Shown piece by piece: positions 1 through 41,003 of a stretch of 41,003 nt of DNA (the first letter of the stretch is position 1; every line of letters begins with the position of its first letter). Location of the stretch: positions 1-41,003 of the IMG/VR virus record IMGVR_UViG_3300049448_000412; one strand, written 5' to 3'. Source of the DNA: a virus. The notes beneath the pieces were generated by a model. The model made no database searches. It saw nothing but the letters and a program-made list of their open reading frames with translations, and was not told the origin of the DNA. The position numbers and the translations under genes were made by a program.

Positions 1-398
1 TGGAGAGCGACGACATCCTCAGGCGCGGGCAGGATCTGGCGCAGGCCATCGTAGCTGCGGCAGAAAAGCATGTGACCAGGGCGCAGGCCAACCTCGACCG
101 CGCCAAGTCGGTGGCCGATATCATTCTGGCCCAGACCAACGACGAGGTGCGGCGCATCAACACCAAGACCGCCAACGACAAGGCCGCCACCGAGAAGATC
201 CTGGAGGGCTACCGCATCATCGAGGAGAGCGGCGAGGAGCCGACCAAGCCCGCTCGGGAGTTGGAGTCGACCGACGCTATCCTGGACGACTTCGCAAATG
301 CTGACCGGATCATGGCCGACATGAACTACGGCAAGGAGATTCGCAAGCTCAACTCCACTTCACCATACGACGGCCGCAGGGGCGCAGACAGCAGGTGA
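1..398 (+). CDS. Coiled-coil-like hypothetical protein (5' end cut by window)
   Basis: The frame is open from the first bases of the window (codons begin at position 3) and ends at a TGA at 396-398. The two bases before that frame are TG, so the true start could be a codon spanning the window edge. The visible ~131 residues are hydrophilic, alternating Asp/Glu/Lys/Arg with Ala/Ile, consistent with long helices (AQANLDRAKSVADIILAQTND). No catalytic motif is visible. It is the first gene of the + strand early block and is followed 52 bp later by another small gene. I do not recognise the family; function unknown. Confidence 0.6.
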   Translation, partial: ESDDILRRGQDLAQAIVAAAEKHVTRAQANLDRAKSVADIILAQTNDEVRRINTKTANDKAATEKILEGYRIIEESGEEPTKPARELESTDAILDDFANADRIMADMNYGKEIRKLNSTSPYDGRRGADSR

Positions 399-450
399 GC
401 GCACCGGAGCACGGCGCATTCGGGAATAATGCGCACCAGAGGGGATGAAG

Positions 451-612
451 ATGGACGAACTAGCGCGGTGGCGGGAGATGAATGAGCGCAATGCCCGCAT
501 TCAGGCTCGCTACAACGAATTGATGCAGATAGGGAAACATGGACATTACGAAACCATGTTCCAGGTCGTCCGGGAAGAGATCGAGCGAGAGCGGGGCGCA
601 CTTACGGAATGA
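451..612 (+). CDS. Small hypothetical protein, 53 aa
   Basis: The ATG at 451 is preceded by a purine-rich AGAGGGG about ten bases upstream, and the frame runs 53 codons to TGA at 610-612. The product is charged and probably helical (MDELARWREMNERN near the start, REEIERERGALTE at the end). The next gene begins 9 bp downstream, so the two are likely co-transcribed. No domain is recognised. The competing antisense frames here lack a ribosome site and have low-complexity composition, so this short frame is preferred. Confidence 0.5.
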   Translation: MDELARWREMNERNARIQARYNELMQIGKHGHYETMFQVVREEIERERGALTE

Positions 613-621
613 GCTAACCGG

Positions 622-858
622 ATGACGGACGAGACCGGCGAGCGCGATACCCTGTACGTCACGGACGCGGAGCTGATCCGGCGCATGGGCGTGCCTGAGA
701 AGATTGCGCGGGAGGCCATCCGGGCGCTCGACGCGAACCGGGCCAGCGGTTTTCCCCAGAAGCAAAAGCTATTTGGGGACCGGCGATATTGGCCGGCGTG
801 CGTGGCTTGGTTCGACAAGACGAGCGGACTTATCCCCCACGAGCGCAAATCGGCTTGA
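622..858 (+). CDS. Small DNA-binding-like protein (excisionase/winged-helix type), 78 aa
   Basis: The protein has the look of a short helix-turn-helix or excisionase-type DNA binder: a T-D-A-E-L-I-R-R-M-G-V helix, a turn, a second helix K-I-A-R-E-A-I-R-A-L-D, then a basic wing (QKQKLFGDRRYWP). Such proteins in phages commonly act as recombination directionality factors or small regulators; which of these applies here is inference. It sits between a 53-aa gene and an XRE-like gene, upstream of the integrase. Its stop codon overlaps the -35 element proposed for the next gene. No strong Shine-Dalgarno is visible before the ATG. Confidence 0.5.
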   Translation: MTDETGERDTLYVTDAELIRRMGVPEKIAREAIRALDANRASGFPQKQKLFGDRRYWPACVAWFDKTSGLIPHERKSA

Positions 859-883
859 CGTAAGCGTATGCGCTGATTACATT
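855..883 (+). promoter_or_regulatory. Predicted sigma70-type promoter for the XRE-like gene
   Basis: TTGACG (855-860) and TACATT (878-883) are separated by exactly 17 bp. The ATG of the following gene is at 891, only 7 bp after the -10 box, so the predicted transcript would start at or next to the start codon. The pattern is seen in the sequence; activity is inferred. Confidence 0.45.
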
Positions 884-890
884 CGGCAGC

Positions 891-1100
891 ATGGCAATTT
901 ATATAACCGATGAAGAAATTGTTGCGGTCGTAAAGAAGCAGATCGGCCATAGCTCCCAAAAGGAGTGGGCTGAAAAGGCCGGGATATCGGCCGCCTACCT
1001 CTCTGACTTTCTGCTCGGTAGGCGTCGCCCCGGTCCGGCCATTCTTCGCGGCGCTGGGTTCTCGGTGACCCCCTATTATCGGAAGCTTTCCCATGACTGA
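891..1100 (+). CDS. XRE/Cro-like helix-turn-helix protein, 69 aa
   Basis: Residues ~21-45 form a typical XRE helix-turn-helix: S-S-Q-K-E-W-A-E-K-A-G-I-S-A-A-Y-L-S-D-F-L, followed by the GRRRPGP turn. At 69 aa it is the size of a Cro-type regulator with no dimerisation or cleavage domain. It could act as the lysogeny switch protein or simply as an autoregulator. There is no convincing Shine-Dalgarno before the ATG, and a promoter lies directly upstream, which suggests a leaderless message. It lies in the early + strand block before the coiled-coil gene and integrase. Confidence 0.6.
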   Translation: MAIYITDEEIVAVVKKQIGHSSQKEWAEKAGISAAYLSDFLLGRRRPGPAILRGAGFSVTPYYRKLSHD

Positions 1101-1127
1101 TCACGCCAAAGGACATCGAGGCATCCC

Positions 1128-1454
1128 ATGAGCGATGACGATTTTCGCACCATCCTGCGGGCCATAGACGGGTTGCAGGCCGAGTTCGCGCCCGTCCGCG
1201 AGCAACTTAAGATAATCGAGATAAAAGTCAGCGGTATTCCGCTGATAGCTGAGTCAACCCACGACTTGCGTCGCGACCTGCGAATGGTGAAGGCCGCCAT
1301 CAACGACATGGCGCGCGTCAACATCACGGGTGGAGAGGTCGCGGCCATGCACGACGACATCGACCGCGTGCAAACCAGACAGGATCAGATCGAGACCCGC
1401 CTCGCCACCGTCGAACGGCTTCTCGCCGATACCGGAGCTTCCGATGAGCGATAG
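1128..1454 (+). CDS. Coiled-coil hypothetical protein, 108 aa
   Basis: The whole protein is predicted helical with heptad-like spacing (LRAIDGLQAEFAPVREQLK near the N-terminus; DDIDRVQTRQDQIETRLATV near the C-terminus). There are no membrane segments and no enzymatic motifs. The last 11 bases overlap the start of the integrase gene, so the two are probably translated together. I do not recognise a named family. A role as an oligomeric accessory to the integrase or the switch region is possible but purely contextual. Confidence 0.55.
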   Translation: MSDDDFRTILRAIDGLQAEFAPVREQLKIIEIKVSGIPLIAESTHDLRRDLRMVKAAINDMARVNITGGEVAAMHDDIDRVQTRQDQIETRLATVERLLADTGASDER

Positions 1455-2673
1455 ACCGAAAGTCGCAGACGCTCCCGGCCTCGTTTGGGCGCCCCGCAAA
1501 TCCGGGTGGGTGGCCGAATGGCACGCCCGCACCGATCTGATCAAGCGGGGCTTCCTGCCCCAGCGCGCCCGCGTCTGGGTCGGGGAATGGCCCTCCGAGA
1601 CGGACTGCGCCCTGATCTCCGACCAATGCACCCGCCTCCAGACCGAAATGCTGGTCTGGGGCCGCGGCGGCATCCCGGTGATCGCAGACGCCTTCGACGG
1701 CACGCTGGGCAGCCTGATCCGGCTCTACCAGACCGACAAGGATTCCTCGTATCAGGAGCTTCGCTACGCGAGCCGGATGAACGACGACAGCCGGTGCAAG
1801 CTGATCGCCAGGGATTACGGCGACACGCTGCTTTCGGACATCGACGCCCGCATGATCAAGGATTGGTGGCGGGCGTGGACCTCGGACGGCCGGACCCCGT
1901 CGGCCCATGGCAAGGTCGGGCAGCTCCGCACACTCTTCGCGTTCGGCTCCACCTTGGTCGGAAAGCGAGGAGATCCCGAATGTCGGCGGTTGCGCGAGGA
2001 TGCCGGGCTGCTGCGCTTCAAGATGGGCAAGCCCCGGAAGGAATACATCACGGCGACCCAGGCACTCGCCATCATCGCCAAGGCCCACGAGCTCGGCCGC
2101 CACTCGATCGCGCTCGCCCAGGCGTTCCAGTTCGAGTGCACCCTGCGGCAAAAGGATGTGATCGGGGAATGGGTCCCGATGGGCGAGCCGGAACTGTCGG
2201 ATGTCCATGACGGTCAATGGAAGTGGCTTCGGGGTCTCCGGGGCGAAGAGATCGACGCCAATTTGATCCTGCGCCACATGACCAGCAAACGGCAGAAGCC
2301 GGTCGAGGTCGATCTGCGCTTGGCCCCGATGGTCATGGCGGAACTGGATCTAGCCGGCAAGTTCCCCGAGAAGGGCCCGCTGATCATTTGCGAGGCGACC
2401 GGAGTGGCGTGGCAAGCCAAGAACTTCCGCGAGAAGTGGCGCAAGGTCGCGACTGCGGCCGGAGTTCCAAACCACGTTTGGAACATGGACAGCCGGGCCG
2501 GCGCGATCACGGAAGGGACGGACGTTGCCGCCATGGATGACGTTCGCCGCACCGCGACCCACAGCAACGTCAGCCAGACCCAAGCCTACTCGCGGGACGA
2601 CACCAAGGCGATTGCCAGGGTCATGAAGGGCCGTGCCGCAAGCCGGAACAAGGCGGGAACGGATGCGCCGTAA
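1444..2673 (+). CDS. Tyrosine recombinase, phage integrase (409 aa)
   Basis: Site-specific recombinase expected to integrate the phage genome by strand exchange between attP and attB. The ATG at 1444 is chosen because GGAG lies just upstream and the frame upstream of it is antisense-like filler. Conserved residues: Arg235 in TLRQKDVI, Arg351 in MDSRAGA, His373 in ATHSN and the nucleophile Tyr382 in QAYSR; the His-to-Tyr spacing of nine fits the family. The His usually found three residues before the second Arg is replaced by Met (NMDSR), a known kind of variation. The N-terminal ~200 residues correspond to arm/core-binding domains. The 177-bp downstream gap (2674-2850) would be a natural place for attP, but no att core can be identified from one sequence. 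Confidence 0.88.
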   Translation: MSDRPKVADAPGLVWAPRKSGWVAEWHARTDLIKRGFLPQRARVWVGEWPSETDCALISDQCTRLQTEMLVWGRGGIPVIADAFDGTLGSLIRLYQTDKDSSYQELRYASRMNDDSRCKLIARDYGDTLLSDIDARMIKDWWRAWTSDGRTPSAHGKVGQLRTLFAFGSTLVGKRGDPECRRLREDAGLLRFKMGKPRKEYITATQALAIIAKAHELGRHSIALAQAFQFECTLRQKDVIGEWVPMGEPELSDVHDGQWKWLRGLRGEEIDANLILRHMTSKRQKPVEVDLRLAPMVMAELDLAGKFPEKGPLIICEATGVAWQAKNFREKWRKVATAAGVPNHVWNMDSRAGAITEGTDVAAMDDVRRTATHSNVSQTQAYSRDDTKAIARVMKGRAASRNKAGTDAP

Positions 2674-2850
2674 ATCACCGTAAACGCAACGCGAACATCG
2701 ATGACTAGCATACACTACCAGGATCTAGCGATTTCAATTGGTTAAGGGGTGTTTCCGCTCAGCGCCCAAAAGCGCGGGGCCATTGGAATCATTGAATGTC
2801 AGTAGCGATTGAACAGGCAACGCGGCGCCTAGAGCCGCAGGAGGCGGAAG

Positions 2851-3099
2851 ATGGCGGACGGAACGGTTCGATGCTTCATGGACGGCATCGATTGGCAGCA
2901 CCAACTCGAGGCCGACGCGGACGGAACAGCTCTTTTCCCGAGCGAAGATTCCCTCCGCAAGGCCAAGACCTGCCTTGCTGGCGGGTGCGGTGTTGTCGAG
3001 GTCGAAGTTCGGCTGATCCGATGGGTTGAACCACAGAATTTGGAATATCACGACCAGAAGGCAATAAGCCGCCACATGGCGCAAGGAGAGGATTGTTGA
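2851..3099 (+). CDS. Hypothetical protein, 82 aa
   Basis: A strong AGGAGG ends six bases before the ATG at 2851, which makes this frame convincing. The product (MADGTVRCFMDGIDWQHQ at the start) is a small, acidic soluble protein with four cysteines and no recognised motif. It is the last + strand gene of the early block and converges on the - strand late genes. Its TGA (3097-3099) is immediately followed by the parS-like palindrome. Function unknown. Confidence 0.6.
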   Translation: MADGTVRCFMDGIDWQHQLEADADGTALFPSEDSLRKAKTCLAGGCGVVEVEVRLIRWVEPQNLEYHDQKAISRHMAQGEDC

Positions 3100-3113
3100 G
3101 TTTCACGTGAAAC
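3100..3113. promoter_or_regulatory. parS-like palindrome (ParB-type centromere site)
   Basis: GTTTCACGTGAAAC is a perfect 14-bp palindrome identical to the inner 14 bp of the bacterial chromosomal parS consensus (TGTTTCACGTGAAACA); only the two outermost bases differ (A and G here). It lies between convergent genes, outside any coding sequence. The match is seen directly; binding by a host or phage ParB is inference. No ParB gene is visible in the window. Confidence 0.7.
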
Positions 3114-3124
3114 GCCGCGACGAT

Positions 3125-3319
3125 TTATTTGCGCAAGGCTTTTGGATAGTCCTTGCCGAGCCATTGCCGTCCATCCTTGGGTCCGTATGACTCGGGAATG
3201 AATTCCTGCCCTGCACGCACAGCGGCACGCTGTCGCCGGTTTTCCACCTGCTTGAAAGCCTTTTCGCTGCGCTCGGTGGTGAAGCCGGCGATCGGGGTCT
3301 TTTTATGCGATCTGGTCAT
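3125..3319 (-). CDS. Small phage-associated hypothetical protein, 64 aa
   Basis: The start chosen is the ATG at 3319; the longer upstream frame has the arginine/serine-rich look of antisense filler. The product is very basic. Its N-terminus, HKKTPIAGFTTERSEKAFK, resembles a short protein family that I associate with phages and prophages of Rhizobiales, followed by a basic helix (ENRRQRAAVRAG). It is the last - strand gene of the late series. Function unknown; a nucleic-acid-associated or virion role would fit its charge. No clear Shine-Dalgarno. Confidence 0.55.
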   Translation of the reverse strand: MTRSHKKTPIAGFTTERSEKAFKQVENRRQRAAVRAGQEFIPESYGPKDGRQWLGKDYPKALRK

Positions 3320-3353
3320 GGGCCATTTATGCTCGGCTTTGGGTGTGTGCGCA

Positions 3354-3478
3354 ATGAATGGTCCCGCAAGAAGCTTCTGAGTGCCACACTCCGCAGATCG
3401 GTCTGATGTCAACCAACGAGAGAGTTTGACCGTCCTTGGCTTTCCCGAGCTATGTGATTCGGGACAGGAACCATTCAT
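3354..3478. repeat. 9-bp inverted repeat in the gap before the last late gene
   Basis: ATGAATGGT (3354-3362) and its exact reverse complement ACCATTCAT (3470-3478) bracket about 107 bp in the 190-bp intergenic gap 3320-3509. Flanking GTCCC and GGGAC partly extend the match. No ORF with a ribosome site is seen in the gap. Confidence 0.35.
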
Positions 3479-3509
3479 CGCCCGTCGGCACTCGGAACTC
3501 CTGGGTAAA

Positions 3510-3827
3510 TCAGGCGCGCGGTTTAATCGCGGGCAATGACTTATCCTTGGTGGTGTTCGACATCTCGCCCGTTTTGCCAGACTTAGCATAGCTTTGGCGC
3601 TCGATGTTCTCGCGGAATTGGTCTGCAGTTTTCATGAATCGGCTCGCCTGCGTTTGGATCACCGGCCCCCCCGCGGCATAGCTGGCGGGCATCGGCCCGG
3701 TGCCCTTGCTCAGCCGAGGCGCTCGAGGCGGCCGCGGAAGCGCCGGTCCGGTGCCGGGGAGCTTGTTGCTAGCGATATTCGCGAACATTGCCTTGCGGGC
3801 TGCTGGGTCCATGGCCATGGTCATCAT
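3510..3827 (-). CDS. Hypothetical virion-associated protein with an AAGGPV motif, 105 aa
   Basis: The start at 3827 forms an ATGA overlap with the stop of the upstream 68-aa gene, indicating coupled translation. The N-terminus (MDPAARKAMFANIAS) is helical. The middle is Pro-rich and contains S-Y-A-A-G-G-P-V, the same short motif that recurs in the 1174-aa and 321-aa late proteins. The C-terminus is basic. This sharing suggests a virion or virion-assembly protein. No enzymatic feature is seen. Confidence 0.6.
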   Translation of the reverse strand: MMTMAMDPAARKAMFANIASNKLPGTGPALPRPPRAPRLSKGTGPMPASYAAGGPVIQTQASRFMKTADQFRENIERQSYAKSGKTGEMSNTTKDKSLPAIKPRA

Positions 3828-4030
3828 CCTTTCTTCGGTTTGGGCGGAAGCTTGGCACCGGCACGCCGAGCTGTATCGAGTGCGATCGCGATTGCTTGCT
3901 TGCGCGGCTTGTTTGCGGCCAACTCGGTTTTGATGTTCTTGCCGATCGACGCTTTCGATCCGGACTTGTCAAGCGGCACGACTGCTCTCCTTTTTCGCTT
4001 TCCAGCGATCACGTTGCTCGGGTTGGGCAT
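3824..4030 (-). CDS. Small basic protein, DUF6496-like, 68 aa
   Basis: Residues ~28-58 (SIGKNIKTELAANKPRKQ, then AIAIALDTARRAG) match the pattern of the small DUF6496-type proteins common in phages: an SxGxNI turn followed by an amphipathic helix ending in ARRAG. The protein is strongly basic. Its 5' end lies beside the proposed promoter of the antisense HNH gene, so the two transcription units overlap head to head. The ATG at 4030 has no good Shine-Dalgarno. Function unknown. Confidence 0.6.
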   Translation of the reverse strand: MPNPSNVIAGKRKRRAVVPLDKSGSKASIGKNIKTELAANKPRKQAIAIALDTARRAGAKLPPKPKKG

Positions 4031-4041
4031 ACTGATACAAT
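4014..4041 (+). promoter_or_regulatory. Possible promoter for the HNH endonuclease gene
   Basis: TTGCTC (4014-4019) and TACAAT (4036-4041), spaced 16 bp, lie 20 bp before the HNH ATG, with an AGGAGA ribosome site between. Because the gene is antisense to the late series it needs its own promoter. Prediction only. Confidence 0.35.
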
Positions 4042-4061
4042 CGACGGACAGGAGAGCACCG

Positions 4062-4568
4062 ATGTCCGACCCGCTTAAGCGCGCCCTGCATTATGATCAA
4101 ATCACCGGTCAGTTCTATTGGAGAATTCGTGTCGGTAGAGGGAGCCGCAGCAGATATCCTGGCGATATTGCTGGAACGTCGAGAAGGGGTGGGTACATCC
4201 AGATTGGCTATGCCAATAAACTCTATCCAGCGCATCGGTTGGCGTGGTTTTTCATGACCGGTGCTTGGCCGCCGCGTTATCTGCAGATCGAGCACCGCGA
4301 CAGTAATCCGTCGAATAATAGCTGGGCAAACCTGTTTGCGGTCCCCGATGCGAAGAACAAACAAAATTTGAATGACAGGCTGCGAAAAGACAATCGCAGC
4401 GGTTGCCGAGGTGTATCGCAACGGCCGGACGGGAGGTGGCATGCTCGTATTACGGTTGATGGACGCACTATTCTTCTTGGCGATTATATTGACTTGGAGC
4501 AAGCGGTGATGGTTCGTAAAAACGCTGAACGCCGTTATTTGGACCATGACCGGCTTCCCCTAAGCTAG
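4062..4568 (+). CDS. HNH homing endonuclease with AP2 domain, 168 aa
   Basis: A free-standing phage HNH nuclease. Residues ~57-92 carry the HNH fold: AHRLAW, then IEHRDSNPSNN and W-A-N-L. Residues ~111-150 form an AP2 DNA-binding domain (NRSGCRGVSQR, DGRWHARI, LGDYIDLEQA). AGGAGA precedes the ATG. It lies antisense in the late gene series between the 1338-aa and 68-aa genes. Its TAG shares the palindrome CTAG with the TAG of the 1338-aa gene on the other strand, so the insertion leaves both neighbours intact. It is visibly less GC-rich than its neighbours, as expected for a mobile gene. Family assignment is confident; homing activity is inferred. Confidence 0.85.
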   Translation: MSDPLKRALHYDQITGQFYWRIRVGRGSRSRYPGDIAGTSRRGGYIQIGYANKLYPAHRLAWFFMTGAWPPRYLQIEHRDSNPSNNSWANLFAVPDAKNKQNLNDRLRKDNRSGCRGVSQRPDGRWHARITVDGRTILLGDYIDLEQAVMVRKNAERRYLDHDRLPLS

Positions 4569-7500
4569 GGCGGAGGCTGGAGTGCTGCAGCTGCCTGCGG
4601 CTGATGCGCCGCATTCCAAGCGACCTTAGTCGCTTTCAGCGCATGGGGGAGATAGCGCACTCGCTCGGCTGGTGAGGCTTCATCCAGTACGGCGGTTTGT
4701 TCCTGTTGCGGCAATTTCGAGAACATAAATTGATCGCCAGCCAGCTTCCCGGTTGCCACCATGCTCTTGCCCGTAATGCCCGCCTTTTGCGCTGCCGCGT
4801 AGGCGGCGTTCAGCTCATCCGAATTACCGTGCTGCTTGGCCAGCAATATCTGGCTGCGCGCCGCCTGCTGGGCCTGGGTGACATCCTCGTCCTGATACGG
4901 CCGTGTTTCCGGAGCGACGAAGCGCTGGTAGAGATAACCGATCCGGTTCTGAATTGCCGACCGGTTGGCGTAAGCCGGCGCCGGACCGAAGCCAAGATAG
5001 GCCAAGGGTGTCTCGATCGGCTGGCCACCGGTTTCCTGGGCGCGCTGAGCGCCAGACACCGACATGGGCGATAGCTGCCCGGTCGCGATGTGCTTCATCG
5101 CCTGCTCGATCTGCTGGTAGCCCGGCGCATTGGTGTCCCAGATTTCACGGCCGAAATAGTCCCGGTTCTCCCAGAGTTCCTTCAGCGGCTGGAACAGCGT
5201 CTTGTTCCATAGCATGGCGCCTGCACCTCCAAGCGTACCGCCGATGCCGCCGCCTTGTTCCTCAATGTGCTTCTGCAGCATCGGAATTTCGCGCAGGTAG
5301 AACATGGTCGAGAGGCGCCGCGGTGAGCCATCAGGATTGACCCCGCCGACCCGCGGGAAAATGCAGTCGGACAAGTCCTTTGGATCCTCGCCGGACAGCA
5401 TCTTGGTCATCACCCCGCCGATGAGTGCGGCGGTGCCCATGTAGATGCTGGCAAACTTGATCTTATTGGTTGCATCACGGGCGATCTGCCGGGCCGCATT
5501 CGGGGCCATGCCTGGAACTATCCGGCCCAGCGGGCGGGTGGCGGCCTCAACGGCGGCCCCCCCGAACTCGCGGGCAAAGCCTAGGTTCCAGCCCAGCGAC
5601 AGGAAGGAGCCGATGCTGGCATCCTTGACATAGCGGTTCCAAAATAGGCCGCCGTAGAACATCTCGCCGAACCGGTTGTCGACGCTCTTAGCGATCGCCC
5701 GCAGCGCGATTCCACGCTTCGCCGGATCGTTATAGAGATCAGGCCGCCGTTCCGCGAACGCCGCCACGTCGTTGAGGTAGGCCGCAGTTTTGAGGTGTGG
5801 AATCCACTGCTCAAAAAGAGGCTTCTGGATCTGATGGATTGCAAAACGAAGGCCCTCATAGCCGACCTTGAGCGGGCTCATGTCTTGCCATGCCTGGGTA
5901 AGTTTCCGTCCGGCATCAGTGCTCAACTCTTTCGACAGCATCGGCGCGAAGCCGCCGTCTTCCATATCCCGGACGGCGATCCTGCCCTCCGGCGTCCGGG
6001 CGCCATCGCCCAAAAGCCACTGGGCCCGTCCCATCTCGCCGATGGGTTGTCGAAGCGAAACGGCCTGGCCGAAGCTCTTGAGTGCACCAGCGAGATCGCC
6101 AGTTAGCGCTTGGTCGGTCGCCCGCGCGACGCTACTGGAGAAATTGATGTGGGCGACGTGCAAGGGGTGAAAGAGGCTGAGCGCAAGCTTTACTGGTACC
6201 CAAGCGGCCTTGAACCCCATCCAGCCCCTGAATGCATCGCCTGCAAGACCCTGATCGGCCCATAGCCCCCTCGCCGCAACGGTGTTGTTCCACAACGGAA
6301 GGACATCGGGTGCAATCGCCCATTGCTTGCGGTCCGGAGCGTTGATGATCTGCCAGCCCATGCGCGACAACGCTTTCATTGCCTGCGGATCAGCGCCTTC
6401 AGTCCGGTCAGCCATCCCGGTTTTCTTCAAGCTATCGAGCAGCTCCATGGTATTGCGCATGTCGGCGCCCGCCATGAGCCGCGCACGAACTAGTAGTTCC
6501 GGATTGGTAGACTTGAGCTTGTAGCCGGCGGCCAGGCCGTGCTCGATCAGATCGATTGTGCGGGCTTTCTGGAACCCGGTCGGGCCGATGGTTTGCCGCA
6601 TGTAGTCGGCGATCGGGGCCTGCCCCGTATTAGGTCTCTCCCAAAGATGGGGAAAATAGTCCTCGATATAGCCGGCCTTGGAGCCGTATTGCTTCTCCAG
6701 CGTGTAAGCAGCATCGAGCATCTTGGAGTAGGTTTGCGCCAGCGTCCGAAACACGGGGTTCTGCGGCTGCCGCTTGTTCTCGATATCGGACAGGAAGCCA
6801 ACCCGATCAGCTTCCGGTGTTTTATTCCACAGAGCCTCGCGCTTCAGGCCATCATTGATGATCCGGTCATCTTCCCCCTGCGTTGATACAGCACGTTTGG
6901 CGAACAGCGGATCGGCCTCGAACGCCCTCGGGCTGATCGTCTCGGGCTGGAACGTCTCCTTGTAGGACCGTATCAGCTTGCGCAGTGCCTGGAAGCGCTG
7001 CGGCTGGGTTGGAGGAAGCGGCGTTATGGACCCCGGAGGCGGCCCTCCAGGCCCTCCAGGCGGGGGTGGCTTGCCGCCTGCACCGCCACCACCTGCGTCG
7101 CTGATGGGCCCTTCGGGTGGCGGCGCACCAGGCTCCGGACCGCGCAGCACATCGCCCGGCCGCTGCTCGGCGGCAACCGATGGGGCTGCGGGAGTTGCCG
7201 GAGCTGCCGGCTCTTGTTCCGGCGGCGGGGCTGCAGCTTCACCCCCGGGCGCCATCTTGGCGCGGATCGCTGCGTCCAGCGCTGGGTCGGGGACTAGTCC
7301 CTCGGTGCCCCCCCCCTGCTGGACGGCGGCCGCAGCTGGTTGTTCGAGTGGTTTGGACTGCGATCGGAAGTGATCCTGCCATTGCTTGTCTGGAAGAACA
7401 TATTCGTCAGTACCGCCATGCCCTTGAGCAAATTTATTAAGATCAGCAGGGGTAATATCGATGTAATTTACGTCACCGTATTTTTGGGCTTTCGCTAGAT

Positions 7501-8581
7501 CGGTCGTATACCAGCCGCCGCCCATGGGGCTTCCAGGCATGGCAGCGCCAGCGCCAGGAGTTTCCCCCCGGTAGAGCCGTAGCTTGCCTTGCAATTTTCC
7601 TTGCTCGTCTCGATAAATCCCGGTCGGGGCTGGTTCGCCTGCCGGCGCCTCCTTGCCGTAGTCCTCCGGACCGCCCCTGTCGCCGCCCGGAGCCACCGCC
7701 TCTGGCGTGGCCGGGGCAGCGCCAGGCTCGACCGTGGTTCCGGCTTTAGGCGATGGCTGTTCCTGGGCGACGCCACCGGCAGCGTCCGGTCCAGCCTTGC
7801 CATGGAACTGCTCGGTCAGCCTGGTGCCCAACCGTGCTCCCGCGGATTCGAAGGGGGTGAGGAATTTGCGCGGCTGCGTGAAGGCCGCGCCCATTCCCAC
7901 GTTCAGCGCGATCGCCGCCGGATCGAAAGGCTTCCCTTCGGCCAGTTCGCTTCCCGTTTCGACGCCGCCCATGAGGGCGCCGGAGAACGCCCGCTGTCCA
8001 AGGGTCACGACGCCGCGCCCCATGCCGAATGGAACCGCAGCCGTCAGCGCGCCACCGATCAGCGTCGATCCGGGGTTGGCCTCCTCATTGGCTGCTTGCT
8101 GCAAACTATCGTCGAAATTCAGCGCCTTAGCGGCTGCTTCTTGTGCCTCGCTTGCCAGGTATCCGCTGACGCCGCCGGTCACAAGACCAGCAGCTCCACC
8201 GATCAAAGTACCGCCAAGGGTGCCGAGACCCGGAAGGCCCAGGGTCCCCGCGGCCGCGCCATAGCCGCCCATAGTGGCAGCGCCCGCCGCCGCGCCCGCG
8301 AGCGTGGGGCCGATACCGTGCGCGAACTTGCGCACGCCGGACCAGAACGGGCTCTCGGCTTGCGGCAGCTCGGGTTGCCCTGTCTGCTGCTCAAATTGAG
8401 CAAAATAATTATCCGGGGGTTTCTGCTGTGGTGGTTGTTCGAACTGAGCAAAATAGTTGTCGTTGGACGCAGGAGCGGCCGCGGCAGGAGCGTTTTCGAA
8501 CTGAGAAAAATAGTTATCGCCATCGGACGGTACCGACGTAGCATTATCGTTATAGTCAGGACCGTCGTAAGCGTCGCCCAT
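4565..8581 (-). CDS. Very large internal virion-like protein, 1338 aa, with an ART-like segment
   Basis: The N-terminus has three copies of D-N-Y-F-(A/S)-Q-F-E (Tyr at residues 24, 43 and 59), a repeat type seen at the start of large phage internal proteins. Residues ~85-235 are Gly/Ala-rich and hydrophobic (membrane-active or transglycosylase-free ejection-type segment). Residues ~315-405 contain LRLYRGETPG (Arg338), then WYTTDLAKAQKYG and VNYIDITPADLNKFAQ, which has the layout of an ADP-ribosyltransferase-like fold. A Pro/Gly-rich linker follows, then a ~750-residue helical region resembling large polyvalent/ejection proteins of phages. It is the penultimate giant late gene. Likely injected with the DNA; enzymatic activity unproven. 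Confidence 0.7.
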   Translation of the reverse strand: MGDAYDGPDYNDNATSVPSDGDNYFSQFENAPAAAAPASNDNYFAQFEQPPQQKPPDNYFAQFEQQTGQPELPQAESPFWSGVRKFAHGIGPTLAGAAAGAATMGGYGAAAGTLGLPGLGTLGGTLIGGAAGLVTGGVSGYLASEAQEAAAKALNFDDSLQQAANEEANPGSTLIGGALTAAVPFGMGRGVVTLGQRAFSGALMGGVETGSELAEGKPFDPAAIALNVGMGAAFTQPRKFLTPFESAGARLGTRLTEQFHGKAGPDAAGGVAQEQPSPKAGTTVEPGAAPATPEAVAPGGDRGGPEDYGKEAPAGEPAPTGIYRDEQGKLQGKLRLYRGETPGAGAAMPGSPMGGGWYTTDLAKAQKYGDVNYIDITPADLNKFAQGHGGTDEYVLPDKQWQDHFRSQSKPLEQPAAAAVQQGGGTEGLVPDPALDAAIRAKMAPGGEAAAPPPEQEPAAPATPAAPSVAAEQRPGDVLRGPEPGAPPPEGPISDAGGGGAGGKPPPPGGPGGPPPGSITPLPPTQPQRFQALRKLIRSYKETFQPETISPRAFEADPLFAKRAVSTQGEDDRIINDGLKREALWNKTPEADRVGFLSDIENKRQPQNPVFRTLAQTYSKMLDAAYTLEKQYGSKAGYIEDYFPHLWERPNTGQAPIADYMRQTIGPTGFQKARTIDLIEHGLAAGYKLKSTNPELLVRARLMAGADMRNTMELLDSLKKTGMADRTEGADPQAMKALSRMGWQIINAPDRKQWAIAPDVLPLWNNTVAARGLWADQGLAGDAFRGWMGFKAAWVPVKLALSLFHPLHVAHINFSSSVARATDQALTGDLAGALKSFGQAVSLRQPIGEMGRAQWLLGDGARTPEGRIAVRDMEDGGFAPMLSKELSTDAGRKLTQAWQDMSPLKVGYEGLRFAIHQIQKPLFEQWIPHLKTAAYLNDVAAFAERRPDLYNDPAKRGIALRAIAKSVDNRFGEMFYGGLFWNRYVKDASIGSFLSLGWNLGFAREFGGAAVEAATRPLGRIVPGMAPNAARQIARDATNKIKFASIYMGTAALIGGVMTKMLSGEDPKDLSDCIFPRVGGVNPDGSPRRLSTMFYLREIPMLQKHIEEQGGGIGGTLGGAGAMLWNKTLFQPLKELWENRDYFGREIWDTNAPGYQQIEQAMKHIATGQLSPMSVSGAQRAQETGGQPIETPLAYLGFGPAPAYANRSAIQNRIGYLYQRFVAPETRPYQDEDVTQAQQAARSQILLAKQHGNSDELNAAYAAAQKAGITGKSMVATGKLAGDQFMFSKLPQQEQTAVLDEASPAERVRYLPHALKATKVAWNAAHQPQAAAALQPPP

Positions 8582-8582
8582 G

Positions 8583-11500
8583 CTACTGGCCTAGATAGCG
8601 TGCAGACGCCCCCGGACCGTAGTAATTATCGAATTCCGCCCGACGTCGGGGGTCAGCCTTCAAAGCTTGAATTGCTGCGGGAGCAGGCTGCCGTAGCTGC
8701 GGCGCGGGCACCAGGTTTTGTGCCGGTTGCGGCACCCGTAGCACCGACTGCGGCGACTGCTGTGCCGGAGTTGCCGGAGCTACCCCGCCCTGCGGTAACG
8801 GCGCTACCGGCTTGGGTACTTGCGCAGGCGGTGCCGCACCTTGACTACCGAATATCAGATCGTGAGCATGAACCATGGCGCCAAGTTCGTCATCATTGGG
8901 CTTGTAGTTGGGATCGTTCATGGTTTTTGCGCGGTAATCCTTCAATAATTCAGCGGCTGCGCCACCAACATTACGCTGCACCGCTTCATACGCACGCTCG
9001 AACCTATTGTTGTCCGCTATGACCCCCTGCATGTCGGTGTGGTATTGAGTCTGCTGGTCCTTCGCCAAGCTGCGGAAAGTTTTTCCATCGTCCGCTAGCT
9101 TCGCACGCGCCATCCTGCTTTCCGGCGTGTCCCGAGTGGCATACGACTCGCGTTTGAGTTGGTCCTCCTGCGCCTGGCGCTCGAGCGTGCCCTGGTATTG
9201 CACACGTTGTCTCGTCTGGGACGCCATCGGGAATGCCCGCGCTGCGCGGGCGGCGGGGGATTGGTCGTCGGCGGGCGGCTGCTGACCGACAGCGCCGGGG
9301 ATGTTGGGCGGCGGCTGCCAAGCCGGAGGCCTTCCGGCTTCCGGCGATCCCGGCGCGACCCCGACTGGCGCCCCGCTGCCTGGCATGACCTGCTGGGGCG
9401 GCGTCACGACCTGTCCGGTATTCGGGTCGTAATAGGGCGCCGGGCGCTCGGTGACGTACATCGGCGGCGCGCCGCGCGGCATCGGCCGCCCGATCGGCCG
9501 CGACATGTCCTGCGTCCACGGCCGCGAGCCCTCGGCTGCCTGCTGCTCTGGCGATCGGCCGTATTTATCCGACGGCACGATGTCGAGCGCACCGGAGGCC
9601 GACAGGTTCTGGTAGGCTTGGTCTTTGGCCGAAAACCCGAACGGCCGGTTGAGGCTGCCGCGCACGCCGGTACCGCCTGGCGTGCCCTCGCGAGGTCGCG
9701 TAGGGATGCCGGTGCCGCCGGTCATCTCCAGGCGCTCGCCCGTGCGCGGATCGATGACGGTCCTTTGACTCTGATTAGGAGGCGTGAATTCGAGCGTCCC
9801 ATCCGGCTTGATGATCTCGCCGTTGCGATTGACCGGCACGCCGTTGATGTTTCTGCCAACAGGCCGTAGGTCTTCCTTGCTGGGTTGTCGGGGAAGCGGT
9901 GCCCCATACCCTGTTCGACCCTGACCCTGCTGTCCTTGCTGCCCGTTAGCGCCGGTAGTGGGGGTACCAGGCCGATCAGGATCATACGGACCGTAGACAC
10001 GCTGGCCAGCAACGTAACTAGGATCAATTCTACCGCCAAAGTTAACGTTTAGTTTTGGCGTATCAGTTAGGTATTTTGGCGGTGCAATTGGTTGTCCAGG
10101 CGCTGTGAGGGCGTTCTTTAGTGTATTACCATCGAAAGTCCCCCACCTGTGTGAATAATGCGCTACTGCCTCGTCGCGCTGTTTGGTCAATTCATCTAGT
10201 CGAGCGGCACTCTCTGGCGTCAGCTTGTGCGCAGCCTCGTTTGCTACAAGCTTATCGTATTCAGGCTGGGTCCGACTCCAAAATCCATATGCCAAAAATG
10301 CATCGCGCCTCGCCGGATCGTTGCCATAATGTCGCGCAGCATAAGCTTCCGGCGAATTAGGATCATTCGCCTGCCGTTGTTGCGGGCCGCCATACCCGGT
10401 TTGAACCGGAGCGTATCCTGCATGCTCCATCCAATTTGGCGGCTCCGAAAGTGCGTCGGCGGCTTTCTGCGGGTTAGTCGCAGCGATGCCGGAAGTCCCG
10501 CTGCCAGCTGGCGGCTTCTCAGGCATATAACCGGTCGGATCGATCGGTGTCGGGCCAGCAGGAGCTTCGTTGACAATCGCATCCTGCACATGCTTCGGCG
10601 TATCGCCAGCGGGGTCTCTATTGGCTGCCTCGTTGAGGGCCTGTTCTACCTGCGCAGGCGGTGCCGCGTTGGCACCGTTGATGTAGTCGGCAAGCGCCTG
10701 CTTGACGGAACCCCAAGCTCTCGGCAGCACGGCAGCTTTGGCCGCCTGCTCGGCCCGAATACGCTCATCCATCCCACTATAGAGCTTGGAGCCAGATCTC
10801 GACAGCAACGTGCCTATGTCAGTTTCGCCCGACACCGGCTCTTGCACCGGTTGCTGCGCTGGCGCCGATGCCGCACCACGTTGCGCGTTGAGCATGTAAT
10901 CGTCGATTGAGTTGTCAGCCGGAACATCGGGCGGCGGCGGGTTGTCCCGTTCATCCTGGCTGGTCCATGGCGGATCCGGCGGCAACGTATCGTCGACCTC
11001 ACCGCCATCATCGTAACCGCGTACCGGGCCACCCGCTGCATATTGCCGAGCATCTCCTGCAAATATTAAATTTCCTTGTTCGTCGAACAAAGTATCCCGT
11101 ACATCCGCAGGAGACGTTCGTCCTTGTTCGTCGGTGTAAACCTCACCACCCGCCGCATACCCTATGCGCGGCGGCGCCTGGCCGATCCTGTCGACGCCAA
11201 ACATCTTGCGGGTATGCTGCAGCACCTGGCGCACCTTGTGGATTGGATCGGCGGGATGCTCCGGCACGCGCGGCGTCGGCCGCCCGGAAGCGATGCCAAG
11301 ATTGTGCCCCACGCCGTTGTCGATCACATGGTCGAAGCTGGTCGCGGGACCGATTAAATAATGGTGGAACTGATCCGGCGTCATGACGTGTCGGCTCTGC
11401 TCGCCGCCACGCGGATCGTGGACGATCGCCAGGACGTTGCCATCGGGCTGCACATGCAGGATCAGGCTCTTGCCGTCCGGCACCATATCGTGCGCCCGCT

Positions 11501-12107
11501 GGGCAAAACGGACGGCTGCGTTCTCGTCTCGGTGCGCCAGCGCACCCTGCGCCATAGCGATCATGGCGTCGTAACGCTTGCGCAACCCCGCTAGTAGGGC
11601 GGCACGCTTGTTTATGTCGGCACCGGGTTGCACTGAGCCGTCTTGAGCGCCGACAGTTCCACCGCCCGCGTAGCCGACCGCCATGGCAGCCTGATAAGGG
11701 TCGACACTTGTGTCGCTCCAGTCGGGACCGGTCGTAGGATAGACGGTATCGTCGGGCGCTTTTGGCCTCGGTTTCGGTCGCATTATCGGTTGCGGTACTG
11801 ACTCATCATAAGCCACAGCGCCGCCGTCCTGGTAACCAACACGCCGCATTGGACGGCGCATACGGCGATGCGCTTGAGGCATCGCAGGTCTCGGAGCCGC
11901 GAACATCAGGCCTGAAGTGTTGTAGTTGCCGCCGCCGCTGGAACCGGCAGAGCCAGGATCGGCAATGGGGATAGGCGGAGGCGTTGCGCCTCCTACCGTG
12001 CCGGTCGTAGGTCCAGCACCTGCGCCTGGATCAGCAACCGGGATAGGAGGTGGGATAGCGCCGCCACCCTGATAGCCGACGCGCGGCTTGTGCTTGGTCC
12101 TGGCCAT
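8583..12107 (-). CDS. Very large low-complexity virion protein, 1174 aa, GGxV repeats
   Basis: Long Pro/Gly/Gln-rich protein with scattered short motifs of the form Y-(Q/A)-x-G-G-x-(V/I): RVGYQGGGAI, RVGYQDGGAV, AVGYAGGGTV, RIGYAAGGEV, QYAAGGPV. The N-terminal ~110 residues are basic and Pro-rich. The C-terminal ~200 residues are helical and charged. The start codon overlaps the stop of the 321-aa gene as TGATG, so translation is coupled. No catalytic domain is recognisable. Position between nozzle-proximal genes and the 1338-aa protein, and its size, suggest an internal or ejected virion protein; this is inference from context. Confidence 0.65.
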   Translation of the reverse strand: MARTKHKPRVGYQGGGAIPPPIPVADPGAGAGPTTGTVGGATPPPIPIADPGSAGSSGGGNYNTSGLMFAAPRPAMPQAHRRMRRPMRRVGYQDGGAVAYDESVPQPIMRPKPRPKAPDDTVYPTTGPDWSDTSVDPYQAAMAVGYAGGGTVGAQDGSVQPGADINKRAALLAGLRKRYDAMIAMAQGALAHRDENAAVRFAQRAHDMVPDGKSLILHVQPDGNVLAIVHDPRGGEQSRHVMTPDQFHHYLIGPATSFDHVIDNGVGHNLGIASGRPTPRVPEHPADPIHKVRQVLQHTRKMFGVDRIGQAPPRIGYAAGGEVYTDEQGRTSPADVRDTLFDEQGNLIFAGDARQYAAGGPVRGYDDGGEVDDTLPPDPPWTSQDERDNPPPPDVPADNSIDDYMLNAQRGAASAPAQQPVQEPVSGETDIGTLLSRSGSKLYSGMDERIRAEQAAKAAVLPRAWGSVKQALADYINGANAAPPAQVEQALNEAANRDPAGDTPKHVQDAIVNEAPAGPTPIDPTGYMPEKPPAGSGTSGIAATNPQKAADALSEPPNWMEHAGYAPVQTGYGGPQQRQANDPNSPEAYAARHYGNDPARRDAFLAYGFWSRTQPEYDKLVANEAAHKLTPESAARLDELTKQRDEAVAHYSHRWGTFDGNTLKNALTAPGQPIAPPKYLTDTPKLNVNFGGRIDPSYVAGQRVYGPYDPDRPGTPTTGANGQQGQQGQGRTGYGAPLPRQPSKEDLRPVGRNINGVPVNRNGEIIKPDGTLEFTPPNQSQRTVIDPRTGERLEMTGGTGIPTRPREGTPGGTGVRGSLNRPFGFSAKDQAYQNLSASGALDIVPSDKYGRSPEQQAAEGSRPWTQDMSRPIGRPMPRGAPPMYVTERPAPYYDPNTGQVVTPPQQVMPGSGAPVGVAPGSPEAGRPPAWQPPPNIPGAVGQQPPADDQSPAARAARAFPMASQTRQRVQYQGTLERQAQEDQLKRESYATRDTPESRMARAKLADDGKTFRSLAKDQQTQYHTDMQGVIADNNRFERAYEAVQRNVGGAAAELLKDYRAKTMNDPNYKPNDDELGAMVHAHDLIFGSQGAAPPAQVPKPVAPLPQGGVAPATPAQQSPQSVLRVPQPAQNLVPAPQLRQPAPAAIQALKADPRRRAEFDNYYGPGASARYLGQ

Positions 12108-13072
12108 CAGTTTGCTCCATAGCCGACTTTTGCGCCGTCATTACCGGCCATCGCGCGAGCTTTTCGTGCTTGTGCCATCAATTTATAGAAGTGTTGTTGC
12201 CCGAGCCAGGCTGTCACATCTTTTGGCACAACGAACTCGCCTGCATTCAATTGCGCTGGCACGTCATCAGTCTGTGCGCCGTCGGACGGACTGAGATCAT
12301 GCGAGACGAAACCACCGGATGTGGCGTCATTTTCGACGGGACCCCCTGCAGCCATCAATCCATGTACGGGACCTTGCTGCCATATTGTTGTTTGGGGTGA
12401 GACTGGGCTGCTCGTGCTATGACTTCCGCCACTGCTCGACCCGCTCGACTCTGAGGTGCCAGAGGACGTGGTGCCCAGCGGCGAGTACTTTAAGCTCATG
12501 CCAGTACCGGCGAACTGGTTGGCCGCATTAGCGGCACCATAGCCGGTCTGGACGTTCTGCAGGCTGGACGAGATCGCCTGGTTCTGCATCGCGTTGCCGG
12601 TCGCGACGTCGGCCATGCGCTGCTGGTTGCCGGCACCGGCCGCGCTGGCCCCCGCCTGTACACGAGCTGCCTGGTCGAGCCCGGCGTAGCGCCCAGCCGA
12701 TGGGTCGATGCCGTAGCTTTGCAGATCACTGAGCGCACTCTGGCGGCCCTTCTCCGCCCCTTGCGCCGCGCCCGACTCTGCCATCCCCATGTCGGCCGCG
12801 ATCCGCTGCGGCGAGGCATAGGTCAGCGCATTGCGCATCAGGCTGTCGATGTTGCCCTGGTTGTTGGCGTATTGCTGCATGCCCCACTGGTAGACCTGCG
12901 GAGCCATGCCCTGAGCATATTTAGCGATGCTCTCCAGGATCGGCGTTTCGGAATAGTCGGGGATATAGGTCTGCGACTGCTGCTGGCTGGTCGATTGCTG
13001 CGTGCTTTGCTGTGACGAGCCTGACGTTGTATACGTGCCGCTCGTGGGTGCAAATAAATTTTGCCCAGCCAT
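12107..13072 (-). CDS. Virion protein with a GEFVVPKDV-type C-terminus, 321 aa
   Basis: AGGAGG lies 8 bases before the ATG at 13072. The N-terminal ~40 residues are Ser/Thr/Gln-rich. The middle is helical (YAQGMAPQVYQWGMQQYANN) with Ala/Gln-rich segments. The C-terminal region carries L-M-A-A-G-G-P-V and then T-D-D-V-P-A-Q-L-N-A-G-E-F-V-V-P-K-D-V, a signature found in many phage structural proteins, ending in a basic helix. It is the first of three consecutive large genes with shared GGxV motifs. A structural or ejection role is likely; the exact function is unknown. Confidence 0.65.
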   Translation of the reverse strand: MAGQNLFAPTSGTYTTSGSSQQSTQQSTSQQQSQTYIPDYSETPILESIAKYAQGMAPQVYQWGMQQYANNQGNIDSLMRNALTYASPQRIAADMGMAESGAAQGAEKGRQSALSDLQSYGIDPSAGRYAGLDQAARVQAGASAAGAGNQQRMADVATGNAMQNQAISSSLQNVQTGYGAANAANQFAGTGMSLKYSPLGTTSSGTSESSGSSSGGSHSTSSPVSPQTTIWQQGPVHGLMAAGGPVENDATSGGFVSHDLSPSDGAQTDDVPAQLNAGEFVVPKDVTAWLGQQHFYKLMAQARKARAMAGNDGAKVGYGAN

Positions 13073-13186
13073 GACAACTACCTCCTAAGAGACGCAAATT
13101 CACCCCAGCATAGCAGACAAGGGTGTGATCATCTCCTGAAAACGCCTTCACGTACAGGCCGTTTGCTTAACGGCGGCGAGCCCACT

Positions 13187-14095
13187 TTACGTTACATCCT
13201 GCAAGATCAAAGGCGGCGGATCGCTAAACGGAATGCCTGTAAAAGGTTCACCGCGCGGCGGCCGGGCAATAACAGATGACCACTCAGGTGGCAGATTTTG
13301 TGTGCCAATTTCTGTAACCTTCGGAGACTCGGAGAAAACATGCCCTACACCAGCGTCGTCCAATCGATATGCAATAAGAAAATAGCCCTCAAAAGTAATT
13401 TTTTCATCTCCGCTATATCCAGCATGCGAACTGCTAATAGGATAACATTGCACCATACTATTAGGAAGCAGAGACGCAGCTGTAATAGGTCTATGGATGC
13501 CGTAACGCATTTTCCACTGCATAGTTACACCGGCAGCCATGGCACCAGTTTCAGCACCCCAAAGCAGCCCCGAAGGCGCTACTTCGGAAGGCAAATCCGC
13601 GTTCAACGGATTTGCGATATAGAGCGCTGGAGCTATCAATTTTGTGGCAATTGTCACACTAGATAAACTATTTACGACATTGTTGTTGTGCTCGAAAGCA
13701 AATACCAACACATTCAACCACGTACCATTTATGTCCTGCGGGGCGCCGGTATTCGGGTCAGCTGGGAGCTTAGGCGCTACCGACGTCAAAAACACACCGC
13801 CATTACCATTGACCAGGAACGCCGTATTCTTGAGAGGAGCGGGGTCTTTGCTCCAAGTAGGTGTAAACCATGTGTCCAAAAGTTGAGCGCGCTTAGCAAC
13901 CGGCGTGAGTTTATAAGCAGGTTGAGGGTCCCAACCAGAAGTCTCCATGAACACAACAATAACCTCTATATTTACGCTAACCGATGGCAATGGCTCGCGC
14001 CAATGCACCCCGACGATGCGCTGGAAGAAATCTTCCCTGTAGCGCGGCAGCTTGCCGCCGCCTTCCGCGTACATGTATGGCTTGGGTCCGGGCAT
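13187..14095 (-). CDS. Hypothetical virion protein, 302 aa
   Basis: The ATG at 14095 is preferred over a GTG six codons upstream because it gives a TGATG overlap with the preceding 122-aa gene. The protein begins MPGPKPYMYAEGGGKLPRY and is otherwise soluble, β-rich and Asn/Pro-rich, with no membrane segment or known catalytic motif. It lies downstream of the nozzle gene in the late series, and its base composition is visibly more AT-rich than the neighbours, hinting at separate acquisition. Most likely a tail or accessory virion protein; I do not recognise the family. Confidence 0.6.
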   Translation of the reverse strand: MPGPKPYMYAEGGGKLPRYREDFFQRIVGVHWREPLPSVSVNIEVIVVFMETSGWDPQPAYKLTPVAKRAQLLDTWFTPTWSKDPAPLKNTAFLVNGNGGVFLTSVAPKLPADPNTGAPQDINGTWLNVLVFAFEHNNNVVNSLSSVTIATKLIAPALYIANPLNADLPSEVAPSGLLWGAETGAMAAGVTMQWKMRYGIHRPITAASLLPNSMVQCYPISSSHAGYSGDEKITFEGYFLIAYRLDDAGVGHVFSESPKVTEIGTQNLPPEWSSVIARPPRGEPFTGIPFSDPPPLILQDVT

Positions 14096-14463
14096 CAGTA
14101 ATTCCACTGCCACAAGCCGTTGGTCGTCTGATCCTGAAACGTCAGTTGCGCGATCCGCTCAACGTCAACCCACTGGCTCCGATCATTGGGATTGAATATC
14201 CGCACCGGAGTGACGGTTCGACTGATCTCCTGCCAGTTCGGGATCGACGTATCCGTATTGAACATGGTAATGATCATGTTTACAGCGCGAATTACCGACG
14301 GCAGGTCGTTCGCCAGCGGAATGACCGACGGCGGGATCGGGGGCTGGTTGGCCACCGACTGGCTGCGGCTGACCGGGCAGACCGGCGCCACACCACCGTT
14401 CATGGCCAATGGCCGTATATTGCCGCGCATGGGTGCGCGAGGTATGATTCTGGCTGCAGGCAT
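14095..14463 (-). CDS. Hypothetical virion protein, 122 aa
   Basis: The N-terminus is basic and Pro-rich (MPAARIIPRAPMRGNIRP). The C-terminal half (SVIRAVNMIITMFNTDT, then ARRLTF-like β segments ending GLWQWNY) looks like a small folded structural domain. It is coupled by TGATG to the 302-aa gene. Upstream, the antisense HNH gene and a strong hairpin separate it from the nozzle gene. No known motif; a tail-associated role is inferred from position. Confidence 0.55.
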   Translation of the reverse strand: MPAARIIPRAPMRGNIRPLAMNGGVAPVCPVSRSQSVANQPPIPPSVIPLANDLPSVIRAVNMIITMFNTDTSIPNWQEISRTVTPVRIFNPNDRSQWVDVERIAQLTFQDQTTNGLWQWNY

Positions 14464-14498
14464 GGTTTTATCTCCGTAGCTTTATGCTATAGTGCGCA

Positions 14499-14527
14499 GC
14501 GAGATGGCGTTGATAGCGCCACCTCGC
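14499..14527. other. Strong imperfect hairpin between late gene and antisense HNH gene
   Basis: GCGAG-A-TGGCG, a 7-nt loop, then CGCCA-C-CTCGC: two 5-bp stems separated by one A/C mismatch. It lies upstream of the HNH start on the + strand and upstream of the 122-aa gene on the - strand. No T-run follows on either strand, so it does not look like a classical terminator; processing or attenuation is possible. Confidence 0.5.
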
Positions 14528-14558
14528 CACTTGACACACGAACCGATGGAGCGGATCG

Positions 14559-15083
14559 ATGCCCACAGCGATTAATATCACAGGCCAGCGTTTCAGTCAT
14601 CTGGTTGCAATCCGGCCAACGGCCGAACGATCTGACGGGAACATATTGTGGCTTTGCCAATGCGATTGCGGCAACGTAAAGCTCGTCACTCCCCATGATC
14701 TTCTGCGCGATCACGTCCGCTCTTGCGGTTGCAGATCAAGATTTTATCGCCACGGCTACGCTAGAGACGGAAAGTGGCACCCGCTCTATGGCATCTGGAA
14801 AACTATGATTCAACGATGCTACAACCCGAGCAATAAAAGATATAAAAACTATGGCGGCCGTGGAATCAAAGCCCCACAATGGCTCGATGCCGTTAAATTC
14901 ATTGCCGATGTCGTTGCTGAAATCGGAGATCGTCCGCCTGGACACTCTCTTGACCGCGTCGATAATGACGGCAACTATGAACCGGGGAACATCAAGTGGT
15001 CCACCCCTAAGGAGCAAGCTGCGAATAGGCGTCCTAGATCAACCCGAGTTCCTTTGCGGAAGTCGCGAACTGTATGTTGCTGA
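14559..15083 (+). CDS. HNH-type homing endonuclease with N-terminal zinc motif, 174 aa
   Basis: Free-standing phage nuclease family. The N-terminal ~55 residues carry a cysteine cluster (LCQCDCGN, then SCGC) likely binding zinc. The C-terminal part has the family signature H-P-L-Y-G-I-W-K-T-M, R-C-Y-N-P, Y-G-G-R-G-I, S-L-D-R-V-D-N-D-G-N-Y-E-P-G-N-I-K-W and E-Q-A-A-N-R-R. GGAG lies 7 bases before the ATG. It is antisense within the late series, and its last 50 bp overlap the 3' end of the nozzle gene in opposite orientation. Like the first HNH gene it is inserted without breaking a late gene. Family assignment confident; the cleavage site is unknown. Confidence 0.82.
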   Translation: MPTAINITGQRFSHLVAIRPTAERSDGNILWLCQCDCGNVKLVTPHDLLRDHVRSCGCRSRFYRHGYARDGKWHPLYGIWKTMIQRCYNPSNKRYKNYGGRGIKAPQWLDAVKFIADVVAEIGDRPPGHSLDRVDNDGNYEPGNIKWSTPKEQAANRRPRSTRVPLRKSRTVCC

Positions 15084-17298
15084 TAGCGACCCGTGCCTCC
15101 ACTTCGATGACCCACGCTTCAGCTTTTTTGCCAGAGTAGATACGAAGAAGTTCTCCACTTCTCCGCAACTCACGCGTTGTATAGAGCTGATCGTCAGCAA
15201 AAATTCTAATAACCCCATACTGCTGCGGGCCTAACATCGGTTGCGGTTCGTCTATGTTACGATCAACTTGCGGCGCAGTACCAGGCGGCACGGTAAACCA
15301 AGCCTTCATCGCGGAAAAACTCTTCGCGCTTAGCTGTTGGTACGTTTTCGAACGCCACTTATAAGGCACGATCGTAGGCGCGGTATCAGTAAAATCCCAG
15401 TAGTATACCCCGCCATTTTGTACCAACAGCGCTACACCAGTCCACGGATCGAGCAATAAATTATCGACATCAAAACCGTTCGGACTGCTGAGTGTACCAA
15501 ACCCTATCCTGTGACCACCTGGGACCGGCCACACTGTGAAACCTGTCTGGTCCTGGGTCGACAGCTCGACCGTGAATCCCTGCCGCGCAACCGAGTTGTC
15601 GCTGCCCGACACCGATCCAAACGCAAAATAGCTCGTCGCATGCTTGACAGCCCGGACATATTTCGACGGGATCAACGCCTGCCAGCGCTCACGGGTTACC
15701 CACCCTTCGGTGACGTTGTTGGCCGCTCCCGACTGGTCGACCTGGATCAGACCATTCTGAGACACGTACAGAACGGTAGTGGCCGTGCTGACAATCGATG
15801 CCCGGTGCAAGCAAGGTTCCGGCAGGTTGATCTTGATCATCGACATTGCCGCTGGATTGACACCGGATATCACGTACGGTGCATCCTGCGTGCAGACGAC
15901 GATTGCTTGTCCGCACACCCCGATGCCGACGATCGGGAATTCCGTGGTCAACACGTAATTCGGTGGCCAGGCGTGCGGGCGGTACGGCTCGCTGAACCAG
16001 ACCTCGTTCGAGTTCCACCCGACCGAAACCCCGTTTGGAAACGGCACGATCCCCTGCAGGTCTGTTGGCGGCGGGAACCAGTACAACGACTGCAGCTGCG
16101 TGTTGAGGGCCACCGTAGCGTCGTCGATCGTATCCTCGAAGGTCATCTGGGTGACCGGAAGCTCGGCAACCAAAAAATACGTGCCCTGGCCGGACACATT
16201 GCTGATCGAGCGATATATCCTGGTGGTCGTGATGTTGCGGTCCACGCCCATGTCGCTGGGCACGGGCGTAAACAAACTCACGGTCCAGGTCGCATTCGAC
16301 CAGCCGTTCACCACCGACGGCAGCGACGGCGGGCCTTCCTCTCCATATGCGGTAACCCATGTGTAGACGTAGGCCCGTGCCGTGAATACCGAAGCACCGA
16401 GCAGATCGCCCCACATCTGCCAGACCGGATACCCGCCGGTAGCAGTCACGGGATCTGGCGGCCCGTTCGAATAGGTGTGGCTCGCCGCCGCGCCGTTGGT
16501 GACGCGATCGTCGGCAATGTTCAGGTAAAACGGATTATCGTGCGCTATACCGACCCAATAGACCGTATTGCTGATAACAGAGACGCCGTTGGTAAAAGAC
16601 CCTGTCGCCGCAACACCGGCTGAAATACCGGTGATCTGATCGCCAGCACCCAATAGCTGATTAGGCACGCCATTGAGATCGGAATAGACCACGGCTTGGA
16701 AATTCAATGCGCCGTCGGTCGACGCAGGCATGAAGCTGACGGACTGAACCAGCATAGTTCCGCTGGGGACGATCGGGGTCAGGAAAATATCGTTGCCCGG
16801 ACGATAGTCGGTGCTCCCTGCAGCAGTAGGTAACACAGTCACGTTGCCGACCTGGCTGGTGTCGCCGCCGCCGGAAACAGTCACGCCCGGCGCGCAGCTC
16901 GATGCCGGCACGCCCAGCAGCCAGGGAGGATCCCCATTCAGGATACGATCATGGGTGTTGTACTTTGGTTGCTCCGAAGGGCTCGCCCAGTAGTACCGAT
17001 GAAAGCTGTCGTCCACCACTGGACTTCGAATGACGTCGGTGTCCCGGTCCAAGAACTCCATCCAGAATGAGTCAGGAGCCGTGATCGAGACGTTGTTGGA
17101 AGTCGTGCTCGGAATTCGATAGGCGTATTTTGCAGCACTGTTCTTTAGCGTATGAAGCAGCTTGGGCTGCCTCCAGCCAACCAAAGCGCCGGAAAATAAA
17201 TAGCAGTTAAGAGAGTAGTCCGACTGACCATCCGGAAGTAATCTTGAATCCCACGAGGGAAGCATCCCGCCAAAACGGTCTAACTTCAGGGCTGTCAT
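15034..17298 (-). CDS. Tail nozzle / tail tubular B-like protein, 754 aa
   Basis: The protein is β-rich throughout and starts MTALKLDRFGGMLPSWDSRL. The middle contains TTRIYRSISNVSGQGTYFLV and E-V-W-F-S-E-P-Y-R-P-H-A-W-P, a pattern typical of podovirus nozzle (stabilisation/tubular B) proteins, which form the end of the DNA channel. The length is within the usual range for that family. It starts 4 bp inside the 167-aa gene (ATGA overlap). Its last 50 bp are shared with the antisense HNH gene, so its extreme C-terminus may have been reshaped by that insertion. Assignment rests on sequence style and gene order. Confidence 0.65.
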   Translation of the reverse strand: MTALKLDRFGGMLPSWDSRLLPDGQSDYSLNCYLFSGALVGWRQPKLLHTLKNSAAKYAYRIPSTTSNNVSITAPDSFWMEFLDRDTDVIRSPVVDDSFHRYYWASPSEQPKYNTHDRILNGDPPWLLGVPASSCAPGVTVSGGGDTSQVGNVTVLPTAAGSTDYRPGNDIFLTPIVPSGTMLVQSVSFMPASTDGALNFQAVVYSDLNGVPNQLLGAGDQITGISAGVAATGSFTNGVSVISNTVYWVGIAHDNPFYLNIADDRVTNGAAASHTYSNGPPDPVTATGGYPVWQMWGDLLGASVFTARAYVYTWVTAYGEEGPPSLPSVVNGWSNATWTVSLFTPVPSDMGVDRNITTTRIYRSISNVSGQGTYFLVAELPVTQMTFEDTIDDATVALNTQLQSLYWFPPPTDLQGIVPFPNGVSVGWNSNEVWFSEPYRPHAWPPNYVLTTEFPIVGIGVCGQAIVVCTQDAPYVISGVNPAAMSMIKINLPEPCLHRASIVSTATTVLYVSQNGLIQVDQSGAANNVTEGWVTRERWQALIPSKYVRAVKHATSYFAFGSVSGSDNSVARQGFTVELSTQDQTGFTVWPVPGGHRIGFGTLSSPNGFDVDNLLLDPWTGVALLVQNGGVYYWDFTDTAPTIVPYKWRSKTYQQLSAKSFSAMKAWFTVPPGTAPQVDRNIDEPQPMLGPQQYGVIRIFADDQLYTTRELRRSGELLRIYSGKKAEAWVIEVEARVAISNIQFATSAKELGLI

Positions 17299-17798
17299 GT
17301 TCGTGGCTTGCCAAATGTTGCGCCACTGACTGGGAACGCTTCTTCCTGCGTCGGATTTGGGTGGTAGACCGGTGTCATCGTTCCTTCCCGCGCCTCTTGC
17401 TCTAGCTTGATTTTCCGCTGGACTTCGCGGTTGCGCTCGATTTCAGCCTCGGCCTTTGCCACCATGGCTCGCCCCATCGCGACCTCGGCCTCGTATTCAG
17501 CCTGCTGCCGCGGCGTGCGATGCGGTACCGGCGTGATCTCGACCGGCTTCTCCTCGCGCATTTGCCGGATACGCTCGAGCAACTGCTCGCGCGTTGCAGG
17601 CTCGAGGTTCACGTTCGAGCTCGCCTGCTTGAGATCGTCCTCCTCGATCCGGCGAGCCTCCACCTCCTGCGAGGCGCGATGGGCCTTTTGCCTTGCTTCG
17701 GCTTCGGCGCGCTCAAGCGCGATGCGCGCGGATTCGTCGCGAATTTTGGCGACCCGTTCTTCCGCCTTGATGATCGAGTCGGTTTTTTGCTGGGCCAT
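17295..17798 (-). CDS. Coiled-coil protein, 167 aa
   Basis: Residues ~5-60 and ~100-145 are long charged helices (AEERVAKIRDESARIALERA; EAEIERNREVQRKIKLEQE) joined by a Pro-containing turn. The ATG at 17798 directly follows the TAA of the 68-aa gene, and the 3' end overlaps the nozzle start by ATGA. No enzymatic motifs. The position directly before the nozzle gene and its elongated helical shape suggest a tail assembly or chaperone role; this is context only. Confidence 0.6.
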   Translation of the reverse strand: MAQQKTDSIIKAEERVAKIRDESARIALERAEAEARQKAHRASQEVEARRIEEDDLKQASSNVNLEPATREQLLERIRQMREEKPVEITPVPHRTPRQQAEYEAEVAMGRAMVAKAEAEIERNREVQRKIKLEQEAREGTMTPVYHPNPTQEEAFPVSGATFGKPRT

Positions 17799-18005
17799 TT
17801 ATGCAGCTCCAGTAGCGAGTGCGGCGTGAACCCCGCCAGCCGCACGTTGATCGAGTGTCGGAGAGCCGCAGACGACGCGCAGCTGCTCCCACGCACCGCC
17901 ATTGGCATACTGATTGTACGTAGTACCCGGACCCTGAGCATCAGCATCCGATATTTGCTTGAAAACACCGCCTGCATTGTACTGGTTGAACACGATAACA
18001 GCCAT
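17799..18005 (-). CDS. Small triple-repeat protein, 68 aa
   Basis: Three related segments are visible: FNQYNAGGVFKQI (6-18), YNQYANGGAWEQL (30-42) and LDQRAAGGVHAAL (51-63), giving a repeat (N/D)-Q-x-x-x-G-G-x-x-x-x-(I/L) with a period of about 21-24 residues. Its stop TAA is immediately followed by the ATG of the coiled-coil gene. A purine-rich AGGA precedes the start. No known family. It is probably a small virion component; the repeat implies internal duplication. Confidence 0.6.
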   Translation of the reverse strand: MAVIVFNQYNAGGVFKQISDADAQGPGTTYNQYANGGAWEQLRVVCGSPTLDQRAAGGVHAALATGAA

Positions 18006-18014
18006 GTTGTCCTC

Positions 18015-18293
18015 CTATGGTGCCACCACAACGAAAGAAAGCGTGTCGTTTTTGATATTGCCGAGATTGTCCGTCATCACCAACGACAACATCACCTGCT
18101 CGTTGACGATGCCGCCGGACAGGAAGAACACGATCTCACGCCCCAAAATCGATATGTTGCCGACCGTGCAGGTAACCGAATTCGATGTTATGTCGATCTG
18201 TTCGATCGTAGCGGAATTAGCCAACCAATAGTCATAATTGACTACCCAACGAATGACGTCGCCTGCTGTATGTGTCCTACTTCCCAAAATCAT
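18015..18293 (-). CDS. Small β-rich virion protein, 92 aa
   Basis: The start at 18293 ([16 protein letters not shown]) is chosen because GGAGG lies nine bases upstream; the longer frame is non-typical filler. The sequence alternates hydrophobic and polar residues (ATIEQIDITSNSVTCTV; LSLVMTDNLGNIKNDTL), as in an Ig-like or β-sandwich domain. The first 17 bp overlap the 42-aa gene. It is similar in style to the 124-aa and 102-aa late proteins. Likely a small fibre or tail accessory domain; unproven. Confidence 0.6.
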   Translation of the reverse strand: MILGSRTHTAGDVIRWVVNYDYWLANSATIEQIDITSNSVTCTVGNISILGREIVFFLSGGIVNEQVMLSLVMTDNLGNIKNDTLSFVVVAP

Positions 18294-18405
18294 CGCCGTA
18301 TGCCTCCATGATCCTGCGCTCTCCTGGAACATCGATCACACGTTCTTCGTCGTACACCAGCACTATCCTGTCCTGCTTCGGCACGACGATCGTATCCTCG
18401 CTCAC
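18277..18405 (-). CDS. Very small protein, 42 aa, coupled to the collagen/C1q fibre gene
   Basis: A GTG start at 18405 overlaps the TGA of the collagen-like gene as GTGA, and the frame runs 42 codons to TAG at 18277-18279. The product starts (M)[20 protein letters not shown] and includes [16 protein letters not shown], an orderly acidic β-like sequence unlike antisense filler. It contains the GGAGG used by the next gene, so it may serve in translational relay. Function unknown. Confidence 0.55.
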
Positions 18406-19703
18406 AGCAACGCTCCATAGAACGTCGTGACGAAATTAACCGCAGCCACCGTCGTCGTGGTGGCGGAAGGTGAGAAGCAGTAGCACTCGTAGTAGTCGGT
18501 ACCGTTGGCTTGATCGATCGTATCCACCTGAGTATACGCCGAATTCGACGTTGACTGCGCGCCATTTTGCACGATGCAGGCGCCGTTCTTGAATATCATG
18601 ACCTGCGGAAATACGTTGTTCCGCACTCCCGCTGAAAAATACAGCCCGGCCCCGAGATGCACGATACCGGCAGCCGGCGTCCAACGGAAATTGGTGGCGT
18701 CATACTTGTTATTGACGTCGAACACCTTGCTGGTGAACTTCATCTTGGTGTTGGTGCTGTCCGCGATACCGGTCTGGTTCGTCGCCATCTTGGCTCGAAA
18801 CGCATCTTTCACGGCAGGCTGCGAGCCCGTGGGGCCCGTGATGCCAGTCGATCCCGTCATACCGGGAGGACCGGTCATTCCGGTCGGGCCAGGCTGACCG
18901 AGTGAGCCAGTAGGGCCGGTGTTGCCGATCGGGCCCGTGACGCCGATGCCCGTAGGACCGACACCGAATGGACCGGTGTTGCCGGTCGGACCCGTCAAAC
19001 CGAGAGAACCCGTCGGGCCTGTCCTGCCGATTGGTCCGGTGTAGCCGGTCGGCCCATCGACGCCGTTGTAGCCATCGACCCCGCGGGGACCGGTGGCTCC
19101 GACGCCAGGACCCGTGGGCCCCGTGGCGCCGGTTGTCGACGCAAATCCCGCCGGTCCTGTCGCTCCGAGGCCCGTCGGCCCGGTGGCCCCTGTCGATCCC
19201 AACGCACCCGTCAGTCCGGTCGGTCCCGTCGAGCCCACGATGCCCTGCGGTCCCGCTATTCCCGCAATGCCTTGCGGTCCTGCCGGCCCCACCACACCCT
19301 GCGCCCCGGCCAGTCCCGACGCACCAGTGGGGCCAGTAAAGCTCGCCCCGGTGGGACCAGGTGGCCCATTGGCTCCCACGAATCCTACTGGACCCTGCGC
19401 TCCCGCCGGTCCGGTTGCACCCTGAAGAGCCGCCTGACCGGGAGCGCCCGTCGGACCGGTCTGTCCGATACCAGCCGGGCCCGTAGCCCCGGTCGCTGAT
19501 GCCGTACCGGGAGCGCCCGTCGGACCGATCGGGCCTACGTCGCCGAGAGCGCCTTGTGCCCCCGTAGCTCCTGCGGAGCCCGTAGGGCCGCCAGCAGGGC
19601 CGGTCGGGCCAGGACCACCCGCAGGACCGGACGGGCCAGCAGGCCCCGACACCACCACAACCGGGCGAGTCGCGATCGGAGCTGCGGGGGCGGGGTTGTT
19701 CAT
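18402..19703 (-). CDS. Collagen-like tail fibre with C1q-like head, 433 aa
   Basis: The ATG at 19703 is chosen over an in-frame TTG four codons upstream; it directly follows the stop of the previous gene. N-terminus: [18 protein letters not shown], the anchor shared with two other fibres. Residues ~20-295 are collagen-type Gly-x-Thr/Pro triplets. The C-terminal ~135 residues ([54 protein letters not shown]) have the layout of a C1q/TNF-like jelly-roll trimer head. The protein is expected to be a trimeric receptor-binding fibre. Domain calls are by pattern. Confidence 0.75.
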
Positions 19704-19704
19704 C

Positions 19705-20436
19705 TCAAAGCTCAAATATCGAGCAGTTCACATCATAGATGGTCGCGCCACCAGCAATCACAGCAACAATCGAAAGATCAAACCACCACGCCGTTCCGAG
19801 CGTAAGACCGCCCAGAATGGCATGCGCACTAAATCCTTGCCGACCTGCCGTCGTCGAAGCGACAAAATTCTGCGGCGCTCCCATTTGCGTGCCCAGCCCC
19901 GAAGTCGCGCCATTTACAGGAGCCGTTCCGGTTCCATAGCGACCCGTGATCGTGACACCATCCCCAGCCGCAGTCGCGTTCGCTACCATGCCGGTAAACA
20001 AAACAAATATCGCTCCCGACGAATTCGGAACGATATTGCAAGAGGAACCGAACCCCATCGCCTTTTCGGTCGTCGATACATTTCCGACCGGAGAATTGAA
20101 GAAGGTCGAAAGCTTGTTGGGCGATCCACCAGCACCGGAACCAGTCGCTCCAACCGGGCCTTGTGGACCCGTCGGTCCAACCACAGTCGACGGCGATCCG
20201 ACCCCTGGCGGCCCAGTCATGCCCGTCGGGCCAGTGAACGCGCCGGCACCAGGAGAACCCGTGCTCCCGGTCGGTCCGGTATGACCCGTGAGCCCCTGCG
20301 GACCCGTCGAGCCCGTCACTCCAGGACCAGCAACACCAGTAGGACCAGTCGGCCCACCGGATGGACCGGTATGACCCCCGATTACAACAACCGGCTTGGC
20401 CATTATGGGAGCGGGAACGCTGACGGTATTGCTCAT
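19705..20436 (-). CDS. Collagen-like short fibre, 243 aa
   Basis: N-terminus [20 protein letters not shown] then [11 protein letters not shown], homologous in layout to the anchor of the 373-aa and 433-aa fibres. About 85 residues of Gly-x-Thr/Pro repeats follow. The C-terminal ~140 residues form a different β-rich head ([38 protein letters not shown]). The gene begins 4 bp after the 1161-aa gene ends. Likely a trimeric accessory fibre with its own binding head; ligand unknown. Confidence 0.7.
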
Positions 20437-20440
20437 GATG

Positions 20441-23400
20441 CTAACTCAGTGTGATCTGTGGATCGATGTAGTAGGTACTGGAAGGCTTCGCGGCCCGCAC
20501 CCGCGCGTGCAGGTAGCCGGCCATGCCGGGCTGCGGCGCGGACAGCGTGGCGGTCAGCTTGAAGGGAGTCCAAGCGATCCAATTACCAAAGCCGGACGGC
20601 GCTGCGTTGGCGTAAGAGGTGGCACCGAGGTTAATGGTATCAGAGTCTCCAATAGCCGAGCCGGAACCTGAAAATGCCACACCTGGAGTAAGGGTCCACC
20701 CGGAAGGGAAACTTAAACCACCAACAGCGGTCGCCGGATTTGCCGTCCCACTGCCGTTCCAATTGCCATTATTTCTACGCACCCAACACAGCAATGCTCC
20801 AAAGTCGAGGGCAAAACCAATTACATCCCCGGCTAAAACCGCACCTAAAGTATTGGACGGGAGCACAACAATGTTGTTTATATTGCATTGCCCAGCCTTG
20901 GTAACTGTAATTCCGTTTACCCCTGTGGAAAGATCAGTGAAAACGCCGGTCGGAGACATCAATCCCCAGCCGTCAAGGTTACCATGTCCAAGCGTAGTCT
21001 GCGTGATCTCGAAATAATACTTGCCGCTTGCAGTCCCACCTGAAACCCGCGCCCCAGAAGCACCCGTAGCGGTATTGTGCGTCGCCGTCAGATTTCCGTT
21101 CGACAACGTCGTGTTGACGGCCGTTACAGGATCGAACGTGTTAGGTGTATTGTTCCACGTCGAGCTATCCAACGCTACCGCCGCATTCGCCGCCAACACA
21201 TTGGCCTTGGTCGTCGTGACCAGCGTTCCCAATGGGCTCGAACTCGATCCGAGATACTCCACCTCCAACCAGATGTCGTCGTTGTTCGGCAGCGCGCCGG
21301 CGTTGATGGTGCCGTATACCGTCACCGTGACGTTGGCACCGGTCGTCGGGTTCCAAATGGCATAAGGTTCGGCCTTGAATGGGCGCAGCCATTGCGAGTT
21401 CGCCGTAGTCACGATCTTGCGCGACTGCGCCTGTCCCGTAGGATCACTCGCCCCGCCGACGCGCGTGATGCTCGTCTCGGTCGTCTCGGTGCCTTCATAG
21501 GCATACCGGGAAGATGTGTAAGCAGTACCGACATTGGTCGATCCACCGCCCGCAGGCGTCAAGGTGATCTGCGGGTCGATGTAGAATGTGCTCGACGGCT
21601 TGGCCGCGCGCACGCGCGCGTGCAGGTAGCCCGCCATGCCGGGCTGCGGCGCGGACAGCGTGACGGTCAGCTTGAAGGGCGACCAGCCGTTCCAGTTGGC
21701 AAACCCCGAAGGTGGCGTTCCCGAGTAGGCAGACTGACCAAAATTAGCCGTCATGGCGTCGGTGGTAGCGCCTGAAATAAATGCCACGACAGGCGCAAAA
21801 GCTCCACCGGCTATCGTTGCACCACCAGTTCCGGTGGCTGGATTGGCAGTTCCGCTGGCATTCCAGTTGCCATTATTCCTGCGGAACCAGGCCAGCTTGG
21901 CATTAAGGTCGATTGCTACCCCGAAAACATCACCGACACTCGGTGATCCAAGATTCATACTTGTATTGGCATTGTTACTCCAGACATTCGAAGTTCCGCC
22001 AAGAAGAACGACAGTGCTGTTGGTCCCGCTAACTACGTTGTTAAATGTACCTGTAGACAGCATAATCCCCAACGCATCTCCACCGTTGACGACGCCCTGC
22101 AATGTCACCTCGAAATACCATTTTCCAGCAACAAGAAACGCCGTGCTGTTAACTCCAACGCCAGTGTTGTTCGTGCCGTGTGTAACCGTCAAATTGCCGT
22201 TTGACACGACAACCCCGGCAGAAGGAACGCCGTCGAACGTATTGTATAAAGTATTGTTCCACGTCGAACCATCCGACGCCACCGCCGCATTCGCCGCCAG
22301 AAGATTAGCCTTGGTCGTGGTGATCATGGTGCCCAACGGACTTGCCGACGATCCGAGATACTCGACCTCCAGCCAGATGTCGTCGTTGTTTGGCAGTGCG
22401 CCTGCGTTCACCGTGCCGCACACCGTCACCGTGACGTTCGCTCCCGTGGTCGAGTTCCAGATCGCATAGGGCTCGGCCCGGAATGGCCGCAGCCATTGCG
22501 AGTTGGCAGTGGTGACGATCTTGCGGGACTGCGCCTGACCGGTCGGGTCAACTGATCCACCGACCCGGACGATCGAGGTCTCGGTCGTCTCGGTGCCGTC
22601 AACAGTGAAGCGATTGGATTGGTACGCAGTAGCCAGATCATCAGAACGTACATACTGGACAGCCGCGCCAGCAAGACTTGGCGTTGCTGAAGTCATAGAC
22701 ACGTTAAACACACAATCCTTGACTAATAAGCTCGTTAACGCGGTAGTTGTTGAATACAAACCACCTGTTAATTGACTTAGATCAAGAGCTTCCAGGATAA
22801 CCTGACAAGCCGTGCCTGCCGATGCGCCAGCAAAACTGAACAAGTTGTTGGGCACTGACGAACCGGAAGCAAGTATGGCCCCGGTATTCTGCCAAACGAA
22901 TACGCCGTTCCCGGTCGAAATGAATTGTGTGACAACCGCAAAACGCACCGTGCAATTATTGAAAATCATCGTAGTGGCAGCGGCCCCGGAAGCGCCGATC
23001 TGCATCTGCGAGACATTGTTGGCCGTTGAATTGGAAAGCCAAAACGAACAATTATCAAAAATAACGAAACTACCACTGCTCGGTGTCAGAAGCATGCTGT
23101 TCACAGCCGTGCTTACACCAACCCCTGCTCTCAGAGACAATCCGTAAAAATAAAATCCCCCTATCCCGCTATAAGTTAAGTTCACAGACGCAGCGGTCGT
23201 CGAGATCGTCGCTCCGGTGGTCAGATCGGTGGATGCTGGTGGATAACTGCCGGAATGGTTATGGCAAAGTACCCTGCTGATAGTAGCAGCTGATCCCGTA
23301 GGATTTATCGTAATCGCCGTTGTCTGCGACTCCGCATGATTGTCGCCGACATAGATCGTGTTGCCCAACGCGAACCAGGTCGTCGCGCCAGCATTGCCCA

Positions 23401-23926
23401 GCCGCGCGTGCGGGGCCTGACCGCCGGTGAAATTGCCGATCACGCCCAGACAGGTCCACGTCGTCGTTCCGTCAGCCTGGGTCGTCCCCGCAGTATCGTT
23501 CGGCCACGAGGGCTCGCTTGCCCCCAACGTGCCTGCAGTGCTGGCAATCCAATAACTCGCACCATTGTTACGCTTGATGATCGCGCCTAGCGTCGGCGTG
23601 CCGATCGCCTTGGCCTGCGCCCACGTCGGCGTATTAGTCACATCACCATTAACTGCAGAAGCACCAGTACATTCCTGCCATGTCGCGGTGCCGTCAGTTG
23701 TCCGAGCGCCACGGGTTAATACCCAAGTAGCATCGGTCGTGTTCGCCGTCGTTCCAGCAACAATGCAAATGAAACAACGCTCTGAACCAACCGCCGGTGC
23801 GGTGAACTGCCGACGAATAACTCCTGCGGCCACAGCCGTATTTTGCGGACGCACGGTCACGGCATAATAACCGGTCGTCGAGCCGTTACCAAAATTCGTG
23901 TACCAACTCGTGTCATAGAAGGCCAC
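20441..23926 (-). CDS. Giant tail fibre / receptor-binding protein, 1161 aa, with duplicated SPRY-containing modules
   Basis: The GTG at 23926 overlaps the preceding TAG (TAGTG). The N-terminal ~130 residues carry repeated D-G-T-x-T-W motifs, then a β-helix-like region to ~residue 430. After that come two tandem ~360-residue modules, each of the form GTETTETS...[33 protein letters not shown], then an inserted SPRY/lectin-like domain ([11 protein letters not shown] / [20 protein letters not shown]), then a common tail [20 protein letters not shown]. The gene lies between collagen fibre genes. Likely the main host-recognition fibre; no depolymerase active site is evident. Confidence 0.72.
20444..22626 (-). 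repeat. Tandem duplication inside the giant fibre gene (two ~1.07-kb units)
   Basis: The units run approximately 21557-22626 and 20444-21523 on the - strand. The best conserved DNA blocks are near their ends (encoding [20 protein letters not shown]) and starts (encoding [16 protein letters not shown] and [15 protein letters not shown]). The SPRY-like middle segments are much more diverged than the flanks. Boundaries are approximate, set by where the protein similarity stops. Confidence 0.7.
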
Positions 23927-25047
23927 TAGAAGAAACTCCCGGCATAGATAACCGTCACCATCGGTCCCGTCGGTCCTGTCGGTCCAGTGCCGCCAGCACC
24001 AGCAGGACCGGTCGCTCCAGTGTTTGTCGCTGCTCCCGGCGAACCGGTCGATCCAGTCGGACCCGTCGCTCCAGCTCCGGTTGGCCCCGTCGATCCAGCC
24101 ACTCCAGCACCGCCGGCCGATCCAGCAGCACCAGTTGAGCCCGTCGGTCCCGTCGCACCCACCGATCCGGCACCACCGGCGCTTCCCACTGCGCCGGTCG
24201 AACCCGTAGGTCCGGTCGATCCTGTGGCTCCAGCGCCCGTCGGACCCGTCGAACCCGCGCCACCCGTACCCGACCCGCCGCCCGTAGGTCCGATCGCACC
24301 CGTTGGCCCCGTAGTCCCAACACCAGTCGATCCCGTCGGCCCCGTCGATCCTATTCCACCCGCCAACCCTGATGCACCAGTCGGCCCAGTCGACCCTATT
24401 CCGGTGGGTCCAGTCGGTCCCGTCGAGCCTGCACCGCCAGTGCCCGATCCACCACCGCCAGCTCCCGTAGGGCCTGTAGGACCAACCGATCCAGCCGATC
24501 CCGCTATTCCCGCAATACCCTGCGGCCCCGCCGGGCCCACTGGCCCTTGCGCTCCCACCGAACCTGTCGGACCTGATGAACCAGCAGAGCCTGCCGTACC
24601 AGCCGCACCTGACGGCCCGGTCGCGCCCGTGTTGACTGCAGATCCCGGCGTCCCGGTCGGGCCGGTCTGACCCACACGCCCCGTGGGCCCCGTGTCACCC
24701 GACGCACCAGTCGCGGACGCCACGCCAGGGATGCCCGCAGGACCCGTGTAGCCCGTCGGCCCGAGCCCGCTGGCGCCCGTAGCGCCCGTAGGCCCAAGCG
24801 TCCCGATGCCCACCGGGCCCGTAACGCCGATCGATCCAGTTGGGCCCGTGATTGCCAACCCGGTCGGCCCGAACGGACCCGTCGGTCCAGTGAACGCGCC
24901 AAGTCCGGTAGGCCCGGTAGCCGCCGCTCCGGTAGGACCCGTAGGACCGGTGCCGCCAGTCGGACCGCCGGCCGGACCCGTATGCCCACCCACGACCACA
25001 ACGGGGCGTGTCGACACGATAGCCGGTTCATTTTTTATAACCGCCAC
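23926..25047 (-). CDS. Collagen-like protein, almost entirely Gly-x-y repeats, 373 aa
   Basis: A GTG start at 25047 with AGGTGA five bases upstream. N-terminus: [20 protein letters not shown], the shared anchor. Nearly all of the remaining ~345 residues are Gly-Pro-Thr/Gly-Ala-type triplets, and the protein ends abruptly with [10 protein letters not shown], so there is no folded head. It directly precedes the giant fibre gene and ends in a TAGTG overlap with it. It may form a rigid shaft to which the 1161-aa protein attaches; this is inference from adjacency. Confidence 0.72.
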
Positions 25048-25059
25048 CGTGTCACCTCG

Positions 25060-25434
25060 TCAGGGGTACGTAATTCCTTGTACGATTTTTACGGTTCCGT
25101 GCATGAACGGCCAACGGACCCCATAAGAATCAATCATCACGAGATCGTAGACGTAATTTCCAGGATCGAGACTAGCCTGGATGTCGGCAGCGGTTACGTT
25201 GAAGTGAATGACCCGCTGCACGACGTCGTCGGTGATTATGCGCCCGTTGGCGGTCGTGAGCGACAGCAACGGCGTCTTGTCGTAAGCGTTCAGTTGAACG
25301 TCCATCTCAAAACTGCAGCCGTTCAACGTCCACGTCAGATCATCCGGATCGTCGAACTGATAGGCGTCGCTCCAACTGCCGTTGTTGTCCACGACCATGG
25401 GCTCATACGCCGAAGTAACGCTATGCTTGTTCAT
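25060..25434 (-). CDS. Small β-sandwich virion protein, 124 aa
   Basis: The sequence MNKHSVTSAYEPMVVDNN followed by DDLTWTLNGCSFEMDVQ, SLTTANGRII and N-Y-V-Y-D-L-V-M-I-D-S-Y-G-V-R-W-P-F-M-H-G-T-V matches the general pattern of small phage β-sandwich proteins found next to fibre genes, ending VKIVQGITYP. It starts just after the 217-aa gene and precedes the collagen shaft gene by 13 bp. Probably an adaptor between the tail and fibres; context only. Confidence 0.6.
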   Translation of the reverse strand: MNKHSVTSAYEPMVVDNNGSWSDAYQFDDPDDLTWTLNGCSFEMDVQLNAYDKTPLLSLTTANGRIITDDVVQRVIHFNVTAADIQASLDPGNYVYDLVMIDSYGVRWPFMHGTVKIVQGITYP

Positions 25435-25438
25435 GGCG

Positions 25439-26092
25439 CTATCTCAACGGCGTCGGCGTGGGATTGACGTTGTACGTGCTCATGCCGCGCTTCTGACCCG
25501 TCACCCGGAACTGCTGCGGATAAGCCCACGCCTGCGAGCCGACGGTATTCGCCCGCATCATCGCCACCCGAGCACGCGCGATCTTATCGCGGAACCTGGT
25601 CAGATGGAATTGCGCCAGCGTAGGATTGGAATAGCTCTGCCCCGGCTGCAGCATCATGTTGCCGAGAATGCCGCTGAGGATCGCCTGACCGTGCGCCGGC
25701 AGCACCCAATCCGGAATATGCGGCGGCACGCATTCCAGCGGATCGGTCACGTTCTTGACGACGATGGCCGTCATCGGCTGCGTGTTCGTATAGGGATAAA
25801 GAAAATGCACCGTCCCAATCACCGGCATGACCGCCGACTGCGGCACGTTGTTCTGATCCAGTACACCGTACAGCCGCAATATCCGGCCAGTCGACGGATG
25901 CAGCGGATAGTCCAGCAACTCCGGTATCACCGTTATGCCGATGTTCTCCTGCCAGCAATTCGAGTCATTGAAAAATTCATCCAGCACATCGAACAGCTGC
26001 GCCTGCATGGCAGCCTGCGAAGCCCCCATCAACGCAGTGTCCGCCTGTCCGAGAATTTTAACCCAGTAGCCCGCAAGGTTGGATTTGCTCAT
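25439..26092 (-). CDS. Tail tubular A-like protein, 217 aa
   Basis: The start at 26092 (MSKSNLAGYWVKIL) gives an ATGA overlap with the 150-aa gene; the longer frame upstream is antisense-like filler. An early helical segment (LFDVLDEFFNDSNCWQENI) followed by β strands (PLHPSTGRILRLYGVLDQ, HFLYPY) and a C-terminal helix resembles podovirus tubular A/gatekeeper proteins that sit below the portal. Gene order (adaptor, this protein, fibres, nozzle) supports the call. Assignment is by style and order. Confidence 0.6.
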   Translation of the reverse strand: MSKSNLAGYWVKILGQADTALMGASQAAMQAQLFDVLDEFFNDSNCWQENIGITVIPELLDYPLHPSTGRILRLYGVLDQNNVPQSAVMPVIGTVHFLYPYTNTQPMTAIVVKNVTDPLECVPPHIPDWVLPAHGQAILSGILGNMMLQPGQSYSNPTLAQFHLTRFRDKIARARVAMMRANTVGSQAWAYPQQFRVTGQKRGMSTYNVNPTPTPLR

Positions 26093-26541
26093 TGTCCTTG
26101 TTGTCCTCTGCCTGGCCCTGAACCACCGGCCACGCCAGGCAGCGCACGGCCGACCAGTCCGGCGCTGAACAGCGCGAAATACGAAGTCGCCCGGCTGTCC
26201 TGGACGTCCTCTTGATCGCGTTCCAGCGCGTGCGCGCACAGCCCGTGCAGGATCGCCAACCGGAACTGCGGCTCCATCTCGACATAGGTGTCATCCACCT
26301 CAGTGAACGCCTGCGTCTGCCCGCGCGTCCGCATGTTAAAGATGAACAGATCAGTGCGCAGCCGCCGCGCTTCCAGCAGAGTGACATTTAGAGACGTCAG
26401 CAAGGAAGCGTCGTCATACCGATAAGGCGGAACGACATCCTGCAACAGCGTGCGCGCGTCGGCAACGTAATCAGCGACAGTGGCAAGCGTCGGCTGATCG
26501 CGGTCGCTGAAATTGCCGAAATAGGACGGAGACGTGGTCAT
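26089..26541 (-). CDS. Head-tail adaptor-like protein (DUF6682-like), 150 aa
   Basis: An α-helical bundle pattern: VADYVADARTLLQDVVPPYR, DDASLLTSLNVTLLEARRLR, then MEPQFRLAILHGLCAHALER and a flexible Gly-rich tail. This layout is typical of adaptor proteins that bind the portal ring. The start overlaps the stop of the GIY-YIG gene as ATGA, and its GGGAG ribosome site lies inside that gene within a small hairpin. It is followed by the tubular A-like gene. Fairly confident as an adaptor by sequence style and order. Confidence 0.65.
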   Translation of the reverse strand: MTTSPSYFGNFSDRDQPTLATVADYVADARTLLQDVVPPYRYDDASLLTSLNVTLLEARRLRTDLFIFNMRTRGQTQAFTEVDDTYVEMEPQFRLAILHGLCAHALERDQEDVQDSRATSYFALFSAGLVGRALPGVAGGSGPGRGQQGQ

Positions 26542-27374
26542 CGGGAGTAGCTCCCTTTAGGGCGCCCAGCCTGCTTCACAGAAGATCGTTCGAACCCACA
26601 ATACCGGCACCCTTGCCCCCGGTACATAAGCCTCTGAACAGTAGGTTTCCCAATATAATCATGCTTAGAACAATAGATGGTAACCCGACCATCAACGGCA
26701 CCAGGCTTACTTGGTGGTCCGATCTCCCTGCACTCCCAGCCTAATTCAGTTGTCTTAGCTTTAATCGCTTCCGGTGTGTTCTTACGACCGCGGCGATCCC
26801 ATATTTGATTCGTAAGTTCACTTTGTCGCTCACCAGCACCCGGTCTGCTCCAGCGAGCAATGCGAGCAGCTTCGCCGTTATCGATACCTTTCTGTTTTAG
26901 CGAAACTCCAGCTCGCTTCTCGGGCGTCCAAGCAGCTATCATGGCAGCAACACGAGCAGCCTTCTTCTCAGGGTTCGCCCAGTTCAACTCATTTTGCTCG
27001 ATAAGATGCTCGCGAAAATCCGGGTTGTTCGCAATCATACGTTTTAAATGACCGGAATGGGCCGCACGCTCTGCCTCCGTCATCCTCAAGCCCCTATTGG
27101 AATCCGCCCGCAAGCGCGAATTATACCGTGGCTTCAACTTGTCGATCCAAAACTGCTCCCGTTCCTCAAGCTGCTCTGGAAGACATTCTTCAAGGAGGCC
27201 GAATTCAAAGCCTTCACCACGATATTTCACAAATGCCTTTGACAGCCGACGCGAAGGGTGCCGATTGCTACGCAAATCACTCAAATGCTGGATACAGCGC
27301 TTCTCGGCTCGTATCGAGGAACCAACATACATTTTGCCGCTCTGGCTTTTGAGGAAGTAAATTCCACACGTCAT
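26538..27374 (-). CDS. GIY-YIG homing endonuclease, 278 aa
   Basis: Residues 4-18 contain the signature (GIYFLKSQSGKMYVG). Arg26 and His30 (RCIQH) and the metal-binding Glu73 in EREQFWIDKLKPRYN complete the catalytic domain. The middle (MTEAERAAHSGHLKRM, repeated basic helices) looks like modular DNA-binding segments. The C-terminus has a cysteine pair set (YCSKH; CRYCGFE) that may bind zinc. Its gene lies between the capsid and adaptor genes on the same strand and ends in an ATGA overlap with the adaptor. The start is preceded by GGGAGG with 7-nt spacing, buried in a hairpin. Family very clear; target unknown. Confidence 0.9.
   Translation of the reverse strand: MTCGIYFLKSQSGKMYVGSSIRAEKRCIQHLSDLRSNRHPSRRLSKAFVKYRGEGFEFGLLEECLPEQLEEREQFWIDKLKPRYNSRLRADSNRGLRMTEAERAAHSGHLKRMIANNPDFREHLIEQNELNWANPEKKAARVAAMIAAWTPEKRAGVSLKQKGIDNGEAARIARWSRPGAGERQSELTNQIWDRRGRKNTPEAIKAKTTELGWECREIGPPSKPGAVDGRVTIYCSKHDYIGKPTVQRLMYRGQGCRYCGFERSSVKQAGRPKGSYSR
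26543..26555 (-). promoter_or_regulatory. Small hairpin covering the adaptor gene's ribosome site
   Basis: GGGAG-CTA-CTCCC: a 5-bp perfect stem with a 3-nt loop, whose 5' arm is the only Shine-Dalgarno (GGGAG, 9 bases before the ATG at 26541). Translation of the upstream GIY-YIG gene through this point would open it. Confidence 0.45.
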
Positions 27375-27377
27375 ATT

Positions 27378-27416
27378 CTGGCCTCCCGTTTGTGTGCAAC
27401 AGCACTGGAAGGCCAG
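27378..27416 (-). promoter_or_regulatory. Hairpin sequestering the GIY-YIG gene's Shine-Dalgarno
   Basis: On the - strand CTGGCCTTCC (27416-27407) pairs with GGGAGGCCAG (27387-27378): 10 pairs with one G-T. The loop itself contains a 4-bp stem (GTGC/GCAC). The 3' arm contains the GGGAGG ribosome site, 7 bases before the ATG at 27374. Comparable RNA hairpins hold down translation of several phage homing endonucleases (for example I-TevI). Confidence 0.65.
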
Positions 27417-27477
27417 AAGATGTTACCTAATGTTCAAGCTGTCAAGATTGCTTCGCTAACAGCTTGATTATACCAGA

Positions 27478-29876
27478 CTATCCGCCAGAGATGACCTGAG
27501 CTTGGCACAAGGCCGTGCCGTCGATCACTTGATAGCCGTACACCTGCACGTTGTGTTTCACAACCAGTACACCCTGATTGATCGGTCGGCTCTTTATCCG
27601 ACCACCTGCAACTTTCGCTGCAGACCAGACTATATCTTCCTGCTTGCACAGGCTCCGCGCTCGTGGGCCTTTCATCCGGTCTGGATTACTCGACCTAGTC
27701 GTTGGACCTTCTCCCTGTTCCCAGGGAGCTTGGCTGCTGATTGCCCAATCCGAAGTGTTTTCAAACCGTCGCATCTACCGTTACCAGTTATGCTGTGGTC
27801 ACTTCGGCTCTCAGGGGTTCCCAGACAAATTCACGGAGTTTAACGAGAGCTAATTTTAACCCTCTGAGGATCTGGCCGAAGGTCAGCTCACTCCTCAACG
27901 TTTCCAATTTTGAAATCTGGCTTGCGAACGTAATCCCGTGCGCATGCCCAGCGAAGATCGGAAACTCGCCCGCTGCGAAGTTGGTTGAATCGCTCGTGTT
28001 GGTCGGCAGCAGGTTCGAGATATACAACGTGAATCGATCAATCATTCCGAGCCGGCCATTGCGCAGCATGGAGACCGGATCGCCCGACAGATAGGCCTGG
28101 CGCAGTTCCGACTGCTTGATCTGCCGCCCGGCCCACGCCGGCATCACCACCCAGCGGCCAATCTCCGGGATGTTCTGCTCGTCGAGGCACTCCCCCATGC
28201 GCAGAAGCAGATCGATCAGATTGGATTGACCGGCCGTCGCACCCTGCCCAACCACCGTGATCGGCGTGCCCTTGATCCCGAGGTTGAGATTGGCGTACTT
28301 CCCGGCCGTCGCGCCGCGGTTGGTCGCCGCGCATTGCCCGACGATGCCGTCGAGCACTTCCGTGTCGACCGCGATTTTGAGCTGCTGAGCTGCCCAACGA
28401 ACGTTTACGCGTTCGTTCCGACTATCGCTTCAACCACTGGAGCTATTATCTGCTTACGCCTGTATCCGCGCGTAGGCCGCTTGAGCCTATGATAGCGCTC
28501 AAGCTGCCAGCAATTCTTGCATAAGCCTTTAGCGTAAGGCTTACCGCCGCACTGACAGAGAACGCCTTCCGCGTGCCTATAGCGAGATTGCGGATCAGGC
28601 ACGTCGCGCACCAACACAAGTTCAGCAGACACATCCACAGTAGCCGCTAGGTCATTTAGTCTGTGCGGGTGGGTCTTCATGGCCTTGAGCGTATCCTCGA
28701 TCACCTCGCCATCGCGAAAATGTCCCATCTTCGCACAGCCAAGAATGAAGTACGCTTGTTCCCGTTTAACAGTCAGATGCTTCGCGATCGGATCAAAGAA
28801 CTTGCGAACCATTGCTGCGTCCGCTCGAAGTTCCCATCGCCAGCAATTACCTGTCGCACCTCGCTGTCGAATGGCTCCGCCAAATGCCTTTTGCACCAGG
28901 ACGAGCCCATCCTTTTCTAAACCATCGGAATCAATCGATAACTTGACGGTTGCTGTCCCACCATGCCGATTTGCATGAGCATAAACACAACCATCAGCAT
29001 CGAAATATCCCGCCAGCCAGTTGCGAGACGGATAAACAGGAATGCTGTCCGTTCCAACCCGTTCGGTGAACCCAAGTTCACGCAGGATACGATTGGCACG
29101 AACACGCTTGGCCACAAGATACGGCTTCAGCCGGCACAGCAGATCAACCGCTTTCTGTCCGGTAAACCGCAAGCGAGAACCATGCGTAATGGTCCCGCGA
29201 CGGCGCCCGGAACGGTTGTCCCGTGTTCCACCTGAAAACCGCTGAGTAAGGAGATCGATGACTCCGCTATTGGATTCCTTCTGATGGAAACCGAGTTCAA
29301 GCCGTTTTACAGGAACTGGGTTAGTGGTCAGCCCAACGAAGAGCGAACCATCTCCATCAAGAAAACCAGCAGCGTATTTGTCACTCAGGATCAACTTACT
29401 ATCCCTTCCCTCTGGTTGCCTTTTACAAGGTTCCCAGTTTTTTAGACCTAGTTTACCGACGACACAACGTCTTTATCGTCGCTCCATATAGACAGGACAT
29501 TCAGATCGCTCTGCACCTCCATCACGTCGTCGAGGATCAGAGAGAAGTAAAAGCCGTTGCCGATGTAGAGTTCGACTGAGCCTCCAGTTGGTCGATCAAG
29601 ACCGAGCAAACCGTCGGCCTGATACTTGCGGATCGTGATCGTAGGCTTTGTGCGAATCTTGACCCTGTCGCCTTGGTTGGCGATTTCGCCTTCGTAGTCT
29701 GTGTTTGATATGGCCGACAAAACGGTCGACGCATAAAATTTCTCAACGAGTTTAGCACTCCAGATCTCGGGAATAAATCCGGTCGATTGGAGTAGGTTTC
29801 CGGTAGACCCTACGGGGGTCAGGGGCGGGACTGAGCCTGACGTTGCGCCAGGAAAACCCGCACTCGGGATAGGCAT
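27478..29876 (-). CDS. Major capsid protein (HK97-fold, P22-like), interrupted by two group I introns
   Basis: Three exons on the - strand: 29876-29475 (134 codons, MPIPSAGFPG to SIWSDD), 28393-27859 (AAQQLKIAVDTEVLDGIVGQ to TFGQILRG), and 27569 (or 27560)-27478 (to QAQVISGG, TAG). Joined, they give one frame of about 342 (or 339) residues. Without splicing, exon 1 runs into a TAG after 8 intron codons and exon 2 ends 24 codons past its border. Exon joins reconstitute capsid-like text (SIWSDD-AAQQLKIAVDTE). The gene follows the scaffold gene, as expected. GGAG lies 8 bases before the ATG, within a hairpin. Assignment as coat protein is by order, length and residue style; splicing is inferred from the intron structure. 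Confidence 0.82.
27570..27858 (-). ncRNA. Group I intron 2 of the capsid gene, no ORF (~289 nt)
   Basis: Core elements on the - strand, in order: 5' exon GAGGGT pairs with intron GCTCTC (27850-27845) with a T-G pair at the splice site (P1); Q-like AATCAGCAGCCAAG (27742-27729); P6 hairpin CTCCCTG-GGAA-CAGGGAG (27728-27711); R-like AACGACTAGGTC (27703-27692); S element AAGATATAGTCTGG (27638-27625); P9 hairpin with GAAA loop (27623-27606); second hairpin GGTCGG/CCGACC (27603-27584). The 3' splice site is ambiguous: after G27570 (289 nt) or G27561 (298 nt); both keep the frame. The motifs resemble phage IA introns. Confidence 0.82.
28394..29474 (-). mobile_element. Group I intron 1 of the capsid gene, with homing endonuclease (~1081 nt)
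   Basis: P1: exon end GCGACGAT pairs with intron CGTCG-type guide GTCGTCG (29463-29457), with a T-G pair at the 5' splice site after T29475. P10: GTTGT (29468-29464) pairs with the 3' exon GCAGC. P3: CTAGGTC (29451-29445) with GACCTAG (28653-28647). P4: CTGG/CCAG near 29437-29412, with P5 CCTT-GTAA-AAGG inside. R: CACAGACTAAAT (28665-28654). S: AAGCGATAGTCGG (28430-28418). P9: AACGAACG/CGTTCGTT around 28398-28417. The last intron base is G28394. All core helices are accounted for; splicing itself is untested. Confidence 0.87.
28405..29394 (-). CDS. LAGLIDADG homing endonuclease encoded in intron 1, 329 aa
   Basis: Two LAGLIDADG motifs, YAAGFLDGDGSL (7-18) and WLAGYFDADGCV (126-137), mark a single-chain two-domain enzyme; the acidic residues Asp15 and Asp134 are in place. 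A zinc-ribbon-like tail (Cys280, 282, 292, 295 in LCQCGGKPYAKGLCKNCW) follows the second domain. The likely start is TTG at 29394, preceded by AAGGGA; the first motif follows at once, so little or nothing is missing. The 3' third of the ORF overlaps intron core elements R, P3' and S, and its TAA lies in the P9 loop. Expected to cut capsid genes lacking the intron and drive its spread. Confidence 0.9.
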   Translation of the reverse strand: MILSDKYAAGFLDGDGSLFVGLTTNPVPVKRLELGFHQKESNSGVIDLLTQRFSGGTRDNRSGRRRGTITHGSRLRFTGQKAVDLLCRLKPYLVAKRVRANRILRELGFTERVGTDSIPVYPSRNWLAGYFDADGCVYAHANRHGGTATVKLSIDSDGLEKDGLVLVQKAFGGAIRQRGATGNCWRWELRADAAMVRKFFDPIAKHLTVKREQAYFILGCAKMGHFRDGEVIEDTLKAMKTHPHRLNDLAATVDVSAELVLVRDVPDPQSRYRHAEGVLCQCGGKPYAKGLCKNCWQLERYHRLKRPTRGYRRKQIIAPVVEAIVGTNA

Positions 29877-29879
29877 GAG

Positions 29880-29905
29880 GGTAGCTCCATCGCTTGGGAG
29901 CTACC
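29880..29905 (-). promoter_or_regulatory. Hairpin sequestering the capsid gene's Shine-Dalgarno
   Basis: On the - strand GGTAGCTCC (29905-29897), an 8-nt loop, then GGAGCTACC (29888-29880): a perfect 9-bp stem. The 3' arm contains GGAG, 8 bases before the capsid ATG at 29876. No T-run follows, so it is not a classical terminator. Confidence 0.6.
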
Positions 29906-29935
29906 GGTCCTTATAGGATACGGGCGGCCCCCGGT

Positions 29936-31039
29936 TTATCGGTAGCGCCCCTCGCGCTGGGCTGCGAACATATCGGCCTCCAGCCGAGCCCACTCGGCTT
30001 CGCGACCGACATACGCACCTTTACGGTGCTGTTCGTACAGCTGCTTGACTTGGGCGCGTGTGTAGATGGGTTTGTCGGGCGGCACCGAGGCATCGCCTCC
30101 GGTTGCCGGCCTGGCCCTGCCAGGGGCTGCCAGGGAGCCTAGATCGACGGCCGGGGTTCGAGGAGGCGGGGCCTGCTGAACGGCGGGCGAAGGCTCGATG
30201 TGACCCGTGGCTTGCTCTTCCTGTAGAAAACCTCTGAAGAACGAGATGACTCTAGGGGCGTCGGCCGCTGAAATCGCTTCGTTCAACAATTGCTGTCTAA
30301 CACGGCCCGAAAGCATGTCAAGCGAGAGCAGCCACCTGTGCCAGCGGGGATCGCGGTCGACGTCGCGGAAGTTCGGCACCGCGATCTCGAGCCGCTGGTC
30401 CAGGTTCCGCCGTGCCTCGACCGCGAGGCGCCGCTGCATCTCGGCGTTCTGCTGCTTGATCTCTTGCAGCTCGGGGCTTAGCGCCTGCGCGGCGGCGCGT
30501 TGGGTGAAGTTGATGAGGTCGCTGCCGTAGTTCTGAACGTCCTGCTCTGTCACGTAAGCCGGTGGCGGTGGCAGCGAAGACGGTGCGGTGCGCCCATTGT
30601 GGTAAGCCGTCTGCTGGGTCTGTAACAGTTCGTTACCGAGCTGGGTCATCTGCTCCTGCATCTCGGCGAGCGTCTTCTGCGACGCGTCATAGCGCCCCTT
30701 CATCGCCAGATAGCGATGCTCCCAATTGTCCGGCTTGGGCTCGGAGGTAGGAGCGGATTCCGCGGGCGCCGGCTCGGCCGGTGGGGTGGCGTGGTCGGGG
30801 GGAGCCGACGCCTGCGAAGCCGGAGCTTCCGGGGGGGCCGAGGGTTGCTCTGGCTTAGGCCCGCTTGCGGGCGGCTTCGGGACTACGTCCCCGCTCTCCT
30901 GTTGAGCCGAAGCAAGCTGGCCTTTCTTATTGTAAAGCGCATCGACCGCCGCGGCACGCTTTTTCACGGCGTCGGGGATCGAGTTCGGGTCGATCGGCAG
31001 CTTTGCCATCGGCTTTTCGTCGACGGTCACGTCAGCCAT
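29936..31039 (-). CDS. Scaffolding protein, 367 aa
   Basis: Directly upstream of the capsid gene, as scaffold genes are. The N-terminal ~110 residues are charged, then Pro/Ala-rich and disordered. The middle is long helical coiled coil (DASQKTLAEMQEQMTQLG; QEIKQQNAEMQRRLAVEARR). The C-terminus (IYTRAQVKQLYEQHRKGA, then REAEWARLEADMF and a basic end) is a helical hairpin of the type that binds coat protein. The 5' end overlaps the 71-aa gene by 8 bp. It would direct procapsid assembly with the spliced capsid protein. Call by order and sequence style. Confidence 0.75.
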   Translation of the reverse strand: MADVTVDEKPMAKLPIDPNSIPDAVKKRAAAVDALYNKKGQLASAQQESGDVVPKPPASGPKPEQPSAPPEAPASQASAPPDHATPPAEPAPAESAPTSEPKPDNWEHRYLAMKGRYDASQKTLAEMQEQMTQLGNELLQTQQTAYHNGRTAPSSLPPPPAYVTEQDVQNYGSDLINFTQRAAAQALSPELQEIKQQNAEMQRRLAVEARRNLDQRLEIAVPNFRDVDRDPRWHRWLLSLDMLSGRVRQQLLNEAISAADAPRVISFFRGFLQEEQATGHIEPSPAVQQAPPPRTPAVDLGSLAAPGRARPATGGDASVPPDKPIYTRAQVKQLYEQHRKGAYVGREAEWARLEADMFAAQREGRYR

Positions 31040-31247
31040 GTTTTATCTCCTCTAGAATGCGCAGCAACTTCTTGCATTGCTGGGCGTGGCCCTGCATGAC
31101 CGGCAGATCGCCAGTTGCTTGCACCATCAGGTCGGTGGTTTGGGCCGAATAATTGGCAAAAGCAGCGACAAATTTCTCGTACTGCTGCGGCGCCGCGTTC
31201 CGCAGGAACCGGGTCGCTTCAGTAATTTCCTTGGTCGATGCGCTCAT
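31032..31247 (-). CDS. Small helical protein, 71 aa
   Basis: MSASTKEITEATRFLRNAA followed by EKFVAAFANYSAQTTDLM and ILEEIKHG: all-helical, soluble, without motif. It overlaps the 96-aa gene by ATGA at its start and the scaffold gene by 8 bp at its end, so the three are translated as a coupled group. Likely an assembly-related small protein; function unknown. Confidence 0.6.
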   Translation of the reverse strand: MSASTKEITEATRFLRNAAPQQYEKFVAAFANYSAQTTDLMVQATGDLPVMQGHAQQCKKLLRILEEIKHG

Positions 31248-31534
31248 TGCCCACTAGTGTCGTCCGGAAGCGGTGGCCCGGCTCCTGGCCCCATGGCGGC
31301 GGGCGGGCTCGAGCCCAGCGGCGGCCCGCCCATCGGCGGGGCCGGCATCTGCGACTGATCGGCGGTCGGCTGCGGCTGGGCTGGATACTGGTTTTGCATC
31401 TGCGCCAGCGGGTCGCCGCCCGTCAGCGAGCTGCGGCCACCGGAAGGAATGCGTTGCTGGACCGAGCCTTTGCCGACGTGCTTGACCACGCGGCCGTGCT
31501 TCGAAAGGGGAGTCAAATGCTTTTTAAAGACCAT
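31244..31534 (-). CDS. Small basic and Pro-rich virion-associated protein, 96 aa
   Basis: The start at 31534 (MVFKKHLTPLSKHGRVVK) is chosen; the frame upstream of it is antisense-like. The N-terminal ~40 residues are basic, the C-terminal half Pro/Gly/Gln-rich and probably disordered (MPAPPMGGPPLGSSPP). It overlaps the 70-aa gene upstream by 11 bp and the 71-aa gene by ATGA. No known domain; probably a small head-associated protein. Confidence 0.55.
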   Translation of the reverse strand: MVFKKHLTPLSKHGRVVKHVGKGSVQQRIPSGGRSSLTGGDPLAQMQNQYPAQPQPTADQSQMPAPPMGGPPLGSSPPAAMGPGAGPPLPDDTSGQ

Positions 31535-31736
31535 ATTTCGGGCCTCCGTAGCCGATGCCGGCGCCCTGGACGCCGAAGTTAGGCGCTCCCGACAGCGGCG
31601 TTGAGCCCTTGCCGTAATCACGGGTGGAGATGGGCTTGAGCCGCGGCGGTGCCGTCACGGCTTTGGCAGGGTCGACCGGCTTGGGCGCCTTCGGCATCGG
31701 CACCTTGGGCATCCGCGGTCCAATTCCTCGTGCCAT
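31524..31736 (-). CDS. Small Pro/Lys-rich protein, 70 aa
   Basis: MARGIGPRMPKVPMPKAP opens a basic, Pro-rich sequence that ends in a Gly/Tyr-rich tail (GIGYGGPKYGL), somewhat like the Gly-Tyr tails of the GGxV late proteins. Its ATG overlaps the stop of the 74-aa gene as TGATG. Structured domain unlikely; a minor virion protein is the best guess. Confidence 0.55.
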   Translation of the reverse strand: MARGIGPRMPKVPMPKAPKPVDPAKAVTAPPRLKPISTRDYGKGSTPLSGAPNFGVQGAGIGYGGPKYGL

Positions 31737-31960
31737 CAGCGGGCACCTGTTTGCCCAGCTGTCGCCGGCACGCTCGGATTAAATCCGAACATCTTGCCTG
31801 ATCCGCCGGAGGCGAATTTCGCGCCTGGAGCGCTGCTCTGATCCTTGCCGGTGTTGCCGGGCTTGTCCGGAGTGGCGGCCTGCTCACCGAACATGTGCGT
31901 ATCTCCACCTTTGGCGAATTCGACATTCTTTTCGGATTCCACTTTCGACTTCTCGGCCAT
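31736..31960 (-). CDS. Small two-repeat protein with FAxGGxxxMFG motif, 74 aa
   Basis: AGGAGG lies 7 bases before the ATG at 31960, excluding the longer frame. Two copies of a short motif are seen: F-A-K-G-G-D-T-H-M-F-G and F-A-S-G-G-S-G-K-M-F-G, each followed by a Pro/Gln/Thr-rich segment. I associate this double motif with small proteins of Rhizobiales phages. The stop overlaps the next start as TGATG. Likely a small capsid-associated protein; no biochemical role known to me. Confidence 0.65.
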   Translation of the reverse strand: MAEKSKVESEKNVEFAKGGDTHMFGEQAATPDKPGNTGKDQSSAPGAKFASGGSGKMFGFNPSVPATAGQTGAR

Positions 31961-32003
31961 GATCTGCCTCCTGCTGGTTTCCACGCATTCTACCGTAACC
32001 CCA

Positions 32004-32312
32004 TCAATCGAACAACAGATCGAGAATGACCTCGTGTCTCGATCCGGCCGGCTGTACCGGCACGTTGATCGTGACAACCGGACTGACGAGGGACGCCGAA
32101 TCGGCTCCAGCGATCGCCACGACACCTGTCGGAGGCGGAATCTTGCTGCCAGGAGACGCCCCGCCGAACCAATTGACGATAGCGCCTCCCTGACCCGCAG
32201 GACTGTTGGTCCCGACCCAGTACGGGCTGATGTTCAAATCGAAAGTAAACGACGTCGACACCCCATCAGCTATGGCCCACACCATGACCCGGACAACTTT
32301 TTGAATCGCCAT
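32004..32312 (-). CDS. Small β-rich virion protein, 102 aa
   Basis: MAIQKVVRVMVWAIADGVST then FTFDLNISPYW and a C-terminal VVTINVPVQPAGSRHEVI: a compact β-sandwich pattern. Its ATG overlaps the stop of the collagen-like spike gene as TGATG, so the two are made together and may assemble together. Ends 43 bp before the 74-aa gene starts. Family not recognised. Confidence 0.6.
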   Translation of the reverse strand: MAIQKVVRVMVWAIADGVSTSFTFDLNISPYWVGTNSPAGQGGAIVNWFGGASPGSKIPPPTGVVAIAGADSASLVSPVVTINVPVQPAGSRHEVILDLLFD

Positions 32313-33361
32313 CAGCGGATTCTCCTGGCTGAAATGTATCCAGCCGCTCCCATGGTTCCGCCAGAGAAAATCCCCTGACCCACCAAATAGACATTGGTCG
32401 GCGCGTTAACGTTAACGCGGCAGATCCCGGTCTGCATGTACTGATCCACGCCCTTAGTGAACGGCAAGGCATACTGCGTCATGTTGCCGATGCCGGATGC
32501 GACCTGCGCCAGCGTCGGCAATGTCGCCGAGACAGTAGAAACCGATGCCGCCAACGCCGTGACGGTCGTCGCCGTCACCGGATCGAACACGATCGCTCCG
32601 GACACCGCCCAATCGCCCGGTGTCAGGGCCAAGGTAGCGATGTTCGCCGTCACCCCCGTCGTCAGGGCGACCTCGACGGTGGTGCTCGTCGCAATGACTT
32701 CTCCGATGTTGCCCGCCGCCGCATTGTCGGCCGCAATGGTGCCTTTCAAATTGAACGTGCCGGTCGGCCCGGTGGCGCCCGCAATTCCAGCCGCGCCGGT
32801 CGGTCCTTGCGGCCCGACGATCCCAACTGCGCCCGACGGCCCGGCCGCGCCCACGGGACCGGGTACGCCCTGCAAGCCGGTCGGCCCTGTTGGTCCGGCA
32901 TCTCCCTGCGGCCCCGTTCCCCCTGCTCCGGTTCCGGTTCCGGTTGGGCCGGTTGGGCCGGTCGGGCCCGCCGAGCCTGCTCCCCCGGTGCCGGCATCCG
33001 GCATGTCCAACACGACCTGGAAGGTCCTGTCGGCGTCCTGCTTGATCTGGGTCGTGAACGTGCCCGAGCGGAACCGCAGCCAGGAAATGCCATAGCCGGT
33101 ATTGGGCGGCATGGTGATGACGGACCCCGCCACCACGACCGGTATGGTCGCCGGATAGGTCGAGAAATCCCCGATATCGGTCGTAAGATGCAGATTATTG
33201 TAGGTCACACCGCCATCTGCAGAAACTTGAAACGTCAGCGGCGCTGCGTTCCAATCCGGCGGCATGACGATGCGCAGGATCCTGGTGCTGCCCGAGCAAT
33301 CGACCCCGCTCGACATCGTGTGTCCGGCGGGGATCGTCAGCGGCAGGGTCTTTAGCGACAT
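32312..33361 (-). CDS. Collagen-like spike with folded N- and C-domains, 349 aa
   Basis: Unlike the other three collagen-like proteins it begins with a ~120-residue β-rich domain (TLPLTIPAGHTMSSGVDC; LRIVMPPDWNAAPLTFQV) with no PVVVV anchor. Residues ~125-200 are Gly-Pro-Thr repeats. The C-terminal ~145 residues are β-rich (LTPGDWAVSGAIVFDP, VYLVGQGIFSGG) and probably form the trimeric tip. Located between the lysis genes and head genes, it may decorate the head rather than the tail. Role inferred. Confidence 0.7.
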   Translation of the reverse strand: MSLKTLPLTIPAGHTMSSGVDCSGSTRILRIVMPPDWNAAPLTFQVSADGGVTYNNLHLTTDIGDFSTYPATIPVVVAGSVITMPPNTGYGISWLRFRSGTFTTQIKQDADRTFQVVLDMPDAGTGGAGSAGPTGPTGPTGTGTGAGGTGPQGDAGPTGPTGLQGVPGPVGAAGPSGAVGIVGPQGPTGAAGIAGATGPTGTFNLKGTIAADNAAAGNIGEVIATSTTVEVALTTGVTANIATLALTPGDWAVSGAIVFDPVTATTVTALAASVSTVSATLPTLAQVASGIGNMTQYALPFTKGVDQYMQTGICRVNVNAPTNVYLVGQGIFSGGTMGAAGYISARRIR

Positions 33362-33370
33362 TATCCCCTC

Positions 33371-33571
33371 CTATTGCAGCCTAGGTATGTGCAAAGCACC
33401 ACCACCAGTAAACTGCAACAACAAACCGATCAACACGATCACACCGATCGCCACCATCACGATCATCGCAATTTTCCGCAACGGCTCCGGCAAGGCGACT
33501 TGCTGCAACAGCCACCACAGGAAGATGCAGACGATGACGATGATGACGAGATAGACCAGCAATGCGACCAT
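33371..33571 (-). CDS. Small two-helix membrane protein, 66 aa
   Basis: Two hydrophobic stretches, LLVYLVIIVIVCIFLWWLL (~4-22) and IAMIVMVAIGVIVLIGLLL (~34-52), separated by a short polar loop (QQVALPEPLRK): a helical hairpin in the inner membrane. AGGAG precedes the ATG. It is next to a 36-aa membrane peptide and the lysozyme gene, so a holin or lysis-regulator function is plausible. Small two-helix membrane proteins of this kind also occur in bacterial genomes without a lysis role. Confidence 0.65.
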   Translation of the reverse strand: MVALLVYLVIIVIVCIFLWWLLQQVALPEPLRKIAMIVMVAIGVIVLIGLLLQFTGGGALHIPRLQ

Positions 33572-33580
33572 GTCAGTCTC

Positions 33581-33691
33581 CTATTCGCCTATTGGCGGGG
33601 GCACGTCGCTGAAAAAATAGAGCGCAAGCACCGCGATCACGAGGGCCACGAATATCGCAGCGGCACCGTACATCGCACGATCATACCGCAT
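33581..33691 (-). CDS. Very small membrane protein, 36 aa
   Basis: ATG at 33691, two bases after the lysozyme TAG, to TAG at 33581-33583. One hydrophobic helix (AAAIFVALVIAVLALYFF) with a short basic N-terminus (MRYDRAMYG) and a Pro-rich polar tail (SDVPPPIGE). The AGGAG of the next gene follows directly. Single-pass topology and position in the lysis cassette suggest a lysis-accessory peptide; no homology claim. Confidence 0.6.
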   Translation of the reverse strand: MRYDRAMYGAAAIFVALVIAVLALYFFSDVPPPIGE

Positions 33692-33693
33692 GG

Positions 33694-34251
33694 CTAACCC
33701 TCTGGATCATCGACCGCCTGCGGCATCGGCTCCGGGATCGGCACGATGACCTTGTCCGGCTTGCCGTCGTAATCGGCATCCGTGATGTTCTGGAACAACA
33801 GTGACTCGCTGGCCCGCCGACGCGTCAAGCCAGCCAGGACCTTGCCGCCGCCCTTGTTCCATTTGTGGAACTCGAGGGCGGCACCCTCGAAATCGCCTGC
33901 GTTTACTTTTTTGAGGAGAGTGCTTTTGGCGAGATTTCCTTCTCCGCAGTTGTAGCAGAAGGAGACGAGGGCGTCGAACTGCCATGGCTCGAGAGGCACT
34001 TTGACAAGTTTACGTACAGCTCGCTCAAACGTCCCCATGTCTTCCAGAAACGCTTGATCGCACTCCTCCATCGTCCATCGAGAGTCGGCATTGAACTCTC
34101 TCCCGTGATGATGAGTATGGCCCCAACAAATCGTGAGAACTCCAGCAGGGCAATGGTACGGTTGATAATAATCGCCAACTTTCTTCAAACAGCCTTCGTA
34201 GTGCTTGATTAAATTAGCACCCGCAGAACTCAGGCTGCGATCCTCGTTCAT
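33694..34251 (-). CDS. Phage lysozyme (GH24-type muramidase), 185 aa
   Basis: Endolysin that would cleave peptidoglycan glycan strands. Glu19 (LIKHYEG), Cys34 and Thr40 (CPAGVLTICWGHT) form the E-(D/C)-T triad seen in GH24 lysozymes, with exactly five residues between Cys and Thr. The region ALVSFCYNCGEGNLAKSTLL and the family end GGKVLAGLTRRRASE are also present. A ~35-residue acidic, Pro-rich tail follows. There is no signal or anchor sequence, so a holin is needed. It overlaps the holin-like gene upstream by ATGA. Confidence 0.85.
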   Translation of the reverse strand: MNEDRSLSSAGANLIKHYEGCLKKVGDYYQPYHCPAGVLTICWGHTHHHGREFNADSRWTMEECDQAFLEDMGTFERAVRKLVKVPLEPWQFDALVSFCYNCGEGNLAKSTLLKKVNAGDFEGAALEFHKWNKGGGKVLAGLTRRRASESLLFQNITDADYDGKPDKVIVPIPEPMPQAVDDPEG

Positions 34252-34523
34252 GGATTGATGTTCAACCTCTTGGTCATCACGTCAACGATCCTATCGATGC
34301 TTCCCTTGTTAGCCTTGGTCTGACTCTCCAATACCGTCAACCGGCTATCGACCGTCACCAAGTGCGGCGAACCGCGAATCTCCAGCGTGCTCACCCGCGT
34401 CTCCAGCTTGACCATGTAGGCCGTGATCGACAGGACCGCAGCGCCGATCGCGATGCCCTGCGCCACCAGGAAATAAACCAGCGCCTGGTTGTCTGCGAAC
34501 CATGAGCGGACGCTCGTCATCAT
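34248..34523 (-). CDS. Holin-like protein, one membrane helix plus coiled coil, 91 aa
   Basis: One hydrophobic segment (YFLVAQGIAIGAAVLSITAY, ~17-36) follows a short N-terminus. The remaining residues form a charged helix (KLETRVSTLEIRG; DSRLTVLESQTKANKGS). Such one-helix/coiled-coil proteins upstream of endolysin are common in phage lysis cassettes. It overlaps the lysozyme start by ATGA. Most likely the holin or a holin-class protein; alternatives are a spanin-like or membrane-anchor protein. Confidence 0.6.
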   Translation of the reverse strand: MMTSVRSWFADNQALVYFLVAQGIAIGAAVLSITAYMVKLETRVSTLEIRGSPHLVTVDSRLTVLESQTKANKGSIDRIVDVMTKRLNINP

Positions 34524-34526
34524 GGC

Positions 34527-34688
34527 TCACTTCTTGCGACCCAGCTTGGCCTGGCCGCGCTTGTCCTCGGCCTTGTCCTGTGCGGAAGTCTCGTAGTTCT
34601 TGAGCGACATGCCCTTGCGCTTGGCGCCGCGCTTGTCCTCGGCCAGGTCAGCCTTGGACCCCTCGTAACCCTTGCGCTTTCCAGCCAT
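34527..34688 (-). CDS. Small charged two-repeat protein, 53 aa
   Basis: ATG at 34688 to TGA at 34527-34529. Two imperfect repeats of about 26 residues: KRKGYEGSKADLAEDKRGAK and S-L-K-N-Y-E-T-S-A-Q-D-K-A-E-D-K-R-G-Q-A-K. Very high Lys/Arg/Asp/Glu content; likely a nucleic-acid- or virion-associated peptide. The first 41 bp overlap the end of the upstream glycosyltransferase-like gene in another frame. Confidence 0.6.
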   Translation of the reverse strand: MAGKRKGYEGSKADLAEDKRGAKRKGMSLKNYETSAQDKAEDKRGQAKLGRKK

Positions 34689-35358
34689 CGGCGTGCTCCG
34701 TTGCCTGATAATTAGTAAACATACTGGAATTATGATCGGCTTTATACCACCGGATCGGCAAATCGGGGTACCGCTGCTCCACCCGCGCCAGGGTGTTCAC
34801 CTCCCAGCTCAGGTTGCCTGTCTCCCGCAGATGGCGCTTGCACTCGTCCCTCATCACGGCGGCGAGCGCGGCGGCGTGCTCGCGCGGCACGACCAGGAGG
34901 CCCCCGCAGAATCTCCACATCGGGTAGCGATCGTCGTATTGGTAGTTCCTCTCCCAGCAGCCCGGGATGGCGATGGCTTCTTCGGCCGCAGCGCGGGCCA
35001 TGAAATCCTCGATCACGCCGGCGGTCATTCCCGGCAGGTGGAAGATGCCGAGATCGATCCAGACGATGACGTCAGCGCCGGGAACCAGCTCGGCGGCGTC
35101 CGCGATGAGCTCGGACTTCTCCGCCTGTACGATGTGGTACGCGAGCGAGTTCTTGGCCGGGTTGTCGGCGGTCGAGTGGGTCACCGGCCCGTGCCGTTGC
35201 AGATGCCGGTAGAGCCAGCACGCCTCGAGCTCGGTGTCGAGGCGCAGGAGCGCGGTGATGTCGGCTGCGGCCAGTTGCGCGCCGAGCCTTTCGTAGTCCT
35301 GCGCCGGGCGGGGATGGCCGGGGATTGGGATAAAGCCGGTGACGGCCACCACGCTCAT
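34648..35358 (-). CDS. Glycosyltransferase-like protein (HtrL/YibB type), 236 aa
   Basis: The N-terminus VVAVTGFIPIPGHPRP is a Rossmann-type β strand and loop. Residues ~65-115 (NPAKNSLAYHIVQAEKSELI, then VIVWIDLGIFHLPG) match the layout of HtrL/YibB-like proteins: a substrate-contacting K-S-E-L helix and a W-I-D metal-type motif. The region FCGGLLVVPREHA and ETGNLSWEVNTLARVE resemble the C-terminal half of GT-A folds. Likely transfers a sugar to a phage or host surface component. Family assignment is moderate; substrate unknown. Confidence 0.6.
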   Translation of the reverse strand: MSVVAVTGFIPIPGHPRPAQDYERLGAQLAAADITALLRLDTELEACWLYRHLQRHGPVTHSTADNPAKNSLAYHIVQAEKSELIADAAELVPGADVIVWIDLGIFHLPGMTAGVIEDFMARAAAEEAIAIPGCWERNYQYDDRYPMWRFCGGLLVVPREHAAALAAVMRDECKRHLRETGNLSWEVNTLARVEQRYPDLPIRWYKADHNSSMFTNYQATEHADGWKAQGLRGVQG

Positions 35359-35374
35359 CGGAGCACACTGTATT

Positions 35375-35415
35375 CATCGGATATCGGAAAATAACAGCAC
35401 ATCACGCATCCGATG
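35375..35415. repeat. 8-bp inverted repeat in a divergent intergenic region
   Basis: CATCGGAT (35375-35382) and ATCCGATG (35408-35415) lie in the 183-bp gap (35359-35541) between the divergent glycosyltransferase-like (-) and HTH (+) genes. The same gap holds a consensus TTGACA (35482-35487) upstream of the HTH gene, without a good -10 box at standard spacing. The repeat is a candidate operator; nothing else is recognised in the gap. Confidence 0.4.
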
Positions 35416-35541
35416 TTGCCCTTCATCGCCGCTGTCTTCCCGTGTCAATGGCGGCAACCATCGTTTTGCCTCAGATAGGCGTTGACACCAGTATTTTCCG
35501 TATCATGCTGGAGATAGATCATCTTTTAGGGCGGTGAGCCT

Positions 35542-35745
35542 ATGAGCGATTCTGCGTCCAAACCGAAAAAGCGGCGGCGCACTGGCGCCGCTTTCTCCAT
35601 CCCCGGCGCGGCCGAGGAAATCGGCGTCTCGTACAAAACCATGCGCGACGCGATCGAGATGAATCAGGTGCGCACCATCAAGTTCGGCCGCATCACCCGC
35701 GTGCCGAAAGCCGAGGTCGCGCGTCTCAAAGAAATCTTTGCATAG
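35542..35745 (+). CDS. Helix-turn-helix protein, excisionase/MerR-like, 67 aa
   Basis: A basic N-terminus (SKPKKRRRTGA) precedes a short winged helix-turn-helix: SIPGAAEEIGVSYKTMRDAI, then QVRTIKFGRITRVPKAEVAR, the pattern of excisionase/helix-turn-helix-17 proteins. It is the only + strand regulatory gene within the late block and converges on the GT2 fusion gene with a 2-bp gap. It could be the recombination directionality factor or a regulator of the neighbouring sugar-transfer genes; both are inference. Confidence 0.65.
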   Translation: MSDSASKPKKRRRTGAAFSIPGAAEEIGVSYKTMRDAIEMNQVRTIKFGRITRVPKAEVARLKEIFA

Positions 35746-35747
35746 GA

Positions 35748-37715
35748 TCATCGCGGCTCCTCGATGAACCGCAGCACGTCATCTAGATCCATCCTCGCCA
35801 CCCACGCCTCGCAATCCCGCACGCCGTAGCTTGCCATCAGCTGCCGCCGCTCGGGAAAGTACGCCAGGCCGGCGGCGAATTCGATCTGCTTGTCATGGAA
35901 ATAGAACGGCATGGACATGCCGGTAACCGCTCCGTCAACGGCGTAGCGTACGAACCTATGTGCATAATAGCGGTTCGGCCGCCCTGGGATCGTGCGCGCC
36001 TCATGCACTAGCGATAAGTACACACCGTCAGCTTCTATAACCTGCGAGCCGCCGCTGATCTGGCTGGCATCGAAACCGGAATCACTTTCGAAAACCACAT
36101 TACCATCGTCGTCGACCAGGGTCCCCTGCCGGTAGACGAACCGCAACTCGTTGTTCTTCACCCAGGGCTGCCAGTTTTTCTCGTGGTAGCGCTTCTTGGG
36201 CAAAATCCGCATCCAAGGCTGGCCGCGCGCATTGAGCGGGACCAGGATTTGCTCGCACCAGCCTTCCGCGTTGAGCTCGCGCACGTTTGAGATCGTCCAC
36301 AGGGTGCCCTGCCATTCGAACAACCGGCTATCTTCCAGACCGCGTACCGGATGAAACTTCGGTTCCGGCCAATTCTCCGGTAATGGCAGCTCGTCGGCTG
36401 TGGCGGCATCCAGGTCGCGCACCAGATAATTACGCGTATGAATGAAATTGACGTTCCAGTCGGCACTCAGAGAGCTATCCTTCCCCCGGATCGCATAGAC
36501 CCCCTCCGTCGTGATCGTGTAGTTGACGGTACGTAAAACAAGGATAGGCCTTCCCTGATAGTTGATGACCGACGGGTTGGTGGCGGCCCAGCCGTCGTCC
36601 AGATCAAATTTCAACCATGTAGGCTTGAACGACGGCACATGCTCGGCCAACGGCCGCAGGTACCAGAACATATTGCCGCGGGCCTGCTCGCTGCCTTCGA
36701 GCGCCAGTTCGTTGCAGACCTGCGCGCCGCGGTCGCGGATTTTACCGCCTGCGTAATAGGCGCAGATCGCGAAATCCTCGCGTATGCCGGTGCTGGCGGC
36801 GTATTTGTTCACGAACAGCTGGTCGGCGTGCGGCTGCGGATCCATGCCGGCCTCGGAAAACAGTAGGCTAGAGTGGTTTTCTCCGCGCTCGCGGAAATAT
36901 CTGGCCAGGTCGTACAGCGTCTCGGCCCGGTGTGGCCGCAGCTCGTAGGCGCGCAGCATCTCCCAGACGAAGCCCGGTCTGTCGCCGGAATTCTCTAAAC
37001 AATGCGCGTAATGAAGCTGGGCGTTCCAGCGTTCTTCGGCGAAGCCACCGAGCCCGGCGCGGATCTTGTAGTGCTCCGCAGCCTTGGCCCAATCGCGCTT
37101 ATCAAAGTATGATTGCCCGAGATAGAAGTGAGCCCGCTGGATCAAGCCTTCGTTGGTCTCGGTCTTCAGCATCTCTTCGAGCAGATTGATATCCCGCTCG
37201 AACTTCTCCGGCCTGTTAGACCCATCTGCAAAGTCCTGGAACCAGATGCCGTCCAAGTTGCCCGCCGTTGGCACATCTAAAAATTCGTGCGTGGGGCACT
37301 TATAGTCACCGGTAGCATTGCGGCTCAGTATGCGCCGGTTCCAGTAGTTCAGTGTTCCGGCCACCTGCCGCACGTCGTAGGCAAGACCGCCGTTGAGCTG
37401 CCGCTTCCAGTCGGGATCGTCGACGACCAGGGCCATGTCGGCGTCCGAGAGCACCAAGTAGTCCCACGGCAGATGGCTCGCACGCGCAGCCAGCAGCGCA
37501 AGGTTACGGGCATCCGAGAAGTTGACGAATTCGGCTGCACCGAGCTCCAGCGGCTTGCTGGCTTTTTCGAACGCCGCGCGCACCATGGCGACGGTCGAGT
37601 CGGTCGAGCCGGTGTCGACCACAATGCCGTAGTCGACGTGCGGAATGATGCTGTCGAGGCAGCGCGATATAATCGCTGCCTCGTTACGCAGTATGCAGTT
37701 CCACCCCAGCTTCAC
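35748..37715 (-). CDS. GT2 glycosyltransferase fused to TPR-like and β-propeller-like domains, 655 aa
   Basis: The GTG at 37715 is preferred because it overlaps the previous stop as GTGA and begins right at the GT2 fold (KLGWNCILRNEAAIISRCL). Residues ~1-150: GT2 domain with VDTGSTDST and the D-x-D motif L-S-D-A-D-M. Residues ~175-330: helical repeats of TPR/Sel1 type (AHFYLGQSYFDKRDWAKAAE; TLYDLARYFRERGE). Residues ~370-650: a five-bladed-propeller-like region with GLEDSRLFEWQGTLW and VYLSLVHEAR, reminiscent of GH130. Proposed role: sugar addition to virion or host surface polymers. The fusion order is clear; the propeller assignment is tentative. Confidence 0.7.
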   Translation of the reverse strand: MKLGWNCILRNEAAIISRCLDSIIPHVDYGIVVDTGSTDSTVAMVRAAFEKASKPLELGAAEFVNFSDARNLALLAARASHLPWDYLVLSDADMALVVDDPDWKRQLNGGLAYDVRQVAGTLNYWNRRILSRNATGDYKCPTHEFLDVPTAGNLDGIWFQDFADGSNRPEKFERDINLLEEMLKTETNEGLIQRAHFYLGQSYFDKRDWAKAAEHYKIRAGLGGFAEERWNAQLHYAHCLENSGDRPGFVWEMLRAYELRPHRAETLYDLARYFRERGENHSSLLFSEAGMDPQPHADQLFVNKYAASTGIREDFAICAYYAGGKIRDRGAQVCNELALEGSEQARGNMFWYLRPLAEHVPSFKPTWLKFDLDDGWAATNPSVINYQGRPILVLRTVNYTITTEGVYAIRGKDSSLSADWNVNFIHTRNYLVRDLDAATADELPLPENWPEPKFHPVRGLEDSRLFEWQGTLWTISNVRELNAEGWCEQILVPLNARGQPWMRILPKKRYHEKNWQPWVKNNELRFVYRQGTLVDDDGNVVFESDSGFDASQISGGSQVIEADGVYLSLVHEARTIPGRPNRYYAHRFVRYAVDGAVTGMSMPFYFHDKQIEFAAGLAYFPERRQLMASYGVRDCEAWVARMDLDDVLRFIEEPR

Positions 37716-38074
37716 GCGCGCTTGCGATGCTTGACGATGGCGTCGATGATATCGCCCTTGTTCCAATGCTCGCTGACCTCGGCACCCTCGCTGGCAGCCA
37801 CGCTCAGCAGCTCCTCCTTGGTCATGTCGTTGAGCTGCGCCTTGGTCGACCTGGTTTCACCCACACCGAACATGCCGCCGGTGGCGCCGGTCGCGCCCTC
37901 GCCGCCGCCGGACGTGCCGGGCAGCTCGGTGACGGTCAAAACGTCGATCTCGTCGCCGGGAGTAGCGGTGGCGTTGGCCACGACCTGATGAACCGCATCC
38001 TCGCGGTGCAGCGCCTCGATGGTCTCGACGGTGGCGGCGTGGGTAACACGGGATTTAACCTCATAGGACGGCAT
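37712..38074 (-). CDS. Small protein with C-terminal SAP/Rho-N-like helix-extended domain, 120 aa
   Basis: GAGAGGAG lies 8 bases before the ATG. The N-terminal ~50 residues are β-like (YEVKSRVTHAATVETIEAL); a Gly/Thr-rich linker (GTSGGGEGATGATGG) follows. The C-terminal ~40 residues, LNDMTKEELLSVAASEGAEV and GDIIDAIVKHRK, are a helix-extended-helix of the SAP/HeH/Rho-N kind, often nucleic-acid-binding. It is followed by the GT2 gene through a GTGA overlap. Likely head-associated; unproven. Confidence 0.6.
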   Translation of the reverse strand: MPSYEVKSRVTHAATVETIEALHREDAVHQVVANATATPGDEIDVLTVTELPGTSGGGEGATGATGGMFGVGETRSTKAQLNDMTKEELLSVAASEGAEVSEHWNKGDIIDAIVKHRKRA

Positions 38075-38101
38075 CGGACGTACTCCTCTCTGGTTGAACG
38101 G

Positions 38102-38314
38102 TTAGCGCCCCTTCATCACGACTGTGCGCTGATACTCCATTGCGGTGCCGTGATCGAGGCCATCCTGCCAAGCGCGATGCAGCGACCAGCGCCCGGTAAC
38201 GATCCACCACGCTTCCAACCAACGCTGGTACCAGCACGGCGAACCCCGGCTGTTGCGGTGGATAACCCACCTGCGCGGATCGGGTTCACGGGCCTGCGTT
38301 GCCATGAGCATCAC
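38102..38314 (-). CDS. Small Trp-rich protein, 70 aa
   Basis: The ATG at 38314 overlaps the portal stop as ATGA, which selects this frame over the overlapping 69-aa frame. The sequence is unusually Trp-rich (CWYQRWLEAWWIVTGRWS) with a basic N-terminus. The end is YQRTVVMKGR. It follows portal directly and is likely co-translated with it. A portal-associated or head-closure role is possible; family unknown. Confidence 0.55.
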   Translation of the reverse strand: MMLMATQAREPDPRRWVIHRNSRGSPCWYQRWLEAWWIVTGRWSLHRAWQDGLDHGTAMEYQRTVVMKGR

Positions 38315-40629
38315 CCCGGTGGCCCTCCCATCGGCACCGGCGGTCGCGCGCCAGGGCCTGGAGGCGCGGGCTGATTTCCAACCAGACTAGTCGGCATGGT
38401 ATTGCCTTGCGACAATGGTGACGGCTGGTTGCCCTGGGCCGCCCGCGCCATCTGGTCCATGCCGCCGCCCAGAGCGCCAGACCCGGGAGCGCCGAGCGGA
38501 CCCAACGGCGCGCCACCGGTCAGGGCTGGAAGGATGCCGCGCTGGCCGGCCGGGACGCCGGCTTGGCTTGCCAGGAGCCCGGCGGTCAAGTCGGAGGCGA
38601 TTTTCTGGACGCCCATTTGCACGCCTTGCTGCACGCCGGCCTCGACCTTCTGGGCGAGCGCCTGCTGCTCGCCGCCGCCTTGCTGCTGTTGCTGGAGTTT
38701 TTCGAGATCGTCGTCGGACGGTACGATTTCGTCGCCGTCGAGCCCGATGGTCTGAGCGACGCTGCGAAGCACCGCGCCACGGCCCTTGATTCCGATGATC
38801 CCCATATCAATTGGATTCGCCGTGCTTTGAAGAAACTCAACCTGACGCTGTCGTTGGGTTTCACGCTGAATAGCAACGCTCACTCCTTGCACCGAAACAT
38901 TTTCCTCGCCTGTCAAAAGCCCGGTCGTATCACTGAGCAACACCAAGTCTACAAGCTGTTGTAGCGCAGGCTCGAACAGCTCGCGGTCTAAGTTCGCTGC
39001 AACGGTTTGAAGCACTTTGCTCGCATTGTTCATGAGCATGGCCAAACCGGATGCGGTGCGTCCTGCGCCGCCACCGGGCTGGCCGCCGATGTATTTGGGG
39101 ATTGCTGAGATGTCGTCCGCTAGATCGACAAAGGCCCTGAACACGGTCAGCAGGTCTTGCGAATTGCTCTGCGGTTGGAAAAATTCAACGGGAGGTTTCG
39201 AGTTGTTGCCAACTGGGTCGGAGGACGCGTGAAATCTCTTCCAAGGATACAGTTCCTCAACATTATCCTCGGGCCGGACGCGATCGTCATTTATGACCAC
39301 CATCGGTCCGGAGGAAATGGAGAGATTGTTGACCAGCGAGCGCAGCGTGGCGTTAGCAACGTCTTGTAGATCGGCGATCATGTCGACGAGGCCGTTGCCG
39401 ACGGGGGTGCCGGGGACTTTCTCGAAGCTGGTTATGTAATAGGAATGCCTTGCTCGCGGCGAGGGGGAGAGGTTGGCCTTGATGATGTGGCTGCCGATGA
39501 CGTAGGCGTCGACGTGGTAGTCGCGCAATTCGTCGGCGATGCCGGGCATGCCGTAGTCCTGCAGGAGGCGGCCCTGGATGTTGCCGTGGAATTCCATCTG
39601 GGTGATGAGGCCGGAGCGGTTCCAGGCCGGGTTCTCGCGGCTTTCCAGGACGGAGCGTTCGGCGTCGGTGGTGTCCCAGTTGTCGTAGAGGCCGCCGCGG
39701 CCGTATTCGTCGAGGACAGCACGGACCTCGTCCTGGTCGAAGCCGGGCAGGTCGAGGAGGTCGTTGAGCTCGGCGCGGGTGAGGCGTGATTTCTCGATGA
39801 CGTTGGCGTTGGCGATGTCCGCCACGCCCGGCGTAAACCAGATATCGAACGGGGATATCCGGCTCCAGACCATTTTCGGGATCTGGCGCACCAGCGGCTG
39901 CCCGTTGTTCCACTTGACCTCGGGGGCGATGCGGACGGTGGGGCCCTTGATGCAGGCGAACGGGAAGATGGGGAGATCCACGATGAATTCGGCCAGGGCG
40001 TGATAAAATCCACCCTCGCGCAGGATCTCCTCGATCCTGTCCTCGGCGACCTGGGCCTGGTCGGCGGCTTTCTTCTTGGCGGCGTCGGAGGCCGACTCCA
40101 TGAGGGCGGTGCGGCGCATCTGGACGTCCTGCGGGGACGGGGCCTGGCCGGTCGTCTGCATGATCATCTGCTGCTCGTGGGCCATGAGCGCATCGATCTT
40201 CTGGACGATATCGGGTGGCACGTCGGGATCGGCCGGCGGGCGAATCGACCAGGGCCGGTCGGAGCCGAGATAGATATCGCGCAGGAGCGAGGAGGCGGCG
40301 CGGCACTTCTGGGCGGACAAACGCGCAAAAACCTCCGAGCCCCCAAACTTCTTGACCTCCTGGAACTTGGTTGGCGAATATTGGCCGTTGAAGGTGCGCA
40401 ACGCCTCGAGCAAGCGATTGGACCAGCCGGCGGCGGTATTGCGGTGGTTGCGGAAGATTTCGAATTGTGAACGTACCCAACCAACTAAAGCTGGCGGCGC
40501 TGGTTCTGGCGGTGCAGCGGCTTGAGCGCGAGCAAGTTGCTGAGCTTGTAGGTGAGCCTCAAGCGCCGCTGGCGGCACGACACTTAGAACGCCTTGCTGG
40601 CCGAGTGGGTTGGTTGCCATGGGCGCCAT
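38311..40629 (-). CDS. Portal protein, 772 aa
   Basis: Forms the dodecameric DNA channel at the capsid vertex. The N-terminal segment is Ala/Pro/Gln-rich; residues ~50-400 include the wing/stem-type text LLRDIYLGSDRPWSIRPP, VWSRISPFDIWFTPGV and Y-Y-I-T-S-F-E-K-V-P-G. The central helical stem region (ADLQDVANATLRSLVNNL; NNASKVLQTVAANLDRELF) is typical of podoviral portals of 700+ residues. The last ~120 residues are Gln/Gly/Pro-rich and probably disordered (QQQQQGGGEQQ). The start may also be at the second ATG (40620). It is divergent from the terminase-small-like gene and heads the late series. Confidence 0.82.
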   Translation of the reverse strand: MAPMATNPLGQQGVLSVVPPAALEAHLQAQQLARAQAAAPPEPAPPALVGWVRSQFEIFRNHRNTAAGWSNRLLEALRTFNGQYSPTKFQEVKKFGGSEVFARLSAQKCRAASSLLRDIYLGSDRPWSIRPPADPDVPPDIVQKIDALMAHEQQMIMQTTGQAPSPQDVQMRRTALMESASDAAKKKAADQAQVAEDRIEEILREGGFYHALAEFIVDLPIFPFACIKGPTVRIAPEVKWNNGQPLVRQIPKMVWSRISPFDIWFTPGVADIANANVIEKSRLTRAELNDLLDLPGFDQDEVRAVLDEYGRGGLYDNWDTTDAERSVLESRENPAWNRSGLITQMEFHGNIQGRLLQDYGMPGIADELRDYHVDAYVIGSHIIKANLSPSPRARHSYYITSFEKVPGTPVGNGLVDMIADLQDVANATLRSLVNNLSISSGPMVVINDDRVRPEDNVEELYPWKRFHASSDPVGNNSKPPVEFFQPQSNSQDLLTVFRAFVDLADDISAIPKYIGGQPGGGAGRTASGLAMLMNNASKVLQTVAANLDRELFEPALQQLVDLVLLSDTTGLLTGEENVSVQGVSVAIQRETQRQRQVEFLQSTANPIDMGIIGIKGRGAVLRSVAQTIGLDGDEIVPSDDDLEKLQQQQQGGGEQQALAQKVEAGVQQGVQMGVQKIASDLTAGLLASQAGVPAGQRGILPALTGGAPLGPLGAPGSGALGGGMDQMARAAQGNQPSPLSQGNTMPTSLVGNQPAPPGPGARPPVPMGGPPG

Positions 40630-40632
40630 GCT

Positions 40633-40660
40633 ACCCTATTGGCGGGAAATGTTATAGGGT
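40633..40660. repeat. 7-bp inverted repeat between divergent portal and terminase-like genes
   Basis: ACCCTAT (40633-40639) and ATAGGGT (40654-40660), 14 bp apart, occupy the 37-bp gap between two divergent start codons. Each arm places an AGGG ribosome-site-like sequence before one of the genes. No room remains for two ordinary promoters. Confidence 0.4.
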
Positions 40661-40666
40661 GCGCGG

Positions 40667-41003
40667 ATGTCCGAGCCCACTGAGCCGCCCGATCAAAATT
40701 TAGACGAAACTGCGCTTGCAAAGCTCGCCATGGAGATGGCGATGGCGATCCGCAAGGCGGAAGTGATCTTCGCGGACTACGGCATTGGTCCGGAGGATTT
40801 CTACGAGATATCCAAACTTCCGTACTACAAGCGCGCGTTCGAGCAGTTCACGCTGGAATGGAATTCGGCGCTGTCCACCAACGAGCGGATCAAGCTGACA
40901 AGCGCGGCTTATCTGGAGCAGGCGCTGCCGCGGCTGGGCGCGCGGATGATGAGCGACGAGTCGCTGTCGGCGGCGACCGAGGTGGCCAAGCTGTTTTCGC
41001 GCA
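40667..41003 (+). CDS. Terminase small subunit-like protein (3' end cut by window)
   Basis: ATG at 40667 and open to the end of the window (~112 residues visible). All-helical: LAKLAMEMAMAIRKAEVIFA, then DFYEISKLPYYKRAFEQFTL and LEQALPRLGARMMSDE. The pattern of a helix-turn-helix-like start and a Pro-containing E-Q-A-L-P-R-L segment is typical of small terminase-type proteins placed before the large terminase, whose gene would lie beyond the window. Divergent from portal. Moderately confident. Confidence 0.5.
   Translation, partial: MSEPTEPPDQNLDETALAKLAMEMAMAIRKAEVIFADYGIGPEDFYEISKLPYYKRAFEQFTLEWNSALSTNERIKLTSAAYLEQALPRLGARMMSDESLSAATEVAKLFSR

Follow-up and report, generated by a model that had tools for sequence, protein, structure and literature searches.

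The window analyzed here (41,003 nucleotides, positions 1 to 41,003 of IMG/VR virus record IMGVR_UViG_3300049448_000412) carries, between positions 34648 and 37715 on the minus strand, two open reading frames that the first-pass annotation had read as sugar-transfer genes, and both were confirmed at those coordinates. Gene A (35748..37715, minus strand) encodes a 655-aa fusion protein from a GTG start codon at 37715, which overlaps the stop codon of the preceding gene by 4 nt, and gene B (34648..35358, minus strand) encodes a 236-aa protein. Between them lies a small open reading frame of 82 aa (35503..35751, minus strand) that is absent in many relatives and may not be a gene. A gene of 120 aa (37712..38074, minus strand) overlaps gene A at its start; in some other phages, a collagen-like open reading frame stands just upstream of the fusion instead. 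Genes A and B lie within the virion block and, as had been described, run alongside virion genes: those identified by family match share their strand. Promoter-like and terminator-like sites in the window did not exceed those in shuffled sequence.

Collagen-like fiber proteins are encoded on the same strand. The fiber gene 2.4 kb downstream of gene A (32312..33361, minus strand) matches PF01391 and tail fiber PHROGs and contains 25 Gly-X-Y triplets, 36% of which have Thr at position Y. Others are located at 23926..25047 (74 triplets, 43% Thr at Y), 19705..20436 (14 triplets, 57%), and 18402..19715 (74 triplets, 39%), all on the minus strand. The collagen repeats reported earlier are therefore present, but the fibers are only moderately Thr-rich, because their 36 to 57% Thr at Y compares with 31.6% across all bacteria and 48.3% in Gram-positives in a table of PMC8968730.

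Structural modeling and profile searches predict that gene A encodes a SunS/GmaR-like GT2 domain (GT-A fold, approximately residues 1 to 165) followed by TPR helices (residues 166 to 345) and fused to a GH130/GT108-like five-bladed propeller (residues 357 to 655), in agreement with the three-part architecture first proposed. The GT2 domain (37221..37715, minus strand) scores 27.6 bits against PF00535 (Pfam cutoff, 23.3), and residues 1 to 327 match PHROG 13126 ("beta-1,4-glycosyltransferase"). In structure comparison of the model, residues 1 to 274 superpose on SunS (Z = 23.1, 21% identity), a fold common to the SunS/ThuS peptide S-glycosyltransferases, which act on Cys of a bacteriocin. Profile search likewise recovered SunS (E = 1.3e-11) and the flagellin GlcNAc transferase GmaR (E = 1e-10), while the score against the NCBIfam SunS model TIGR04195 (22.5 bits) fell below its curated cutoff of 350. 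Catalytic-type residues are conserved, with D34-T-G-S-x-D39, D91-A-D93, R127-R128, and H143-E144 invariant in an 11-sequence alignment. The TPR assignment draws on a sub-threshold Pfam TPR_2 match, a helical stretch in the model, and designed TPR proteins recovered by profile search; residues 275 to 356 drew hardly any VIA-align or Foldseek rows, and the model itself (built on 11 sequences, mean pLDDT 75.6) is poor at residues 291 to 351.

For residues ~370 to 650, the first-pass annotation had suggested a structure search, and this returned a GH130 match over residues 357 to 655 (Z = 23.4 to 5ay9), within a GH130/GT108 range of Z = 17 to 23 that includes Leishmania MPT-2 (Z = 17.7). In the propeller domain (residues 355 to 655; 35751..36653, minus strand), N-P, G-x-E-D (D462), and E-K-N-W-x-P are invariant in two alignments, and the GxED motif aligns with that of GH130 phosphorylase 9fj8 and Uhgb_MS in HMMER alignments whose scores were not significant. 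A five-bladed propeller with GxED is also what characterizes GH130/GT108 mannoside phosphorylases and synthases, and gene A is predicted to have both; the Pfam family itself, PF04041 (GH130), misses gene A at its gathering score and matches two free-standing relatives below threshold.

Gene B is predicted to adopt a GT-A fold (model pLDDT 74, pTM 0.78). Its best Foldseek match is 2p72 (E = 2e-5), the capsid glycosyltransferase of PBCV-1, a virus of an alga, with which it has 15% identity; structure matches by VIA include 8xkd (Z = 10.8), 2p73 (Z = 10.7), and LARGE1 (Z = 10.0). Sequence searches of Pfam, PHROG, NCBIfam, and PDB yielded nothing useful for gene B, tblastn against sequenced phages gave no match, and the lead came from fold comparison and hhalign. 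The HtrL/YibB-like label given earlier survives as a distant resemblance only: hhalign to E. coli K-12 HtrL gave a probability of 82.7 with 13 sequences (E = 9.5e-6, 106 columns) and 49.6 with 23 sequences (E = 1.7e-4, 64 columns), compared to 0.5 and 0.2 for the controls waaF and rfaD, and the two proteins share a W-I-D-[FYL]-G block followed by P-x-[VM]-T. In contrast, PF09612 (HtrL_YibB) had no match in the window or in 10 relatives, although one such test was also blank in its control genomes. We know of no function for HtrL.

Linkage to collagen-like genes is the strongest new evidence. Eighty bacterial loci were kept from 342 relatives and their neighbors surveyed for collagen-like open reading frames, which occur within 3 kb in 59 loci and not in the other 21, where some contigs are short. 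The association holds for 37 of 42 fusions (median Thr at Y, 95%) and 22 of 38 proteins with GT2-TPR alone (median, 0.60); a single genus supplied most of the bacterial fusions, and with near-copies removed at 80% identity, 9/13 fusions and 20/36 GT2-TPR-only genes are near collagen. In three genomes with 12, 13, and 24 GT2 matches, picked for whole contigs, the homologue is the sole GT2 match within 3 kb of the collagen genes listed, beyond which others may exist. Among 71 sampled genomes of one genus, 13 of the 15 that encode the propeller had collagen matches at E <= 1e-8 (leaving two without), against 14 of the 56 that lack it (Fisher p = 2e-5 with no correction for kinship; 4 of the 15 were known beforehand). 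Sampling genomes across the family told little, with the propeller in 1/61 (the centre of the sample itself) and collagen in 13/61. In rhizobia, proteins of the gene A type are extended into large proteins that also carry extra transferase and other domains.

The fusion had been called unusual for a phage, which now holds only in part. A search of a phage collection with gene A matched 8 records, none covering 80% of the protein; yet 85 distinct contigs among the viral ones fetched encode GT2 and propeller in a single frame, several of them near-identical, a few cut, some perhaps not phages, and, being distinguished by name in a hand-made list, in some cases possibly the same virus. Gene B follows the fusion in 57/68 viral contigs, and a propeller precedes gene B in 73/73, which makes the two genes a conserved pair in relatives; L082 and L088 carry a broken gene A, the former still counted in the 85 and the 68. 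Collagen lies in the retrieved flank of 39/85 viral fusion loci (Thr at Y, median 0.49, range 0.17 to 0.91), and in seven (L039, L057, L069, L079, L081, L085, and L132) a same-strand collagen-like open reading frame ends no more than 50 bp upstream of the frame of the fusion. In cyanophage DSL-LC02 the propeller is encoded separately, 112 bp from a divergently oriented collagen-like gene, beside tail fiber genes. Among 20 dereplicated viral GT2-TPR genes with no propeller in frame, 15 had no collagen in the retrieved locus, some loci being cut by contig ends.

Portal relatives provide a further comparison, in 33 records chosen for length among the fetched loci. Collagen repeats occur in 20/20 phage records with gene A (including L125, with only part of it, L088, where it is broken, and L074) and in 0/13 portal relatives without it (15.6 to 61.1 kb, five of at least 46 kb, so that genes may have been missed in the short ones). 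Those 13 also lack gene B, while a related head gene is present. Because the portal tree, from which L074, L088, and L125 are absent for want of a portal in the retrieved locus, places the contrast at one transition, we read it as a single independent event and not as many. L074, a 55.6-kb record labeled as viral, has 10 full or partial matches and a collagen frame of 6174 aa, and it may be bacterial.

Given that bacterial relatives of the fusion usually lie beside collagen-like genes, the phage probably sugar-coats its own collagen-like fibers, and we consider it likely that genes A and B constitute a soluble O-glycosylation module for this purpose. The closest precedent is SgtA of Clostridioides difficile, described in passages of PMC7157674 as a GT-A domain followed by TPRs, encoded directly upstream of the collagen-like bclA3, and adding beta-O-GlcNAc to Thr of BclA3 collagen-region peptides in vitro. 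By that description, gene A is predicted to have the same GT-A/GT2-then-TPR architecture. Its nearest collagen-like gene is on the same strand at a distance of 2.4 kb in the window, and the distance is <=50 bp in several relatives. SgtA differs in that its target is a spore-surface protein and that those passages mention no propeller or gene B partner. The earlier suggestion of sugar transfer onto Thr of collagen-like fibers is thus partly supported, by comparative linkage and by SgtA/BclA3.

Our inferences on the substrate, the sugars, the sequence of steps, and the purpose are as follows. The TPR helices of gene A would keep a Gly-X-Thr chain, nascent or unfolded, in place while the GT2 domain attaches the first sugar to the hydroxyl groups of Thr, in the way that SgtA modifies BclA3. 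The fused propeller and gene B could then extend it with more sugars. By analogy, the first sugar might be GlcNAc and the propeller might add beta-linked mannose, both identities being guesses. The resulting coat could stiffen or shield the fibers or tune adsorption. Among the best-ranked results from open-license literature, we found no report of a GT2-TPR/GH130-like fusion or of glycosylated phage collagen fibers. Mimivirus, a virus of amoebae, is described as modifying its own collagen by hydroxylation and glycosylation (cited in PMC8968730), but the route runs through hydroxylysine and the bifunctional enzyme involved is unrelated.

An alternative hypothesis is that the enzymes alter host LPS or capsule, either to block superinfection or to keep released phages off debris. 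E. coli htrL adjoins LPS-core genes, and beta-1,4-galactosyltransferases are among the folds close to gene B. However, lipid-carrier serotype-converting transferases have membrane helices, and hydropathy predicted none in gene A or in gene B, the latter close to the usual threshold (1.55); nor was a flippase or lipid-carrier transferase found among the family-matched proteins of the window, where many proteins matched nothing. The collagen-like open reading frames near 59/80 bacterial relatives and the resemblance of the GT2-TPR half to peptide-modifying enzymes further argue against a surface polysaccharide target. Phage genome papers do read their glycosyltransferases in this way, or as DNA protection (PMC7029224, PMC10202952), but for this locus we regard it as unlikely.

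Slightly less likely again is that genes A and B put sugars on some other component of the virion, for example the major capsid protein. The nearest solved fold to gene B by Foldseek belongs to a virus that glycosylates its own capsid protein, and glycans are reported on the capsids of mycobacteriophages Che8 and Rita (PMC11256854, citing Freeman et al. 2023), a case of sugars on phage particles, but on capsid proteins. A fold match says nothing on substrate, and the 13 collagen-free portal relatives, though representing one evolutionary split, have a related head gene without either enzyme. We give least credence to the possibility that the pair acts on host surface proteins, whether collagen-like or not, or that gene A is a regulator like GmaR, described as an anti-repressor in PMC9638930. 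The nearest cellular fusions, which come mainly from Alphaproteobacteria whose collagen-like proteins are very rich in Thr, would fit a host protein target, yet genes A and B sit inside the virion block and, in some relatives, directly beside collagen-like genes of the phage.

Returning to glycosylation of the phage's own fibers, we speculate, with somewhat less than even confidence, that GT2-TPR plus GH130-like propeller proteins are a bacterial and phage class dedicated to decorating Gly-X-Thr triple helices, extended in rhizobia and taken over by tailed phages for glycosylated collagen fibers, with alleles swapped among nearly identical genomes as a means of varying the glycan coat. Glycosylation of phage fibers by the phage's own enzymes would give host recognition a further, variable layer and would provide a source of enzymes for glycosylating bacterial collagen. 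From the collagen linkage, a role can also be proposed for a group of GT2-TPR proteins, as well as for the extremely Thr-rich collagen-like proteins of rhizobia.

Comparison with relatives gave dN/dS of roughly 0.2 to 0.4 for genes A and B, which indicates purifying selection on both; diversifying selection on the variable pair was rejected, as dN/dS was below 1. What the sequences show is allele replacement: in L035, four downstream genes have dS of 0, yet gene A has dS of 0.56 and gene B 0.37, and in L011, gene A is 99% identical and gene B 59%. Such replacement is not special to this pair, since lysis genes have likewise been replaced in L022, L024, and L028.

The 41-kb viral record comes from a phage whose minus strand encodes an SU10-type portal (PF23899, 30.9 bits against a cut-off of 30), lysozyme and the major head protein, together with four tail fibre proteins of collagen-like type. 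Gene A (35748-37715, minus strand), which encodes the GT2-TPR-propeller protein, has a GTG start codon overlapping the preceding gene's stop. Residues 1-165 form the GT2 domain, in which motifs DTGSxD, DAD and HE are invariant in the alignment, and TPR helices come next. Profile searches matched SunS (E = 1.3e-11), GmaR (1e-10) and 7msk, called ThuS (1.8e-9). In an AlphaFold2 model (mean pLDDT 75.6, poor at residues 291-351), residues 1-274 superposed on SunS (Z 23.1, 2.7 Å over 261 residues) and residues 357-655 on GH130 phosphorylase 5ay9 (Z 23.4, 3.1 Å over 265 residues). The propeller retains the GxED motif of GH130 enzymes and, because it reached no family cut-off, is named here only as GH130/GT108-like. 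According to passages of PMC8950772, GH130 and GT108 share a five-bladed propeller, and beta-mannosides are substrates for enzymes of both.

Gene B (34648-35358, minus strand) follows gene A with a small ORF between them. Its fold is GT-A, matching the PBCV-1 capsid glycosyltransferase (Foldseek, E = 2e-5) and beta-1,4-galactosyltransferase (VIA Z 10.8); an hhalign match to Escherichia coli HtrL is weak but specific. GT2 and propeller occupy a single frame (a fusion) in 85 distinct viral contigs; in contigs L088 and L082 the fusion is interrupted, by decay or assembly error. Among the 68 with at least 1.5 kb of downstream sequence, gene B lies downstream in 57, with two copies in 8, and its domain starts no more than 60 bp from the stop of gene A in 43 of 57 relatives. 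A propeller frame precedes gene B in each of the 73 fetched contigs that have this gene with 0.9 kb or more of sequence before it. Since gene B is absent from its expected place in 11 of the 68, it is accessory. Purifying selection acts on both genes, and near-identical phages show allele replacement. A diverged second copy of gene B lies downstream in L067, L068, L072, L079, L128-L130 and L132; in L072, the same frame as this copy continues into a weak methyltransferase-like match.

When 33 phage records were searched whole, all 20 with gene A contained collagen repeats and 15 contained gene B; the 13 portal relatives without gene A had neither (0/13 for each), although short records could hide genes. 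This contrast is a single split on the portal tree, and the co-occurrence therefore counts as one event. Gene position is more telling than the presence contrast. Several divergent relatives have, upstream of the fusion, a collagen-like ORF whose end is no more than 50 bp from the fusion's open frame, and in cyanophage DSL-LC02 (L041) a free-standing propeller gene and an adjoining collagen-like gene sit among genes for tail fibres. At 5962-9672 of L041, that propeller gene is followed by an FkbM methyltransferase and radical SAM gene and a DUF6445 gene, with collagen-like and tail fibre genes adjoining, possibly another fibre-modifying cluster.

Cellular relatives were sought in a pattern-seeded scan of 84,980 bacteria and archaea, at one genome per species. 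Among the best 80 of 342 relatives, 59 loci had a collagen-like ORF (at least 10 Gly-X-Y triplets) within 3 kb. Judged by record titles, the linked loci include Alpha-, Beta- and Gammaproteobacteria, Actinobacteria, Acidobacteria, Cyanobacteria, Verrucomicrobia, Polyangiaceae and Planctomycetes. Within these 80, fusion genes had such a neighbour in 37 of 42 cases (median 136 triplets, Thr at 95% of Y positions) and GT2-TPR genes alone in 22 of 38 (Thr at 60% of Y). The bacterial fusions are mostly from Mesorhizobium, and dereplication at 80% identity left 9/13 and 20/36, respectively. As a control, 49 GT2 matches were taken from three genomes picked for whole contigs; 3 lay within 3 kb of a collagen gene among the collagen matches listed, and those 3 were the homologues themselves. 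Across 71 genomes of a one-genus sample, collagen (E ≤ 1e-8) occurred in 13 of 15 with the propeller versus 14 of 56 without. A quick GT2-TPR tree placed most phage fusions together in a single group (SH-aLRT 86, not starred), next to another made up mainly of fusions from Alphaproteobacteria. Some Mesorhizobium/Bradyrhizobium loci have very long frames in which GT2-TPR-propeller is joined to a sugar-transferase domain (L136) or to GT25, Anp1, GDSL (acylhydrolase) and a second GT2 (L138); in L146 a neighbouring second frame carries a methyltransferase domain. These rhizobial loci lie near collagen-like genes of up to 591 triplets, the largest such neighbour found, with Y mostly more than 90% Thr. 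The viral-labelled L074 (55.6 kb) has a collagen frame of 6174 aa and matches gene A 10 times, in full or in part; it is perhaps a bacterial collagen-glycosylation island.

By analogy with SgtA, gene A and its partner probably glycosylate the phage collagen fibres. Like gene A, SgtA combines a GT-A/GT2 domain with TPR; passages of PMC7157674 describe its gene as adjoining collagen-like bclA3 and the enzyme as transferring beta-O-GlcNAc in vitro to Thr in collagen-region peptides. Three observations count against this reading. Thr occupies 36-57% of Y positions in the window's collagens, which is moderate and near bacterial collagens generally (31.6% in all bacteria and 48.3% in Gram-positives, in part of PMC8968730); 15 of 20 dereplicated viral GT2-TPR genes without a propeller lack collagen in the available locus sequence; and collagen-like genes are present in 14 of the 56 genomes of the one-genus sample that have no propeller. 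On the SgtA analogy, gene A would add the first sugar to Thr residues in the fibre chains ahead of folding, and the propeller and gene B would lengthen the glycan. We speculate that the link formed by the propeller is Man-GlcNAc, because GH130 enzymes act on such links (portions of PMC8950772). The sugar may serve stiffness, shielding or adsorption.

Passages of the literature already describe collagen glycosylation by a GT-TPR enzyme (PMC7157674), glycosylated phage particles (cited in PMC11256854) and glycosylated mimivirus collagen (cited in PMC8968730). Among top-ranked results in the open-licence literature, we found no paper that reports either a module for glycosylating phage collagen fibres or the GT2-TPR-propeller fusion.

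Elsewhere in the window, the head gene seems to carry two insertions. Within the major head protein region (25400-29900), where the last part of the gene was not located, minus-strand head protein pieces at 29448-29876 and 27788-28357 flank an HNH endonuclease ORF (28405-29394). The same region holds a minus-strand group I intron at 27606-27923 (RF00028, 57.8 bits) and a homing endonuclease-like ORF at 26538-27374.
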